Assembly (NCBI RefSeq): GCF_003663945.1
Contig: NZ_RCCH01000002.1
Span: 124,001 to 188,000 of the forward strand
Source of the DNA: Lacinutrix venerupis
Lineage (GTDB): Bacteria > Bacteroidota > Bacteroidia > Flavobacteriales > Flavobacteriaceae
Length of the DNA stretch: 64,000 nucleotides
Direction of reading: 5' to 3'
The first letter of the stretch is position 1. Every line of letters starts with the position of its first letter. Below the pieces are notes generated by a model that did not search any database, was not told the DNA's origin, and saw nothing but the letters and a program-made list of their open reading frames with translations. This document shows positions 1 to 64,000 of the stretch, piece after piece. The translations under genes were made by a program, and so were the position numbers.

Positions 1-343
1 TAATTTCTGCATGTAGCTCTCTTACTTCTTGCCACTCTTTAATTAAATTATTTATATGTTGAATTACAGAATCTTTATTAATAATAAAATATTTCTTTCT
101 ATCACCAGTTTTAGTAAAGTACTCTATTTTGTTTAAATCTTGTAAATGATTAAGGTGTGTAGAAATTGTGCTCTTACTCGCGCACAATACAATAACCATC
201 TCTTCAAAAGTGGTTCCTTTTTTTCCTGTAAGAATTATATATGCTAAAATTCTTGCAGCAACAGGAGCAAGTTGCTCCCTGGTTTCTAAATGCACTCCAA
301 GCTTTTCTACTAAGCGCATTTTTTCATTACATATATTGTCCAT
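1..343 (-). CDS. GbsR/MarR-family transcriptional regulator (3' end off the window)
   Basis: Reading the minus strand from an ATG at 343 gives an open frame of 114 codons that runs off the left edge. It starts MDNICNEKMRLVEKLGVHLE and continues through LAPVAARILAYIILTG and a winged-helix segment (FEEMVIVLCASKSTISTHLN, then a wing around YFTKTGDRKKYF). This order (an N-terminal helix, a helix-turn-helix that recognises DNA, a beta wing, then a long dimerisation helix) is the GbsR/MarR-like pattern common in Bacteroidota. Such regulators often sit beside RND efflux operons; whether that holds here lies outside the window. The family is fairly secure, the target is unknown. Confidence 0.75.
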   Translation of the reverse strand, partial: MDNICNEKMRLVEKLGVHLETREQLAPVAARILAYIILTGKKGTTFEEMVIVLCASKSTISTHLNHLQDLNKIEYFTKTGDRKKYFIINKDSVIQHINNLIKEWQEVRELHAEI

Positions 344-486
344 CAGTCTTAATTATTTTAGTTGTTTTCAACAAAAAATTAATAGTCTAATAAAATTTCT
401 ATGCAAATATATATTTAAGTTCGGAACAAACCGAACCAATCGAAGTTAAAATGTTGTTAATGTTTTTTGATCAATATTTTATGGTA

Positions 487-645
487 TTAAATACTACTCA
501 ACAACGATTTAGTTATCCTCAATAAATCTATAATTTTATCTTCATTATAAGCATCAGGATGTGCATTACTAAAGCTACCTTTATCATTATCAAAATACTT
601 ACCTGATTCATTTTTATTTGCTTCAGATATGGCTAATATAATAAA
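487..645 (-). pseudogene. C-terminal remnant of a short-chain dehydrogenase (SDR)
   Basis: The 317 bases between the first regulator and the oxygenase hold no intact gene, but one minus-strand frame, bounded by TAG (646-648) upstream and TAA (487-489) downstream, reads about 52 codons. It includes the stretches SGKYFDNDKGSFSNAHPDAY and NEDKIIDLLRITKSLLS. This resembles the C-terminal tail of Bacteroidota SDR oxidoreductases, where a GKYFDND...HPDA motif follows the last Rossmann-fold elements. There is no start and no catalytic YxxxK, so it can only be a leftover. The SDR assignment is by recalled motif, not by a search. Confidence 0.5.
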
Positions 646-660
646 CTACGCTTGCTGTAA

Positions 661-1626
661 TTAAAATGGTGCAACGGTATCTTTAGGACCATTAGGTAAA
701 CTCCAACGTTGGCGAGCGGTAACACTTTCTAAAGCAACATTTTTAATGGTGTCATCACTATTACTATTTCCATAACTACTTGTACTGCCACGTGGTATTT
801 GCATACGGTCACCATATAGCCAAACTACTAAATTACTACGTTGTCCGCTTGTAATTGGGTGTGTTGCGTGTGGCACATTACCTCTATGGATGATGGCTTT
901 TCCTGGCTCAAAAATAGCTTGCACGGTTTTTCCTGTAGTTTTATCATAAAAATCAACCTCAGATCCTGTAAACTTTTCATCTGGTAAGTTAATGTTGATA
1001 TTCAAGGTAGCTGCAGAGGCATCGGTATGTGCGTGTAAATCCTTGTCTTTATCTGGATTGTACTGTATTGAAAACCCAAAAGTTTGATTGTCATAACCGT
1101 AAGTTCCCAATAACAAGCGCGCTATCGGACGCATAAAACGGTCCATCATATCATTATAAAATGCCTGAAAATTAGGTGCTGCCAAATGCCCTTCAGAACG
1201 AGGATCTAGCATCATTCCATATCGGTTTAATTGTATGCCATAAGGCGCACGTTTTGGTACTCTTGAGTTTGCAACAGCTTCTAAATAATTACGAAAATCC
1301 GCTAAGCGATCTACATCAAAAAACTGCGCTACATAAACACCAGGTATAACTTCTTTCCATAAATCGGCAACAGAAGATTCTTTTTCAGGATTTTCCCAAG
1401 CATCTTTAATAGCTTTACGTAAACGTGGGTCTAGCAAAGTTTCGTAAGGAACTAGTAAATCGTCTTTGTTTTCTATTTCCCATTCTGCTCAAGCAGCTTC
1501 TAATAATTTACGGTTTTCATTCCAAAATTGAGAAACAGATGGATCGCGTCTTAAGGATAATTCTCTTGATGGTACTTCTAGAGCACGAGCTTCTGCAAGT
1601 GCATTTGTATGTTCTATTGTTTTCAT
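661..1626 (-). pseudogene. 2OG-Fe(II) oxygenase interrupted by an in-frame TGA
   Basis: From an ATG at 1626 (MKTIEHTNALAEARALEVPS) the frame is open for 45 codons, meets TGA at 1491-1489, then continues in the same frame to the stop at 661. The full reading frame would give about 321 residues. The C-terminal part carries the double-stranded beta-helix features of Fe(II)/2-oxoglutarate oxygenases of the prolyl-4-hydroxylase-like type: an HxD iron pair in LHAHTDAS, a distal histidine in VPHATHP, and the 2OG-binding arginine in SGQRSNLVVW. Residues before and after the stop read as one continuous protein, so this is a single nonsense change or a sequencing error. Restart at the TTG at 1437 would give a shortened 258-residue product that keeps the iron site, so residual function cannot be excluded. 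Confidence 0.75.
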
Positions 1627-1754
1627 AATTATATGTTTTAAGTATAGCTACTGCTATTGTATTTTTTATCTATAACAAAATTACGCACAAACGGATGTTC
1701 GGCTTTGGTAGAAAACAAAGTGGTATTAGTAAAAAAAGAGGTTTTAGTAAAAAA

Positions 1755-2618
1755 TTAGGCTAAATTGGCTCTAAAAGCACTTAAACTGGTGCCTTTATAG
1801 ATTTGAAACGTTTTGTTTAAATGACTAGAATCTGTAAAACCGAGTTCGGTAGCAATTTCGGAATATTGCAAATCGGTATATTTTAATCTGGTTTCTACCA
1901 ATTTTAATTTGTAGTTGATGATGTACTTTTTAAAAGACACATCGGTATGTTTTTTAAAATATTCACTGATGTAATTATCTGCCATATGAAATTCTTCTGC
2001 TAAACTTTTAGTAGATAACAATTCCGAATTACAAATATTAGAATGAATATAATTTATAATTTGCTGAATTTTAGACGATTTCACTTCTTTTACAGAATCG
2101 GAAGTATTTATAAATTGAATATTTCGAGCAATAAGATGTAAAATAACGGATAATGAATTTTGAATGATGAAGATGTCGAAGGATTGCTTATTCAGATATT
2201 CAGTTGCTACCATGTTTACTAAAGCGACTAAATGCGAACGATCTGCTTCGGTTTCAAACTGCATTTCGCGAAGTTCATGACTTTCACTATTTAAGATTTC
2301 TTCAATTTTACGAAACCAATCGTTAACAGGTAATATTTCATTTTGCGAACTTGTATTTCTGAAAAAGCTCTTTAAAAACTTAATTGCTATTGTAGAAGTT
2401 TCTGTTTCTGGATTTAGGATATAAATATCATCTGGAATAAACATAAAAATGCTATTGGCAGTATAATTTACTGTTTTACCATTAATTTTTATGGTTCCTG
2501 AACCTTCTTCGAAATAGACGATTTCAAAAAAACGAATGGTTGTGTACTGGCAAAACTCAAAAAAAGTTTGGTTTTTATATTGCGCAATCACAATGTTTTC
2601 AATAATCGTTCTAGCCAT
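1755..2618 (-). CDS. AraC-family transcriptional regulator
   Basis: A 287-residue protein when started at the ATG at 2618 (MARTIIENIVIAQYKNQTFF); the frame extends 15 codons further upstream, but that hydrophobic stretch is not expected in this family. The N-terminal half is a cupin-like sensory domain (YFEEGSGTIKINGKTV, then FMFIPDDIYILNPE). The last ~100 residues form the double helix-turn-helix typical of AraC/XylS regulators (SLAEEFHMADNYISEYFKKH and YSEIATELGFTDSSHLNKTF). It lies between a cupin gene and the broken oxygenase, all on the minus strand, and may control one of them. The ligand is unknown. Confidence 0.88.
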   Translation of the reverse strand: MARTIIENIVIAQYKNQTFFEFCQYTTIRFFEIVYFEEGSGTIKINGKTVNYTANSIFMFIPDDIYILNPETETSTIAIKFLKSFFRNTSSQNEILPVNDWFRKIEEILNSESHELREMQFETEADRSHLVALVNMVATEYLNKQSFDIFIIQNSLSVILHLIARNIQFINTSDSVKEVKSSKIQQIINYIHSNICNSELLSTKSLAEEFHMADNYISEYFKKHTDVSFKKYIINYKLKLVETRLKYTDLQYSEIATELGFTDSSHLNKTFQIYKGTSLSAFRANLA

Positions 2619-2719
2619 CTTTTTTATAAAGTTACAAAATATATAAAATAGAAAAAGCCACAAAACTGTGACTTTTTCCTGCTATTAATCAATAATTAGG
2701 GATTCAACTATTAATCAAC

Positions 2720-3562
2720 TTATCTTGAAGTCACTTTGTAGTTTCCGTTACTTCTAATATAAATAACCGTTTCTTTTTCTGCTGAAATGATTGACGTTGA
2801 ATTTTCCTCAGCTCCAAAATAAGATGGTGCATTTAATTCCTTTTTATCTTCTTTTTTAGTAAACTGATGTGAAATTCCTCCAGAAATAACCACAGCTCTA
2901 AAATTAGGGCTTAAGTTTTTGATTTTTCCTTTAAATCCAGCTGGTAATTTTATTAACGATGCACGTAATTGATTCTTTTCGTGACTTCCCCATAAAAAAA
3001 CGGTTTGTACGTTACTTTTTGAAGCATCCCAATGGATGTCGTTAGCATTTAACCAAACCAAATTTGTTTTGTCAACATTTACAGCTCTTTCACCATTATC
3101 AAAGGCTTCTGATGTTGGTTTTACCAAATACGGGCCTTCTTGAATGTCTAAAAACGCTATATTTTCGTTATCATCTGCAGCAGTAATATGCGCTACGCCT
3201 GCTGGTTGTTGCCAATAAGAACCTGCTGGAAGCCATTGTTTCTCGGCATTTTCATCATCATCATTATGTAATAAGCCTTTAATGACTACACCACGATATG
3301 TAATGTTGTGAATGTGTGGTGGTGATGAAAATCCTTTTTTGAATTTTACTAAGAAACCCGCTGGTTCGTTTTTGGTTCTGTCTCCCCAAAGTTTTCCTGC
3401 TGCTGGACTTTTATCGCCTCGTAACGGATTTAACCAGCCCCATTCTACGTTGTCTGCGGTTACTACTTCGTTTACAGACTTAATATCGTCTGTTGTTGGT
3501 GTTTGTGCGTTTGCAAAAATACCAGCAACTAATGCTACTGCGATTAGGATATTTTTTTTCAT
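2720..3562 (-). CDS. Exported cupin protein, DUF4437-like
   Basis: A 280-residue protein with a clear Sec signal peptide (MKKNILIAVALVAGIFANAQ) and two cupin-like halves. The first half contains GFSSPPHIHNITYRGVVIKG, with histidines placed as in the metal-binding cupin motif 1, then HNDDDENAEKQWLPAGSYWQ and AGVAHITA for motif 2. The second half (from about residue 150) repeats the fold in weaker form. The length and W-x-x-LNP...GD start match DUF4437, a periplasmic cupin family without an established reaction. It is 157 bases from the end of the nitroreductase-side promoter region and followed by the AraC gene. Function is not known. Confidence 0.8.
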   Translation of the reverse strand: MKKNILIAVALVAGIFANAQTPTTDDIKSVNEVVTADNVEWGWLNPLRGDKSPAAGKLWGDRTKNEPAGFLVKFKKGFSSPPHIHNITYRGVVIKGLLHNDDDENAEKQWLPAGSYWQQPAGVAHITAADDNENIAFLDIQEGPYLVKPTSEAFDNGERAVNVDKTNLVWLNANDIHWDASKSNVQTVFLWGSHEKNQLRASLIKLPAGFKGKIKNLSPNFRAVVISGGISHQFTKKEDKKELNAPSYFGAEENSTSIISAEKETVIYIRSNGNYKVTSR

Positions 3563-3588
3563 GTCTATATATTTAAAAATAGTCGTAT

Positions 3589-4248
3589 TTATATTACAGT
3601 GAAAATTTCACTTTCTGGCAACCTAGATTTTGGTGTTTTTTCAGTTGAATTGAAATCTGACTCAGCATGATATCCTAAAGACACAGCAACTAAAGATGTG
3701 TATCCTTTTTCTCTTAAAAGGAATTCTTCATCTAAAGCTTTTACATCAATACCTTCCATTGGTGTTGCATCGATTCCTAAAGTTGCAACTCCTAATAAAA
3801 AGCTACCAATGTTAAGATACACTTGCTTTTCCATCCAATGTTGTTGGTCTTTTAAATCGTATTTATGAATACCTGCAAAAGCTTTTACAGCACCTAAGAA
3901 TCCGTTTTTTATATCTTCATTTGGGAATCTTCCGTCTTTATCTTCGGTATCTGCAACATGTTGGTAATATGCATCATCCGCATCTGTTTTTACACAGAAT
4001 AAAACTACAGCTGAAGCATTAGTTACTTTAGGTTCGTTAAAACTGAAAAAACCTTGTGTTCCTTTTGCAATGCGTGCTTTACCTTCGGTAGTTTCTGCAA
4101 CTATAAAGTGCCAAGGTTGTAGGTTTACGCTAGAAGGACTCATTCTTAATAGGTTTTTGATTTCAGCCATATCTGTTTCAGATATTTTTTTGGTTGCATC
4201 GTATTCCTTAGTTGTGTATCTCCTGTTTAAAATTTCTTTTAAATTCAT
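3589..4248 (-). CDS. NfsB-type NAD(P)H-dependent nitroreductase
   Basis: 219 residues from the ATG at 4248 (MNLKEILNRRYTTKEYDATK). An upstream extension in the same frame overlaps the promoter and is not used. The family marks are visible: the RRYTTKEYD start, SSVNLQPWHFIVAE for FMN phosphate binding, and GVATLGIDATPMEGID near the C-terminus. NfsB-like enzymes use FMN and NAD(P)H to reduce nitroaromatics, quinones and sometimes dihydropteridine in the cytoplasm. The gene is transcribed divergently from an HxlR regulator across a 240-base region with repeated AGTATAGT boxes. This arrangement recalls the YodB-controlled nitroreductase of Bacillus subtilis. Confidence 0.9.
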   Translation of the reverse strand: MNLKEILNRRYTTKEYDATKKISETDMAEIKNLLRMSPSSVNLQPWHFIVAETTEGKARIAKGTQGFFSFNEPKVTNASAVVLFCVKTDADDAYYQHVADTEDKDGRFPNEDIKNGFLGAVKAFAGIHKYDLKDQQHWMEKQVYLNIGSFLLGVATLGIDATPMEGIDVKALDEEFLLREKGYTSLVAVSLGYHAESDFNSTEKTPKSRLPESEIFTVI

Positions 4249-4285
4249 TTGTATGTGTTTTTTTTGAGTTGATTTTACCATAAAA

Positions 4286-4448
4286 AGTATAGTGCAAAAG
4301 TAACTGTAGTATGTATTACTAACAATAACGGTCAAAAATGATAGTATAATTTATTACTCTTTAAAATGGTGTAAACGCAACAATATCAACACATTTAGGA
4401 AAATGTTAAATTTACTATAAAAAGTATAGTTGCATAAAATAGTATAGT
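4286..4448. promoter_or_regulatory. Candidate HxlR operator boxes between divergent genes
   Basis: The + strand shows AGTATAGT three times exactly (4286-4293, 4423-4430, 4441-4448), with close variants AGTATGTA (4308) and AGTATAAT (4343-4350). The first and second exact copies share the longer string ATAAAAAGTATAGT. One copy lies just downstream of the nitroreductase -7 box and two flank the -33 element of the hxlR promoter, where a repressor would block both promoters. Binding by the neighbouring HxlR protein is inferred. Confidence 0.5.
4295..4325 (-). promoter_or_regulatory. Promoter of the nitroreductase gene
   Basis: On the minus strand, TTG (4325-4323), a 20-base spacer and TACTTTTG (4302-4295) match the Bacteroidota -33/-7 pattern (TTG, about 19-20 bases, TAnnTTTG). 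It lies 46 bases upstream of the ATG at 4248. Confidence 0.65.
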
Positions 4449-4460
4449 GTTTTATCTTTG
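4430..4460 (+). promoter_or_regulatory. Promoter of the HxlR regulator gene
   Basis: TTG (4430-4432), a 20-base spacer and TATCTTTG (4453-4460) give a textbook Bacteroidota promoter 28 bases ahead of the ATG at 4489. The spacer contains an AGTATAGT box. Confidence 0.7.
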
Positions 4461-4488
4461 CTAATGATTAAATACTAAAAAAATCGTT

Positions 4489-4830
4489 ATGTATACGTTT
4501 AATGGAAAAGAATATCCTTGCTGCGCAAGTTTAACCATGGGAATTATTGGCGGAAAATGGAAAACGGTAATTATGTTTCATTTAATTAACAAAACACTTA
4601 GATACAACGAGTTAAGAAAAGAAATGCCAACGGTTACAGAGCGTACACTAAGTTTACAATTAAAAACTTTAGAAGAAGATGGCATTGTTAAAAGAAAGGT
4701 TTACACCTCTAAACCGCCTTTAAAAGTTGAATATTCATTAACCGACTTTGGCAAAACGTTAATTCCTGTTGTGCAATCTATTGCTGATTGGGGAGTTTAT
4801 GCTGTTTCTGATAAAAATAAAAATTTTTAA
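4489..4830 (+). CDS. HxlR-family winged-helix regulator, possible thiol sensor
   Basis: A 113-residue protein starting MYTFNGKEYPCCASLTMGII. The HxlR signature follows: GGKWKTVIMFHL, LRYNELRKEMPTVTERTLSL, LKTLEEDGIVKRKVY and YSLTDFGKTLIPV. The paired cysteines at residues 11-12, just before the GGKW helix, sit where the redox-active cysteine of the quinone sensors YodB/QorR lies, so oxidation or alkylation may release it from DNA. It is divergent from a nitroreductase and flanked by repeated operator-like boxes. Its stop codon overlaps by three bases the end of the convergent broken racemase. Family secure, thiol sensing inferred. Confidence 0.88.
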   Translation: MYTFNGKEYPCCASLTMGIIGGKWKTVIMFHLINKTLRYNELRKEMPTVTERTLSLQLKTLEEDGIVKRKVYTSKPPLKVEYSLTDFGKTLIPVVQSIADWGVYAVSDKNKNF

Positions 4831-5571
4831 TTCATTTTTTTAGACTCTCTAATTAATGCTCTTGCTAATACTGTAGTTGCATCAATAATTAAACTATCTT
4901 CAATTTTATCGTATTGAATGGCTAGCGGAATTTCGGTACAGCCTAAAATTACTGCTTGTGCTCCTTTTCTAGACAAATAGGTTGCTGCCATGCTTAGGTT
5001 TTCTTTTGCTTTTTCGTTTACAGGATTAGAAAATGCTTTGATACCGTAAGATGTATCGTAAATTGAAGGATGTACAAAAAGGTCTTGGATATCCTCTGAA
5101 GGTTGAATGACTTAAATATTATATTTAGATAATACTTCAGGATACACTTTTGCTAAAATGGTTCCTGTAGTTCCTAAAACTCCGACTTTGGTAATTTCTG
5201 GATGCCTTGTAGAAATATGAAGACCAACTTCCTCTATTAAATTCACTAAAACGCAAGATTCTGGAATACTTTTTTTCAATTAAACTTAAAATAGGTTTGG
5301 CGTGAGCTGTATTACAAGGAATACCAATAATGGTAGAACCGCTTGCTATTAAAGAGGCTATAATTTCGGCAATTGCAATACCAGGATTGGTTTGCGTTTC
5401 GCCTAAAAGATATTTAGTTCTATCTATAATTTTATGAGGAACAGATAGCATAGATACAGGTAAATGCTCTTGATCTGAAGTTGCTTCGGTTAAATCGTAC
5501 ACTTTTTTTATTAAGTCGATTCCTGCGTAACTACCTACACCACCAACTATACCAATCATTTTATTTGTCAT
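4827..5571 (-). pseudogene. Aspartate/glutamate racemase family gene, frameshifted and with a stop
   Basis: The minus-strand frame from the ATG at 5571 reads MTNKMIGIVGGVGSYAGIDL and continues to SGSTIIGIPCNTAHAKPILS, which includes the first catalytic cysteine (PCNTAH). At a run of seven A on the coding strand (5276-5270) the frame breaks. The next frame continues the same protein (IPESCVLVNLIEEVGLH, then ITKVGVLGTTGTILA), meets TAA at 5114-5112, and goes on through QAVILGCTEIPLAIQYD with the second catalytic cysteine (GCTE) to the stop at 4827. One base inserted in a six-A run would explain the frameshift. Two independent lesions in an otherwise well preserved frame argue for a recent pseudogene rather than one read error. 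Intact relatives interconvert D and L amino acids without a cofactor. Confidence 0.82.
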
Positions 5572-5683
5572 AATACGCTCTTTAGTTATTGAAAAAATAA
5601 GAGATCAAATTAATGATGTTTAATTGAAAATGCTTCTTAATGTTATTATAAATTTTTAAAAATTTGAAACTAATTAATCTTTA

Positions 5684-5839
5684 TTAAGCAATAGTTTTTT
5701 TTATTTCTAAAACCTCATTTTCAATAGCTTGCTGTTTTTGTTTTAAAGCTTTGTTTTCAGCTTTTAACAATTCCATTTCATTATTTTGCTGCTGTATAGC
5801 TTTAACCATAGGCGCTATTAAATCGTTATATCTAACACT
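5684..5839 (-). pseudogene. C-terminal remnant of a tail-fibre S74-chaperone protein
   Basis: The minus strand reads an open stretch of about 51 codons from just after a TAA (5842-5840) to a TAA at 5684-5686. It begins SVRYNDLIAPMVKAIQQQNN, then a glutamate/lysine-rich coiled coil ending EIKKTIA. Flavobacterial exported proteins with an intramolecular chaperone (peptidase S74, endosialidase type) end in exactly this way: a Y-x-x-LIAP-x-x-KAIQ motif followed by a short leucine-zipper coiled coil. Neither the start nor the autoproteolytic core is present here, so only the tail survives. Confidence 0.6.
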
Positions 5840-6239
5840 TTAAAAAAAATATATTTTTGGGTTGGCAAACTTATATTTTTAAAACAAACCTGACAATAAT
5901 TGCCTTTGTAAAACTCTTAATTTAACACAAAATTAAGTAATTGAATTCTAGAGGTGTTTATACAGTAAATATTTTTTCACCTCTACAAGTAATTTAAAAA
6001 AATTTGATAAACAAGTTTTTTATTATTGCTACAAACCTTAGCTTCTCCAATTTAATACTAACATACACACCGTATTCAATGTCACGTTTTACAACGTTAT
6101 ATTTTGCATTTTATCTAATTAGAATGCATTTAAACCGATAAAATTAACACTTGTTCGATAAAAAAATTTAAAAACAGGATAGTTTTGTGTAATATTTTAT
6201 ATAGTTTTGTCATAATTATATGTTAAAATGGACATTACA
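5840..6239. other. Gene-free AT-rich stretch upstream of the exported-protein block
   Basis: About 400 bases with no credible coding frame on either strand. Two overlapping -7-like boxes on the + strand (TAGTTTTG at 6180-6187 and 6202-6209) could start transcription of the following genes, but no TTG lies at the right distance upstream of either. I see no terminator hairpin or repeat. Confidence 0.4.
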
Positions 6240-6692
6240 ATGAAAACAAGAAACATCCTTTTTACCGCTATTTTTTTTATGATATTAAGTATCGGTTATG
6301 CACAAAAAGAAAAAGCAAAAATTAAACTTATTACTGGTAAAGTTAGTATTAGTAAATATCATTCTCTTGAAGAGCTTAAAAAAATTCCCAAAGGAGACTT
6401 ACTTACTTTGTATACAGAACGCATTGAAGTTATTGTAAATATTTTACCAAATATTGCCTTTGCTACCAAACCAAATGTAACAATGTCAAGTTTAGGAATT
6501 CCTGAAACTAAGGAAAATAAAAAAGCATTAGAAGCTAATGAAAAAGCTTCAGTTGAATATTTTGATAGTACAATTCAGTTTCAAAAATCAATTTTACCAT
6601 ATTCAGATTCTAAAGACTTAATAGCAGCAATTTTATTTTATGAAGAAACTTTAAAATCGCTACATACTTATAATGATTTTAAAGTCGATTAA
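6240..6692 (+). CDS. Small exported protein of unknown function
   Basis: The preferred start is the ATG at 6240 (MKTRNILFTAIFFMILSIGY), four codons inside the longest frame, because it places the signal peptide at the N-terminus; cleavage is likely after IGYA, before QKEKA. The mature ~130 residues are lysine-rich, without cysteines, and contain a central segment (RIEVIVNILPNIAFATKPNV) and a helical C-terminal half (EETLKSLHTYNDF). I do not recognise a family. It precedes the beta-helix and sprC-like genes by 185 bases and could be the first gene of that block, but no shared promoter is evident. Confidence 0.6.
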   Translation: MKTRNILFTAIFFMILSIGYAQKEKAKIKLITGKVSISKYHSLEELKKIPKGDLLTLYTERIEVIVNILPNIAFATKPNVTMSSLGIPETKENKKALEANEKASVEYFDSTIQFQKSILPYSDSKDLIAAILFYEETLKSLHTYNDFKVD

Positions 6693-6877
6693 TAGCCAAA
6701 ACATTTTTCATCTTAATACATATACAAAATATGAATAACATATGATTCTGTAAGAAAATACATATACATATTTAAATTTCATGCATTTTATCGATATTAT
6801 TTGTGTTTCATACTTATTTTAATTAAAATTGAACTATATATTATCCCCAATAATCTATAATAAAAAATTTAACCGTG

Positions 6878-8176
6878 ATGAAAAAAAACTACTTACTCAT
6901 CTTACTTTTGTTTACAACATTAGGCACTCTTTTTGCTCAGCAAGAAAAAGGAATAACTGGTTATGAAAACTGGTTAAAATCTTGGACCGAGTTTAAACCA
7001 AATAAAGTTGTTTACAATAAAGCAACTAAAATACTTACTGGAAATATAGCCAATGACACAAAATTATATAAGAGTGATACTTACCTTTTAGTTGGAGATG
7101 TTTTTGTTACAGATAGCACGACATTAACAATTGAACCTGGCACAGTAATTTTAGGAGATTTTAAAACAAAAGGCTCTTTAACTATTACTAATGGTTCTAA
7201 AATAATTGCAGACGGAAAAAGCACAGATCCTATTGTGTTTACTTCTAATAGAAGCGTTAAAAAACCTGGAGATTGGGGAGGATTAATAATTCTTGGAGAT
7301 GCACAAACCAATATAATAGATAATAATGCAAAAATAGCATATGGCTTAGAAACATTAGACGCTAAACACATTAGTTATGGAGGAGACAACCTTGATAGTG
7401 ATTCTGGAATTTTAAATTTTGTTAGAATTGAATATGCAGGTAAAAGAACAAAAGAGTATGGTTATTTAAGTGCACTTACTTTAGCAGGTGTTGGTAGAAC
7501 AACTAAACTAAATAATGTAATGGTAAGTTATTGTCAAGGTAGCTCGTTTAAAATTTTAGGCGGCTCGTTAACATTAAATCAATTTGTATCATATAAATCT
7601 AATTATAATGATTATGAAATAAATTATGGATCGCAATGCAATCTTACAAACTCTTTAGCTGTAAAATCTCCATATGTTTCAGGACCTGAAACCTCTAGAG
7701 CACTGTATGTATTAAATCATGATGAAGTACCAAATACAGACTTCTCTAAATGCCAAACGGTAGTAGATGCTAAAAATTTAACTCTATACAATATAAGTAA
7801 CGACTTAGAATACGATATAAAAGTTGGCTTGGTAAACGAAGCCATTTTTATAGGAGAAACAGCAACTTTCAAAATTGATAAAAGTGTAATATCCGGATTT
7901 AATCCTGCTGTAATACTAGATAACAAAATAAATATTAACAGTGATAATTTAGATAAAATCGTATTCTCAAGAACGTATTTTAACAACTGTAATGGAAATA
8001 TATTTATTAAAAACAAAAGCAACAACGAAGATTTAGAAAATTGGTACGGAAGCAGAGCGTTTAATAATGTATACTCTAAAGGGCCAGATTCTGAAACTTT
8101 TATAGATTCAAACAATGCAAAAAATCCAGATTACAGATTAAGAATAAATCAAATTGTAGCTTCTAGAGACGATTAA
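6878..8176 (+). CDS. Exported right-handed beta-helix protein
   Basis: 432 residues from the ATG at 6878 (the GTG three bases earlier is an alternative). Signal peptide MKKNYLLILLLFTTLGTLFA. From about residue 65 it shows the pattern of Bacteroidota surface beta-helix proteins: TYLLVGDVFVTDSTTLTIEP, GTVILGDFKTKGSLTITNGS, DPIVFTSNRSVKKPGDWGGL and ILGDAQTN. The rest is rich in short beta strands and asparagine turns. There is no recognisable T9SS C-terminal sorting domain, so it may be periplasmic or attached by a partner. It lies directly upstream of the sprC-like gene (73 bases). Comparable uncharacterised genes precede sprC in the Flavobacterium johnsoniae operon, but I cannot assert orthology. 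Confidence 0.7.
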   Translation: MKKNYLLILLLFTTLGTLFAQQEKGITGYENWLKSWTEFKPNKVVYNKATKILTGNIANDTKLYKSDTYLLVGDVFVTDSTTLTIEPGTVILGDFKTKGSLTITNGSKIIADGKSTDPIVFTSNRSVKKPGDWGGLIILGDAQTNIIDNNAKIAYGLETLDAKHISYGGDNLDSDSGILNFVRIEYAGKRTKEYGYLSALTLAGVGRTTKLNNVMVSYCQGSSFKILGGSLTLNQFVSYKSNYNDYEINYGSQCNLTNSLAVKSPYVSGPETSRALYVLNHDEVPNTDFSKCQTVVDAKNLTLYNISNDLEYDIKVGLVNEAIFIGETATFKIDKSVISGFNPAVILDNKININSDNLDKIVFSRTYFNNCNGNIFIKNKSNNEDLENWYGSRAFNNVYSKGPDSETFIDSNNAKNPDYRLRINQIVASRDD

Positions 8177-8249
8177 AACACCATAAAATCCTAAACTAAA
8201 ATTTCGCTAAAAAACAACATAATTGCCTATAGGATAGAAAGCTACAAAA

Positions 8250-9713
8250 ATGTATACCAACAAAACAAAACAACAACTGTATTTATTACTATGTTTTTTT
8301 ATTCTTACTTCCCAAGAAAAAATAAACTCACAAATAGTAATAGGAACTCCTAATTTAGGTTTCACTCAAGCATGCGCAAATACAGAATTTAATAATTTCT
8401 CTACTACATTTGTTTTTTCTCCTGAAACTGGTTTAAATGCTTCCAATCAATTTTTAATAGAATTATCTAACGAAAATGGTGATTTTTCTAATGCAACAAC
8501 AATATACACCTCTACTGCAGGAAGTGTAACAACATCTCCAGCAACATTAAATTTTTCAATACCAACTACAACAGCTGGCGAAAATTATAGAATTAGAATA
8601 AAAAGTACAGCACCAGTAGCTACAAGTTCTGGATCTGCTTCTTTTGCTGCTTACTATAAAATTCAAGATGCTCCATTTACTATTAATAATTTAGTATCAA
8701 CTGGTGCTTATTGTGCTGGCGGTAGTTATTTATTATCTATAGATAATCCAGGAACAGGAAATAATAATTCACCATTAAACTATCCTTCATTAACATATAG
8801 TTGGTATAAAGAAACTAGCCCAACCACATCTGTATTTGTATCTAATGGCGCAACACTTTCTGTTAACCAAGAAGGCACATATTTTGTAGAAACAGATTAT
8901 GGCTCATGTACCTCTAATTCATTTTCAAACAGAGTAACTATAACCGAAGTAACTTCTGGAGAAACAACTGCAGGAATTTCATCTAGCTTAGGCAATCCAT
9001 TTTGTCCAGATCAAGGTCCTACTGTTTTGAGTGCTATAAATGGAAATAGTTACCAATGGTTTAAAGATGGTGTTAGTATTCCAGAAGCAACAAATCAAAT
9101 GTATGAAACTACAGAATCTGGTATCTATGCCGTACAAGTAGATTTAGGCGATTGCTCGGTTTCGGGAGTTATAGATTTAATAAGCGAACTTTTTGAAGCC
9201 TCTATTAATGTAGAAGAAACCAATACAATTGAAGAAGGAGAAACACTAAACATTACAATTACTTCTACAGCAACGAGTCCAGCATTCGAATGGTTTTTAG
9301 ACAACACATTAATTCCAGAAGCGACAGGAAATAGTTTTAATGCATCAAATTTTGGAAACTACACAGTAATTATCACAGAAACTTCAGGTTGCGAAGGCTC
9401 TAGATCATTTACATTTACAATTAATGAAGCTTTTGATCCATTTCCAGATGTAGAAAAAATCCCTAACCTTATTAGTCCTAATGGAGATACAATAAACGAC
9501 ACCTGGACCTTACCTACAAAATATGTAACAGGAACAAATACCGAAGTTTTAATAATGGACAATCGTGGTAAAATAGTATTACAAACAAAAGACTATTTAA
9601 ACAATTGGCCAGAAAACGATTTAAAACTTACAAACGTAAATCAAGTGTTTTATTACATAATAACAACACAAGATAATGAGGTTAAAAAAGGCTCAATAAC
9701 AATCATCAAATAA
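8250..9713 (+). CDS. sprC: SprC-like cell-surface protein with type B T9SS sorting domain
   Basis: 487 residues with an N-terminal signal segment (LYLLLCFFILTS) and several Ig-like/PKD-like beta modules (YSWYKE..., YQWFKDGVSIPEATNQMY, FEWFLDNTLIPEATGNSF). The last ~85 residues are a gliding-motility-associated C-terminal domain (NLISPNGDTINDTWTLP, then VLIMDNRGKIVLQTKDY and QVFYYIITTQ...KKGSITI), the type B signal for export by the T9SS. The next gene starts one base after its stop. In F. johnsoniae, sprC precedes sprD, sprB and sprF in one operon needed for normal gliding on agar; gene order and domain content match here. The symbol is by context and architecture rather than alignment. Confidence 0.75.
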   Translation: MYTNKTKQQLYLLLCFFILTSQEKINSQIVIGTPNLGFTQACANTEFNNFSTTFVFSPETGLNASNQFLIELSNENGDFSNATTIYTSTAGSVTTSPATLNFSIPTTTAGENYRIRIKSTAPVATSSGSASFAAYYKIQDAPFTINNLVSTGAYCAGGSYLLSIDNPGTGNNNSPLNYPSLTYSWYKETSPTTSVFVSNGATLSVNQEGTYFVETDYGSCTSNSFSNRVTITEVTSGETTAGISSSLGNPFCPDQGPTVLSAINGNSYQWFKDGVSIPEATNQMYETTESGIYAVQVDLGDCSVSGVIDLISELFEASINVEETNTIEEGETLNITITSTATSPAFEWFLDNTLIPEATGNSFNASNFGNYTVIITETSGCEGSRSFTFTINEAFDPFPDVEKIPNLISPNGDTINDTWTLPTKYVTGTNTEVLIMDNRGKIVLQTKDYLNNWPENDLKLTNVNQVFYYIITTQDNEVKKGSITIIK

Positions 9714-9714
9714 T

Positions 9715-12222
9715 ATGAAAACACTATTTCTCGTTTTAGTATTATGTATCTGTTCTATACAGCTATTAATTTCTCAAGAAGAAGTAGTAGATGATGGTGT
9801 TGTTGCACTTAATATTCCTATAAGAAACTCATTAACATTTAATAGATTCACAATAAACCCAACATTTAGTTTTGTTAGAGAACAAAATAAATATATAAGC
9901 ATATCTAACAAAAGAGAATGGACACAATTTGAAAACGCACCACTAACCTATTTAGCTAGTTACTCCGGTCGTTTTGGAGAAAATATAGGTGCTGGTTTAG
10001 GCGTTTTTCAACAAAATTATGGAGTACTTACTACCTTTGGAGGTATTTTAAATTTTGCATACAATGCTAGATTACAAAGAGATAGCAACCTTACATTTGG
10101 TTTAAACATAGGTGCATATAAAAGTGGTTTAAACGATGGTGAAGTTGTAACCAATTTTATTGATCCTTCATTAGAAAACATTCCAGAAAACTTTATACTT
10201 ACCGTAAATCCAGCAATTAATTACGGAACTGGATTTTTTGATTTTGGAGTTTCATTAAACAATATAGTATCATATAATTTTAACTCATCTGCTCTTATAG
10301 AAGATAATCCAGAGCAAGCCATTCAAGGACATATTATGTATACTGGTTATTTATCTTCACGTGGTTTTTTTGACGAAAGTAAATTTTCTGGTTTAGTAAA
10401 ATCAGAATTTAGAAAAGACGAAACTATTATTTCAGGTATCGCAATGCTTACGGTTCCAAAAGGTATTTGGGCACAAATTGGTTACAATACTGTTTATGGA
10501 GCTTCTGGCGGACTTGGTTTAAATATTTCTCCACAAATTGCTATCGAGTATAACTTCGAAAAGCCTTTTGGTGATTTAACAGATTTTGGTTCATCTCACG
10601 AAATATCTATAGCTTATAGATTTAAAAACACCGAAAGATATGAATATAGTAGTGGCGACGAAGTAAGCAGTTTAATTTCAGGAAACAATAATAAACGTAG
10701 AAGAACTGCTGCAAGAAAAAGGAAAGCTAATAATGCAAAAGTTGTTGCAGAACAAAAAACAAAAGCTGAAACTGATGCGCAAGCTAAACTACTAGCAGAA
10801 CAAAAAGCAAAAACTGAAGCAGATGCTCAAGCTAAATTATTAGCTGAACAACAAGCTAAAGCTGAAGCAGATGCACAAGCTAAATTATTAGCAGAACAAC
10901 AAGTTAAAGCTGAAGCCGATGCACAAGCTAAATTATTAGCAGAACAACAAGCTAAAGCTGAAGCAGATGCTCAAGCTAAACTATTAGCTGAACAACAAGC
11001 TAAAGCCGAAGCAGATGCTCAAGCTAAATTATTAGCAGAACAACAAGCTAAAGCTGAAGCCGATGCACAAGCTAAACTATTAGCAGAACAACAAGCTAAA
11101 GCCGAAGCAGATGCTCAAGCTAAACTATTAGCAGAACAACAAGCTAAAGCCGAAGCTGAGGAACAAGCTAAATTATTAGCTGAACAACAAGCTAAAGCTG
11201 AAGCCGATGCTCAAGTTAAACTATTAGCAGAACAACAAGCTAAAGCCGAAGCAAATGCTCAAGCTAAACTATTAGCAGAACAGCAAGTAAAAGCTGAAAC
11301 ACAAGCTACAAAAGAAACTGAAGTTTTAGATGATGCTATTTTAAACCCAACAGAGAAGTTAGGAAAAGAAATGCTAGCAATAACACAACAAGCAGAAGCA
11401 TCAAAAACCACACAAAATCAATTACTAAAACAGTTTGATGAAATTGTAAAAATTAAAGATCAAGATTTAAAAGATTTAAAGGAAGAAAACGATTTAAGCG
11501 AACAAGGTCTTACTGTTAAACCAAAGCCATTTAAAAGCATTACAGAAGAAAACAACAATTTAAATAGAATTAAAGATGCGTTAGAAACTGTTATTAAAAA
11601 TCGAAATGAAGAAATTAAAAAACTAAAAGATTTATACAATGAAAATCAAGAAGAAAACATTATAACATTAGAAAATGTAAACCTATACTATAAAAAAACT
11701 ATAGAGAGATTAGAACAAGAACAAAACAAAGCAATACAAGCAAAAAACCAATTAAATACCGAATTAAAAGATATTAATGTATCTACAGAATACGAACGTA
11801 GAAGACGAATTAAACGAGCTTCGTTCGATAATGATGATGAGCGCTACGTACAAGATAGAGCTGCATTACAAAACATTAAAAACAATACCGTTTCAAGTCA
11901 AGAACAACTTACTCAAGATGATTTCGATTTTGGAACAAAACAAAGTGATAATATCCAAATTCTTAAAAACATAAATAAAGAAGAAAGCGGATATTACCTC
12001 GTAATCGCTGTACATAGTGACGTTAGTAAACGTGATGACTTTTTAACTAAAGTAGTACAGTCTGGAGAAAAAAACGTGAATTTTTTCTACGATGTAAATT
12101 CTAGTAAATATTACATCTATCATAAAAAATTCGATAATATTCAAGACGCTAATCAATCCTTAAACGCTAAAGGGACTAACTTATATAACCAACAAATGTC
12201 AATCGTGAAAATAGAAAACTAA
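9715..12222 (+). CDS. sprD: SprD-like protein: PorP/SprF barrel, repeat coiled coil, SPOR-like end
   Basis: 835 residues in four parts. A signal peptide (residues 1-20) is followed by a PorP/SprF-type outer-membrane barrel to about residue 305 (RNSLTFNRFTINPTFSFVRE, GVFQQNYGVLTTFGGILNFA, GIWAQIGYNTVYGASGG). A basic linker (KRRRTAARKRK) leads into eleven clear copies of a 16-residue alanine/glutamine/lysine repeat (AKLLAEQQAKAEADAQ) at residues ~343-531. More coiled coil extends to about 720. The final ~75 residues (GYYLVIAVHSDVSKRDDFLT, YYIYHKKFDNIQDA) resemble a SPOR or PorP-associated alpha/beta domain. One plausible reading is a barrel in the outer membrane with a long rod reaching through the periplasm. 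Position between sprC- and sprB-like genes supports the name. Confidence 0.72.
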   Translation: MKTLFLVLVLCICSIQLLISQEEVVDDGVVALNIPIRNSLTFNRFTINPTFSFVREQNKYISISNKREWTQFENAPLTYLASYSGRFGENIGAGLGVFQQNYGVLTTFGGILNFAYNARLQRDSNLTFGLNIGAYKSGLNDGEVVTNFIDPSLENIPENFILTVNPAINYGTGFFDFGVSLNNIVSYNFNSSALIEDNPEQAIQGHIMYTGYLSSRGFFDESKFSGLVKSEFRKDETIISGIAMLTVPKGIWAQIGYNTVYGASGGLGLNISPQIAIEYNFEKPFGDLTDFGSSHEISIAYRFKNTERYEYSSGDEVSSLISGNNNKRRRTAARKRKANNAKVVAEQKTKAETDAQAKLLAEQKAKTEADAQAKLLAEQQAKAEADAQAKLLAEQQVKAEADAQAKLLAEQQAKAEADAQAKLLAEQQAKAEADAQAKLLAEQQAKAEADAQAKLLAEQQAKAEADAQAKLLAEQQAKAEAEEQAKLLAEQQAKAEADAQVKLLAEQQAKAEANAQAKLLAEQQVKAETQATKETEVLDDAILNPTEKLGKEMLAITQQAEASKTTQNQLLKQFDEIVKIKDQDLKDLKEENDLSEQGLTVKPKPFKSITEENNNLNRIKDALETVIKNRNEEIKKLKDLYNENQEENIITLENVNLYYKKTIERLEQEQNKAIQAKNQLNTELKDINVSTEYERRRRIKRASFDNDDERYVQDRAALQNIKNNTVSSQEQLTQDDFDFGTKQSDNIQILKNINKEESGYYLVIAVHSDVSKRDDFLTKVVQSGEKNVNFFYDVNSSKYYIYHKKFDNIQDANQSLNAKGTNLYNQQMSIVKIEN
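10741..11310 (+). repeat. 48-bp in-frame tandem repeat array in the sprD-like gene
   Basis: About twelve consecutive 48-base units, each coding a 16-residue unit ending in ...EADAQ. Inner units are nearly identical at the DNA level, differing mostly by GCT/GCA/GCC synonymous changes and by A/V and D/E/N swaps. The first unit is degenerate. Since 48 is a multiple of 3, copy-number change keeps the frame. The unit gives about four or five helical turns, fitting a TolA-like rod. Confidence 0.9.
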
Positions 12223-12289
12223 TAATAATATTTTGTTTTTAGCAATGCCTAATAGATAAAAATAAAATTGTTCCAAAAACAGAAAAAAC

Positions 12290-15200
12290 ATGAAAATCCC
12301 TACTTATGTTAAAGCAGTATTTATTGTTTCACTACTTTTCCTTAGCCTCAAATCCTTTGGACAAAATTTTGAACCATTTACACCTAGATTCGATGAAGAT
12401 TTAAAAGGAGATATTATATTAATAGGTAACAACATTCTTGGCCCAAATAATAATGCCTTTAATAACAATAATGTTTACAATCATAATGTTGATATGAATT
12501 ATATCGACATTGATAGCGACAACACAACCTTTAGCTCCTCTAGTGCAGATTTAAACATTCCTAATCCAAACTGCTATTTAATTAAATATGCAGGACTTTA
12601 TTGGGGTGCAGTAAATCCTGGAAACGAGCCTATTACAAATGTAAAATTTAAAGGCCCAAGTGGTGGTTATAATGACATCCAAGGTACTGTTATATTCGAT
12701 GCTAATGGCAATTCTGTAGATGGAGGAAACAGTTTTTCTTATGCATGTTATGCAGATGTTACAGATATTGTTACCGCTTTTGGTTCTGGTGCCGATTTAG
12801 GAACTTACACTGTTGCTAACGTATCTTCTGGCACTGGAGAAACATCAACCTTTAACCCATACAATGGTACTGGTCAATCGGCAGGTTGGTCTCTTTTTGT
12901 GGTTTATGAAGATCCTACTTTACCAGGAAAATCAATTACAAGTTTCGATGGTTTTAGTGCCATTAGTGCATCACAAAATCCAACTGCAGATATTTTAATA
13001 GATGGATTTAGAACAGTACCAGCTCCGGCTCCAGTAAGAGCTAATTTTGCGTTTGCTACATTAGAAGGAGATAGTCCTATTTTAGGTGATCAAATGCTAC
13101 TTAATGGTATAAATTTATCTGCAGCAGATCGTCCTGTAAACAACTTTTTTAATAGTTCAGTTACTCAACTCGATGCAACACCGGTAAACAATAGAGTACC
13201 AAACAGTACAAATACTTTAGGTTTCGACACCGGAGTTATGGCTATTCCAAATCCTGGAAATTCTGTTATTGCAAATGATGCTACATCAGCAACAGTTAGA
13301 CTTGAAACTGCTGGAGATACTTATTTTCAATATTTTTTCGCCTTTGCTGTAGAAATAATCGAACCAAATATTGTTTTAACAAAAATTGTAGAGGATGATG
13401 CTGGTAATAACATTGGCGGACAAATAGTAGATTTAGGAGACTCTTTAAACTATGTTATTGGTTTTCAAAATACAGGAAATGATAATGCCACAAACTTTCA
13501 AATTAGAGATGTTCTACCTGTAAATATAATTTTTAATTATCCTACAGATTTAGTACTTCCGCCAGGTGTAACTGTTGCTAGTTACAATCCTACTACAAGA
13601 GAAATTATTTTTAATATTGAAGATTATTTAGTTGAGGAAAACGATCCTGTTTACGAAATTAGAATTGAGGTTCAAGTGGTTGATAACTGTAATGAGTTAG
13701 CAGATGCTTGTTCAAATATTATAAACAATCAAGCATTTGCGAGCTACAATGGTTTTTTTAATCCAACGTTTGAAATTACAGACGACCCAAGTTTAAGTAG
13801 CAATACAGGATGTCTACTTACTCCACAAGCAACAAATTTCTTAACCGATTTAGATTGCCAATTTATTCAAGACGAAATTCTTTGTGGTTCTAGTTTAGAA
13901 ATCACTGCCGCAGATGGTTACGATTCGTACTCATGGTCTACAAGTTCTACAGGATCACCTGTAATTGGCACAAATCAATCTATAACAATTACAGAAACAG
14001 GAACTTATTACGTATATAATACTGCTATTGCGCCATGTCAATCTATAGAGCAACAATTTAATGTTGAGCTTTATGGTGGCGAAATAGATAATCCTGTAAT
14101 TCCATATGCCGATGAGGTTGTTACCTGCCCTAACGATGGTGAATTATTACCAAATATATTTTTATGTGGCGCAGGAGATTTTAGAGACATACAAACTAAT
14201 ATTGCTGGAGCAACGTCAATAATTTGGGAACAATTAGACGAATCTAGTTGTGCTGCCGTTTCAAATCCAGATTGTGCAAATGAAGATAATGCATGTGTAT
14301 GGAATCAAGTAGCAACAGGATCAGACTATATAGCTAATACTGCTGGACAATTTAGATTAACAATTAACTATCAAGGTGGTTGCTTTGTGCAATTTCATTT
14401 TAATGTTTACCAAAACTTACTTGAGCCAACAGTAGTTGCAACAGATATAATTTGTACTACACCAGGAAGTATTACTGTAAACAATGTTCCTTCTGGATAT
14501 GAGTACAGTTTAGATAACGTTACATTTCAAACTAGTAATATTTTTACTATCAACACAGCAGGATTTTATAATGTTTATATTAGACAAATTGGTGTCGATA
14601 CAAACCCATGTATTTTTAGTGTGTTAGATGTACAAATTCGAGATCGAAATTTTACAGTTTCATCAATTGTTACTCAACCTTTATGTCATGGAGAATTAGG
14701 TAGCATTTATTTAGCTGCAAATGATGTAGATCCTCAATATTCTTTTGAATTATTTCAAAATGCAACCTCAATAAATAGTGTTGGTCCAATAGTAGATAAC
14801 ACGTATTCTTTTGAAAACTTAAATCCTGGCGATTATACAGTTACAGTTGAAACTGAAAATGGTTGTACTTATACTGAAGATATAACAATTACTGAGCCAC
14901 CACTATTAACAACAACAGCAGCGATTACAAGTCCGCTAACATGTACCGATGGTGAAATAACTGTTTATCCTCAAGGAGGTACACCTCCTTATTTTTACTT
15001 TGTAAACAGTACTACAGATTTTCAAACGGTTCCTGAAATAGTAGTTACAACTGCTGGAGACTACGATATTACAGTCGTTGATTCTAACAACTGTAGCGCT
15101 AGTACCACAATTTCAATAGATGTTATTCCAGAACCCAATTTTAACGTAACAACTAACGATATTACTTGTGCAGGATTAGATAATGGAAGCATTGAAGTTA

Positions 15201-18200
15201 ACGTAACAAACGCTAATGGAAACACTATAGAATATAGTATTGATGGTGGTGTTACATTTTTTAACTCTCCAGTTTTTACTAGTTTAGCTGTAGGAAATTA
15301 CGATGTCGTTCTATTATATACTGTTGGAGCTTCAGTTTGTAATACAGATCCGCAAACAGTTACTATTCAAGAAAGCGACCCAATAAACGTAACAGCAACA
15401 TTAACTACAGATTATACTTGTTCTACTAATGGAACAATTAGTGTAACTCAAGTTTCAGGTGGTAACGCTCCTTATCAATATAGTATAGATGGTGTTAATT
15501 TTCAATTAGGCAGTACGTTTTCAAATTTAACAGCCGGTACTTATACTATTACGGTTCAAGATGCCAGCAACTGTACACAAACAAGTAATGATATAACTAT
15601 AGATCCTTTAAATCCTCCAACAGATTTAACTTTTAATGTATCTCCCATAACTTGTCCAACTAACACTGCAGACGTTACTTTAACAGCTACGGGAGGAACT
15701 GGTGTTTTAGAATATCAAATTATTGCTCCAACATCTAGTGCAACAGCATACCAAACAGCTACAATATTTTCTGGATTAGCTCCAGATACTTATACTTTTC
15801 AAGTTAGAGATGAAAACGATTGTATTTATAATGAATCTATAACAATAGATCCAATTGTAACACCAACTGTAAATGTGGTATTAACTTCAAATTTAGATTG
15901 TACTGCAACACCAGATGCCGAAATTTCTGGAACTATTACTGGTACTACTCCATACACCTATGCTGTTTCTATAGATGGTGGAACATACACAGATTTAGGT
16001 ACTACTCCACCAACATTTAATTACGCAACTTCAACACCAGGAACATATCAATTTCAAATAACAGATGCTAATAACTGTATTGCAGAATCTAATGAAATTA
16101 CTATAACTCCTATTACTCCTCCTGCATTAAGTGCTGTAGTAGAATCACAAAGTGTTATTTGTAATGGAAATTCTAACGCATCTATAGATATAACTATCGA
16201 CGATACTGTTGGTACAGCTCCATTTACAATTAACGTTAATAATGACACTACTGGTGTAAACTATGGAACTCAAACATCTGGATTAACTGCCGGAACTTAT
16301 ACAATAACAATTACAGACGCTAATTCTTGTACAGGAACAGAAACCATTACTATTAGTGAACCAGATCCTATTGTAATGACTTACGATACTGTAGATATTA
16401 CGTGTACAAGTACTGGTGTTTCTCAAGGATCGGTAATTGTTACTTCAGTAACCGGTGGAACCGCACCTTATAATTACTTTGTAACAGGAACAAATGGATA
16501 CTCAAATTCTGAATTAAATAATACAGGATCTACCTCTGTAAGTTTTGATGTTGTAGACTTTGGCTTATATGAAATTAATATAGTAGATGCTAATGGTTGT
16601 TCTATTTTACAACAAGATGTATTAGTCGCTTCTCCTCCAACAGATTTAGATATAGATATAACTACAAATGTAGATTGTACAATTGGAGGTGAGGCAGAAG
16701 TTAGTATTGGCTCTACATTAAGTAGTACAGGACCATTTCATTTTAGTATTTACGAAGGCCCAAGTACTGTTTATCCTACTGGTACGTGGTTACCAGAAGA
16801 CAGTCCTGGTAGTCAATCGGCAACATTTACAGGTTTAACCTCTGGAGTAACCTATACGTTTATAGTTTATGATGAATCGACAATGTGTAGTTATTATGAG
16901 CCTGCAACTACTCCAATACCAACAAACTCAACACTTACAGTTGATGCGGTAAGCGCTAACAATATTACATGTACTGGTAGTGCAGATGGAAATGTTTCTT
17001 TTACTGTAAATAGCATTTATAGTGTAGATACTGCAATTTCTTTCGAAATTTTTAATTCATTATCATTACAAACCACAGGTGTTTCAGGAACAGGAACTGT
17101 AACTGCAAACGGTTCTTTTACTGAAACAAATTTAGGTCCGTTACCTTTTGGTAACTACTTTGTTTCAATAACAGAAACTTCAGGAACAAACGCTGGTTGT
17201 GGCATAGTTACAGTTCCTTTTAATATTACAGAATCTGCATTTTTATTAAGCTTAACCACTTCAGTAGATCAAAATGCAAATTGTAACCCTAATTCTGGAG
17301 TTATAAGTGCTGTGGCACAAAACGGAACAGCACCTTATCAATACCAAATAACAACAACTGCTACTGCTCCAACAGCTACAGATCCTGCTTGGGTAACAGC
17401 AAGTACATTTAATGAAGATGCTGGTAATTATTACGTTCATGTAATAGATGCTTATGGCTGTATTATTTCAAGTCCAGTGGTAGTTTTACCAATGGATGAC
17501 ACTCCTGTTATTTCTGCTGTGGTAGACAATTTATGTACTACAGATGAAGGAAATTTTGAAATTGATGTTGCCTTAGATAATCCTGGTATTGCTCCATATA
17601 GCTATAGTTTTAATGGTGGTGCATTTCAATCTCAAAATGCTCCGTTTACAATTTCAAATTTATACTCAGGAACATATACTATAGAAGTTCAAGATGCTAA
17701 TGGTTGTGGCAATACGGTAACTGTAAATATTCCTGCTCCAATTACAATTACTCCAAATGTAACTGCATTACCAACTTGTAATGATAATGATGGAGAAATT
17801 ACAATAGATGCTTTAAATGGTTCTGGATTATTTAGTTATAGTATTAATCCAAATCCATCATCAATAAGTTTAAGTGGAAACATATTTTCTGGAGTACCAT
17901 CTGGTATTTATGTGGTAACAGTTACAGATAACGTTACATCATGTACAGAAGATGTTACTGTTTCATTAGCTGCTGCTACTGCTCCAACATTTACAACGTC
18001 ACCAACTTCGGTAACTTGTTTTGGAGACAATTCGGGAACTTTTAACATTAACGTTAGTGGCTACACTGGAGCTTATACTTATAATGTTTTTGATAGTTCT
18101 GGAACATCAGTTACTGGTGTAGTTAATGCTAACACCTCAACAAATCCACTTACTGTTTCAGGTATGCAAGCAGGAACTTTTTCAGTAGAAATTATAGAAA

Positions 18201-20500
18201 CCGAAAATCCATTTTGCTCTGCAACCTCAACAGTTGTTATTAGCTCACCTTCTGAAGCATTAACACTTACTGTTACAGAAACTTCTAATGTTACTTGCGA
18301 TAATAATATTGGAACAATAACTGCTGTTGCTTCTGGTGGTTGGGGAAATTTAGAATATGAATTAACAGGAGACGCAACCGTTCCATATAGTTCTAATGGC
18401 GCTTTCGAAAACTTAGCTGCAGGAACATATACTGTTAATGTAAGAGATAATGAAGGTTGTATTGTTTCAGAAAGCATAACATTAAATACACCAAATCCTA
18501 TAAACGCAACATTTACAGCAAGTGCTAATACTGTTGATTGTTATGGAGATCAAAACGCAAGTATTACCGTAAGTAATGTTACTGGCGGACAAGGTTCTAA
18601 TTACACATATACTTTAAATACAGATTCACCTACAACGAGTATTTCTGGACCACAAAACAGTAATGTTTTTAATAACTTAGGTGCTGGCACATATTCTATA
18701 ACCATTACAGATGGTTATAATTGTGAATTAAACTCACCAACAATTACAATAAATGAACCTACACCTATTACAGCAAGTTTAATTAACTCTAGTACACAAA
18801 CTTGTCCTATAACTTACGAGCTTACTTTATCGGCAAATGGTGGAACAGGAATTTATACTTATAGTGACACTAGTAATTTTGCTAACATTTTAGGAACATT
18901 TACAAACTCTACAACAATAGCTGTTACTCCAGGAACATACCAATATTATGTAAGAGATGCCAACGGTTGTATTGCTAATGTTTCTAATGAAATTACTATA
19001 GATACACTACCAGATTTAGTAATTAACTTACAAAGCGATAATCCTACAATTAATTGTGCTGGTGATAGCAACGGAAGTATTGTAGCAACTGCTCAAGGTG
19101 GTTTAGGAAATTACACTTACGAGCTAGAAGATGCTTCTAATAACATTACAACAACAACAGACAGTCCTGCATCTTTTACAGGATTAACCGCAGGAACATA
19201 TACTGTAAATGTTATTAGTGACAACTGTTTAACAACATCTGAAACAGTAACAATAACAGAGCCTACCAACCCATTACAAGTAGATTTTGAAGTAAACGAA
19301 ATTACTTGTAGCGGAAGCAATGATGGCATTTTAACAATTAACGCTTCTGGTGGAACAGGTATTATTAAATATGCCATTTCGCCTCAATTAGATCAATTTT
19401 TCGATACTAATGTTTTTGAAAATTTAGCACCAGGAACATATCAATTTATTGCTCAAGATATTTTAGGTTGCTTCTATACAGATACATTTACAATTACAGA
19501 TCCTATTCCTGTAATTCTACAAATTGTACCAGATTCTATGTTTGAAGAAACTTGTGAAGGTGAAGCAAATGGTGCTTTTAGTATAGAAATCTCTGGTGGC
19601 AGTTTACCTTATAGTGTGGCTTTAGACGATATTAATGGAACATACACTGTTGGGACAGCTACGCAGACTGTTTTTGATTTTACAAATTTAAACGGAGGTG
19701 ATCATGTTGTGTATGTTATAGATGATTTAGGTTGTGAATCCGAATGGAATATTACGTTCCCTGAAGCTGTTAAGTTAGATCCAATAATAACTCTTGAATA
19801 TTTATGTGACAACAACTCACTTACAAATATTGTTACAGTATATGTAGATGAAAGTATTACAGATACAAGCGTATTGTCTTATTCTTTAGATGGTATTGGC
19901 TCCCAAACAAGTAATGTATTTACCAATGTAGATTATGCGTCTGGAGCAGAACATTATATAGAGGTTACGCATGAAAACGGTTGCATACAATACACCGAAT
20001 TTTTCACTATTGAAAACTTTCAACCTCTTGCTTTAAATTTAATTGAAGGTGATGCTCCTGGTGAAATTATTGCGCAAACTACCGGTGGTATTGGAACTTA
20101 CAGCTATACGTTTAATAACCAAAATTACGGTACTACAAACGAATTTTCTGTTACACAAGTTGGCACATACACCGTTATTGTTACAGACACTTCAGGATGC
20201 CAAGCTCAAGCTTCAATAAATATAGATATAATTGGACCTTGTATACCTAATTACTTTTCTCCAAATGGTGATGGTACTGCAGATACTTGGGCTCCAGGTT
20301 GTGTAGATGATTTTCCAGATTTAACCTTCGATATTTTCGATCGTTATGGTCGAAAAGTAGCAACCTACCGAGTTGGACATTATTGGGATGGACGCTATAA
20401 TGGCACAGAATTACCAACAGGTGACTATTGGTATGTAGTAAGACCAAATAGCGAACTCTTAAAGAAAGAATACGTAGGACATTTTACACTATACAGATAA
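12290..20500 (+). CDS. sprB: SprB-like giant surface adhesin
   Basis: 2736 residues, the largest gene in the window. A signal peptide (residues 1-25, ending SFGQ) is followed by an N-terminal adhesin module to about residue 360 and a DUF11-like conserved repeat (about 365-490, with IVDLGDSLNYVIGFQNTGND). From about residue 715 to 2645 there are some 22-23 SprB-type repeats of 65-95 residues. Each starts near TC..(G)DGxI.V and contains GGxAPYxYSIDG and AGTYTITVxDANGC, with a cysteine near each end. The last ~85 residues (YFSPNGDGTADTWAPGC, FDIFDRYGRKVATY, YWDGRYNGTELPTGDYWYVV) are a type B T9SS C-terminal domain. SprB is the mobile adhesin that moves along the cell during gliding; the F. johnsoniae protein is about 6500 residues, so this is a short version. 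Confidence 0.82.
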   Translation: MKIPTYVKAVFIVSLLFLSLKSFGQNFEPFTPRFDEDLKGDIILIGNNILGPNNNAFNNNNVYNHNVDMNYIDIDSDNTTFSSSSADLNIPNPNCYLIKYAGLYWGAVNPGNEPITNVKFKGPSGGYNDIQGTVIFDANGNSVDGGNSFSYACYADVTDIVTAFGSGADLGTYTVANVSSGTGETSTFNPYNGTGQSAGWSLFVVYEDPTLPGKSITSFDGFSAISASQNPTADILIDGFRTVPAPAPVRANFAFATLEGDSPILGDQMLLNGINLSAADRPVNNFFNSSVTQLDATPVNNRVPNSTNTLGFDTGVMAIPNPGNSVIANDATSATVRLETAGDTYFQYFFAFAVEIIEPNIVLTKIVEDDAGNNIGGQIVDLGDSLNYVIGFQNTGNDNATNFQIRDVLPVNIIFNYPTDLVLPPGVTVASYNPTTREIIFNIEDYLVEENDPVYEIRIEVQVVDNCNELADACSNIINNQAFASYNGFFNPTFEITDDPSLSSNTGCLLTPQATNFLTDLDCQFIQDEILCGSSLEITAADGYDSYSWSTSSTGSPVIGTNQSITITETGTYYVYNTAIAPCQSIEQQFNVELYGGEIDNPVIPYADEVVTCPNDGELLPNIFLCGAGDFRDIQTNIAGATSIIWEQLDESSCAAVSNPDCANEDNACVWNQVATGSDYIANTAGQFRLTINYQGGCFVQFHFNVYQNLLEPTVVATDIICTTPGSITVNNVPSGYEYSLDNVTFQTSNIFTINTAGFYNVYIRQIGVDTNPCIFSVLDVQIRDRNFTVSSIVTQPLCHGELGSIYLAANDVDPQYSFELFQNATSINSVGPIVDNTYSFENLNPGDYTVTVETENGCTYTEDITITEPPLLTTTAAITSPLTCTDGEITVYPQGGTPPYFYFVNSTTDFQTVPEIVVTTAGDYDITVVDSNNCSASTTISIDVIPEPNFNVTTNDITCAGLDNGSIEVNVTNANGNTIEYSIDGGVTFFNSPVFTSLAVGNYDVVLLYTVGASVCNTDPQTVTIQESDPINVTATLTTDYTCSTNGTISVTQVSGGNAPYQYSIDGVNFQLGSTFSNLTAGTYTITVQDASNCTQTSNDITIDPLNPPTDLTFNVSPITCPTNTADVTLTATGGTGVLEYQIIAPTSSATAYQTATIFSGLAPDTYTFQVRDENDCIYNESITIDPIVTPTVNVVLTSNLDCTATPDAEISGTITGTTPYTYAVSIDGGTYTDLGTTPPTFNYATSTPGTYQFQITDANNCIAESNEITITPITPPALSAVVESQSVICNGNSNASIDITIDDTVGTAPFTINVNNDTTGVNYGTQTSGLTAGTYTITITDANSCTGTETITISEPDPIVMTYDTVDITCTSTGVSQGSVIVTSVTGGTAPYNYFVTGTNGYSNSELNNTGSTSVSFDVVDFGLYEINIVDANGCSILQQDVLVASPPTDLDIDITTNVDCTIGGEAEVSIGSTLSSTGPFHFSIYEGPSTVYPTGTWLPEDSPGSQSATFTGLTSGVTYTFIVYDESTMCSYYEPATTPIPTNSTLTVDAVSANNITCTGSADGNVSFTVNSIYSVDTAISFEIFNSLSLQTTGVSGTGTVTANGSFTETNLGPLPFGNYFVSITETSGTNAGCGIVTVPFNITESAFLLSLTTSVDQNANCNPNSGVISAVAQNGTAPYQYQITTTATAPTATDPAWVTASTFNEDAGNYYVHVIDAYGCIISSPVVVLPMDDTPVISAVVDNLCTTDEGNFEIDVALDNPGIAPYSYSFNGGAFQSQNAPFTISNLYSGTYTIEVQDANGCGNTVTVNIPAPITITPNVTALPTCNDNDGEITIDALNGSGLFSYSINPNPSSISLSGNIFSGVPSGIYVVTVTDNVTSCTEDVTVSLAAATAPTFTTSPTSVTCFGDNSGTFNINVSGYTGAYTYNVFDSSGTSVTGVVNANTSTNPLTVSGMQAGTFSVEIIETENPFCSATSTVVISSPSEALTLTVTETSNVTCDNNIGTITAVASGGWGNLEYELTGDATVPYSSNGAFENLAAGTYTVNVRDNEGCIVSESITLNTPNPINATFTASANTVDCYGDQNASITVSNVTGGQGSNYTYTLNTDSPTTSISGPQNSNVFNNLGAGTYSITITDGYNCELNSPTITINEPTPITASLINSSTQTCPITYELTLSANGGTGIYTYSDTSNFANILGTFTNSTTIAVTPGTYQYYVRDANGCIANVSNEITIDTLPDLVINLQSDNPTINCAGDSNGSIVATAQGGLGNYTYELEDASNNITTTTDSPASFTGLTAGTYTVNVISDNCLTTSETVTITEPTNPLQVDFEVNEITCSGSNDGILTINASGGTGIIKYAISPQLDQFFDTNVFENLAPGTYQFIAQDILGCFYTDTFTITDPIPVILQIVPDSMFEETCEGEANGAFSIEISGGSLPYSVALDDINGTYTVGTATQTVFDFTNLNGGDHVVYVIDDLGCESEWNITFPEAVKLDPIITLEYLCDNNSLTNIVTVYVDESITDTSVLSYSLDGIGSQTSNVFTNVDYASGAEHYIEVTHENGCIQYTEFFTIENFQPLALNLIEGDAPGEIIAQTTGGIGTYSYTFNNQNYGTTNEFSVTQVGTYTVIVTDTSGCQAQASINIDIIGPCIPNYFSPNGDGTADTWAPGCVDDFPDLTFDIFDRYGRKVATYRVGHYWDGRYNGTELPTGDYWYVVRPNSELLKKEYVGHFTLYR

Positions 20501-20521
20501 AAGAACTTAAAATTTATTATC

Positions 20522-21523
20522 ATGAAAAAAATCACATTATATATCGTTCTTTTTATCGTTTCTAATAGTTTTGGACAAGAACTTAATTTACCCGTTTGGA
20601 CACAATATTTAGCAGATAATGATTTTGTTATTTCACCAACCTATGCAGGAATTGGAGATAATTTAAGAATTAGAGCTAACGGATTAACACAATGGGTTGG
20701 CATTAAAAACGCACCAGACAATCAAGCTCTATATGCAGATTTTAGAATCGCTAACCGCTCTGGTGTTGGTATTTCATTGTATAATGACAAAAACGGAAAT
20801 ACGCGCCAAAAAGGAGCTAAATTTTCGTTTGCTCAACATTTAGTATTAGATTATAAATCACGTCAATATTTATCGTTTGGTTTATCTTACAATATTAATA
20901 GTTTTAGAATAGATATAGAAAATTTTGAAGGTATAGAAGAGATGCCAATTGTAGATCCAAGTATTGTAGACGATAGAGCTATAAACAATAATAATTTTGA
21001 TGTTGGCGCTCTTTATCGCTATAAAATGTTTTATTTAAGCTTAAATGCAAATAATATTTTAGAAAAAGATATTGATGCTTTTACAGGAATTGAACCAAGT
21101 AAACTATTAAATTTCCAAGCTTATACTGGTTACATAATTCAAACACGAAAGAATACTGAAATAGAACCATCTATATTTTATCAAAGATATAATAACGATG
21201 GCCGTTCTAGTACAGATATTAATGTAAAATATAGAAAATTTAATCGTAAAGAAGATTATTATTGGGTTGGCGGATCTTATCGTTTTTTAAACGATCAAAT
21301 TGGAAAACCATTAAACATTGGACCTATGGCAGGTGTAATGAAAAGCGGTTTTTATTTTGCCTATTCATACCAAGTAACAATTAACGATTTGTCTGGTTTT
21401 AATTCTGGCACACATTCTATTACCATTGGAATAGATTTTCTACAAGGTATTAGCGATTGTCCTTGTACTAAAGGCACAAGTTGGAGAAAGTACAGAGGCG
21501 CTGGTTTAAATAAAAAGAATTAA
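20522..21523 (+). CDS. sprF: SprF, PorP/SprF-family outer-membrane protein
   Basis: 333 residues starting MKKITLYIVLFIVSNSFGQE, a signal peptide cleaved near FGQ. The rest is a PorP/SprF beta barrel: LPVWTQYLADNDFVISPTYA, GDNLRIRANGLTQWVGIKNA, SLNANNILEKDI, DYYWVGGSYRFLND and a C-terminal SGTHSITIGIDF. It begins 21 bases after the sprB-like stop, so the two are surely co-transcribed. In F. johnsoniae, SprF is needed for SprB to reach the cell surface and pairs with this type B substrate. The stop codon overlaps the end of the convergent monooxygenase by four bases. Confidence 0.87.
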   Translation: MKKITLYIVLFIVSNSFGQELNLPVWTQYLADNDFVISPTYAGIGDNLRIRANGLTQWVGIKNAPDNQALYADFRIANRSGVGISLYNDKNGNTRQKGAKFSFAQHLVLDYKSRQYLSFGLSYNINSFRIDIENFEGIEEMPIVDPSIVDDRAINNNNFDVGALYRYKMFYLSLNANNILEKDIDAFTGIEPSKLLNFQAYTGYIIQTRKNTEIEPSIFYQRYNNDGRSSTDINVKYRKFNRKEDYYWVGGSYRFLNDQIGKPLNIGPMAGVMKSGFYFAYSYQVTINDLSGFNSGTHSITIGIDFLQGISDCPCTKGTSWRKYRGAGLNKKN

Positions 21524-22524
21524 TTAAGCTCTTTCATTATTTCAGAAAACATTTTATAAGACTTTATTCTAGCATCAATATCATAAATATGAGAAACAGC
21601 TATTAATTCATCTACTTGAGATTGTTCCATAAACGTTTTTACTTGAGATTTTACAGTAGACTTACTACCAATAAAAGAATATTTTAACATCTGTTGAACT
21701 TGCGGATGATTTAAAACTTCCTTTAAATCATCTGTTAAAGCTGTTGGTGGCTGTACATAATCACGTTTACCAGTTAATATTCCTACAATTAATCGTATTA
21801 ATGATGTAGATAAACGCTGTGCCTCTTCGTCTGTATCGGCAATAATAATATTTACACCTGCCATTACGTAAGGTTTTTGTAATTCTTGTGAAGGTTTAAA
21901 CTCTTTACGATAAATATTTAAAGCATCCCATAAATGTGTAGTAGCAAAATGACTTGCAAAAGCATAAGACAATCCTTTTTTTGCTGCCAAGTGCGCACTA
22001 TCTGTACTAGAACCTAAAATATAAACAGGCACATTTACACCTTCGGCAACAGTAGCACGAACTTTAGAAGGCGCATTATCTTTAGAAAAAAAACGTTGTA
22101 TTTTATCTAATTCATTTGGAAACGAATGTGCTGCCTGCATAAAATCAGACCGTATGGCTTGAGCTGTTTCTCTATCGGTTCCTGGTGCACGACCTAATCC
22201 AAGATCTATTCTATCTGGATATAACGAACCTAATGTGCCAAATTGTTCCGCAATTATTAATGGCGAATGATTAGGTAACATAATACCTCCAGAACCAATA
22301 CGTAATGTATTTGTACCTTGTGCTACATAACCAATTAATATTGATGTTGCACTACTTGCAATATTTTCGGAGTTGTGATGTTCTGCTAACCAAAAACGTG
22401 TATAACCATATTTTTCTGCTTCTTGAGCAAGCTTTAATACATTATTAAAAGTTTGTTTTAATGTATGGTTTTGCGAGACTAATGCAAGATCTAATATAGA
22501 ATATAGTGTGTGTGATGTTTTCAT
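21520..22524 (-). CDS. LLM-class flavin-dependent oxidoreductase
   Basis: 334 residues with the luciferase-like TIM-barrel pattern: YSILDLALV, YGYTRFWLAEHHNSENIASS, LRIGSGGIMLPNHSPLIIAE, FGTLGSLYPDRIDLGLGRAP and PVYILGSSTDSAHLAAKKGL. The subgroup with AEHH and GRAPGTD is the MsnO8-like branch of bacterial flavin monooxygenases, which use reduced flavin and O2; the substrate is not predictable. It stands alone on the minus strand, convergent with the sprF-like gene, with 172 bases to the next upstream gene. Confidence 0.88.
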   Translation of the reverse strand: MKTSHTLYSILDLALVSQNHTLKQTFNNVLKLAQEAEKYGYTRFWLAEHHNSENIASSATSILIGYVAQGTNTLRIGSGGIMLPNHSPLIIAEQFGTLGSLYPDRIDLGLGRAPGTDRETAQAIRSDFMQAAHSFPNELDKIQRFFSKDNAPSKVRATVAEGVNVPVYILGSSTDSAHLAAKKGLSYAFASHFATTHLWDALNIYRKEFKPSQELQKPYVMAGVNIIIADTDEEAQRLSTSLIRLIVGILTGKRDYVQPPTALTDDLKEVLNHPQVQQMLKYSFIGSKSTVKSQVKTFMEQSQVDELIAVSHIYDIDARIKSYKMFSEIMKELN

Positions 22525-22696
22525 AACTTGTAATACTTAATCCTAATACAAGGATTTTCTTCTTCATATTAACATTACAAAGTTACAGAACGTCTTAAAC
22601 TATAAATCTAATAAATTGTTAATTAAACGCTAAGCATAATAATAAATGAGAGTAATAATTTTAATTATAAACTCCTACAAATTATTAAAATCGAGG

Positions 22697-23182
22697 CTAA
22701 TATTTTACACCTAAAGCATCAAATAAATGACTCATTGTCCAAGCTGGACCAATCATTAAAAACTGTAAATCTTTTATAAATGATGGCTTTTTTCCTTCGT
22801 GATTATGTCCTATAAATTGTCCAATCCATGCTACAACAAAAATAACAAGCATTATTAACCATAATGGCGCAAAATTTAAACTAGCTATTAGATTTATTAA
22901 AAATAAAACTATCGCAGAAAATATTAGCATACCTATAAATAATACTGTTGAAAGTCGAAAATAATAAATTAGACCTAATACAATAACAACTGTACCAAAA
23001 TGTGCATATGGTAAAACACTTACAGGCAAAGCGTTAGTAATACTATTAGACATTGGTATTGCTGCTAACAAACCTATTAAACTAAAAAAGATAAGTGGCA
23101 CACAAATGTAATGTATAGCTATATTTAGCTTCTTTTGGTGACTTTCTGCATATTCTGACAATAATGAATCTATAGTTCTCAT
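22697..23182 (-). CDS. Mpo1-like (DUF962) membrane protein
   Basis: 161 residues starting MRTIDSLLSEYAESHQKKLN. It has the family mark of DUF962: YAxxHxxxLNxxIHYICVP near the start, then a second histidine motif in WIGQFIGHNHEGKKPSF, with four or five hydrophobic segments between and a C-terminal GPAWTMSHLFDALGV. The yeast member Mpo1 is an Fe(II) dioxygenase that removes one carbon from 2-hydroxy fatty acids at the membrane; the histidines that would hold iron are present here. It follows a TetR gene by 12 bases, so the pair is one transcript, and the regulator may sense a lipid. Confidence 0.85.
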   Translation of the reverse strand: MRTIDSLLSEYAESHQKKLNIAIHYICVPLIFFSLIGLLAAIPMSNSITNALPVSVLPYAHFGTVVIVLGLIYYFRLSTVLFIGMLIFSAIVLFLINLIASLNFAPLWLIMLVIFVVAWIGQFIGHNHEGKKPSFIKDLQFLMIGPAWTMSHLFDALGVKY

Positions 23183-23194
23183 AAGGGTTATAAT

Positions 23195-23818
23195 TTAGTT
23201 AGTTCTAGTTACAAATTGTTTTAATTGTAGGTATTCGTCTCTACCTTTTTCGGTTAAATATGGTAATAACAATTGCCAAAGCATATCGATAGATGGGCAT
23301 TGATTTATAGTATAATTTGGAGATTGTATAGCAAGTTTTTGTGCTTGCCAAAAGGTGCTTGTCATCCAAATGGTATGTATAGTTTTATTATAATCTATTA
23401 TATTATCTTCTGGTTTTAACCGTTGTGTTTCAATATAATATTCCATTAACTTTCTCGCCTCCTTAAATCGTGTCAAGCTAGATTTCTCATACTGTTTTGC
23501 GATTTTTGGATAGGTTTTTATAATATGAACTACATCATTAAAGAAAAACGAATAGCGTTGCTGTAAATTAGAAAACCTTAGCATCATTTCTTCAAAATGA
23601 AATAAAGTTATATATGTGTTTTTTGGAAGAATATAATCTAAAGTTTCAGTATACATATCTTCATAAATTGAAGCCAATAGTACAGCTTTGTTTTTATAAT
23701 GATAACTTAAATTTCCAGCGCTAATATTAAGTGCATCAGCAATTTGTTTCATAGAAACATTAGCAATACCGTTGCTGTTAAATAATGAAATTGCTTTTAA
23801 TTTGCTTTTTTCTTTCAA
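23195..23818 (-). CDS. TetR-family regulator controlling the Mpo1-like gene
   Basis: 207 residues. The N-terminal helix-turn-helix is typical of TetR (KAISLFNSNGIANVSMKQIA, then LNISAGNLSYHYKNKAVLLA); the larger C-terminal part is all helical (RFSNLQQRYSFFFNDVVHII). It is the first gene of a two-gene minus-strand unit with the Mpo1-like gene. Just upstream lie two inverted repeats of identical geometry (TTAGT-8 bases-ACTAA), good candidates for its own operator, so autoregulation is likely. The inducer is unknown. Confidence 0.88.
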   Translation of the reverse strand: MKEKSKLKAISLFNSNGIANVSMKQIADALNISAGNLSYHYKNKAVLLASIYEDMYTETLDYILPKNTYITLFHFEEMMLRFSNLQQRYSFFFNDVVHIIKTYPKIAKQYEKSSLTRFKEARKLMEYYIETQRLKPEDNIIDYNKTIHTIWMTSTFWQAQKLAIQSPNYTINQCPSIDMLWQLLLPYLTEKGRDEYLQLKQFVTRTN

Positions 23819-23823
23819 TATAA

Positions 23824-23875
23824 ATTAGTTTTATTTTACTAATATATAAATAAAATTAGTAAGCGCTTACTAATT
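23824..23875. promoter_or_regulatory. Double palindromic operator upstream of the TetR gene
   Basis: Positions 23854-23875 form a perfect 22-base palindrome (AATTAGTAAGC and its complement). A second site at 23824-23841 keeps the half-sites TTAGT and ACTAA with the same 8-base spacing. The site centres are 32 bases apart, about three helical turns. They lie 6-58 bases from the tetR start. Confidence 0.7.
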
Positions 23876-23934
23876 CTTTGAAGAATAGATTTAAAAATTA
23901 ACACTTTTTAATAATTATGTATTACTTTCTGCCC

Positions 23935-23942
23935 TACTTTTG
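23935..23942 (+). promoter_or_regulatory. -7 box (TACTTTTG) ahead of the structured leader
   Basis: TACTTTTG matches TAnnTTTG exactly. Transcription would begin near 23949, about 9 bases before the first stem of the RNA element at 23958, as expected for a leader riboswitch. No clear TTG is seen at -33. Confidence 0.5.
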
Positions 23943-23957
23943 CAGACTTAAAATTAA

Positions 23958-24020
23958 TTATCAAGAATCTCTAAAAGGAGATAGCAACCTGCAATAACAA
24001 GCAAGGTGCTAAATAGATAA
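23958..24020 (+). ncRNA. Compact SAM-I-like riboswitch candidate upstream of the NhaC-type transporter
   Basis: Sixty-three bases that can fold as a three-way junction. P1 pairs TTATC (23958-23962) with GATAA (24016-24020). P2 is ATCTCT/GGAGAT around an AAAA loop (23967-23982). P3 pairs GCAACCTGC (23984-23992) with GCAAGGTGC (24001-24009) around an 8-base loop, with one bulged A and an AA/U internal loop. The AAGA joining segment after P1 and the GCAACC...GGTGC core of P3 equal the conserved SAM-binding parts of SAM-I riboswitches. The long P2 with kink-turn and pseudoknot, and P4, are missing. A 12-base palindrome (CCAATTAATTGG, 24022-24033) follows without a T run, so control may be translational. 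No covariance test was possible. Confidence 0.5.
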
Positions 24021-24100
24021 GCCAATTAATTGGAACAAATGTTAACTCATCTTTCTTATTATTTTGATTGCTATTTCCTTTTTTAAAATGAAAAAGAAAA

Positions 24101-25414
24101 ATGGCAAGTCCACAACAAATTACTCCAAAATTCTCAGCTTTAATTCCGCTATTCGTATTTGTATTTACGTTTTTAGGTGTTGGAATTTATCAAAACGACT
24201 TTTATGCGCTTCCTGCTCCAATTGCGGTTATAGCAGGAATTATTGTTGCATTTTTAATGTTTAGACAATCTATTAATTCTAAAATTGAAACGCTTTTAAA
24301 AGGTTGTGGAGATGATAAGATTTTAACCATGTGTTTAATCTATTTATTAGCTGGAGCATTTGCTACCATCACCAAAGCCACAGGAAGCGTTGATGCTATT
24401 GTTAATTTAGGATTAGATTTTATAGCCATACAATACATTTACTTTGGTGTGTTCGTCATTGCTGCATTTTTATCGGTTTCAACAGGAACATCGGTTGGCG
24501 CAATTGTAGCTTTAGCTCCTATTGTTATTGGTTTTGCAGATAAAAGTAGTGTTGATTTAGCCATACTTTGTGGTGCGCTTTTAGGAGGAAGTATGTTTGG
24601 TGATAACTTATCTGTAATATCAGACACTACCATTGCTGCAACACAATCTTTAGGTTGTAAAATGAGTGATAAATTTAAGCAGAACATTAAAATAGCATTA
24701 CCAGCCGCATTATTTACTATTGCGATACTAATTATTCAAGGTTTAGGTTTAGAAACTAACGTTGAAGACACAACAGTTTACAGCTATTCTGTAATTAAAA
24801 TATTGCCTTATTTATTAGTTATTATACTATCTATTATAGGAATTAATGTATTTGTAACTTTACTTTTAGGTGTTATTGCTGGTGGGCTTTTAGGAATTGT
24901 TTATGGAGATTTCACGTTAATTGAATCTACCAAAATAGCATACACAGGTTTTACAAGCATGACCGAAATATTTTTACTATCGCTATTAACAGGTGGTCTA
25001 GCTGCTTTAGTCTCTAAAAATGGAGGAATAGATTACATATTAAACAATATTAAAAAACTGATTAAAAACAAAACCTCTGCACAGTTAGGAATTGCTTCTT
25101 TAGTTGGTGCGATAAACATGGCAATTGCAAATAATACAGTATCAATAATTATTGCTGGTCCAATTGCTAAAACTATTAACGATGAGTATGGATTAGATAA
25201 TAAAAAAACAGCTTCAATTTTAGATATTTTTGCTTGTATTGTACAAGGTATTTTGCCGTATGGCGCACAAGTTTTAATGATTTTAAGCTTTTCGAATGGT
25301 AAAATAGATTACTTAGATTTAGTATCTAATACTTGGTACTTATTACTATTATTTATTTACACGATATTATTTATAACATTTAAATCTTTACGTTCGCAAA
25401 GAAGTACTAATTAG
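24101..25414 (+). CDS. NhaC-superfamily transporter, possibly a methionine carrier (MetT-like)
   Basis: 437 residues with about eleven hydrophobic segments. The family marks are TGTSVGAIVALAPIVIGFAD, LCGALLGGSMFGDNLSVISD and TTIAATQ, and a repeated late motif with MAIANNTVSIIIAGPIA. These are typical of NhaC-type proteins, usually labelled Na+/H+ antiporters. Comparative genomics of methionine metabolism has assigned some NhaC-superfamily members (MetT) as methionine transporters because they lie under SAM riboswitches. The SAM-I-like leader directly upstream makes that reading attractive here, but the substrate is inferred. A rho-independent terminator follows. Confidence 0.82.
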   Translation: MASPQQITPKFSALIPLFVFVFTFLGVGIYQNDFYALPAPIAVIAGIIVAFLMFRQSINSKIETLLKGCGDDKILTMCLIYLLAGAFATITKATGSVDAIVNLGLDFIAIQYIYFGVFVIAAFLSVSTGTSVGAIVALAPIVIGFADKSSVDLAILCGALLGGSMFGDNLSVISDTTIAATQSLGCKMSDKFKQNIKIALPAALFTIAILIIQGLGLETNVEDTTVYSYSVIKILPYLLVIILSIIGINVFVTLLLGVIAGGLLGIVYGDFTLIESTKIAYTGFTSMTEIFLLSLLTGGLAALVSKNGGIDYILNNIKKLIKNKTSAQLGIASLVGAINMAIANNTVSIIIAGPIAKTINDEYGLDNKKTASILDIFACIVQGILPYGAQVLMILSFSNGKIDYLDLVSNTWYLLLLFIYTILFITFKSLRSQRSTN

Positions 25415-25440
25415 CTGTAAACCAAAATTTTATAATCATT

Positions 25441-25475
25441 AAAAAAGCGCCTAAAAATTAATTTAGACGCTTTTT
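25441..25475. terminator. Bidirectional terminator between transporter and OYE genes
   Basis: Stem AGCGCCTAAA / TTTAGACGCT with one mismatch, flanked by A and T runs on both sides, between two convergent genes. Confidence 0.8.
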
Positions 25476-25495
25476 ATATTTATCATTTATTGGTG

Positions 25496-26584
25496 TTATG
25501 CCTTCGGGTAATCTGTGTAACCTTCAGGTCCTGTGGTGTAAAATGTATCTTTATCCCAATCTGCTAATTCAATATTATTTTCAAAACGCTCCACTAAATC
25601 TGGATTAGAAATAAATGGCTTTCCGTAGGCTACTAAATCGGCATCACCAGCTTCTAAAACTTGGTTTCCTTTGTCCTGATCAAAATCGGTATTAATCATT
25701 AATGTTCCGTTGTACAAAGGTCTAAAATGTTTTGCTATTTCTGTGACAGCAAAAGGCACTTCAGAGACATCTGTAAAAGGTTCTGATAAGTGAATATAGG
25801 CTAAATTGTAATCGTTTAATTTTTTAATGATGTATTCAAACGTAGGAATAGTTTCTTCATCTACCGTAATTCCAGACATACCATGTAACGACGGATTAAA
25901 TCGTGCGCCAATTTTTTCCTGAGGAATCACTTCTTTTATAGCATCTAAAACTTCAAAAAAGAAACGTGCTCTATTTTCAATAGAACCTCCATATTCATCG
26001 GTTCTTTCATTTGAACAGCCATTAAAAAATTGCTGAAACAAATAACCGTTAGACGAATGTATTTCTACACCATCAAAACCAGCTTTTACTGCATTTGCTG
26101 CAGCATCTTGAAAATCTTTAATCGTTTGTTTAATCTCTTCAATAGTCATTGCTTTTGGTGTCACAGTTTCCTTGAAGCCATCTGGTGTAAACGATTTAGC
26201 GTTAGGATTTATGGCTGAAGCCGAAACTGGCAGGTCACCATCGTGAAAATCTGGATGAGACATACGGCCTACATGCCATAATTGAATGAAAATTTTTCCG
26301 CCTTTATCGTGTACACGTTTGGTTACTTTTTTCCAACCTTCTACTTGTGCTTCTGTGTGGATTCCTGGTGTGTTTATATATCCAACAGCTTGTTTAGAAA
26401 CTTGAGAGCCTTCGGTAATTATTAATCCAGCCGATGCACGTTGCTCGTAATACAAACCATGTAAATCGTTAGTTGGTACTTTACCGTCATTATCTGCACG
26501 ACTACGCGTCATTGGTGCCATAACAACTCTATTATTTAATGATATATTTTTTTTATAAGGTGTTAAAAGGTGTTGTTTGCTCAT
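25496..26584 (-). CDS. Old Yellow Enzyme family alkene reductase (NemA-like)
   Basis: 362 residues with the OYE TIM-barrel pattern: NNRVVMAPMTRSRADNDGKV, GLIITEGSQVS, FIQLWHVGRMSHPDF, a catalytic H-x-x-N pair in GFDGVEIHSSNGYLFQQFFN, and ENRARFFFEVLDAI. It uses FMN and NAD(P)H to reduce activated C=C bonds, nitro esters and maleimides in the cytoplasm. It is transcribed away from a TetR gene that heads a detoxification operon, the same gene pairing as nemR/nemA in Escherichia coli. A 14-base palindrome lies in the intergenic region, so common repression by that TetR is plausible. Confidence 0.93.
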   Translation of the reverse strand: MSKQHLLTPYKKNISLNNRVVMAPMTRSRADNDGKVPTNDLHGLYYEQRASAGLIITEGSQVSKQAVGYINTPGIHTEAQVEGWKKVTKRVHDKGGKIFIQLWHVGRMSHPDFHDGDLPVSASAINPNAKSFTPDGFKETVTPKAMTIEEIKQTIKDFQDAAANAVKAGFDGVEIHSSNGYLFQQFFNGCSNERTDEYGGSIENRARFFFEVLDAIKEVIPQEKIGARFNPSLHGMSGITVDEETIPTFEYIIKKLNDYNLAYIHLSEPFTDVSEVPFAVTEIAKHFRPLYNGTLMINTDFDQDKGNQVLEAGDADLVAYGKPFISNPDLVERFENNIELADWDKDTFYTTGPEGYTDYPKA

Positions 26585-26608
26585 AGTAATTTTTGGTTTC
26601 TTTTTTTA

Positions 26609-26616
26609 CAAAACTA
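26609..26616 (-). promoter_or_regulatory. -7 box of the OYE gene
   Basis: On the minus strand TAGTTTTG fits TAnnTTTG, 25 bases upstream of the ATG at 26584. No good -33 element is seen. Confidence 0.4.
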
Positions 26617-26699
26617 TAATACAGGATTGTTTTTAACGACTAATTTTCAAAAGTTTAACGTAATTTTCTTTTAAAGTATAAACCTTTGTTAAAAAAAAG

Positions 26700-26713
26700 A
26701 ATGAACGTTCATT
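26700..26713. promoter_or_regulatory. TetR operator palindrome AATGAACGTTCATT
   Basis: A perfect 14-base palindrome whose core TGAACGTTCA resembles operators of AcrR/NemR-like TetR proteins. It ends 6 bases before the -7 box TATCTTTG of the tetR promoter, where bound protein would block RNA polymerase. Confidence 0.65.
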
Positions 26714-26719
26714 TTTACA

Positions 26720-26727
26720 TATCTTTG
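26720..26727 (+). promoter_or_regulatory. -7 box of the detoxification operon
   Basis: TATCTTTG, an exact TAnnTTTG match, 19 bases ahead of the tetR start at 26747. The -33 position is occupied by the palindrome. Confidence 0.6.
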
Positions 26728-26746
26728 CATCAGAATTTAAACAGAA

Positions 26747-27331
26747 ATGGCAAAACTTCAAAAAAGTATAGACAAACGAAACGCATTGGTAAAAGCGACA
26801 ATCGAGTTGGTAAACAACAACGGTTTTCATGCGACTCCAATGAGTAAAATAGCAAAAATGGCTAAGGTCTCACCTGCTACTATATACTTGTATTTTGAAA
26901 ATAAACAAGACCTTGTTAATCAAACTTACATAGAAGTTAAAGCTCAATATACAAGCTACGCTTTTGAAACGTATAATGAAACAATGTCTGTTGAAGAAGG
27001 TTTTAAACTCATTTGGAATCGCATTGCAGATTTTAAACTTAAAGAGTGCGAAAATGCTATGTTTTTAGCGCAATGTGATAATACACCAATGATAGATGAA
27101 GAAAGCAGACAAGAAGGTATTAAGCACTTGCAACCTCTACTCGACCTTTGGGAACGTGGCAGAAAAGAAGGCATTATAAAACCGTTGTCTGACTATTTAC
27201 TATATGCCTATGCTATAAATCCGTTATCGTTTTTAATGATTATTCAAAAACGAGGTGTTTTTACATTAGACAAAACGCATTTAGAAGAAGCTTATCAATC
27301 TGCTTGGAGCAGTATAAAAGTATGTCAATAA
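26747..27331 (+). CDS. TetR-family regulator heading the electrophile-detoxification operon
   Basis: 194 residues. Helix-turn-helix at residues ~15-60 (ATIELVNNNGFHATPMSKIA, KVSPATIYLYFENKQDLVNQ), then a helical ligand-binding domain. Cysteines occur in LKECENAMFLAQCDNTPM and near the C-terminus; the E. coli TetR protein NemR senses reactive carbonyls and chlorine through such a cysteine, so a similar thiol switch is possible but unproven. The gene starts a six-gene + strand run of oxidoreductases and a DJ-1 protein and is divergent from OYE. Confidence 0.88.
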   Translation: MAKLQKSIDKRNALVKATIELVNNNGFHATPMSKIAKMAKVSPATIYLYFENKQDLVNQTYIEVKAQYTSYAFETYNETMSVEEGFKLIWNRIADFKLKECENAMFLAQCDNTPMIDEESRQEGIKHLQPLLDLWERGRKEGIIKPLSDYLLYAYAINPLSFLMIIQKRGVFTLDKTHLEEAYQSAWSSIKVCQ

Positions 27332-27332
27332 C

Positions 27333-27998
27333 ATGAAAAAAAAAGCAATTATATTAGGTGCATCAGGATTAACAGGTGGTTTATTATTAAACCAACTTAT
27401 AGGTGATGAACGCTATAAAAGCATCAAGTTATTTTCGCGTTCTAAAATTGAAGGTTTACCTAGTAAAGTCACTCAATTTATAGGTGATTTATTAGAAATC
27501 GAACAATTTAAAAACGATTTTACTGGAGACCAAGTCTTCTGTTGTATTGGTACCACCAAAGCAAAAACACCAGATAAGGACTTGTATAAAAAAATAGATT
27601 ACGGTATTCCTGTTTCAGCAGCAAAATTAGCTAAAGCTAATGGTATTGAGACTTTTGTAGTCATTTCAGCATTAGGTGCAGATGCAAAAAGTAGCGTGTT
27701 TTACAATAAAACAAAAGGCGAAATGGAACGCGATGTGTTAAAGCAAGACATTAAAAAAACGTTCATTTTTCAACCGTCATTAATTGGTGGAAATCGTAAA
27801 GAAAGTCGCACTTTAGAAGACATTGGAAAAGCTATATTTAGAGTTATTCAGCCTTTATTCTTCGGGAAATTAAAGAAATACAAAATAACAAATCCAAAAC
27901 GTATGGCAAAAGCCATGATTAATCTGGCAAATAGCAAAAATTATTCTGAAGTCATTATTACTTCAAACGATATAAAACGAATCACAAAAAACAACTAA
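27333..27998 (+). CDS. NAD(P)H-binding atypical SDR protein
   Basis: 221 residues with the NmrA/HTATIP2-like Rossmann start KAIILGASGLTGGLLLNQLI (GxSGxxG) and later FCCIGTTKAKTPDK, FVVISALGAD and an intact YxxxK-like KTKGEMERDV. The family binds NAD(P)H and includes redox sensors and reductases; the specific reaction is unknown. It starts one base after the tetR stop, so the two are translationally coupled in the detoxification operon. Confidence 0.83.
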   Translation: MKKKAIILGASGLTGGLLLNQLIGDERYKSIKLFSRSKIEGLPSKVTQFIGDLLEIEQFKNDFTGDQVFCCIGTTKAKTPDKDLYKKIDYGIPVSAAKLAKANGIETFVVISALGADAKSSVFYNKTKGEMERDVLKQDIKKTFIFQPSLIGGNRKESRTLEDIGKAIFRVIQPLFFGKLKKYKITNPKRMAKAMINLANSKNYSEVIITSNDIKRITKNN

Positions 27999-28005
27999 AA
28001 AAACT

Positions 28006-28638
28006 ATGAAATTATTAGACAAATTAAATTGGAGATACGCAGCAAAAGCCATGAATGGTGAGAAAGTTTCCGAAGATAAAATAGAACGTATTTTAGAAGC
28101 TGCACGCTTAGCTCCAACATCATCAGGTTTACAGCCTTTTGAGATCATAGTAATTAAAAATAAAGACATTAAAGAAAAAATAAGAGAAGTTGGCTGGAAT
28201 CAATCTGTAATTACAGACTGTTCGCACCTATTCATTTTTGCCGCTTGGGATACTTACACAAAAGAGCGCATTAATTATATGTTCGATTTAACTAATGATG
28301 TTCGTGGCTTTAAAAACGAAGGTTGGGAAAACTATCGCCAACAATTATTAAACTCATATCCTCAAAAAGATGCAGAAGAAAACTTTAACCATGCTGCAAA
28401 ACAAGCGTACATTGCTTTTGCTCATGCTATAGTTGCTGCTGCTTACGAAGGTGTAGACACAACACCAATGGAAGGTTTTGATGCAGAAGCTGTAGATCAA
28501 ATTCTAGGACTACGCGCAAAAGGATTACGTAGTGCTGTGTTATTACCAGTTGGTTATAGAAAAGAAGATGAAGATTGGTTAGTAAATCTTGAAAAGGTTA
28601 GAAAACCTATGGACAAGATGGTAACCGTAATTGAATAA
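28006..28638 (+). CDS. NfsB-like nitroreductase (second copy)
   Basis: 210 residues, starting MKLLDKLNWRYAAKAMNGEK, with LAPTSSGLQPFEIIVIKNKD for FMN binding and the C-terminal YEGVDTTPMEGFDAEAVDQI. This is the same subfamily as the nitroreductase at 3.6-4.2 kb, but clearly diverged. The enzyme reduces nitro compounds and quinones with NAD(P)H. It is the third gene of the TetR-led operon, seven bases after the SDR-like gene. Confidence 0.9.
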   Translation: MKLLDKLNWRYAAKAMNGEKVSEDKIERILEAARLAPTSSGLQPFEIIVIKNKDIKEKIREVGWNQSVITDCSHLFIFAAWDTYTKERINYMFDLTNDVRGFKNEGWENYRQQLLNSYPQKDAEENFNHAAKQAYIAFAHAIVAAAYEGVDTTPMEGFDAEAVDQILGLRAKGLRSAVLLPVGYRKEDEDWLVNLEKVRKPMDKMVTVIE

Positions 28639-28646
28639 AAAAACAT

Positions 28647-29642
28647 ATGAAAACGATAAAATTAAAAAGTAGACCCGAAGGAAAACCTACACTTTCAAAT
28701 TTTGAATTTGTAGAAGAAGATAAATCACTAACCATTTCAGATGGAGAGATTTTATTAGAAGCAGCCTATGTTTCGGTTGACCCATATTTAAGAGGACGCA
28801 TGAGCGATGCAAAATCTTACGTTCCGCCTTTTAAATTAAACGAACCTGTTCACTCTGGTGTTGTGGCTAAAGTTTTAGAATCTAAAAACGAAAAATTCCA
28901 AGTTGGAGATTACGTTTCTGGTATGTTAAATTGGTCAACACAACAAGTGTCTAATGGTGAAGGTTTAAATAAAGTAGATCCAGAAAAAGCACCTTTGAGT
29001 ACTTATTTAGGTGTTTTAGGAATGACAGGTTTAACAGCCTATTTAGGTCTAACCGAAATAGGAAAACCTAAAGAAGGCGAAACTATTGTAGTCTCAGGAG
29101 CTGCAGGAGCAGTTGGTAGTGTTGTTGGACAAATAGCAAAAATACTAGGCTTACGTGTTATTGGTATTGCTGGTACAGATGAAAAAATCGAGATGCTAAA
29201 AAGTAAATTCGGTTTTGATGAAGGTATAAATTACAACACCACTAAAGACATGAAAGCTGCCATTGCAGAAGCTGCACCAAATGGTGTGGATGTGTATTTT
29301 GATAATGTTGGCGGACCAATTTCAGATGCTGTTTTATTCAGTATAAATCAATTTGCACGAATTATTATTTGTGGTGCCATTTCGGTTTATAACGAAACTG
29401 AATTACCTACTAGTTTAAGTGTTCAACCATTTTTAGTAAAAAACAGTGCGTTAATGCAAGGTTTTATAGTAAGTAATTATGCTGAAAAATTCCCGGAAGC
29501 CATTCAAAAATTAGCAGGTTGGTTAGCCGAAGAAAAATTAACCTATACAGAAACTATCGTTGATGGTTTCGATAATATTCCTCAAGCTTTTATCGATTTA
29601 TTTGAAGGTAAAAACAAAGGGAAAATGATTGTAAAAATATAA
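28647..29642 (+). CDS. NADP-dependent medium-chain reductase (CurA/alkenal reductase type)
   Basis: 331 residues of the zinc-free MDR family: VSVDPYLRGRMSDAKSYVPP near the start, GMTGLTAYLGLTEIGKPKEG, the nucleotide-binding VVSGAAGAVGSVVGQIAKI, and VDVYFDNVGGPISDAVL. Relatives (leukotriene B4 dehydrogenase, curcumin reductase CurA, plant alkenal reductases) saturate the C=C bond of enals and enones using NADPH. Fourth gene of the operon, eight bases after the nitroreductase; it suits a response to unsaturated electrophiles. Confidence 0.9.
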   Translation: MKTIKLKSRPEGKPTLSNFEFVEEDKSLTISDGEILLEAAYVSVDPYLRGRMSDAKSYVPPFKLNEPVHSGVVAKVLESKNEKFQVGDYVSGMLNWSTQQVSNGEGLNKVDPEKAPLSTYLGVLGMTGLTAYLGLTEIGKPKEGETIVVSGAAGAVGSVVGQIAKILGLRVIGIAGTDEKIEMLKSKFGFDEGINYNTTKDMKAAIAEAAPNGVDVYFDNVGGPISDAVLFSINQFARIIICGAISVYNETELPTSLSVQPFLVKNSALMQGFIVSNYAEKFPEAIQKLAGWLAEEKLTYTETIVDGFDNIPQAFIDLFEGKNKGKMIVKI

Positions 29643-29663
29643 TAACCAAAAAAGAAAAAGAAG

Positions 29664-30824
29664 ATGAACAATTTTGAATTTAAAAACCCAACCAAAATTA
29701 TTTTTGGAAAGGATACCATACAAAAAGTAAAAGAAGAAATTCCAGCAGATGCTAAAGTATTATTACTTTATGGAGGAGGAAGTATTAAGAAAAACGGAAT
29801 TTACGACCAAGTAAAAACCGCTTTAGCAGACGTTGATGTCACTGAGTTTGGAGGTATTCCTGCAAATCCAGAATACGCAACTTTAATGGAAGCTTTAAAA
29901 GTAATTAAAGATGAAAACATTACTTATTTACTAGCAGTTGGTGGTGGCTCTGTAATTGATGGAACTAAATTTTTATCTGCAGCTGCTGTGTACGATGGCG
30001 ATACACCTTGGGATATTTTAACTAAAAATATCAGAACCGAAAAAGGCATGCCTTTTGGTACTGTGTTAACCTTACCTGCAACAGGATCAGAAATGAATTC
30101 TGGAGCAGTAATTACACGTGAAGAAACTAAAGAAAAGCTTGCCATGGGTGGACCAGGTTTATTTCCTGTGTTTTCAATATTAGATCCGCAAGTGATAACG
30201 TCTATTCCAGAACGTCAATTAGCAAACGGATTAACTGATGCGTTTACACACGTTTTAGAACAATACATGACGTATCCAATTGGCGCTTTATTACAAGACC
30301 GTTTTGCAGAAAGCATTTTACAAACGTTAATTGAAGTTGCACCAACGGTTTTAAAAGACCCAACAGATTATAAAGCAGCTTCAAACTTTATGTGGAGTTG
30401 TACAATGGCATTAAATGGTTTAATACAAAAAGGTGTACCGACCGATTGGGCTGTACACGCTATTGGTCATGAGTTAACTGCTTTATTTGGTATTGATCAC
30501 GCACGTACTTTAGCAGTAATTGCACCAAGCCATTACAAGTTTAATTTTGAATCTAAAAAGGAAAAATTAGCACAATATGCTGAACGTGTTTGGAATATAA
30601 CTGAAGGTAGCACAGATGATAAAGCCTATGCTGCAATTGAAAAAACAGTTGCTTTTTTCCATGAATTAGGTATTGATACGAAACTATCAGACTACACAGA
30701 AGATTACGAAGGAACCGCAGAAAAAATCTCTGAACGTTTTACAAATCGTGGTTGGACAGGATTAGGTGAACACCAAAGTTTATCACCAGATAAAGTAGAG
30801 AAAATAGTTAAAATGGCTTACTAA
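29664..30824 (+). CDS. Iron-containing alcohol dehydrogenase (YqhD-like aldehyde reductase)
   Basis: 386 residues. It has GGGSIKKNGIYDQVKTAL, the nucleotide motif LAVGGGSVIDGTKFLSAAAV, TLPATGSEMNSGAVI, and metal ligands in DAFTHVLEQYM, AVHAIGHELTA and IDHARTLAVIAPSH. The sequence order is that of the YqhD/BDH group, which reduces short aldehydes, methylglyoxal and lipid-derived aldehydes with NADPH. In E. coli, yqhD belongs to the carbonyl-stress response. It lies 21 bases after the reductase in the same operon. Confidence 0.92.
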   Translation: MNNFEFKNPTKIIFGKDTIQKVKEEIPADAKVLLLYGGGSIKKNGIYDQVKTALADVDVTEFGGIPANPEYATLMEALKVIKDENITYLLAVGGGSVIDGTKFLSAAAVYDGDTPWDILTKNIRTEKGMPFGTVLTLPATGSEMNSGAVITREETKEKLAMGGPGLFPVFSILDPQVITSIPERQLANGLTDAFTHVLEQYMTYPIGALLQDRFAESILQTLIEVAPTVLKDPTDYKAASNFMWSCTMALNGLIQKGVPTDWAVHAIGHELTALFGIDHARTLAVIAPSHYKFNFESKKEKLAQYAERVWNITEGSTDDKAYAAIEKTVAFFHELGIDTKLSDYTEDYEGTAEKISERFTNRGWTGLGEHQSLSPDKVEKIVKMAY

Positions 30825-30840
30825 TTTTATAATTATTTAA

Positions 30841-31647
30841 ATGAAAATAATAAAAACGGTAGCCTTAGCGCTAACCATTATTACAGCCTCAAGTTGTAAA
30901 GATCAAACAAAAGAAACACCTTCTAAAAGCGTTTTAGAAGAAAAAACAGAAACCAAAAAAGAAAAAGAAATGAACGTATTATTTGTATTAACTTCTCACG
31001 ATAAATTAGGAGATACAGGAAAGAAAACAGGATTTTGGGTTGAAGAATTTGCAAATCCATATTACACATTATTAGATAAAGGCGCAAAAATTACTATTGC
31101 AACACCAAATGGTGGTGCTGCTCCAATAGATCCAAGTAGCGATTCGCCAGACGCTGCAACAGAAGATACTGAACGTTACAATAAAGACGAAGAAGCTAAA
31201 GCGTTAATTGCGAATACACACAAGTTAGCAGATATGAATGTAGACGATTTTGATGCTGTATTTTATCCAGGTGGTCATGGTCCATTATGGGATTTAGCAA
31301 ACGATGAAACGTCAATTGCTTTAATTGAAAAATTTAACAGTCAAGAGAAGCCTGTAGCATTTGTATGCCATGCTCCTGCTGCATTAAAAGGTGTTAAAGG
31401 AAAAGATGGAGAACCATTAGTAAAAGGTAAAAAAGTAACAGGATTTACTAACTCTGAAGAAGCTGCAGTTGGTTTAACAGACGTTGTTCCTTTTTTAGTA
31501 GAAGACATGTTAAATGAAAATGGTGGAATCTACTCTAAAAAAGAAGATTGGGCAGCTTACGCTGTTCAAGATGGTAATTTAATTACTGGTCAAAATCCAG
31601 CATCGTCTGAGTTAGTTGCAGAAAAATTATTAGAGCGTTTAAAGTAG
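30841..31647 (+). CDS. DJ-1/PfpI (Hsp31-like) protein with a lipoprotein signal
   Basis: 268 residues. The first ~20 (MKIIKTVALALTIITASSCK) form a lipoprotein signal with the lipobox ASSC, followed by a charged linker; the catalytic domain begins near residue 45 (MNVLFVLTSHDKLGDTGKKT). The nucleophile cysteine is in AFVCHAPAAL, with an upstream glutamate in GFWVEEFANP and the strand FDAVFYPGGHGPLWDL. Hsp31-type relatives act as glyoxalase III on methylglyoxal. The secretion signal is unusual for this family and would place it outside the cytoplasm. Last gene of the TetR operon, followed by a strong terminator. Confidence 0.88.
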   Translation: MKIIKTVALALTIITASSCKDQTKETPSKSVLEEKTETKKEKEMNVLFVLTSHDKLGDTGKKTGFWVEEFANPYYTLLDKGAKITIATPNGGAAPIDPSSDSPDAATEDTERYNKDEEAKALIANTHKLADMNVDDFDAVFYPGGHGPLWDLANDETSIALIEKFNSQEKPVAFVCHAPAALKGVKGKDGEPLVKGKKVTGFTNSEEAAVGLTDVVPFLVEDMLNENGGIYSKKEDWAAYAVQDGNLITGQNPASSELVAEKLLERLK

Positions 31648-31671
31648 TATTTTAAAAACTTAATTTTAATA

Positions 31672-31705
31672 AAAAAGTTGTTCGTATGCGAGCAACTTTT
31701 TTTTT
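31672..31705 (+). terminator. Rho-independent terminator of the detoxification operon
   Basis: Stem AAAAAGTTGTTCG / CGAGCAACTTTTT (one G-T pair) around TATG, followed by a T run. Confidence 0.88.
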
Positions 31706-31803
31706 GCAGTAATAAATCATTTATAATTAAACGTGTTGTTATTAAATTTATTAAATTTAATGTACGGAAAACGGAATAAGGTATATGGAATAAAATTACA
31801 TAA

Positions 31804-32541
31804 ATGACTGACAAAAACATAAACGCTTTATCAATTTTAAAAAAAGCAAACATTTTTGATGTATTGTTTTTTGCAACATTTATAACATGCATTGTTTTTA
31901 GTATTTTAAAGGAGAGAGCAGAACTTATATACATCTCTCCAATAGTAGTTGTAACTATTTTATTAAAATACATTAGCTTAACTAAAAAAAACGCAAATGT
32001 GCTTTTTATAATTACTTTACTCTCGCAAATTATTGCTAATTATCTCTCGTTTTACTCATTTCAAGATTATTTTACAGTAATAAGTTCACTAACAGGATTT
32101 TATTTATTACTATACTGTATAATATTAAGGAAGTATTTACATAAAATTGATTTAAAAAAATTAATTACTTTATCAGTAATAATAGGCTGCTTATTAGTTG
32201 GATATGTAATTTATTCTGTAGTAAGTTTAATAATAAGCTACATCCCAAATCATAATATAATTTATGTTCTAATTTGTGCTACTTGTCTGTTTATATATGT
32301 TATAATATTTGCAAGAATATTCCTAAATAACAACTATGAAAATACTGGTTTAATTTTTGCGTCTGGCATAGCATCTTTATTTAGTATTAGTTTATCTCCT
32401 ATTAACGAGTATTTTTTCTATAGCAAAACATTTACAGTACTTATTCTTATTTGTCATTATTTATCTATTTATTTATTCATGAAATTTATTTCAGAAACAA
32501 ATGCTGAAGACAAAAAAATTATTGACAAAAAATACTTTTAA
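31804..32541 (+). CDS. Polytopic membrane protein of unknown family
   Basis: 245 residues with about seven or eight hydrophobic segments (for example VLFFATFITCIVFSIL, LFIITLLSQIIANYL, LSVIIGCLLVGYVIYSVVSL, VLICATCLFIYVIIFARIF). The N-terminus is polar and the tail ends in a charged EDKKIIDKKYF. The topology resembles YhhN-like proteins, but I see no diagnostic motif. It stands alone on the + strand and its stop overlaps by four bases the end of the convergent AraC gene. Confidence 0.65.
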   Translation: MTDKNINALSILKKANIFDVLFFATFITCIVFSILKERAELIYISPIVVVTILLKYISLTKKNANVLFIITLLSQIIANYLSFYSFQDYFTVISSLTGFYLLLYCIILRKYLHKIDLKKLITLSVIIGCLLVGYVIYSVVSLIISYIPNHNIIYVLICATCLFIYVIIFARIFLNNNYENTGLIFASGIASLFSISLSPINEYFFYSKTFTVLILICHYLSIYLFMKFISETNAEDKKIIDKKYF

Positions 32542-33416
32542 TATGTGTGTTTTTTTTTAAATGCTATAGCTGTAATCCCAACTTTAGTCTTAAATAGTTT
32601 TGAAAAATGAGCATAATCAAAATAACCTAATACTTCTGCAGTTAAAGACAAAGAATTATTAGAATGAACTATTAATCGTTTTGCTTCTAAAATTACACGG
32701 TCTAAAATAAATTCTGAAGTGGTTTTATTTATTGTCGCTCTTGTAACTCTATTTAAATGCTTAGTTGTAATATTTAATGCATCTGCATAAAATTTAACTG
32801 TTTTTTCTGTTTTATAATGTAATTCTATTTCTCTCTCTAAGGCATTTAAAATACTTAAATAAGATGATGAAGCTACATCTTTTTTTGAAACGTTTGCTGT
32901 ATAATATCTTGATAAATCTATATAAGTTAAGTTGATTAAGCTCGCTAATTTTTGCTTTTTAAAGGCTAATTGACCGTAATATTCTTTATTAATAACATCA
33001 AAATGTTTTACCACATTATTCAGCTGAAAATCATCAAGTTGCAATTTAGGCATATTTTCTAATGAAAAGTAAAAAGGAAACTGACTTAAATTAGTATTGG
33101 TAAATTGAAAATGAAAAAAATCGGCAGTATGAAAAAAAATAAATCCTTTTGCGGGACTTGAAAAATGCCAACGATGCGTTTGTCCTGGACGTAAAAAAAA
33201 CACACTTCCTTTTGCTATATTATAACTATTAAAATCTATTTCGTGAGTTCCTTCTCCAGCAGTAAAACACACGCATAAATAAAAATCATGACTATGTGGT
33301 TTATGTACAATTTTTGCATTTTTTTTTAAATGCATACTTAAATCGTTACTATAAAAATCGACTAAGCTCTCTTGTTGCTCGAACTGGTTTATACTTAAAA
33401 CTGGTAAATTTTTCAT
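32538..33416 (-). CDS. AraC-family transcriptional regulator with cupin sensor domain
   Basis: 292 residues. The N-terminal AraC-binding cupin is clear (KIVHKPHSHDFYLCVCFTAG, GSVFFLRPGQTHRWHFSSPA), as is the C-terminal double helix-turn-helix (VKFYADALNITTKHLNRVTR, LSLTAEVLGYFDYAHFSKLF). The PHSHDF and PGQTHRW histidines fit a small-molecule or metal-dependent sensor. No obvious target lies beside it; the convergent membrane protein and the divergent DUF983 gene are its only neighbours. Confidence 0.88.
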   Translation of the reverse strand: MKNLPVLSINQFEQQESLVDFYSNDLSMHLKKNAKIVHKPHSHDFYLCVCFTAGEGTHEIDFNSYNIAKGSVFFLRPGQTHRWHFSSPAKGFIFFHTADFFHFQFTNTNLSQFPFYFSLENMPKLQLDDFQLNNVVKHFDVINKEYYGQLAFKKQKLASLINLTYIDLSRYYTANVSKKDVASSSYLSILNALEREIELHYKTEKTVKFYADALNITTKHLNRVTRATINKTTSEFILDRVILEAKRLIVHSNNSLSLTAEVLGYFDYAHFSKLFKTKVGITAIAFKKKHTY

Positions 33417-33487
33417 AACTCAAAAATATGTCTTAAATATACAAATAGTCGCATCATTTAAACAACATTACAAAAAGCAAATAATCT

Positions 33488-33495
33488 TAATTTTG
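33488..33495 (+). promoter_or_regulatory. -7 box of the first DUF983 gene
   Basis: TAATTTTG fits TAnnTTTG, 48 bases before the ATG at 33544. Confidence 0.4.
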
Positions 33496-33543
33496 TAAAA
33501 TAAAATTTACTAATAAAGCATTTTACTTTTAAATTTATTGATT

Positions 33544-33927
33544 ATGAAGTTTTTAAAAGGCACAAAAATTAACAGCATTTTTACAGGAAGTTGTCCTGTT
33601 TGTCAAAATGAAAGTATGTATACAGTAAAAAATCCCTATAATGTTACTAGCACCTTAACAATGCAAGAGCGTTGTAGCCATTGCAATACAAAATATAAAA
33701 TTGAACCTTCATTCTTTTTTGGAGCCATGTATGTTAGCTACCCTATTGGCCTTATTTTTGGGGCAGTGTGTTTATTTATTACTTATATACTTTTAAAACT
33801 CTCTTTATATACATCTTATGTTGTTTTAATTATATTTATGATACTCTGTTTACCAATTATTTTAAGGCTATCTAGAAATGTTTGGATTAACATATTTATG
33901 CATTTTGATAAAACTAAAGCACTTTAA
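33544..33927 (+). CDS. DUF983 zinc-ribbon membrane protein (copy 1)
   Basis: 127 residues from the ATG at 33544. A zinc-ribbon-like CPVC...CSHC pair (SCPVCQNESMY and ERCSHCNTKYKIEPSFF) is followed by two transmembrane segments and a conserved RLSRNVWINIF end. This is the DUF983 pattern; no function is established for the family. A close paralogue lies at 44.5 kb, with the same motifs in the same order. Confidence 0.85.
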   Translation: MKFLKGTKINSIFTGSCPVCQNESMYTVKNPYNVTSTLTMQERCSHCNTKYKIEPSFFFGAMYVSYPIGLIFGAVCLFITYILLKLSLYTSYVVLIIFMILCLPIILRLSRNVWINIFMHFDKTKAL

Positions 33928-33973
33928 TATTTAAAACATAAAAAAGGCTGTTATCAAAATCCATGTATAATAT

Positions 33974-34008
33974 TTAACTGTGCCATAAATGTATTACAAC
34001 ACAGTTAA
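33974..34008. terminator. Inverted repeat downstream of the recombinase gene
   Basis: TTAACTGTG (33974-33982) and CACAGTTAA (34000-34008) are perfect complements with a 17-base loop, ending just before the recombinase stop codon at 34013. It may be a terminator for the minus-strand gene or part of an attachment region; no strong T run follows. Confidence 0.4.
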
Positions 34009-34012
34009 TTTA

Positions 34013-35224
34013 TTATCCTTTTTTCTTCAATTTCTTACTTAACTTACTCATTTGACTACTTACTTTGTGCTGAACTACTTTAGCATAGTGCCTTTGTGTT
34101 ATAGAGATACTTGAATGCCCTAATAACTCAGAAACTGTTTCAATAGGAATATCATTATAAAGCAAAACTGTAGTAGCAAAAGTCTTCCTAGCTATGTGAT
34201 GAGTTAATCTTTTATCAATCTCAACCAACTCAGCTATTTCTTTTAGGTAAGAATTAAACTTTTGATTGCTAATCACAGGAAGTAATCTTCCTTCAGGTCT
34301 ATACTTATCTAGTATTTTAGAAGCTGTAGGTAACAAAGGGATTGAAACTTTAGATTTAGTTTTTTGTCTCATCATTTCAATCCAGATTCCTCCATCAAAC
34401 CCTTTTATTAAATGTTCTTCCTTTAAAGTTAACATTTCTTGATATGCCAATCCAGTATAACAACAGAAAATGAACATATCTTTAACTTGATTCAATCTAG
34501 CTTGTCTAAAAGTGTGATTTTCAAGTTTATCTAATTCTTTTTGATTTAGGTAAACTACTTTACTTTCATATTTTTTAGGTTTGTAAAGTATAAATGGGTC
34601 TTTCTTCAAATAGCCTTTTGCTAGTGCTAGTTTAATAATCTTTCTAACACGTTGAATACTCTTATTAATAGTAATTTGCTTTTGTTTCTTTTCAGATTTT
34701 AAGTAGAAATCAAAATCATCTAAAAAGTTTTGATTGATAGATTCTAGAAGTATATCTCCTTTCTTGTATTGAAACCTTATAAAATTTGAAACATGGTTTC
34801 TAGCCTCTGTAAACTTGTTATAAGTAGACTTTGAGTACTCAACACCTATTAGTTTCTTCATTCTATTGTTATGCAATTCAAACACCTCTAAAAGCGTTTT
34901 ATTAGCCTTTACATTCTTTCCTACATACTGCAAATAGATGTCCTCTACATCAAAACTCTCATTGTTAACTTGTAGCAACAAAAAAGCCTGATTAACTTTT
35001 TGCTTAATCAGGCTCATTTGAGTATTAATGTTTTCATTTTCTTTATTGAGAGGTATTGCTTTTTGTTTTTTACTGTTCCAACAATCTACAACAGTAAATA
35101 AGCCTGTAGAGAATACTCTTCGTTTTTTCAAATAAGTAATCCTACACTTTATAGGACACTTCTCCTGTTTATTTATTTTGGTTTTGTCAATTAAAAACAA
35201 AACACTTAACTTATTATATTTCAT
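34013..35224 (-). CDS. Tyrosine recombinase/integrase, Bacteroidota type
   Basis: 403 residues in three domains: an Arm DNA-binding N-terminus (LSVLFLIDKTKINKQEKCPI, VFSTGLFTVVDCWN), a SAM-like core-binding domain (SKSTYNKFTEARNHVSNFIR) and a catalytic domain. The catalytic part has HHIARKTFATTVLL (H-x-x-R), LLGHSSISITQRHYAKV (H and the nucleophile Y) and CCYTGLAYQEMLTL, where the usual first arginine is replaced by alanine, as in many Bacteroidota integrases. It cuts and joins DNA through a phosphotyrosine. It points away from the 3' end of an initiator tRNA-Met gene 176 bases upstream, but no cargo genes accompany it. Confidence 0.92.
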   Translation of the reverse strand: MKYNKLSVLFLIDKTKINKQEKCPIKCRITYLKKRRVFSTGLFTVVDCWNSKKQKAIPLNKENENINTQMSLIKQKVNQAFLLLQVNNESFDVEDIYLQYVGKNVKANKTLLEVFELHNNRMKKLIGVEYSKSTYNKFTEARNHVSNFIRFQYKKGDILLESINQNFLDDFDFYLKSEKKQKQITINKSIQRVRKIIKLALAKGYLKKDPFILYKPKKYESKVVYLNQKELDKLENHTFRQARLNQVKDMFIFCCYTGLAYQEMLTLKEEHLIKGFDGGIWIEMMRQKTKSKVSIPLLPTASKILDKYRPEGRLLPVISNQKFNSYLKEIAELVEIDKRLTHHIARKTFATTVLLYNDIPIETVSELLGHSSISITQRHYAKVVQHKVSSQMSKLSKKLKKKG

Positions 35225-35361
35225 AATGTTCTGTTTTAAATTTTGGGGTACTTTTTTTAAATAAGGGTGTGCCTTTTTGTGTGCCTTTTTTTAGTTAAAT
35301 GAAGGTAATCTGTACCTTAGTAAGAATCTAAAATAATTGCCAAACAGCTGAGTTTACTGCA

Positions 35362-35393
35362 TAAAAAAAGAGTAACCATTTCTGATTACTCTT
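35362..35393 (-). terminator. Terminator after tRNA-fMet
   Basis: Minus-strand hairpin AAGAGTAA / TTACTCTT around a 10-base loop, followed by a run of seven T. Confidence 0.8.
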
Positions 35394-35399
35394 ACTTAG

Positions 35400-35472
<73 letters not shown>

Positions 35473-35590
35473 ATTTAATATCTTAAATAATTTCTTAGCT
35501 TTTAACTTTCGGTTCATAATGCCGACCAATTATTTAGGACTGCAAATATACAACCATTTTTATATATAACAAGCATTTATTTAATAAAAT

Positions 35591-35773
35591 TTATTGTTCA
35601 ATATTTATTGCTTCAAAACCAACAAGTTGCGACTCTTCAAAGTGTGGTGTTAATTGAATTGGATTACAGCATACCTCGCAATCTTCTACATAAGTTTGTG
35701 TTCTAACACTACTATCTAAAAGCATTGAGATGGTTTCCCAACAATAAGGACATTGAAAATAATGCTCAATCAT
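35591..35773 (-). CDS. CPXCG-motif cysteine-rich small protein
   Basis: 60 residues with two Cys pairs, QCPYCWETISMLLDSS and DCEVCCNPIQLT, as in the CPXCG family (PF14255-type). The pattern suggests a small zinc ribbon, commonly conserved as a single gene in Bacteroidota and Gammaproteobacteria, without assigned function. It stands alone between the tRNA and the LRR gene. Confidence 0.85.
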   Translation of the reverse strand: MIEHYFQCPYCWETISMLLDSSVRTQTYVEDCEVCCNPIQLTPHFEESQLVGFEAINIEQ

Positions 35774-35798
35774 TTTAAAATTTATTACAAAAATAAAA

Positions 35799-35825
35799 AA
35801 GAGCTAACAATTATGTTAGCTCTTT
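35799..35825 (-). terminator. Terminator of the LRR gene
   Basis: Stem AGAGCTAACA / TGTTAGCTCT around a 4-base loop; on the minus strand a T-rich run follows. Confidence 0.82.
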
Positions 35826-35854
35826 AAATTAAGATTTTTATCTATATAAGGAAA

Positions 35855-36673
35855 TTAGTCTCTTTCTACTACGTAAGTATCATTAAACGTAATAATAGCG
35901 CTTTTAACACTAGCTCTATCTTCTACAACCGTAGCATACTCTACATTCATATTATTATCGCTAACCATTAATGTTCCTAACTTATTTAATTTGCTAAATT
36001 GTAATGGTAAGTTTCCTGTTAATTTATTATCTGAAAGTATTAGCTCTTTTAGGTTTTTTAAATCGGTTAATTCTAAAGGAATATCGCCTTCTAAATTATT
36101 GTCTATTAAACTTAATGTTTCAAGTTCATGTAATTGACCTAATTGGCTAGGAATTATTCCTGTTAAAAAATTACTTCCTAATTGCAATGTTTTTAAATTA
36201 ACTAGTTTGGCTAATTCTGAAGGAATTTCTCCTGTAAAACTATTGCTATATAATGCTAAAACTTCTAAATTATTTAAAGCTCCTAAAAAAGAAGGAATGT
36301 TTCCTTTAAAATTATTTAAAAATAACTCTAGAGACTTTAAGTTTTTTAAATTTGATAGAGAATTTGGTAATTCTCCTGAAAGTTTATTTAGACCAAAATT
36401 TATACTCTGTAATGCTGTAAGATTACCAATTTCTTGAGGAATAGTACCATTTAAATTATTGAATTGTAAATATAAACCAACAACTTTATCTGACTCTATT
36501 TTTACACCATACCAAGTACTAACATCTGCATTTAAATCCCATTTCTTAGTCCATTGCTCTCCATTTGTTGAAGTATGCAAAGCAATTAAAGCTTCCTTTT
36601 CTTTATTTGAAATTCCAGCAAAACTTAATAATGAAGCAAACAGAAAAATTAAAGTAAGTTGAAGATTTTTCAT
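35855..36673 (-). CDS. Exported leucine-rich repeat protein
   Basis: 272 residues from the ATG at 36673 (MKNLQLTLIFLFASLLSFAG, a signal peptide); the upstream in-frame ATG would spoil the signal. Residues ~70-250 are about seven plant-type LRRs of 24 residues with the pattern LxxLxLxxNxLxGxIPxxL (for example LGNLTALQSINFGLNKL, IPSQLGQLHELETLSLIDNN). An N-terminal cap (KEALIALHTSTNGEQWTKKW) matches the LRR_NT type. No T9SS sorting domain or lipobox is present, so it is probably periplasmic. Such proteins bind other proteins; the partner is unknown. Confidence 0.82.
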   Translation of the reverse strand: MKNLQLTLIFLFASLLSFAGISNKEKEALIALHTSTNGEQWTKKWDLNADVSTWYGVKIESDKVVGLYLQFNNLNGTIPQEIGNLTALQSINFGLNKLSGELPNSLSNLKNLKSLELFLNNFKGNIPSFLGALNNLEVLALYSNSFTGEIPSELAKLVNLKTLQLGSNFLTGIIPSQLGQLHELETLSLIDNNLEGDIPLELTDLKNLKELILSDNKLTGNLPLQFSKLNKLGTLMVSDNNMNVEYATVVEDRASVKSAIITFNDTYVVERD

Positions 36674-36806
36674 GGTGGTTAGTCTATTGGGATTAATATA
36701 TACCAAATTTAAACTAAATCACCATTAATTGCAAATTTTTTCGATAAACGGTAATCTTTAATTAATTTAAAAATAAAAATTCACGACCAAATACCATTTT
36801 ACTCTT

Positions 36807-38123
36807 TTAAAACTCTGTATTAAGTAATTCTCCGCTTAATTGTAACAAATCTAATTCTGCCAATTTTGCAGCATATTTTGCTTGGTTTCTGCTTAATTCC
36901 GCATTTAATAAATTAAGCTGAGCCTGCCTAAACTCTATAGAATTTACTTGTCCTATTTTAAATTTTTCTTGAGTACGATCGAAATTACTTTGAGCTGTAT
37001 TTATATTGTTCTCTTGTAAATTATAAATTTCAAGTTTATTTTTATATTCAGCCCAAACATTATTAAAATCGCGCGTAATACTAATTAAGATATTTTCTTT
37101 TTGAAGTTTTTGTGTTTCTAAATTTACTTTTGCATTTCTAACACGTGTAATTGTACTGCCTCCATCAAAAATATTCCAAGTTAAATTTAGGCCAGCAGAG
37201 AGACCTGTATTTACAGATCCAGCAACAAAAGATACTGCGTTATTTTCACTTTTATTCCAGCCGTAACTTCCTACTAAACCAATTGTTGGAAGATAAGCAG
37301 ATTGACCAGATTTTATACCTAATTGACTTATAGCTATATTCTTTTCCGTTTGAAGCAATGCTATATTTCTTGTTTTTGCTTTTTCAAACAAACTATCCTT
37401 TTGGAATTCTAATGCAAAATTAATTTCGGTTTCTACTTTAAATTCATTTTGAAGTACATTACCTAAGACAACATTTAAATCTCGCTTTCCGTTTTTTAAA
37501 TCTTGAACAGCATTAATAATATTAATACTATCGTTTACAATATCTACCTCTGCGTTTAGGACACCTAGTTTGGTATTTTGCCCATATTCAAATTGATATT
37601 CTGCTCTAACTAAACGGTCTTTTGAAACTTTTAAAGTTTCTTCTAATGCTGAAACATTTTCTGATAATTGTGCTACATTATAATACACTGAGAACAATTG
37701 AATTATTGTACTCTCTATTGTTTCTCTAGCCTGTAACTCGGATAATTGATATTCTTCTTTTAAACTTTTATAATTATAGCGTCTGCCTAAGCCATCAAAA
37801 ATGGTATAATTTAAGTCTATAGAAGCATTATAACGAGAACTTTCTGCTCCATTTAAAGTAGTTACTCTACCGTCTGAAAAAGTAGATTCATTATTATCTA
37901 AATTATATGTTGCTCCGGCATTACCAACAACAGTTGGCAAGAAACCAGTATTTAAAATATTAGAATTATTCTCTGCAACTTCAACTGCGTTATTAGCTAT
38001 TTGAATATCATAATTATTTTCTAAAGCTAATTTAACGGCTTCGTTTTGCGTTAATATGGTTTGTGCCTTAGTTAAAGAAACACAACTTAAAATTACTAAA
38101 AACCAAATATTTTTAATGTTCAT
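36807..38123 (-). CDS. TolC-family outer-membrane efflux channel
   Basis: 438 residues, signal peptide then two repeated OEP-type helical hairpin/beta regions (ALENNYDIQIANNAVEVAEN; NILISITRDFNNVWAEYKNK; QVNSIEFRQAQLNLLNAELS). It is the outer-membrane exit duct of a tripartite pump. Its start overlaps the end of the RND gene by 11 bases, so translation is coupled; order MFP-RND-TolC on the minus strand. Confidence 0.93.
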   Translation of the reverse strand: MNIKNIWFLVILSCVSLTKAQTILTQNEAVKLALENNYDIQIANNAVEVAENNSNILNTGFLPTVVGNAGATYNLDNNESTFSDGRVTTLNGAESSRYNASIDLNYTIFDGLGRRYNYKSLKEEYQLSELQARETIESTIIQLFSVYYNVAQLSENVSALEETLKVSKDRLVRAEYQFEYGQNTKLGVLNAEVDIVNDSINIINAVQDLKNGKRDLNVVLGNVLQNEFKVETEINFALEFQKDSLFEKAKTRNIALLQTEKNIAISQLGIKSGQSAYLPTIGLVGSYGWNKSENNAVSFVAGSVNTGLSAGLNLTWNIFDGGSTITRVRNAKVNLETQKLQKENILISITRDFNNVWAEYKNKLEIYNLQENNINTAQSNFDRTQEKFKIGQVNSIEFRQAQLNLLNAELSRNQAKYAAKLAELDLLQLSGELLNTEF

Positions 38124-41100
38124 TCTCTTCTTTTTGTTCTTTAATAGCTCTTTCTACTTCTTCTTTTGTTACATTTTTTCCAGTTATTAACCATTTTCCT
38201 TTTTGTTTAATTGAGTTACTAAACGAAAGAAATAATGGTAATACTAAAAGTGTTAGCACTGTAGCATATGCAATACCAAATGATATTGAAATTGCCATTG
38301 GTTTTAAAAATTGTGCTTGCCTACTTTTTTCTAATAATAATGGAGCTAAACCTGCAACAGTGGTTAATGATGTTAAGAAAATAGCTCTAAAACGAGATTT
38401 TCCAGCATCTAAAAGTGCTTTATCAAACTCCAAGCCTTCTCGCAAATTGGTATTAAATTTTCCTATAAATACTAAACCATCGTTAACCATAATACCAATT
38501 AAGGCTATAATTCCTAAAAGTGATAAAATGTTTACTGAGAAGCCTAGAAGCCAATGTCCCCAAGCAACCGCAGTTAAACTAAATGGCACTAAAAGCATAA
38601 GTAATAATGGTTGGCTATAGCTTCTAAACGTAAATGCAATTACAACATAAATAAGAAATAAAATAGGAATTCCTGCTTTTGCTAAAGAACTGTTTAATTT
38701 CTCTTTTTCTCTATTTTGCCCTTCAAAAGAAGCAGAAATGGTTGGGTATTTAGATTTTAAATCCACCATTGTTATGTTTTTTAAATCTGCTAAAATATCA
38801 GTTGTACTTGTATTAGGGTCTTTTAAATCGGCAGAGACTTGTATTTCTCGTTGTCCTTCTAAATGATTAATTGCTACATCACCTCTTTCTATTGTATAAG
38901 TCGCAATATCTTTTAATGTTACGCGCTCTCCGTTTGGTGTTACAATACGCATATCGTCTAAATCGTTTATAGATGCTCTATTACTTCTGTCGTATCGTAC
39001 CCAAACTCTAATTTCGTCTTGTCCTCTTTGAAAACGTTGTGCTTGAGTACCAAAGAAACCAGATCGCACTTGAGCCATAACTGTACTTAAATTTAAACCT
39101 AACAAGTAAGCACTTTCTTTTAATTCTATACGTATTTCTTTAATTCCGGCTGGATCATTATCTTCAATATCTTTTAATAAAGGATTTGTAGATAAAACTT
39201 GTTTTAACTCAACCTTTGCCGCTTTTAGTTCTTCTATATTATTACCTAAAAGTGATACTGAAACTGGACTACCTCCAAAATTACCTCCCGAACCAAAAAT
39301 TAATCGTTCTGTACCTATTACTGGACCAACCAGTTCTCTTAATCTATTTGCTACTAATGAAGATTTTATAGCGTCTGGACGCTCTTCTCCTGGCAACATA
39401 TTAATACGTAAACTAGCACTAGAGCTACTATTTATTGTTAAAATTGTGTTTTCAAAAAGTTGCTTACCTGTTCCTTTTAAATACTTTTCTGTTAGTTCTT
39501 GATTTACTATAAAAGATTTTTCTTCAATCATTGAAATAATAGAGTCGGTAACTTTTTCATTTGTTCCGTTTGGCATGTCTAATTCAATAGAAACACGATC
39601 ACTTGCAATAGATGGAAACATTGTTACTCCAATTATTCCTCCTCCAATAGCTCCAAAAGTTAAAATTAGTAAGGCTAAAAAGATACCTAAAGAGAGTAAT
39701 TTAAAATTTAATACAAATGTAATTGTAGGTGTATAAAATTTATCTCTTAAAAAGTTCATGAAGTTATCTCCTGCCTTATTAATAACACGCATTTTAGAGA
39801 AAAACTGCTTTATTTTTGAAGGATTTTCTTCTACAACTTTTGGTTTTAATGCCTTAGAGTGTGCTAAATGTGCTGGTAATATAATTAAAGCTTCTACTAA
39901 AGAAACTACTAAGGTTAGTATTACAATTACTGCTACCTCACTAAAAAACTCTCCAATTCTACTATCTAAAAACAAAAATAGTGAAAAGGCTAAAAGTGTT
40001 GTAATAATTGCAGAAACTACTGGTGGAATTACTTCCATTGTTCCATCTATAGCTGCTTTAATTGGTGTTTTTCCTTTTTCGTAATGTTGGTAAATATTTT
40101 CGGCTATTACTATACCATCATCAACTAAAATACCGATGACTATAATCATACCAAAAAGCGATAACACATTAATAGTTACATCAAACTGAGCTGCAAAAAT
40201 AAACATCCCTAAGAATGAGATTGGCAAGCCAAAAGCAACCCAAAACGCTAAACGCGTATTTAAGAAGATAGATAAAAACAACAAAACTAATAGCATACCG
40301 ACAATAGCATTTTCTGTTAGTAAATCTGTACGCTGGTTTAAGGTTGTTGATAAATCTCTAACAACACTTAACTGTACATTATTATGTTTTTGATTATATG
40401 TTTCTATGTAATCTTTTACATTATCGGCAGAAGAAATTAAATCTTCATTATTTGTACTTGTTATTGAAATATTTACAGATAATTTTTGATTGAAATAGGT
40501 TGCATTTGGAGTTTCGGAAAAACGATCACGAATTATAGCAACATCTTTTAACCTTACTACTTTTCCATCTGCAGATGCTCTTACAACAATATTTGACAGT
40601 TCGTCTCCATAATAAGAACGGTTATTTGCACGAATTAAATACTCTTCAGCATCTGTTTTTATAGTACCTCCCGTAGTTAAAATATTTGCTGTACTAACTG
40701 CTTGAGACACCTCTGAAAACGTTAAATTATAAGCTAATAGACTTGTTTCGTTTACAGCAATTTCAATTTCTTCTTCTGGATAGCCAGATATGGCTATTTG
40801 AGAAATACCATCAATTGCTCTTAAATCGTTCTCTATCTGTCTTCCAATTTGTTTTAAGGTTGCTAAATGCACATTATCTCCACTTAAAGCAAATGAAATA
40901 GTTTCTCTTACAGCCTCTTGTTTAGCAACAATTAATGGCTCCATACCTGTAGGAAAAGATGGAACTCTATCTACTGCATTTTTAACTTCCAACAGCATAA
41001 AGTCGATGTTTTCTCCTTTTTCTATCTCAACAGTTATAGTTCCACTATTTTCTTTTGATACAGATGTAACTCTATCTATACCTTTTAATCCTTTTAAATT

Positions 41101-41310
41101 GTCTTCTATTTTAAGCACAACACCTTCTTCTATCTCTTGAGGTGAAGCTCCTGGATAAGTTACATTAACATTAATAATTTTAGATTCTGTTAAAGGAAAA
41201 AAAGATGATTTTATAGAGGTTACACCTAAGTAACCAAAAATTCCGAAAGCGAGAATAAAAATATTAACAGCTACATGATACTTTATAAAGTATGCTATAA
41301 GATTTCTCAT
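38113..41310 (-). CDS. RND-family efflux permease (AcrB/MexB-like)
   Basis: 1065 residues with the RND layout: one TM helix near residue 15, a large periplasmic loop, TM2-6, a second large loop, and TM7-12. The TM4 proton-relay acid pair is present in GILVDDGIVIAENIYQHYEK, and the matching TM10 region reads ALIGIMVNDGLVFIGKFNTN. It exports small molecules using the proton gradient. It starts 5 bases after the MFP gene. The subgroup looks closer to multidrug (HAE-1-like) than to heavy-metal RND pumps; the substrate is unknown. Confidence 0.93.
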   Translation of the reverse strand: MRNLIAYFIKYHVAVNIFILAFGIFGYLGVTSIKSSFFPLTESKIINVNVTYPGASPQEIEEGVVLKIEDNLKGLKGIDRVTSVSKENSGTITVEIEKGENIDFMLLEVKNAVDRVPSFPTGMEPLIVAKQEAVRETISFALSGDNVHLATLKQIGRQIENDLRAIDGISQIAISGYPEEEIEIAVNETSLLAYNLTFSEVSQAVSTANILTTGGTIKTDAEEYLIRANNRSYYGDELSNIVVRASADGKVVRLKDVAIIRDRFSETPNATYFNQKLSVNISITSTNNEDLISSADNVKDYIETYNQKHNNVQLSVVRDLSTTLNQRTDLLTENAIVGMLLVLLFLSIFLNTRLAFWVAFGLPISFLGMFIFAAQFDVTINVLSLFGMIIVIGILVDDGIVIAENIYQHYEKGKTPIKAAIDGTMEVIPPVVSAIITTLLAFSLFLFLDSRIGEFFSEVAVIVILTLVVSLVEALIILPAHLAHSKALKPKVVEENPSKIKQFFSKMRVINKAGDNFMNFLRDKFYTPTITFVLNFKLLSLGIFLALLILTFGAIGGGIIGVTMFPSIASDRVSIELDMPNGTNEKVTDSIISMIEEKSFIVNQELTEKYLKGTGKQLFENTILTINSSSSASLRINMLPGEERPDAIKSSLVANRLRELVGPVIGTERLIFGSGGNFGGSPVSVSLLGNNIEELKAAKVELKQVLSTNPLLKDIEDNDPAGIKEIRIELKESAYLLGLNLSTVMAQVRSGFFGTQAQRFQRGQDEIRVWVRYDRSNRASINDLDDMRIVTPNGERVTLKDIATYTIERGDVAINHLEGQREIQVSADLKDPNTSTTDILADLKNITMVDLKSKYPTISASFEGQNREKEKLNSSLAKAGIPILFLIYVVIAFTFRSYSQPLLLMLLVPFSLTAVAWGHWLLGFSVNILSLLGIIALIGIMVNDGLVFIGKFNTNLREGLEFDKALLDAGKSRFRAIFLTSLTTVAGLAPLLLEKSRQAQFLKPMAISISFGIAYATVLTLLVLPLFLSFSNSIKQKGKWLITGKNVTKEEVERAIKEQKEENEH

Positions 41311-41315
41311 GTTTA

Positions 41316-42446
41316 CTACTTATTGTTTGTATTACTTGTTTCTTTAAAAGGCTTTACCAACATTCCTGAGTATGCACCAGGTACAGCTTTTTTAAGAATT
41401 ACAGTACCATTAGGCACATTTTTTAAAACCACTTTTGTATCTGAAAAATATACAGGCTTTACATCTATTACATCTAACAAGCTATCTTTTACAACAAATA
41501 TCTGCTCGCTTTCTAATAACAAGTTTCTATCAATTTCTATAGCATCACTTTCTTTTTTTGCATTTAAATTAGCTTCTAAATACATACCTTCTTTTAAGTT
41601 TTCATGCTTAACTTCAATATATGTAGTAATGGTTTGTGTTGTAGGATCTATACTCGCATTTACACGAGATACTGTACCAGTATATGTTTCAGTTTTATCT
41701 AAATTATTTAATGTTACAGATTCTCCAACTTTTAATAAACTGGCATAAGTTTTACTAATAGCTACTTCCATTTCGTATATAGAAGTATCTATAAATTCTC
41801 CTAGTTTTTGACCACTTCTAATTAAGGTTCCTTCGGTTACTAAAGCCTCTGTTAAAGTTCCAGAAAAAGGAGCAGTAATAGAATACTTAGCCAAACGCTG
41901 TTCTAAATTTTTAACGTTATAGTAATTTGAAACTATACTTTGTCCTGTTATGAAATAATTTTCTTTATCGGAAGTCATTTCTGGTAACTTTGGAGTAGTT
42001 TTATTTAAATCGAATCCGTTTAAATAATTTTGCCATTTATCATAAATATCTGGAAAATCTAAACGTAAGTCTGGCATAATTGCAGAAATAGAATTGTACA
42101 AATTACTTTTTGACGATTGCACGCTTGCATAATATTCTGCAGCATCAATTTTTATTAGAGTTTGTCCTGCTCTATATTCTTGCCCAGGTTTAAAAAGTTT
42201 GTTACCTCTTTTAAATATACCTTGAACTTCTGAGTAAAGTTCTAATCTACGTTTAGCTTCAAGATTACCATTTGCAGCAATAACAATTGGTATGGTTGTA
42301 TTTTGTACAGTATCTGTAAATACTGTTTTTACGACTTTAGCTTGAACTGGTTTTGGTTTGTTTTTATCGGCAATTAATTTTTGAGCAAATAAAAATGAAG
42401 CAATTATTAGCAAAACGCCAATAACCGATAATATAATTTTACGCAT
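41316..42446 (-). CDS. RND membrane-fusion (periplasmic adaptor) protein
   Basis: 376 residues with an N-terminal anchor (IILSVIGVLLIIASFLFAQK), a lipoyl-like beta domain (GNLEAKRRLELYSEVQGIFK), a helical hairpin and the second half-barrel (APFSGTLTEALVTEGTLIRS, then PNGTVILKKAVPGAYSGMLV). It links the RND permease to the TolC channel. First gene of the efflux operon; a perfect palindrome lies between it and the ABC-F gene and probably controls the operon. Confidence 0.92.
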   Translation of the reverse strand: MRKIILSVIGVLLIIASFLFAQKLIADKNKPKPVQAKVVKTVFTDTVQNTTIPIVIAANGNLEAKRRLELYSEVQGIFKRGNKLFKPGQEYRAGQTLIKIDAAEYYASVQSSKSNLYNSISAIMPDLRLDFPDIYDKWQNYLNGFDLNKTTPKLPEMTSDKENYFITGQSIVSNYYNVKNLEQRLAKYSITAPFSGTLTEALVTEGTLIRSGQKLGEFIDTSIYEMEVAISKTYASLLKVGESVTLNNLDKTETYTGTVSRVNASIDPTTQTITTYIEVKHENLKEGMYLEANLNAKKESDAIEIDRNLLLESEQIFVVKDSLLDVIDVKPVYFSDTKVVLKNVPNGTVILKKAVPGAYSGMLVKPFKETSNTNNK

Positions 42447-42475
42447 TTGGTATAGTTTTAATTTAAGTAAGACTG

Positions 42476-42503
42476 CAAAATTAAACTATAGTTTAAACCT
42501 CAA
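42476..42503 (-). promoter_or_regulatory. Promoter and palindromic operator of the efflux operon
   Basis: On the minus strand a -7 box TAATTTTG (42483-42476) lies 29 bases before the ATG, with TTG (42503-42501) 17 bases further up. Between them TTAAACTATAGTTTAA (42481-42496) is a perfect 16-base palindrome, a good repressor site. No cognate regulator gene is adjacent. Confidence 0.5.
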
Positions 42504-42527
42504 ATGTTAAAAAAAACCTAAAAAGAA

Positions 42528-44435
42528 TTAATTATAATCTTCTAACTGAAGCGTGATATCTTCCCATTTTTCCATGAGTTTATTAAGCTCATCTTTTTTA
42601 GCCTGGTAGTTTTCAAAAAAGTTAGGTTTAGAAACTGTTTCATCGTAATTAACTGCTAACTCGACATCGGCTTCTTTTATTTCTTTTTCTAATTGGCTAA
42701 TTTTAGACTCGGTATTACTTAATTTATTATTAAGTGACTTTACTTTTTTCTGCTCTTCGTAAGATTGATTGTTCTTTTCTTTTGGAGCATCTTTAGAAAC
42801 GGTTCGTTTTTCTACTTCTCTTAAATTATCAACTTGTCTCTTTTCTAAATAATAATCAATATCTCCTAAATACTTTTTTATTTTTTCATCTTTAAACTCA
42901 TAGACAGTAGAGGTTAGGCCTTGAAGAAAGTCTCTATCGTGTGATACTAAAATTAATGTTCCTTCAAATCGTTGAAGTGCTTCTTTTAATACGTTTTTAG
43001 ATTTAATATCTAAGTGATTTGTAGGCTCATCCATTATAAGCACATTAAATGGCTGAAGCATTAATTTTGCAAGTGCTAATCTATTACGTTCTCCACCAGA
43101 TAATACACGCACATATTTTTCTACTTCGTCTCCTCTAAATAAAAACGAACCTAAAATGTCTCGAACTTTACTTCTATTAGTTTCATTAGCTGCATCAATC
43201 ATGGTATCTAAAACAGTTTTGCTACCATCAAGATATTCGGCTTGGTTTTGTGCGAAATAACCAATTTGAACATTATGACCTAGTTTTAGCTTACCTTCAT
43301 GCTTAATATCGCCTACTAGAATTTTTGCTAATGTAGATTTTCCTTGTCCATTTTGCCCAACAAATGCTGTTTTTGCATCTCTCTCGATTAATAAATTGAT
43401 GCTTGATAGTACCTGATTCTCTCCATAATTTTTAGAAATATCTTCTGTTTCTACTACCACTTTTCCAGGTGTTATTGATACTGGAAAATTTAAAGTCATT
43501 ACACTATTATCATCTTCATCTACTTCTATTCTATCTATTTTATCAAGTTTTTTAATAAGAGATTGCGCCATGGTTGCTTTAGATGCTTTAGCTCTAAATT
43601 TCTCGATTAATTTTTCGGTTTGCTCAATCTGTTTTTGTTGATTTTTTTGAGATGCCAATTGTTGAGTTCTTAGCTCTTCACGCAATACTAAATATTTTGT
43701 ATATGGTTTTGGATAATCATAAATACGTCCTAAAGAAATTTCTATTGTTCTATTAGTAACATTATCTAAAAACATTTTATCGTGAGAAACAATTGCTACA
43801 GCACCAGTGTAATTTTTTAAGAAACCTTCTAACCAAATAATAGATTCTATATCTAAGTGGTTTGTTGGCTCATCGAGTAATAATACATCGTTATTTTGAA
43901 GTAATAATTTTGCTAATTCTATTCGCATTCTCCAACCTCCAGAAAATGTATCTGTAAGTTTATTAAAATCTTCTCGTTTAAAACCTAAACCTTGTAGAAT
44001 TTTTTCTGTTTCTCCTTGATAGCTATAACCTCCAAGAATCTCATATTGGTGTTGTATTTCATTTAAATCAATCATTAATTGATTATATCCATCACTTTCA
44101 TAATCTGTGCGCTCTGCCAATTGAGTATTAATCTCTTGCATTTGAGATTCAATAGCTTTAATCTCTACAAAGGCTTGATAAGACTCTTCTAAAACTGTAC
44201 GTCCTAAAACAAAATCTATATCTTGTTTTAAAAACCCAATTTTTAATTCCTTGTCACAAGCTATTTGCCCAGAATCTGGCTCTAACTCTTTTGCTAAAAT
44301 TTTTAGCATAGTAGATTTACCAGCACCATTTTTCCCTATAAGCCCGACACGGTCTCCGTTACCTAGTTTAAAGGTAATATCTTCAAAAAGGTATTCTCCT
44401 TGAAATGAAATAGATAAATTATGGATATTTAGCAT
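42528..44435 (-). CDS. ABC-F ATPase (Uup/EttA-like)
   Basis: 635 residues, two ABC domains on one chain and no membrane segment. Walker A motifs are GLIGKNGAGKST and AFVGQNGQGKST, signature motifs SGGWRMRIELAKLLL and LSGGERNRLALAKLML, Walker B VLLLDEPTNHLD and VLIMDEPTNHLD. A coiled-coil linker lies between the domains (LIEKFRAKASKATMAQSLIK) and another at the C-terminus. ABC-F proteins bind ribosomes and tune translation or protect against antibiotics. The C-terminal coiled coil favours the Uup group. Convergent to nothing; stands alone. Confidence 0.92.
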   Translation of the reverse strand: MLNIHNLSISFQGEYLFEDITFKLGNGDRVGLIGKNGAGKSTMLKILAKELEPDSGQIACDKELKIGFLKQDIDFVLGRTVLEESYQAFVEIKAIESQMQEINTQLAERTDYESDGYNQLMIDLNEIQHQYEILGGYSYQGETEKILQGLGFKREDFNKLTDTFSGGWRMRIELAKLLLQNNDVLLLDEPTNHLDIESIIWLEGFLKNYTGAVAIVSHDKMFLDNVTNRTIEISLGRIYDYPKPYTKYLVLREELRTQQLASQKNQQKQIEQTEKLIEKFRAKASKATMAQSLIKKLDKIDRIEVDEDDNSVMTLNFPVSITPGKVVVETEDISKNYGENQVLSSINLLIERDAKTAFVGQNGQGKSTLAKILVGDIKHEGKLKLGHNVQIGYFAQNQAEYLDGSKTVLDTMIDAANETNRSKVRDILGSFLFRGDEVEKYVRVLSGGERNRLALAKLMLQPFNVLIMDEPTNHLDIKSKNVLKEALQRFEGTLILVSHDRDFLQGLTSTVYEFKDEKIKKYLGDIDYYLEKRQVDNLREVEKRTVSKDAPKEKNNQSYEEQKKVKSLNNKLSNTESKISQLEKEIKEADVELAVNYDETVSKPNFFENYQAKKDELNKLMEKWEDITLQLEDYN

Positions 44436-44476
44436 TGATTTGTGACTTATGTTACATTAAATTAAACACTATAGTT

Positions 44477-44484
44477 TAACTTTG
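44477..44484 (+). promoter_or_regulatory. -7 box of the second DUF983 gene
   Basis: TAACTTTG fits TAnnTTTG, 37 bases ahead of the ATG at 44522. It overlaps the end of a TTAAAC-AC-TATAGTTTAA sequence similar to the efflux operator palindrome. Confidence 0.5.
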
Positions 44485-44521
44485 TATATCTAATTAATGT
44501 TTGCAAAAATACATAAATTAT

Positions 44522-44908
44522 ATGTTTAATAAAGGATCTAAAATTTACGCAATTATAACTGGTGTTTGTCCAAAATGCCATGAAGAATCTATGTACACAA
44601 ATAAAAATCCTTATGCTATAACTCAACTTTTTAGCATGCATGAAAAATGTAGCAATTGTAACACAAAATATAAAATTGAACCTTCATTTTTTTATGGTTC
44701 TATGTATGTTAGCTATGGAGTTGGTATTGCGTTTGCTGTTGCTGCTTTTGTAATTAGTTATCTTATTTTAAATTGCTCTCTTAATGTTGCCATAATTTCA
44801 ATTGTAGCATCGCAAATAGTATTTTATCCTATTATTGTAAGATTGTCTAGAAATATTTGGATTAATATCTTTATAAAATACAATAAGTCGTTAGCTAAAA
44901 AAGATTAA
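44522..44908 (+). CDS. DUF983 zinc-ribbon membrane protein (copy 2)
   Basis: 128 residues from the ATG at 44522; a TTG 21 bases upstream is less likely. It has the same layout as the 33.5 kb copy: GVCPKCHEESMYTNKNPY, KCSNCNTKYKIEPSFFYGSM, two membrane helices and RLSRNIWINIF. The two copies are paralogues about 11 kb apart. Function unknown. Confidence 0.85.
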   Translation: MFNKGSKIYAIITGVCPKCHEESMYTNKNPYAITQLFSMHEKCSNCNTKYKIEPSFFYGSMYVSYGVGIAFAVAAFVISYLILNCSLNVAIISIVASQIVFYPIIVRLSRNIWINIFIKYNKSLAKKD

Positions 44909-44913
44909 TTCGA

Positions 44914-45957
44914 TTACAAATTAAATCTAGCAATATCTAAGTCTTTATCCAAAGTAGAGTTTTGCTCTATGTGATTATAGAGTTGTTGTGCTGCGTAAGG
45001 CCCAATCATTACTCCTCTTGTCCCTAAACCATTTAAAACATGCAAATTTTTATATTTAGGATGCGTTCCAACCAATGGTCTTCTATCTTTTACAGTAGGT
45101 CTTATTCCTGCAACTTGATTGATAACTTCAAAATCGCAATTAATAAGTGTTTTTAACTTGGTTAAAAGCTCTTCTCTAGCTTGGGATGTAATAGCATTAG
45201 TTTTATCTGTATGGTCGTAAGTGGAACCTATTCTGTAGATACTACCTCCTAAAGGAATAATAAAAACACTAGATTTTAACACAAAATCAAGTTTTAATTC
45301 TGGCGCCTTAATTGTTATTAATTCTCCTTTACTACCTTGTAATGGCAAGCTATTAAAAAAAGGATTTTGTTTTAAACCAAAGCCTTCTGCAAATACAATG
45401 TGAGTTGTTAATATATCTTTATATGATATTGAATTATTATTAAATTGAATAACATTATAATCTATACTTTCACAAAATAATTGTCCTTTATTTTTTAATT
45501 GCTTTTTATATTCTGAAATTAAAAGTGAAGTATCTATTCTTCCTGTTTCTAGTACTTCTCCAAAATTATATTGTGACGTTATAGATTTATTTTCATTTTT
45601 ATAAATGTTTAAAGACATATAATCCGACAATCCTTCTTGATCGGATTTTGCAAACCAATTATTTTGCTCTTCTAAAGATGTAAAACGTTTTCTTACAGAA
45701 ACTTTATAATCTAATTTAACATTTAGTCTTTTTTCTATACTATTATACATTGGTATAGCTAAAGCTAATTGTTTTTTACTTTGCCAAACAGGTGTAAATC
45801 GTTTCAATGTTACTGGATTATATAAACCTCCTGCAACAGTAGATGATTGCTGTGAGTTATTATCAAATACTACAAATGTTTTATTATTTGCTAATAATTG
45901 CTCACAAAATGAAATCCCTGCTAATCCACAACCAACTATAATATAATCTACTTTCAT
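44914..45957 (-). CDS. FAD-dependent oxidoreductase (DAO family)
   Basis: 347 residues with the dinucleotide-binding start YIIVGCGLAGISFCEQLL (GxGxxG), an FAD-binding AGGLYNPVTLKRFTPVW, and the C-terminal GIRPTVKDRRPLVGTHPKY, GLGTRGVMIGPYAAQQLYNH. This is the fold of D-amino-acid oxidase and MnmC C-terminal domains; the substrate is an amine or amino acid in relatives but not predictable here. It ends 5 bases after the convergent DUF983 gene. Confidence 0.88.
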   Translation of the reverse strand: MKVDYIIVGCGLAGISFCEQLLANNKTFVVFDNNSQQSSTVAGGLYNPVTLKRFTPVWQSKKQLALAIPMYNSIEKRLNVKLDYKVSVRKRFTSLEEQNNWFAKSDQEGLSDYMSLNIYKNENKSITSQYNFGEVLETGRIDTSLLISEYKKQLKNKGQLFCESIDYNVIQFNNNSISYKDILTTHIVFAEGFGLKQNPFFNSLPLQGSKGELITIKAPELKLDFVLKSSVFIIPLGGSIYRIGSTYDHTDKTNAITSQAREELLTKLKTLINCDFEVINQVAGIRPTVKDRRPLVGTHPKYKNLHVLNGLGTRGVMIGPYAAQQLYNHIEQNSTLDKDLDIARFNL

Positions 45958-46044
45958 AATACGAAGATATAATAAAGTGTATTATAATTATATAGAAACA
46001 AACACAATAAACACGTTTAACAAAATTAAATCTTGTGCAATAAA

Positions 46045-46072
46045 AAACGCTCACTTAAAAAAGTGAGCGTTT
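46045..46072 (-). terminator. Terminator of the gldKLMN cluster
   Basis: Perfect 12-base stem AAACGCTCACTT / AAGTGAGCGTTT with a 4-base loop, followed on the minus strand by a T run. It lies 23 bases after the gldN stop. Confidence 0.9.
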
Positions 46073-46094
46073 AAAATATATTATCTTTTTCTAA

Positions 46095-46991
46095 TTAGTA
46101 TGACCACATATCTAATTCGAAATTTCTAATTTTTTCTTTAATTCTTTCAGATTCTAAAAGTTGCATTAATGCGTTTTCAGGCACATACTCTACGACCTTA
46201 CGATCTCCAAATACATTTTCTTCTCTAGTGATTACTCCATTAAAACGACGTGCATTTAAAATGTGATCGAAAGAAAATGGTACAGCACTATTTTTAGCAT
46301 TAAAAGATTTTGCTTCATGCAATACATCTCTAGCATCTGGATAGAATACCCAAAACAATGGATTTGGTTCGCTGTTAGCATTCTCAGCATCCAAGAAATT
46401 TACGTCTGGTGCTGCTGGTGCTATACCAAGTAAACGATATTTTAATTCACCTTGTCGCTTGTCAAAATACCATAATCCTTTTATAAGATATGCGCTAATA
46501 TGATAAGAAGAAATCTCAGTTTTTGTAATATACTCTGGATCTACTCGACCTTCTGCATTAAATTGATCGTAACCGTAATCTAAAGTATCAATTTTAGTAG
46601 TTATATCTCGCATTTCTTTAGCTGTACGCTTAGCTGAAAAATAAGAATCGTTATACACGTTTTCTATTTCACCTTCAGCAATAGCCTTTGTTAAAACATC
46701 GTAAAGAGAACGTCTGTTACTTCCAATATTATTTGTATCTACAGGATAGTATAATGGAAAGTTTACACGCTCGTCTAAAACAATTTTTTCCCAAGTCATT
46801 TTTGCGAACATAATATCTCTATCGTCAACATAACCGTATTCTAAAGGCTTATCGTTGTCTAAAGCTTTTTGTTCTTCAGTTCTCACACCAATCTCTGCTG
46901 GAGATTTAGCATTTAAAATGTTAGCTTGAGCAAATGCACTAGTAGAGATTAATGCTCCAAATACAACTGCTAATAAAGATTTATAATTCAT
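46095..46991 (-). CDS. gldN: GldN, T9SS periplasmic component
   Basis: 298 residues with signal peptide MNYKSLLAVVFGALISTSAF. The body matches GldN/PorN: DRDIMFAKMTWEKIVLDERV, NFPLYYPVDTNNIGSNRRSL, LLGIAPAAPDVNFLDAENAN and LFWVFYPDARDVLHEAKSFN. GldN binds GldK to form the periplasmic ring of the T9SS and is needed for secretion and gliding. Last gene of gldK-gldL-gldM-gldN, 39 bases after gldM. Confidence 0.95.
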   Translation of the reverse strand: MNYKSLLAVVFGALISTSAFAQANILNAKSPAEIGVRTEEQKALDNDKPLEYGYVDDRDIMFAKMTWEKIVLDERVNFPLYYPVDTNNIGSNRRSLYDVLTKAIAEGEIENVYNDSYFSAKRTAKEMRDITTKIDTLDYGYDQFNAEGRVDPEYITKTEISSYHISAYLIKGLWYFDKRQGELKYRLLGIAPAAPDVNFLDAENANSEPNPLFWVFYPDARDVLHEAKSFNAKNSAVPFSFDHILNARRFNGVITREENVFGDRKVVEYVPENALMQLLESERIKEKIRNFELDMWSY

Positions 46992-47030
46992 TTGTTTCTT
47001 CTTTTTATATTAATTTAATTATAAAGTTGA

Positions 47031-48593
47031 TTAGTTTGCTAACTCTATAACTATTGGAGATGCAGGCTTCATTTTTGGTCCAGATGATCTAGATTTAATT
47101 TCAAAAATAGTAACAGCATCACCTCTTCTTGCTTTGTTAATTGCAGCTTTTGCTTGACCATTCATTTTGCTACCACTTACAGTAATACTTGGCTGTCCTG
47201 GAACTTTAACTTTAAATCCAGTTACAGTTAATGGTAAATCAAAATCAAAATCTTCTAATTCTGCTTTTACAGTACCTGCAGCAACGTTTGCTCTAGGTAA
47301 TTTTCCTGAAGACATACCAGCCATTTTTCCTGTTGGCTTAGGAATATCTTTAATTCTAAATGTAGCTTTATCGCTTGCTCTTGAACCATCATCTAAAGTT
47401 GCACTAACATTAATAGTAACTTCTCTTCCTGATGTTGGTACCATTGTATATTTACCTGCTTTACCAGCTTTAGATAAACCTGGTGCACTTGCAGAAACTT
47501 TATTATCTGGAACTCCAGCAAAAGAAATTGTCATTGGGTTAGTTACACCTCTATAAACAACATTCATTTTATCTGCTGAAATTGTTGCTGAATTTGGTCT
47601 TGGAACAACAACATAGTTACCAACGATAGGAATTTCTAAAGGTTTACCATCTTCTAAGAATGTAAATGTTCCTTTAATCTCTTGTTCTCCAACATTACCT
47701 ACGTTAAAATCTAACTTAGCAGCTCCTGTAGAGTCAATAGCTTGAGAAACATCTATTTCTTTTCCTTGTACGGTTAATTTTGTAGGTGTTACGTTTGCAT
47801 ATTTTCCTAAAACAACTTTACCTTGAAACTTTTCTCCTGCAAAGAATGCAGACTTATCAGCTAATACAATTGCTTGATATTTTTTTAAAGAAACAGCTTC
47901 ATCTAAACTATTCCCTAAGAATAAGTTAAACATGTTAGCCTCTGTCATCTTAACATCGTTTTGCATTGCTGTTAACTTTGTGTAAGATGCAATTGCTGGG
48001 AAACCTTGAAAGTTATAGTTTAACCAACTTTTAGTTACTCCTTCTTTTGTTTTCACCTCTGCTGTAGAAAAACGCTTCTCTAAACGCTCAATAGCCTTTT
48101 GATACTTAACGTCTGTACCAAGAATGTTTTTAATATCAGTTTTATATTGCTCAATTTTTGCAATAACTTCTTGACCTTTTTTAGTTTCACGGTCTCCAGT
48201 AAACCACATTTCGTCAAGGATATCTGTTTTATCCATTGCCTCAAATGGTAACTTTCCAGTTTCTGGATCTACAGAATAGTTTCCTTCTCTAAGGATATCT
48301 GCTTTTAAAGTACCAATGTATTTAAAAAACTTATCTGAAACTGTATTTACTTGAGTTGCCTTATTATAAGGTACTGCAAATTCCTCTTTCTTTTCTTCAG
48401 CTTTAGTTTCTAAATCTGCTAATAAAGCAGTATTTTTCTCAGTAGCTACTTCGTTAGATTCTTCGAACTTAGCGTCCATTAATCCAAATGCCGATAGTAC
48501 TTCTTTTGACATATTCATTGCCATCATTGCGATGAATACTAAATACATCAAGTTAATCATTTTCTGCCTTGCAGATGCTTTTCCTCCTGCCAT
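47031..48593 (-). CDS. gldM: GldM, T9SS motor periplasmic shaft
   Basis: 520 residues. One membrane helix near the start (MINLMYLVFIAMMAMNMSKE) anchors a long periplasmic part: helical D1, then three beta domains, with PMTISFAGVPDNKVSASAPG and FDFDLPLTVTGFKVKVPGQP near the end. GldM and GldL form the proton-driven rotary motor; GldM spans the periplasm to reach the GldK/N ring. It carries the conserved KASARQKMINLMYLVFIAMM start. Operon with gldL (48 bases apart). Confidence 0.96.
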   Translation of the reverse strand: MAGGKASARQKMINLMYLVFIAMMAMNMSKEVLSAFGLMDAKFEESNEVATEKNTALLADLETKAEEKKEEFAVPYNKATQVNTVSDKFFKYIGTLKADILREGNYSVDPETGKLPFEAMDKTDILDEMWFTGDRETKKGQEVIAKIEQYKTDIKNILGTDVKYQKAIERLEKRFSTAEVKTKEGVTKSWLNYNFQGFPAIASYTKLTAMQNDVKMTEANMFNLFLGNSLDEAVSLKKYQAIVLADKSAFFAGEKFQGKVVLGKYANVTPTKLTVQGKEIDVSQAIDSTGAAKLDFNVGNVGEQEIKGTFTFLEDGKPLEIPIVGNYVVVPRPNSATISADKMNVVYRGVTNPMTISFAGVPDNKVSASAPGLSKAGKAGKYTMVPTSGREVTINVSATLDDGSRASDKATFRIKDIPKPTGKMAGMSSGKLPRANVAAGTVKAELEDFDFDLPLTVTGFKVKVPGQPSITVSGSKMNGQAKAAINKARRGDAVTIFEIKSRSSGPKMKPASPIVIELAN

Positions 48594-48641
48594 GTCTAAT
48601 TAGTTTTTTTAATTATTAATATTAGTTATACTAATTACTAA

Positions 48642-49280
48642 TTAGTTTTTGTTCATTGCCGTTAACATTCCTCCATATACTCCATTTAAAGAAGATAAGT
48701 TAGATGCTAAAGATTGCATTTGCTCTTTTAATTTAGCAGCATTTTCTACAGACTCTTCGTTAATTGTAGCTTGACGACTTGCAGCCTCCATTTGTACTTT
48801 ATATAAACTGTTTAAAGATTCCATCTGTGCAGCAGCTAGAGTCATTTCTTCTCCATATTTCTTTTGTGCAGCCATAGCGTCTACAGTTGGAGAAATTCCT
48901 TTAGCAGCTCCTTCGAAGTTTTTAATGCTGTTTCCTAAACTAGCCATTAATTCTCCATCAATTTTTGCATCTTTTAATAAGTTATCTAATTTTTTAGATA
49001 ATAAACCTTCAGCATCTTTAGGCTCTTCAACTAATTTTCCTTTTTTAGTTGTTGTTACACCACCTGCTAATTCAGGGTATACTAAAGACCAATCTAAATC
49101 TGCTGATTGTCTTTCGAATGCAGAATATGTAAATACTAAAGCTTCCACAATCATACCTAACGTTAAGATTTCTGAACCATAAGGCCAGTGTTGGATTTTA
49201 AATAAGGCTCCAACAATTACAATTGCTGCTCCTAATCCATAAATCATATTAGTTACTGTGATTTTACCTTTTTGTGCCAT
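48642..49280 (-). CDS. gldL: GldL, T9SS motor inner-membrane subunit
   Basis: 212 residues with two membrane helices at the N-terminus (MIYGLGAAIVIVGALFKIQH; SEILTLGMIVEALVFTYSAF) and a helical cytoplasmic tail. The transmembrane glutamate in VEALVFTYS and the histidine in KIQHWP fit the proton path proposed for GldL. Five GldL surround two GldM helices in the motor. Sits between gldK and gldM. Confidence 0.96.
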   Translation of the reverse strand: MAQKGKITVTNMIYGLGAAIVIVGALFKIQHWPYGSEILTLGMIVEALVFTYSAFERQSADLDWSLVYPELAGGVTTTKKGKLVEEPKDAEGLLSKKLDNLLKDAKIDGELMASLGNSIKNFEGAAKGISPTVDAMAAQKKYGEEMTLAAAQMESLNSLYKVQMEAASRQATINEESVENAAKLKEQMQSLASNLSSLNGVYGGMLTAMNKN

Positions 49281-49332
49281 AATTTCTAAGTTTTAATTTT
49301 TGTAGTTAATTTTTAATTTTAGTAGAGTTTTA

Positions 49333-50706
49333 TTATCGTCTTGCATTAGCTGTTACTTCTGTACCCATATAATCTTGTACGGTTCTAAAGCCAATATAAC
49401 TTCTTGCAGAATCTGCATATTCGTAATCTCTTGAACTTACTTGTAAGAAGTAAGCAACATCTTTCCAAGATCCACCTCTAACCACTTTACGTTGGTTATT
49501 AGCTTCGTTTACACTTGGATTAATTGTAGACATATGTTCGTATGAACTTGGATCGTAAGAAGCGTTTACCCACTCTGATACGTTTCCTGCCATATTATAT
49601 AGATTAAAATCATTAGGTTCAAAAGCATCTGCTTCTACAGTATATAATGCTTGATCTGCTGCATAATCTCCTCTTAAAGGTTTAAAGTTTGCCATAAAAC
49701 AACCTCTATCATTTTTAGCATATGGACCTCCCCAAGGGAAAGTTGCTGCTTGAAGACCTCCTCTTGCTGCATACTCCCATTCAGCTTCAGATGGTAAACG
49801 ATACGAATTTACGTAATGTCTTTTCTTTTCTTTTCTGTACGAGTTATGTAATAATGTTCTCCATTGGCAAAAAGCTTTTGCTTGTTTCCAAGATACTCCT
49901 ACAACTGGATAATCTCCATAAGCATCGTGCCAGAAATAATCGTTGTGCATTGGCTCATTATAAGAATAAGCAAAATCTCTAATCCAAGCCGTAGTATCTG
50001 GATAGATTTCTACTTCTTCTTTTATAATAACATCTTTACGACGTAAATTCTTGTTTTTTGCAGCTTTTTCGATATCCATGTAAGAATACTGAAACTTAAA
50101 TTTAGTTACATCCCATGTACGTTGACCATTATAAGACTCTTCTATTGGTAAATACATAGTATCCATAACTTCTACATAGTACTCATCTGGATATTCTGCT
50201 GTATCAAAAATCAAATCAACATCATGATTTAGTTTTCTTCCTTCATAACCAGTTTCTCCAAGTCCACTATAGTTATCAAGCATATACTGCTCATAAGGTG
50301 TCATTTCTTCTTCATTAGCGTCTTTAAAAGCAAACTGACCAATTCCTGGCTCTCCACTTTCTCCTGTTTCTCCAACTTCATCGGCTAAGATTGCTAATTT
50401 TGTTCTAACAGTAGAGTCTCTTACCCATTCTACAAACTGACGATACTCACTATTAGTGATTTCTGTCTCGTCCATATAGAAGGCTCTTACTGTAACTGTT
50501 TTTGCTGGCGCATCTTGAATTCCAGCCAAATCATCATCGGCTTTACCCATTATAAATGCTCCTCCAGGAACCAAAGTCATACCGTAAGGCTTCTCTGGAT
50601 GCCACTTCTTTCCTTTAACACCAACTAATTGGCCTCTGTCTTTAGAACCACAACTGGCTAAAAGTGTTAAAACTACTGTTAATAATACAAACTTCTTCAT
50701 ATTCAT
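49333..50706 (-). CDS. gldK: GldK, T9SS ring lipoprotein
   Basis: 457 residues; MNMKK at the start offers two ATGs, 50706 or 50700. The lipoprotein signal is clear (LTVVLTLLASCGSKD). The body is a formylglycine-generating-enzyme/sulfatase-modifying fold: MTLVPGGAFIMGKADDDLAG, RLPSEAEWEYAARGGLQAAT, NMAGNVSEWVNASYDPSSYE and VVRGGSWKDVAYF. GldK pairs with GldN in the outer-membrane-associated ring. First gene of the cluster. Confidence 0.95.
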   Translation of the reverse strand: MNMKKFVLLTVVLTLLASCGSKDRGQLVGVKGKKWHPEKPYGMTLVPGGAFIMGKADDDLAGIQDAPAKTVTVRAFYMDETEITNSEYRQFVEWVRDSTVRTKLAILADEVGETGESGEPGIGQFAFKDANEEEMTPYEQYMLDNYSGLGETGYEGRKLNHDVDLIFDTAEYPDEYYVEVMDTMYLPIEESYNGQRTWDVTKFKFQYSYMDIEKAAKNKNLRRKDVIIKEEVEIYPDTTAWIRDFAYSYNEPMHNDYFWHDAYGDYPVVGVSWKQAKAFCQWRTLLHNSYRKEKKRHYVNSYRLPSEAEWEYAARGGLQAATFPWGGPYAKNDRGCFMANFKPLRGDYAADQALYTVEADAFEPNDFNLYNMAGNVSEWVNASYDPSSYEHMSTINPSVNEANNQRKVVRGGSWKDVAYFLQVSSRDYEYADSARSYIGFRTVQDYMGTEVTANARR

Positions 50707-50869
50707 TGTAAAACTCGAGGTTAATTATATACTCCTAATTTTTTAAGAGCGTAAACATATTTATATATTTTTTAAAAAACAACTTTTAATCAAAAAAAAA
50801 ATACATTTCATCGTGTTAAAATTGCATTTAAACGATTTGAAAATGTTAAAGTTTACTCCTTTTTTTTAT

Positions 50870-52036
50870 TTATAAACTGTTTTTCTGATACGCCTTATAC
50901 CATCTGGCTGGTATTTTACCATTACATGCATCTATATAATCTTTGTGCGTGCAAGGTAATAACGTATGTTTTTTTAATTTATTATTAACATTTGATAAAA
51001 AAGGTATTTCTACCCACCATCTTCCCGTTTTTGTGCTTTTATAGAACACTAACTGCTCTGTGTCTGCTAAAGTAGTGAATTTTTGGTGATTAATATCATC
51101 TAAAAAATTATCATCTTTAATTCTACAGTTTACACCTTCTATAAAATACCATAACATTTGAGCTACTAACATTGCTGTTACTTCATCATCATAAGAAGGT
51201 TTGTACTCAAATATACCAAATGCAGACACCTTATTACTTATTCCAGCATAACGAGAAATGGCGCAAATTTCTTTTCCATCTAAGCCGTTTGGAGAAAGTC
51301 TTTGTTTTAAACTTACTTCTGAAGCTTTTACTGACCCTAAATCTATACTCACCAAATTTGCATCCCTCATAGCTGGCTCTGCTAAGGTGATATCGTTAGA
51401 AATCTCTCCTAATCGATATGCTTCAAAATACAAACGCTCCATTAAATCTATTTCTTCTTGGGAGTTAAAATACGTTTGATAACCTATAGTTGCATAATTA
51501 AATAAGTTATATGGCTCATCCAAAATAACTTTACCTATAAAACTATTATTTTTTATTGGTTTTGCAGAATCTCCAAGATCGAAACGTGAATCTACATTAA
51601 CAATATTAACCATTGGCATTAAATTATCGTATGCACGATAAATAGCGTATGTTAAATCTTGACTTCCGCCTAATATTACAGGAATAATTTTTTTCTGAAT
51701 TAAAATAGAAACTGTTGTTTTTAAGGCAAAGTAAGTATCTTCAACAGACTCTCCTCTATTAATATCGCCTAAATCTGCAATTGTTGTATTCCAACTTCCA
51801 GGAAATAAAGCATAAAAAGATTTCCTAATTTCATTAAGCTGAAACTCTTCTCCTATATAATTAACATCATTTCTATTTTCTAAAACTCCAACTATAGCAA
51901 TTGAAACGCCTTCTAAGTCTGGAATGCCATTTTGAGAAGAATGAATTTTCAATTTTCGTCCTAATGCCTGCATAGACAATAACTCATTATGAGCTAACAC
52001 TGCATCTGTAACTGGAGACAAAAAATTAAAGTTCAT
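50870..52036 (-). CDS. Arginase-fold protein (formimidoylglutamase-like) with lost metal ligands
   Basis: 388 residues with the ureohydrolase fold: VSIAIVGVLENRND, IPVILGGSQDLTYAIYRAYD, NIVNVDSRFDLGDSAKPIKN and ANLVSIDLGSVKASEVS. In active arginases and formimidoylglutamases the corresponding motifs are GGDH, DAHxD and SxDxDxxDP, which hold two manganese ions. Here the histidine of GGDH is Q, the histidine of DxHxD is R, and the second aspartate of SxDxD is G. Three of six ligands are gone, so catalysis is unlikely. The protein is otherwise intact. It lies between topA and gldK on the same strand. Confidence 0.85.
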   Translation of the reverse strand: MNFNFLSPVTDAVLAHNELLSMQALGRKLKIHSSQNGIPDLEGVSIAIVGVLENRNDVNYIGEEFQLNEIRKSFYALFPGSWNTTIADLGDINRGESVEDTYFALKTTVSILIQKKIIPVILGGSQDLTYAIYRAYDNLMPMVNIVNVDSRFDLGDSAKPIKNNSFIGKVILDEPYNLFNYATIGYQTYFNSQEEIDLMERLYFEAYRLGEISNDITLAEPAMRDANLVSIDLGSVKASEVSLKQRLSPNGLDGKEICAISRYAGISNKVSAFGIFEYKPSYDDEVTAMLVAQMLWYFIEGVNCRIKDDNFLDDINHQKFTTLADTEQLVFYKSTKTGRWWVEIPFLSNVNNKLKKHTLLPCTHKDYIDACNGKIPARWYKAYQKNSL

Positions 52037-52042
52037 ACTAGT

Positions 52043-54568
52043 TTATTTCTTTTTTACAGTGGTTTTTTTCTTTGTAGCAGTTTTCTTTTTTGCTGCTGGT
52101 TTCTTTCTAACCTTTTTTTTAGGTGCGTTTTTCTCTATTATCCCTTTAACTTCTTCTAAGGTTAGAGCTGGAGCATCAGTTGTTTTAGGTAATTCAATTT
52201 TTACTTTTCCTTGAATTATATTAAATCTTCCCCAACGTGCCTTTTCTACACGAATACCTTCTTCTTCCCAATTATGAATTACTTTATCAATTTCTTTTTG
52301 AATCTTTGCTTCTATTAATTCTACAATATCTTCATCTGATAAGTTATCCCAATCGTATTTTTTATTGACATTTATAAACATATTGTTCCATTTTATAAAT
52401 GGCCCAAAACGTCCTTTTCCTTTTTGCACAGGCAAATCCTTATACATATATATAGGTGCATCTGCTTTTTCTTTTTCCTTAATTAGTTCTATCGCTTGAT
52501 CTAATTCAACTTCTAAAGGATCGCTTCCCTTTGGCAACGACACGTATGCTCCACCAAACTTTACATATGGTCCAAAACGACCATTATTTACTTCTACAGA
52601 CTCTCCTTTATATGTTCCCAAAGTTTTAGGAAGTTTGAATAAGTCCATAGCCTCTTCAAAGGTAATACTTGCTAACTGCTGATCTGGAGCTAAACTAGCG
52701 TAAGTAGGATCTTCATCATCGTCTACAGTTCCCATTTGTACCATAGGACCAAATTTACCTAAACGTACACTTACTCGTTTTCCAGATTTAGGATCTTCTC
52801 CTAAAATACGTTCTCCAGATTCTCTTTCTGCATTTTCTTGAACGTCAATTACTTTTGGATGAAAATCTTTGTAAAAAGATTTCATTACTTTTTTCCAATC
52901 TGCTTTACCTTCTGCAATATCGTCAAACTGATTCTCTACATTTGCTGTAAAACTATAGTCTAAAATACTTTCGAAATGATTGACCAAAAAGTTTGTTACA
53001 ATAATACCGATATCTGTTGGAACTAATTTCCCTTTATCTGACCCAACTTTTTCTGTTAGTAGATTATCATTTATTTTACCTTCCTCAAGAACTAATTGCG
53101 TATAATTACGCTCTATACCTTCTACAGTACCTTTTTCTACATAGTTTCTATTTTGTATTGTAGATATTGTTGGCGCATAAGTAGATGGACGACCAATACC
53201 AAGTTCTTCTAACTTTTTAACTAAGGATGCCTCTGTAAATCTATATGGTGCTCTTGTGTAACGCTCTGTTGCAGTAATATTTTTATTTAAAAGTACTTCA
53301 TTTACTTTCATTGCTGGCAACATACCTTCTTGTTGTTCTAAATCTTCATCGTCTGTACCTTCTAAATACACCTTTAAAAATCCATCAAAAGTAATTACCT
53401 CTCCATTTGCAGTAAATGTTTGTTTATGTGATGCTGCATTAATTTTAACATTGGTACGCTCTAATTTTGCTTCACTCATTTGCGAAGCTATAGAACGTTT
53501 CCAAATTAACTCATATAATCTTGTTTGATCATAGTCTAAACCTGCAGAGTGTACTGCAAAGTTTGTAGGCCTAATCGCTTCGTGAGCTTCTTGTGCGTTT
53601 TTAGATTTCCCTTTATAATCACGCTCTTTTGCATATTCTTTTCCGTAAGCATCAATAATCTCTTTTGCTGCTCCTTTTTTTGCTTCATCAGATAGGTTTA
53701 CACTATCTGTTCTCATATAAGTAATTAAACCGGCTTCGTATAAACGTTGTGCCATGGTCATGGTTTTACTTACAGAAAAATATAATTTACGTGACGCTTC
53801 TTGCTGTAATGTTGATGTTGTAAATGGTGCTGAAGGCGATTTTTTAGCTGGTTTTTTTTCTAGATCTGAAACCTTAAATGTTGTATTTGCATTTTTTTCT
53901 AAAAAGGCTAATGCTTCTTTTTTAGTTTTTATTGCTTTTGGCAATTTAGCTTTAAACGACTGCCCTTCTTCATTAGAAAACTCTGCATCAATTCTATAAG
54001 ATGCTTCTGGTTTAAATTCATTAATTTCTTGTTCGCGCTCTACAATTAATCTAACTGAAACCGATTGCACTCGACCTGCAGACAAACCTCCTTTTACTTT
54101 TCTCCACAATACCGGAGACAGCTCGTAACCTACAATTCTATCTAATACACGACGCGCTTGTTGAGCATCTACTAAATCGTAATCTATTTGTCTTGGGTTC
54201 TCAACTGCTTTTTGGATTGCAGATTTTGTAATTTCATGAAAAACAATACGTCTTGTTTTTTTCTTATCTAAATTTAATGACTCGGCTAAATGCCAAGCAA
54301 TAGCTTCTCCTTCTCGATCCTCATCACTAGCCAACCAAACCATTTCTGCTTTATTTGCTAATTCTTTTAGTTTTTTTACAACTGCTTTTTTGTCTGAGGA
54401 TACTTGGTATTTTGGATCAAAATCACCTTCTACATCTACTCCTAATTCTTTGGAAGGTAAATCGGAAATATGCCCATAACTCGATTCTACCTTAAAGTCC
54501 TTTCCAAGAAATTTTTCGATTGTTTTTGCTTTCGCAGGTGACTCAACTATTACTAAATTCTTCGCCAT
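52043..54568 (-). CDS. topA: DNA topoisomerase I
   Basis: 841 residues from the ATG at 54568 (MAKNLVIVESPAKAKTIEKF); the longer frame lacks support. Toprim motifs: VESPAKAKTIEKFLG and SDEDREGEAIAWHLAE. The active-site tyrosine is in GLITYMRTDSVNLS. The C-terminal region holds several Topo_C-type repeats (GRFGPYVKFGGAYVSLPKGS, GRFGPFIKWNNMFINV) and a lysine-rich tail (PKKKVRKKPAAKKKTATKKK), as usual in Bacteroidota. The enzyme relaxes negative supercoils through a 5'-phosphotyrosine. Confidence 0.97.
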   Translation of the reverse strand: MAKNLVIVESPAKAKTIEKFLGKDFKVESSYGHISDLPSKELGVDVEGDFDPKYQVSSDKKAVVKKLKELANKAEMVWLASDEDREGEAIAWHLAESLNLDKKKTRRIVFHEITKSAIQKAVENPRQIDYDLVDAQQARRVLDRIVGYELSPVLWRKVKGGLSAGRVQSVSVRLIVEREQEINEFKPEASYRIDAEFSNEEGQSFKAKLPKAIKTKKEALAFLEKNANTTFKVSDLEKKPAKKSPSAPFTTSTLQQEASRKLYFSVSKTMTMAQRLYEAGLITYMRTDSVNLSDEAKKGAAKEIIDAYGKEYAKERDYKGKSKNAQEAHEAIRPTNFAVHSAGLDYDQTRLYELIWKRSIASQMSEAKLERTNVKINAASHKQTFTANGEVITFDGFLKVYLEGTDDEDLEQQEGMLPAMKVNEVLLNKNITATERYTRAPYRFTEASLVKKLEELGIGRPSTYAPTISTIQNRNYVEKGTVEGIERNYTQLVLEEGKINDNLLTEKVGSDKGKLVPTDIGIIVTNFLVNHFESILDYSFTANVENQFDDIAEGKADWKKVMKSFYKDFHPKVIDVQENAERESGERILGEDPKSGKRVSVRLGKFGPMVQMGTVDDDEDPTYASLAPDQQLASITFEEAMDLFKLPKTLGTYKGESVEVNNGRFGPYVKFGGAYVSLPKGSDPLEVELDQAIELIKEKEKADAPIYMYKDLPVQKGKGRFGPFIKWNNMFINVNKKYDWDNLSDEDIVELIEAKIQKEIDKVIHNWEEEGIRVEKARWGRFNIIQGKVKIELPKTTDAPALTLEEVKGIIEKNAPKKKVRKKPAAKKKTATKKKTTVKKK

Positions 54569-54587
54569 TCTTACGTTTTTAAGGTTA

Positions 54588-54595
54588 CAAATGTA
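54588..54595 (-). promoter_or_regulatory. -7 box of topA
   Basis: On the minus strand TACATTTG fits TAnnTTTG, 20 bases before the topA ATG at 54568. A -33 TTG is not clear. Confidence 0.45.
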
Positions 54596-54799
54596 TATCA
54601 AAAAAAATATATGAACCTAATTTATATTAAAATCTATTAAATTTTAAGATTTTTTTCTTTGATAATATTTAAAAAAAGAACTTTTGTTGCATTAATTTTA
54701 ATCATCCTTATTTAAGCATTAACACCGTTTAAATTCTCCTTAATATATACCAATAAAATCACCGAGTAATTCTTATTAAAAAATTAACACACTGTCAGA

Positions 54800-54830
54800 T
54801 TGTCATAAATCTTAAAATACCGTATCTTTG
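54800..54830 (+). promoter_or_regulatory. Promoter of the miaB transcript
   Basis: TTG (54800-54802), a 20-base spacer and TATCTTTG (54823-54830): the Bacteroidota -33/-7 pattern with standard spacing. It shows that the TTG at 54839 lies at about the transcription start, supporting the ATG at 54887 for miaB. Confidence 0.72.
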
Positions 54831-54886
54831 CATACTTATTGTATCGGATAAAAAAGATAAGATTTTCGTTTTTACGAGAAATAAAT

Positions 54887-56332
54887 ATGGAAAAAATAAT
54901 AGACGAAAGTAAACAAGGAGATGCTTTAATTTTAGAGCAGAAGAAACAAAATTCTAAAAAGCTTTATATTGAAAGCTATGGCTGTGCTATGAATTTTAGC
55001 GACAGTGAAATTGTTGCGTCTGTTTTAAACGATCAAGGTTATAATACTACAGACAAACTTGAAGACGCCGATTTAGTTTTAGTAAACACCTGCTCTATTA
55101 GAGACAAAGCAGAACAAACTGTTAGAAAACGTCTTGAAAAATACAATGCTGTAAAGCGTACTAATCCAAAAATGAAAGTTGGTGTATTAGGCTGTATGGC
55201 AGAACGTTTAAAAAGTAAATTTCTGGAAGAAGAAAAGATTGTAGATCTTGTTGTTGGACCAGATGCTTATAAAGATTTGCCAAACTTATTAGCAGAAGTT
55301 GAAGATGGACATGACGCCATAAATGTTATTTTATCTAAAGACGAAACTTATGGTGATATTTCTCCTGTGCGTTTAAACACTAATGGTGTAAGTGCATTAG
55401 TTTCTATAACTCGTGGTTGCGATAATATGTGTACCTTTTGTGTAGTACCGTTTACTCGTGGTAGAGAACGTAGTAGAGACCCACAAAGTATTATTGAAGA
55501 AATTAACGATCTTTGGAACAAAGGCTACAAAGAAATTACTTTACTTGGGCAAAATGTAGACAGCTATCTTTGGTATGGTGGCGGACTTAAAAAAGATTTT
55601 GCTAAAGCTACTGAAATGCAGAAAGCTACAGCTGTAGATTTTTCAAAGCTATTACAAATTTGTGCAGAAGCACAACCAAAAATGCGAATTCGTTTCTCTA
55701 CTTCTAATCCTCAAGACATGAGTTTAGATGTTATTGAAACCATGGCGAAATACGATAATATATGTAAGCATATTCATTTACCAGTACAAAGTGGAAGCAA
55801 TCGTATTTTAAAAGAAATGAATCGCTTACATACACGTGAAGAATATTTTACTTTAATAGATAATATTAAGCGTATTCTTCCTGATTGTTCTATTAGCCAA
55901 GATATGATTGCTGGTTTCCCAACCGAAACCGAACAAGATCACCAAGATACCTTAAGCTTAATGGAGTATGTTAAATATAATTTTGGTTATATGTATATGT
56001 ATTCTGAACGTCCTGGCACATTAGCAGAAAGAAAACTAGATGACGATGTACCAGAAGCCACCAAAAAAAGACGTCTTGCAGAAATTGTTCAATTACAGCG
56101 CGAACATGGAGAAATTCAAATTAAAAAATATTTAAACAAAGAAGTTGAAGTTTTAATTGAGCGAGAGTCTAAAAAATCTAACGCACAATGGTCCGGAAAA
56201 ACTTCACAAAATATTGTTGCTGTATTTCCTAAGGAAAATTATAAAGTGGGAGATTTAGTAAAGGTTAAAGTTTTAGATTGTACAACCGCTACTTTAATAG
56301 GAGAAGCCGTAGGCTATTCGCAAAACAATTAA
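54887..56332 (+). CDS. miaB: MiaB, tRNA methylthiotransferase
   Basis: 481 residues from the ATG at 54887. The N-terminal [4Fe-4S] cysteines are in YGCAMNFSDSE, NTCSIRDKA and LGCMAERLKS; the radical-SAM CxxxCxxC lies in RGCDNMCTFCVVPFTRGRER; a TRAM domain closes the protein (EVEVLIERESKKSNAQWSG). It adds a 2-methylthio group to N6-isopentenyladenosine at position 37 of tRNAs reading UNN codons. First gene of a likely run with the sigma-54 activator, lptE, secG and groESL. Confidence 0.96.
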   Translation: MEKIIDESKQGDALILEQKKQNSKKLYIESYGCAMNFSDSEIVASVLNDQGYNTTDKLEDADLVLVNTCSIRDKAEQTVRKRLEKYNAVKRTNPKMKVGVLGCMAERLKSKFLEEEKIVDLVVGPDAYKDLPNLLAEVEDGHDAINVILSKDETYGDISPVRLNTNGVSALVSITRGCDNMCTFCVVPFTRGRERSRDPQSIIEEINDLWNKGYKEITLLGQNVDSYLWYGGGLKKDFAKATEMQKATAVDFSKLLQICAEAQPKMRIRFSTSNPQDMSLDVIETMAKYDNICKHIHLPVQSGSNRILKEMNRLHTREEYFTLIDNIKRILPDCSISQDMIAGFPTETEQDHQDTLSLMEYVKYNFGYMYMYSERPGTLAERKLDDDVPEATKKRRLAEIVQLQREHGEIQIKKYLNKEVEVLIERESKKSNAQWSGKTSQNIVAVFPKENYKVGDLVKVKVLDCTTATLIGEAVGYSQNN

Positions 56333-56339
56333 CGTAATT

Positions 56340-56816
56340 ATGAATAAAATCGCTATCTTATTTTTAGGATTTGTATTTTTATTTACAACTAGTTATGCTC
56401 AATTAAAAATAGAGCTAAATAAAGTGTATTCTAGCTCATTCTTAATTAACAATAATATAAAAGTTAAAACATTAGCTTCTAACCTTTCATTTAACTCAAA
56501 AAAATTAATAACACTTTTAAATAAAGAATTTGGTGTTTTTAATGAAGCTGCAAAAGTAGATTTAGGCACAATATATTTATGGGAAAATATAAATATTAAA
56601 AAAGTAAATACTAAAAACTGTTCCTTAATTGTAAACGAAGCATCATATAGCGAAGGCGGTGAAAATATAGATGGTAAAATTACGCATACAAAAATACCAA
56701 CTATAAATGTTTATATTTTAGATGAGGATAGAAATAACATTTTAGATTTTGACAGTAAAAAAACTAAAATGGAGAAATTTTTAAAGAAACTCATTAATAA
56801 AGCAAGTAAAAACTAA
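56340..56816 (+). CDS. Small exported protein of unknown function
   Basis: 158 residues with signal peptide MNKIAILFLGFVFLFTTSYA. The mature part is lysine/asparagine-rich with one cysteine (KNCSLIVNEASYSEGGENID) and a helical C-terminus (DSKKTKMEKFLKKLINKASK). I do not recognise the family. It is inserted between miaB (7 bases upstream) and the sigma-54 activator, in a run otherwise made of core genes. Confidence 0.65.
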   Translation: MNKIAILFLGFVFLFTTSYAQLKIELNKVYSSSFLINNNIKVKTLASNLSFNSKKLITLLNKEFGVFNEAAKVDLGTIYLWENINIKKVNTKNCSLIVNEASYSEGGENIDGKITHTKIPTINVYILDEDRNNILDFDSKKTKMEKFLKKLINKASKN

Positions 56817-56850
56817 TTTAAAAAGATTCCCATTTAAATGGGTTATTAAT

Positions 56851-58107
56851 ATGGAATCAATACAAGCTACAAAACAACGTTTCGGGATTATTGGAAATAG
56901 CGCTACTTTAAATCGTGCTATTGAAAAGGCAATCCAGGTATCACCAACAGATATTTCTGTTTTGGTTACAGGAGAAAGTGGTGTTGGAAAAGAAAGCATT
57001 CCAAAAATAATACACCAACTTTCACATAGAAAGCACAATAAATATATTGCTGTAAACTGTGGCGCAATACCAGAAGGCACAATAGACAGCGAACTTTTTG
57101 GTCATGAAAAAGGTGCTTTTACAGGAGCAACCTCTACAAGATCTGGTTACTTTGAAGTTGCCGACGGTGGAACAATTTTTTTAGATGAAGTTGGAGAATT
57201 ACCCTTAACAACACAAGTAAGATTACTTCGTGTTCTGGAAAACGGAGAGTTTATAAAAGTAGGTTCTAGTAAAGTACAAAAAACCAATGTAAGAATAGTA
57301 GCTGCAACAAATGTTAATATGTTTGAAGCTATTAAAAAAGAAAAATTTCGTGAAGATTTATATTACAGACTAAGCACTGTAGAAATTAATTTACCTCCAT
57401 TACGAGAGCGCCAAGAAGACATCCATTTATTATTTAGAAAATTTGCTAGTGATTTTGCATTAAAATATAAAATGCCTACAATAAAATTATCAGACGATGC
57501 AATTCAAATTCTACTAAAATTTCGTTGGAGTGGTAATATTAGGCAATTACGTAATGTAGCAGAACAAGTATCTGTTTTAGAACAAAATAGAGCCATTTCT
57601 GCCGAAACTTTAAGGAGTTATTTACCATCTGGAAGCTCTAACTTACCTGCTGTAATTAATAAAACAAAATCTGAAAGTGATTTTAGTAGTGAGCGCGAAA
57701 TTCTCTACAAAGTATTGTTTGATATGAAAGCCGATTTAAATGATTTAAAGAAGCTTACCATGGAATTAATGAAAAGCGGAAATGCCAAAGACGTTCAAAA
57801 AGACAACGAAGGCTTAATTGAAAAAATTTACGGCGATAATAATACCGAAGAAAGTTTAGACGACTTACAAGTATTAGCAATACCACAAGAAGTAAAAAAA
57901 GAACAAACGTACAAGGCTGAAACTGAAGACAAATATCATTTCGCAGAAGAAATTGAGGAGGAAGAAACTTTATCTCTACATGATAAAGAATTAGAATTAA
58001 TTAAAAAATCTTTAGAAAGACACGGTGGAAAACGCAAGTTAGCTGCAGAAGAATTAGGCATAAGCGAACGAACGCTTTATAGAAAAATTAAACAATTTGA
58101 TCTTTAA
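56851..58107 (+). CDS. Sigma-54-type AAA+ activator without receiver domain
   Basis: 418 residues. The AAA+ domain begins close to the start: Walker A VLVTGESGVGKESI, the GAFTGAT loop that contacts sigma-54 (ELFGHEKGAFTGATSTRSGY), Walker B GGTIFLDEVGELPL, and the arginine-rich FREDLYYRLSTVEINLPPLR. A Fis-type helix-turn-helix ends the chain (RKLAAEELGISERTLYRKIK). There is no N-terminal receiver, PAS or GAF sensor, so activity is presumably set by level or by partners. It is embedded in a housekeeping block next to lptE and secG. Confidence 0.93.
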   Translation: MESIQATKQRFGIIGNSATLNRAIEKAIQVSPTDISVLVTGESGVGKESIPKIIHQLSHRKHNKYIAVNCGAIPEGTIDSELFGHEKGAFTGATSTRSGYFEVADGGTIFLDEVGELPLTTQVRLLRVLENGEFIKVGSSKVQKTNVRIVAATNVNMFEAIKKEKFREDLYYRLSTVEINLPPLRERQEDIHLLFRKFASDFALKYKMPTIKLSDDAIQILLKFRWSGNIRQLRNVAEQVSVLEQNRAISAETLRSYLPSGSSNLPAVINKTKSESDFSSEREILYKVLFDMKADLNDLKKLTMELMKSGNAKDVQKDNEGLIEKIYGDNNTEESLDDLQVLAIPQEVKKEQTYKAETEDKYHFAEEIEEEETLSLHDKELELIKKSLERHGGKRKLAAEELGISERTLYRKIKQFDL

Positions 58108-58153
58108 ATTTTCGTTATTACAAATAGCCTTTTCTTATAAACTTAATACAAAT

Positions 58154-58663
58154 ATGAAATACATAAAACACGCTCTATTACTATTAACAATATCACTTAC
58201 GTTTTTTAGTTGTGGTTTTTATTCTTTTTCTGGAACTAACATTCAAGATAATGTAAAATCTTTTCAGGTTAATTATTTTCAAAATACAGCTGCACAAGTA
58301 GAACCTGGAATTGATAGAGATTTCACCATTGCCTTACAAGACTTAATAGTAAACCAAACTAATTTAGAACTTGTTAACTCTAATGGAGATTTAGTTTACG
58401 AAGGAGAAATTACAGAGTATCGTATTTCACCAACTACAGCAACTGCAGATAATACAGCCGCACAAAACAGACTATCTGTAAGCGTACGAGTTCGTTTTTA
58501 TAATAAAAAAGCAGAAGATGATGATTTTGAACAAACTTTTTCTTTCTTTTACGATTACGCAGGAAGCTCCCTACTTACAGGAAGCATAAAAGACACAGCA
58601 TTAGAAGAAATTTTTGAACGTATTACTCAAGATATATTTAATGCATCTTTAGCTAAGTGGTAA
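58154..58663 (+). CDS. lptE: LptE-like outer-membrane lipoprotein
   Basis: 169 residues from the ATG at 58154 (MKYIKHALLLLTISLTFFSC), with the lipobox FFSC at the signal end; the longer frame overlaps the previous gene and hides the signal. The body reads GFYSFSGTNIQDNVKSFQVN and RLSVSVRVRFYNKKAEDDDF, as in the LptE family. LptE plugs the LptD barrel and helps insert lipopolysaccharide. It follows the sigma-54 activator by 46 bases and precedes the TPR-like gene by 3. Confidence 0.87.
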   Translation: MKYIKHALLLLTISLTFFSCGFYSFSGTNIQDNVKSFQVNYFQNTAAQVEPGIDRDFTIALQDLIVNQTNLELVNSNGDLVYEGEITEYRISPTTATADNTAAQNRLSVSVRVRFYNKKAEDDDFEQTFSFFYDYAGSSLLTGSIKDTALEEIFERITQDIFNASLAKW

Positions 58664-58666
58664 AAA

Positions 58667-59578
58667 ATGAATCAGACAACGTTTTTAAATATAATTAAAT
58701 CGCCTCAGAATATTAATAAGGAAACAACTACAGATTTAGAAAATGTTGTAGATAATTTCCCTTATTTTCAATCTGCAAGAGCATTACATTTAAAAGGATT
58801 AAAAAACGCCGAAAGTTTTAAATACAATAATGCTTTAAAAAAAACAGCCGCCTACACCACAGACAGAAGTATTTTATTCGATTTTATTACCTCTAAAACA
58901 TTTACACAAAATGAAGTGTCTCAATTCATAAAACAAAACACTTCAAATTTATTAGACATAAAAGTTCAAGCCGAAGATATTTCGGTTCAAAAAAGCATTA
59001 CCATTGACAGTGCTTTAAAACAGCAAATTGAAGAGACCAAAAACATATTAAATCCAGATTTATTCGAGCCTAAAAGTGAAAGCACACAAACTTTAAACAT
59101 AAAAACTGAAGACACAAAAACGCCTGAAAACATTTTAAATATAGGTAAACCACTACAGTTTGAAAAAACTGAAACTCATTCCTTTAACGAGTGGTTAAGT
59201 TTAACACGTCTTACTCCTATAAATCGGGATATTGAATCAAATAAAAGCACTAATAAAGATACCGAGCCAAAGCAATCTGTTAAAGCACTTGCTAAAGCAA
59301 AAAAGTTTGATCTCATCGAAAAATTTATAGAAAAGAGTCCTAAATTGGCTGCAAAAAAAGTTGCTACTTCTAAAAAGAACATTGCTAAAGCACAAATGAT
59401 CCAGCCAGAAGCCTTAATGACAGAGACTTTAGCACGTATTTATCTTGAGCAAAAAAATTATAAAAAAGCAATTCAATCTTATAAAATATTAAGTTTGAAA
59501 TATCCAGAAAAAAGTGGTTTCTTTGCAGACCAAATTAAAGCAATAAAAGAATTACAAGAACAAAACAATAAAGAATAA
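58667..59578 (+). CDS. TPR-like protein of the lptE-secG block
   Basis: 303 residues without a signal peptide. The first ~100 residues contain NVVDNFPYFQSARALHLKGL, a segment typical of a Bacteroidota-specific family found beside secG. The middle is lysine/threonine-rich and probably disordered. The end is a TPR-like helical pair (MTETLARIYLEQKNYKKAIQ, SYKILSLKYPEKSGFF). Function unknown; its position between lptE and secG is a widely conserved arrangement in flavobacteria. Starts 3 bases after lptE and ends one base before secG. Confidence 0.75.
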   Translation: MNQTTFLNIIKSPQNINKETTTDLENVVDNFPYFQSARALHLKGLKNAESFKYNNALKKTAAYTTDRSILFDFITSKTFTQNEVSQFIKQNTSNLLDIKVQAEDISVQKSITIDSALKQQIEETKNILNPDLFEPKSESTQTLNIKTEDTKTPENILNIGKPLQFEKTETHSFNEWLSLTRLTPINRDIESNKSTNKDTEPKQSVKALAKAKKFDLIEKFIEKSPKLAAKKVATSKKNIAKAQMIQPEALMTETLARIYLEQKNYKKAIQSYKILSLKYPEKSGFFADQIKAIKELQEQNNKE

Positions 59579-59579
59579 C

Positions 59580-59924
59580 ATGTTTACAATATTATTAATT
59601 TTAATCGTAGTAGTAGCTTTTTTACTAATTGTAGTTATAATGGTACAAAACCCTAAAGGAGGTGGATTATCTTCTTCTTTTGGCGGAGGCGGAACTCAAC
59701 AATTAGGTGGTGTAAAGAAAACAACAGATTTCTTAGACAAAAGTACATGGACATTAGCTAGTATTTTAGTAGTGTTAATACTTGCATCAAGCTTAACAAT
59801 AACTCGTACAGGAGTTGGAGCAGAATCTAAAGCATTAGATCCTGACGCTATATCTACACCTGTTACACCAGCACCTGCGCCTGCTGTAGAAAATACAACT
59901 ACAAATGAAACTGATGGTGAATAA
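59580..59924 (+). CDS. secG: SecG, preprotein translocase subunit
   Basis: 114 residues with two membrane helices (ILLILIVVVAFLLIVVIMVQ and TLASILVVLILASSLTIT) separated by the glycine-rich loop NPKGGGLSSSFGGGGTQQLG that marks SecG. The tail is acidic and proline-rich, longer than in E. coli. SecG joins SecYE in the inner membrane and eases SecA-driven export. A terminator follows. Confidence 0.94.
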   Translation: MFTILLILIVVVAFLLIVVIMVQNPKGGGLSSSFGGGGTQQLGGVKKTTDFLDKSTWTLASILVVLILASSLTITRTGVGAESKALDPDAISTPVTPAPAPAVENTTTNETDGE

Positions 59925-59944
59925 TCACACCTAAATATAAAATT

Positions 59945-59977
59945 AAAAAATGCCAGCTATTAAGTTGGCATTTTTTG
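59945..59977 (+). terminator. Terminator after secG
   Basis: Stem TGCCAGCT / AGTTGGCA (one G-T pair) flanked by an A run and a T run. It separates the lptE-secG transcript from groES. Confidence 0.88.
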
Positions 59978-60011
59978 TTTTATCACTATCCTATTTTTAC
60001 AATCTGTAAGT

Positions 60012-60035
60012 TTGTCAGTTACCTGCTAATGGCAC
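60012..60035 (+). promoter_or_regulatory. Candidate heat-shock-type control site upstream of groES
   Basis: The region between the secG terminator and groES has no TAnnTTTG box and no CIRCE inverted repeat. It contains TTGTCAG (60012-60018) and TGGCAC (60030-60035), spaced 11 bases apart. This may be an alternative promoter or regulator site. The assignment is tentative. Confidence 0.25.
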
Positions 60036-60101
60036 ATTTTTAGTATAAAAATCACTATAAAAATAAACCATCTGTTTTTAAACAGAATAAATAAAATAAA
60101 T

Positions 60102-60380
60102 ATGAGTAAATTAAACATTAAACCACTAGCAGATCGTGTACTAGTAGAAGCACTTCCTGCCGAAACACAAACTGCTTCTGGATTATATATTCCAGATAGC
60201 GCACAAGAGAAACAACACAAAGGCACTGTAGTTGCAATTGGAAACGGAAAAAAAGACGAACCACTAACCGTTAAAGTAGGAGACACTGTTCTTTACGGAA
60301 AATATTCTGGCTCTGAAATTAAGTTAGACGGTGTAAACTATTTAATGATGCGAGAAGAAGATATAATGGCTATTATATAA
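60102..60380 (+). CDS. groES: GroES co-chaperonin
   Basis: 92 residues: [20 protein letters not shown], the mobile loop with [40 protein letters not shown] and the closing motif [13 protein letters not shown]. It caps the GroEL cavity during protein folding. groEL follows after 103 bases, with a small hairpin between. Confidence 0.97.
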
Positions 60381-60385
60381 TTCCT

Positions 60386-60405
60386 ATTTCTGTAAACGCA
60401 GAAAT
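60386..60405 (+). other. Small hairpin between groES and groEL
   Basis: ATTTCTG (60386-60392) and CAGAAAT (60399-60405) pair perfectly around a 6-base loop. No T run follows, so it is more likely an mRNA processing or stability element than a terminator. Confidence 0.4.
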
Positions 60406-60459
60406 CTCATTATTTGTAAATAGATTATTAAATTAAAACAAAACAATTCTCAATTTTAA

Positions 60460-62121
<1,662 letters not shown>

Positions 62122-62186
62122 TGGCGAATCGCCATAGATAAACATCTCACTGATGTTTAACAAGAGTTAACTAAGTGAGGTAATAA

Positions 62187-62225
62187 AAAACGCTCTCAGA
62201 TTTATTTCTGAGAGCGTTTTCTTTT
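62187..62225. terminator. Terminator after groEL
   Basis: Stem AAAACGCTCTCAGA / TCTGAGAGCGTTTT, flanked by A and T runs; it can also end the minus-strand gene whose stop is at 62242. Confidence 0.92.
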
Positions 62226-62241
62226 AAAAAAATGATAATTT

Positions 62242-62481
62242 CTATTTTTTTTTAAATGTTTTTTTTATGAAGAAAATAATATATAATGTTAATTTCTTTA
62301 AAACAATATGTATAATAATTGCTAATAAAAAAAATACTAGAATATGTGGAAATTTCACACTAATAATATTAAAATACACAAAAATTATTGTAAGTACAAT
62401 TGGTGTAATTATAAAATCAAACTTATTTAAAAAAAAGACGATTTTTTTCATATTCGAAAAAGAAAAATTATTGAAAACCAT
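62242..62481 (-). CDS. Small membrane protein, possible immunity partner
   Basis: 79 residues from the ATG at 62481 (MVFNNFSFSNMKKIVFFLNK). Two or three hydrophobic helices (FIITPIVLTIIFVYFNIISV; HILVFFLLAIIIHIVL; then LYIIFFI) end in a lysine-rich tail (KKTFKKK). Its start overlaps the last 14 bases of the lipoprotein gene upstream, so translation is coupled. A tiny basic membrane protein directly after a bacteriocin-like gene is the usual form of an immunity gene; that role is inferred only from position. Confidence 0.55.
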   Translation of the reverse strand: MVFNNFSFSNMKKIVFFLNKFDFIITPIVLTIIFVYFNIISVKFPHILVFFLLAIIIHIVLKKLTLYIIFFIKKTFKKK

Positions 62482-63268
62482 TATAAATTTCACACCCAAT
62501 GTAACCTAATAGAGCTCCTTCAACATAACCAGTTAATCCTCCCGCTACAGATCCTGCTACAGCTCCAACTGCTCCTGTACCTGGATTCATACCTAATACA
62601 GTACCAGTAAAACCACCAGATATAGCTCCTTTAATCATTCCCCATGCTCCACCTAAAACACCTCCAGTTTCTGCAGCTGATTGGCAATCAGCTTCACCAG
62701 ATTCTCCACTTTCATCACCAGCATCCTCTTTATTTAAATCAATTAAAAATTCATTAGTATAATTTTCAATTATCGCAAACGTAAAACCTAAAGAGCTAAG
62801 CTCTGGATGTTTTTCTAAATCTAATTTATAAGATTCAACTAAACTTAGTATACCATATAAATCTTCGTTTACAGCATAAGTGTATAGTTCATGATAATAA
62901 TGTTTTTCGATATCTGTTAAAGGTAAATTATCTATCTGACCTCGCTCTATTTCTGTATTCATAAAGCCTGGAGAGTATTCAATTGTTACCGTATAACCCA
63001 AATACTCTGAAATCATATTGTCTAATTCTATGGAATTCTCATTAAAATAATTAGCTACAATTTCTTCTTTATTTACCCTATTATTCTTAGAGAAATTTAA
63101 ATTATTAGCATAATTCATTAAATTTAACGAAATATTTGAGGCTAACTTTAAATTCTCATTATAATCTTGTATTGCCTGATTTTGTAGAATATTTTTTGCT
63201 GATTTATTTTCAATACTACATGCAAAAAAAGTTAACACAAAAATCATTAAAAAAATTATTTTTTTCAT
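62468..63268 (-). CDS. Lipoprotein with C-terminal bacteriocin-like glycine zipper
   Basis: 266 residues. Lipoprotein signal MKKIIFLMIFVLTFFACSIE, then a mainly helical, acidic middle (about residues 25-190). The last ~70 residues change character: GGVLGGAWGMIKGAISGGFT, GTVLGMNPGTGAVGAVAGSV and AGGLTGYVEGALLGYIGCEI, a run of GxxxG/AxxxG steps flanked by two cysteines. This resembles the two-helix membrane-inserting part of class II bacteriocins and glycine-zipper proteins. A spacer rich in acidic residues and glycine/serine (DESGESGEADC) precedes it. The product might be a surface-held membrane-active protein, or simply a glycine-zipper structural protein. Confidence 0.65.
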   Translation of the reverse strand: MKKIIFLMIFVLTFFACSIENKSAKNILQNQAIQDYNENLKLASNISLNLMNYANNLNFSKNNRVNKEEIVANYFNENSIELDNMISEYLGYTVTIEYSPGFMNTEIERGQIDNLPLTDIEKHYYHELYTYAVNEDLYGILSLVESYKLDLEKHPELSSLGFTFAIIENYTNEFLIDLNKEDAGDESGESGEADCQSAAETGGVLGGAWGMIKGAISGGFTGTVLGMNPGTGAVGAVAGSVAGGLTGYVEGALLGYIGCEIYNGFQ

Positions 63269-63336
63269 AATCTATATTTTTTATTTGTTTTAAATTACTA
63301 AACTAACTTAATGAGTTTAGTCAATTATTCATTGTG

Positions 63337-63379
63337 CAAAAAAAAAAAAAAAATATATATAAAAAAAATATATAAAATT
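63337..63379. repeat. AT-only low-complexity tract
   Basis: A run of about 16 A followed by TATATATA and AAAAAAATATATAAAATT, between the divergent lipoprotein and the last gene. It probably has an intrinsic curve and may vary in length; no coding frame or hairpin. Confidence 0.7.
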
Positions 63380-63466
63380 AAATTACTCTTTACAATTAAT
63401 TAAAAACATTTTCATAAACTGATAAAGGTTTTTTTATATTTAAAAAATTAAACGCATAATTATTTA

Positions 63467-64000
63467 ATGAAAAATACTTTTTTATACTTTCTATTATTTA
63501 TTACTTTATTTTCTTTCTCGCAAAACACACAGAATGAAAGCATCACATCTGTTTATAAAAAAAATTCAGAAAACAAACCTGAAACTATTTATACTCATTT
63601 AAGTAAATCTAATGTAGTTTTAGGTGAAACATTGTGGTTTCAAACCTACATATATTCTAATAAAAATTCAGAACTTTATAGAAGTAGTAGTAATATTTAT
63701 TATAACGTTTACAATGAATTTGGTGTTTTAGTCGATCAGAAAGTTTTTTTAGGAAAAGATGGTGTTTCTAATGGACAAATTGAAATAGATAAAGATTACG
63801 AACCTGGAATATATTATTTAAAAACCACCACAAACTGGATGCGTAATTTTAACTTAGACCTTTCTGACGTTAAAACATTTGTTGTTAATTCTGAAACAAA
63901 AATTAACAAAACAACAGTTACATCTTTACAAATAAAACCCGAAGGAGGAAATTTAATCTACGATACTTTTAATAATCTTGTAATAAATTTTCATTCAGAT
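63467..64000 (+). CDS. Start of a large exported protein with an MG2-like beta domain (runs off the window)
   Basis: 178 codons from the ATG at 63467 to the window edge, no stop. Signal peptide MKNTFLYFLLFITLFSFSQN, then IYTHLSKSNVVLGETLWFQT and GVSNGQIEIDKDYEPGIYYL with TTTNWMRNFN. This strand order resembles the macroglobulin MG2-like start of long Bacteroidota proteins, some of which continue into a TonB-plug or carboxypeptidase-regulatory domain. The rest of the gene is needed to decide. It is divergent from the lipoprotein gene. Confidence 0.7.
   Translation, partial: MKNTFLYFLLFITLFSFSQNTQNESITSVYKKNSENKPETIYTHLSKSNVVLGETLWFQTYIYSNKNSELYRSSSNIYYNVYNEFGVLVDQKVFLGKDGVSNGQIEIDKDYEPGIYYLKTTTNWMRNFNLDLSDVKTFVVNSETKINKTTVTSLQIKPEGGNLIYDTFNNLVINFHSD

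Follow-up and report, generated by a model that had tools for sequence, protein, structure and literature searches.

The window, i.e., the whole stretch of 64,000 nucleotides of DNA that was analysed, carries a gene for a transporter of the NhaC superfamily, and this gene is preceded by a putative promoter box, a riboswitch aptamer and a leader for which two competing folds are predicted. The features that matter for the argument are the following.

23935 to 23942, + strand: putative promoter -7 box TACTTTTG, from the sequence and from the motif in the leaders of relatives
23953 to 24049, + strand: SAM-I/IV riboswitch aptamer, a full match to the Rfam model RF01725 (SAM-I-IV; model positions 1-99 of 99)
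23958 to 23962, + strand: 5' strand of P1, UUAUC, from sequence and Rfam alignment
23967 to 23982, + strand: P2 hairpin without internal loop, from sequence, Rfam alignment and family covariation
23973 to 23987, + strand: proposed switching strand (L2, 3' strand of P2 and 5' start of P3), AAAAGGAGAUAGCAA, the complement of 24068 to 24082
23983 to 24010, + strand: P3, whose AA/U internal loop is part of the SAM pocket, from Rfam alignment and covariation
23995 to 23999, + strand: P3 loop UAACA, one strand of the pseudoknot, from Rfam alignment and covariation
24016 to 24020, + strand: 3' strand of P1, GAUAA, from sequence and Rfam alignment
24022 to 24033, + strand: 3' hairpin (P5-like), CCAA/UUGG, CCAAUUAAUUGG, in the Rfam consensus
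24040 to 24044, + strand: pseudoknot strand UGUUA, which pairs with the P3 loop UAACA, from pair changes among leaders
24066 to 24110, + strand: proposed sequestor hairpin over the start codon, which shares 24068 to 24082 with the anti-P2 helix, from predicted folds
24068 to 24082, + strand: anti-P2 strand UUGCUAUUUCCUUUU, the proposed antisequestor, from complementarity and forced folds
24101 to 25414, + strand: transporter gene, 437 amino acids, NhaC superfamily (PF03553), probably a MetT-like methionine transporter

Further upstream lies a gene for what we take to be a very large repetitive protein with a C-terminus of the gliding/type-IX type (12290-20500), and after it, at 20522-21523, what is presumably a PorP/SprF-like gene. 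Between the transporter gene and a convergent gene of the OYE family, a hairpin with A and T tracts was noted by eye at about 25441-25475; it is perhaps a two-way terminator, and it is absent from the report of the terminator scan.

When the 64-kb window is searched with all 4227 Rfam families, RF01725 scores 68.1 bits at 23953-24049 against a curated cut-off of 41.1, with an E value of 3.5e-9, which is above chance. RF01725 is the best of the SAM-clan models at this element, and the genome of the window contains no other match to it. As an aptamer, the riboswitch before the transporter is an ordinary further member of a described family. The initial annotation had read here a three-way junction of 63 bases, and its pairings in P1 (UUAUC/GAUAA), P2 and P3, together with the joiner AAGA (23963-23966), are confirmed by the sequence and the Rfam alignment. 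P2 is a single hairpin of six pairs, five of them Watson-Crick and one U-G, with no kink-turn, and the interval from P3 to P1 has no helix, neither in the window nor in the Rfam consensus of RF01725. It was also right that the kink-turn, the P2 pseudoknot and the P4 helix of SAM-I are absent, while the view of the element as free of pseudoknots was wrong: a pseudoknot between the P3 loop and the 3' tail is present. The end of the element had been placed too early, at 24033, before the UGUUA strand, and the 3' hairpin, in which 98.8% of the cells are paired across the 62 leaders described below, had been overlooked. The proposal of a minimal SAM-clan architecture is not supported, as all 99 positions of the SAM-I/IV consensus are matched, and this full-length match also rules out a new minimal SAM class. 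SAM-I (RF00162) is ruled out as well: P2 is a six-pair hairpin, and the only RF00162 match of the genome lies elsewhere. On the transporter element of two relatives, RF00162 scores 28.5 and 27.6 bits, under its cut-off of 44.4. Nor does the six-pair P2 show the P2a/P2b division with PK-1 of SAM-IV, a class judged here by its features and not by a separate model score.

The protein scores 95.4 bits with PF03553 (cut-off 23) and stays under the equivalog cut-off of TIGR00931, the model for the NhaC Na+/H+ antiporter proper (87.8 against 370 bits); a sequence search for a relative of solved structure gave none at E 0.001. From a search for transporter relatives, the best 80 of 143 were kept, corresponding to 79 loci. 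At an identity of at least 72%, the element precedes the transporter in 62 of 63 loci, and the GATAGC core of the element lies 115-148 bases upstream of where the transporter match starts; at the 63rd (L073) the contig ends, yet the 3' half of the element is present. The remaining 16 loci (41-57% identity) have no SAM-family match at the gathering score. RF01725 elements were also found before four relatives of 61-62% identity (L138, L140, L142 and L144) and before two of 53-56% (L217 and L218). In a sample of 296 genomes of the order, 16 have a transporter match with an E value of 1e-60 or lower, and ten such loci (L213-L222) were scanned with Rfam: two are above the RF01725 cut-off, one narrowly misses it with 40.3 against 41.1 bits, and the other seven have no SAM-family match up to E 0.5. 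RF01725 itself occurs in 42 of 299 sampled genomes of the family (49 matches, 18 of them with the transporter motif downstream) and in 34 of 395 sampled genomes of the phylum (36 matches). At two further loci a transporter-type aptamer stands without a transporter frame; it is followed by a short frame with a stop in L146 and, after about 215 bases, by a TonB-receptor gene in L148.

The box TACTTTTG has the sequence TAnnTTTG, which we take to be the Bacteroidetes-type -7 promoter motif, and it ends 15 bases before P1. A -7 box about 16 bases upstream of the element had been noted before, and the leaders of the relatives bear this out: the motif is found 10-16 bases before the UAUC of P1 in 58 of 62 leaders, and in 2 of 62 when a control stretch of equal length further upstream is inspected instead. 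Because the aptamer begins 15 bases past the box, the mRNA of the transporter probably starts at or near the aptamer.

Among the 62 close transporter leaders, P1-P3 are nearly invariant: of the 18 pairs in these three helices, 17 are without a double change. This is too little variation for covariation to serve as proof of P1-P3, and its use among these leaders was dropped. For the same reason the wider family is needed, represented by an alignment (A2) of 36 of the 49 matches of the family sample, i.e., 5 of the 18 linked to the transporter and all 31 others. As P2 is displaced from one subgroup to another in the MAFFT alignment, its pairs were counted by script from the junction ends. With the relatedness of the sequences uncorrected, here as in the pseudoknot comparisons below, 95.0% of the cells in P1-P3 are canonical compared with 73.3% in shuffles, and 138 cells have double changes compared with 48, neither value being reached in any of 500 shuffles; the 27 additional pair types are equalled in 25 of 500. 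Across these 36 elements, the check for compensatory changes in P1-P3 that the initial annotation had proposed supports the structure. The class is defined by the pseudoknot between the P3 loop and the 3' tail. In an alignment (A1) that holds the window together with 61 of the 62 leaders (L073 has no full leader, and L075, near-identical to L050, was dropped by eye), the pseudoknot pair in columns 53 and 98 is A-U in 31, G-U in 18, G-C in 12 and unpaired in 1. In further transporter-type leaders a different pair of the pseudoknot changes from U-A to C-G or A-U, and the loops UAACA, CAACA and AAACA are matched with the tails UGUUA, UGUUG and UGUUU. Over 77 elements, loops pair better with their own tails than with swapped ones (score 10.83 against 8.75), and some elements outside the transporter group have no convincing loop-tail pairing.

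Consider now the leader between the aptamer and the gene. In the window, the strand 24068-24082 can form 15 pairs with 23973-23987 at -19.3 kcal/mol, which is equalled by 1 of 200 dinucleotide shuffles. Over the 62 leaders this anti-P2 complementarity has a mean z of -3.4; in 48 of them at most 10 of 200 shuffles do equally well, and 14 miss this mark. When the aptamer is scanned with 13 sliding segments, the complementarity is concentrated in the P2 arm, with mean z values of -3.3 and -2.7 for columns 19-42 and 27-50, -1.4 for columns 11-34, and values between -1.0 and +0.3 for the remaining ten. The anti-P2 helix comes in two forms, as it includes either the 3' strand of P2 and the start of P3, as in the window, or nearly the whole arm, as in L085, L086, L088, L089 and L092. 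When the arms are swapped, a leader pairs better with its own P2 arm than with those of other leaders by a mean of 1.66 kcal/mol, but in just 22 of 62 does the own arm rank within the top tenth, with kinship uncorrected. Even the transporter leaders do not all have the P2 platform, since the four leaders from another genus (L138, L140, L142 and L144) have no significant pairing with the 5' half of the aptamer (11-42 of 100 shuffles are equal); at z -2.5 to -4.4, the start hairpins of these four are strong.

The same strand is predicted to take part in a hairpin over the start codon. With the aptamer forced to form, the mean probability that the AUG is unpaired is 0.23 (0.02 in the window), and with the anti-P2 helix forced it is 0.67 (0.59 in the window); the region from -13 to +6 is more open in the latter case in 60 of 62 leaders. 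Taken alone, this comparison proves little, because forcing one helix frees its competitor. When only the linker and the start region are folded, the AUG is unpaired with probability 0.23, compared with 0.45 for shuffled linkers and 0.57 for a comparison set of 44 reading frames of the window. The start hairpin itself has a modest advantage over shuffles (mean z -1.1 over the 62 leaders, 15 of which are equalled by no more than 2 of 50); the hairpin of the window is equalled by 5 of 200 shuffles. In unforced folding, the leader of the window keeps P2 with a probability of 0.86 and has 3.4 expected anti-P2 pairs, its minimum-energy fold retains the start hairpin, so that the OFF state is predicted even without SAM, and at least six anti-P2 pairs are expected in 28 of 62 leaders; these are equilibrium calculations that take no account of pseudoknot, ligand or transcription order. 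An out-of-frame AUG lies within the proposed start hairpin at 24088-24090, 13 bases before the start codon, and is also seen in close relatives, L050 among them.

From these folds a mechanism can be formulated. When SAM is plentiful, it would bind to the core of P1, P2 and P3 and hold the aptamer together, as expected from the function of the family. The strand 24068-24082 would then be free to pair with the start-codon region in the hairpin 24066-24110, which would block the ribosome and turn the importer of methionine off. When SAM is scarce, 24068-24082 would invade the P2 arm at 23973-23987 and open the aptamer, the start codon would be set free, and the importer would be made. Since the AUG is buried with the aptamer and open with the anti-P2 helix, and since no terminator-like site was reported, the start codon is expected to be buried when SAM is bound and free when it is not; both this direction and the level of control, translation rather than transcription, are predictions of the model. 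The element is, in our judgement, probably a SAM-I/IV riboswitch that acts as a translational OFF switch and has its exchange strand in P2 rather than in P1.

The alternative that survives best, though we consider it unlikely, is that the riboswitch acts on transcription, so that the anti-P2 helix with a U tract, or some other hairpin, stops the RNA polymerase. The anti-P2 strand does end in a U tract, and in two other RF01725 loci, ahead of metK (L129) and of a gene for a Cys/Met enzyme (L134), a GC-rich hairpin and then a U run stand between aptamer and gene, from which it follows that terminators are probably used elsewhere in the family. In the present leader, however, the U tract is inside the helix and not after it, a scan of 23850-25480 in the window reported no terminator-like site, and termination in the absence of SAM would presumably switch a methionine importer the wrong way.

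Slightly less likely still is that strands are exchanged in the usual way, through P1, and that the complementarity to P2 arises incidentally, the aptamer being rich in purines and the leader in pyrimidines. This would accord with what is seen in other RF01725 members. The linker could be evaluated in 43 of 56 non-transporter elements of the family sample (the rest have no frame of 45 amino acids in range, or a linker of less than 25 bases), and in 18 of these it pairs with the 5' half of the aptamer so well that no more than 5 of 100 shuffles do the same, the mean z being -1.45; according to the listing, 17 of the 18 duplexes include the 5' strand of P1. For the transporter leaders, on the other hand, the segment with the 5' strand of P1 (columns 3-26) has a mean z of +0.33 against -3.3 for the P2 arm, and dinucleotide shuffles preserve the pyrimidine content. 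Returning to an exchange strand in P2, a more general statement, in which we place even confidence, is that the 62 flavobacterial leaders have their switching strand in the P2 arm, of which the leader carries an antisense copy that would either open the aptamer or cover a start without Shine-Dalgarno sequence, while other members are based on P1; the strand would have turned over and the logic would have stayed.

The ligand of the transporter-leader element is taken by analogy from the function of the family, i.e., SAM, and it is rather improbable that a SAM-clan element in this lineage has come to sense another compound, e.g., SAH or some other adenosine compound. In other riboswitch classes small changes in the core shift the ligand, and 31 of the 49 matches of the family sample have no transporter motif within 400 bases downstream, their genes being mostly of unknown function. 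Against this, the core in the window fits the SAM-I/IV consensus, and elsewhere in Bacteroidota RF01725 stands ahead of the two genes named above, metK in L129 and a Cys/Met PLP-enzyme gene in L134. Thirty of 48 listed downstream frames, one being a transporter, were run against Pfam, and 20 of the 30 proteins have no match at E 0.01. Non-transporter loci include L012, L022, L027, L028, L031, L034, L037, L130, L133 and L137; the small downstream proteins of L027, L133, L137 and L153 look alike by eye. RF01725 precedes a VapE-like gene in L040, an N-formylglutamate amidohydrolase gene in L045 and, in two different families of the phylum (L136 and L149), genes for AAA_5 ATPases that resemble MoxR, with the MoxR model below cut-off. 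An apparent mobile island (L223; G059:C1:1709500-1729400) has three matches within about 16 kb, one before an integrase gene, one before a short HTH-like frame (below the Pfam cut-off) and one at the far end. Type I restriction-modification genes lie between them, with a methyltransferase that uses SAM on the same island as a sensor for it. For the other RF01725 matches in general, a mobile-element origin was considered and rejected, as ten proteins gave no PHROGs match at E 0.01; one protein had no plasmid match and another no phage match.

That the match is decayed or due to chance and without function has nothing in its favour and can be set aside as next to impossible, given an E value of 3.5e-9, a core nearly invariant in 62 leaders and a conserved promoter position.

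Methionine is the likely substrate of the transporter, which would be an importer. The genomic context can be described as follows. In the genome of the window there are three SAM riboswitch classes, represented once each and ahead of three different genes: SAM-I/IV precedes the transporter, SAM-I what we take to be a metY-like gene and SAM-II a presumably metK-like gene, the latter two riboswitches being divergent and about 75 kb from the transporter element. Among 22 genomes with a transporter-linked element, SAM-I is found in 20 and SAM-II in 22. SAM-II precedes metK at 21 of its 22 loci, and at the remaining one the contig is cut. Of 34 SAM-I matches 30 were read, and by their N-terminal sequences the genes are presumably metY-like in 14, metH-like in 12 and without a call in 4. 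RF01725, PF03553, the conserved linkage and the occurrence of RF01725 before metK and the Cys/Met-enzyme gene support the initial annotation in reading a riboswitch of the SAM clan ahead of a methionine-related transporter of the NhaC type. In Firmicutes, MetT of the NhaC superfamily stands under S-box riboswitches (passages of PMC2940859). Another NhaC-type gene, of unknown function, stands under a lysine riboswitch (passages of PMC11477304), which calls for caution with the methionine reading. The association suggests methionine as substrate for a transporter family so far named just as antiporters.

What is new here is the proposed P2-based platform, and the aptamer itself is already known. 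It is the platform that is worth testing; the aptamer belongs to a known family, and its target makes sense. None of the literature matches listed deals with the expression platform of SAM-I/IV riboswitches, and the literature passages covered, which lie outside the crystal-structure paper of the class, do not describe a P2-based exchange strand for it; the crystal-structure paper may say more.

Compared with known systems, SAM-I carries the same P3 core and AAGA joiner as the window element, which differs from SAM-I (RF00162), as that class is generally known, in having no kink-turn, no PK-1 and no P4. With SAM-I/IV (RF01725) it shares the P1-P2-P3 junction, a P2 without internal loop, the 3' hairpin and the P3-loop/3'-tail pseudoknot, and no difference was found in the aptamer of the window. 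That family was published in 2010 as the SAM-I-IV-variant (passages of PMC2864571); a P2 without internal loop or kink-turn is given as one of its features (passages of PMC2864571 and PMC6890682), and a P4 helix is ascribed to the class (passages of PMC6890682). With SAM-IV the element has in common the 3' hairpin P5 and a second pseudoknot, PK-2 (passages of PMC6890682), but it lacks the P2a/P2b split and PK-1. The Firmicute MetT genes resemble the present case in the NhaC superfamily and in a SAM-clan riboswitch ahead of the gene (passages of PMC2940859); here the organism belongs to Bacteroidota and the riboswitch is SAM-I/IV, not SAM-I, and the likeness drawn here is one of superfamily and riboswitch. 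According to a review, the switching sequence in strand-exchange riboswitches is most commonly in the first helix (passages of PMC10907184). The 17 of 18 duplexes of other RF01725 members that include the 5' strand of P1 agree with this rule, from which the 62 transporter leaders would depart. In Flavobacterium johnsoniae, from a group lacking Shine-Dalgarno sequences, structure in the start region is reported to tune translation (passages of PMC6847099), and the leader described here offers a concrete model of how a strand-exchange riboswitch could control translation in such Bacteroidetes.
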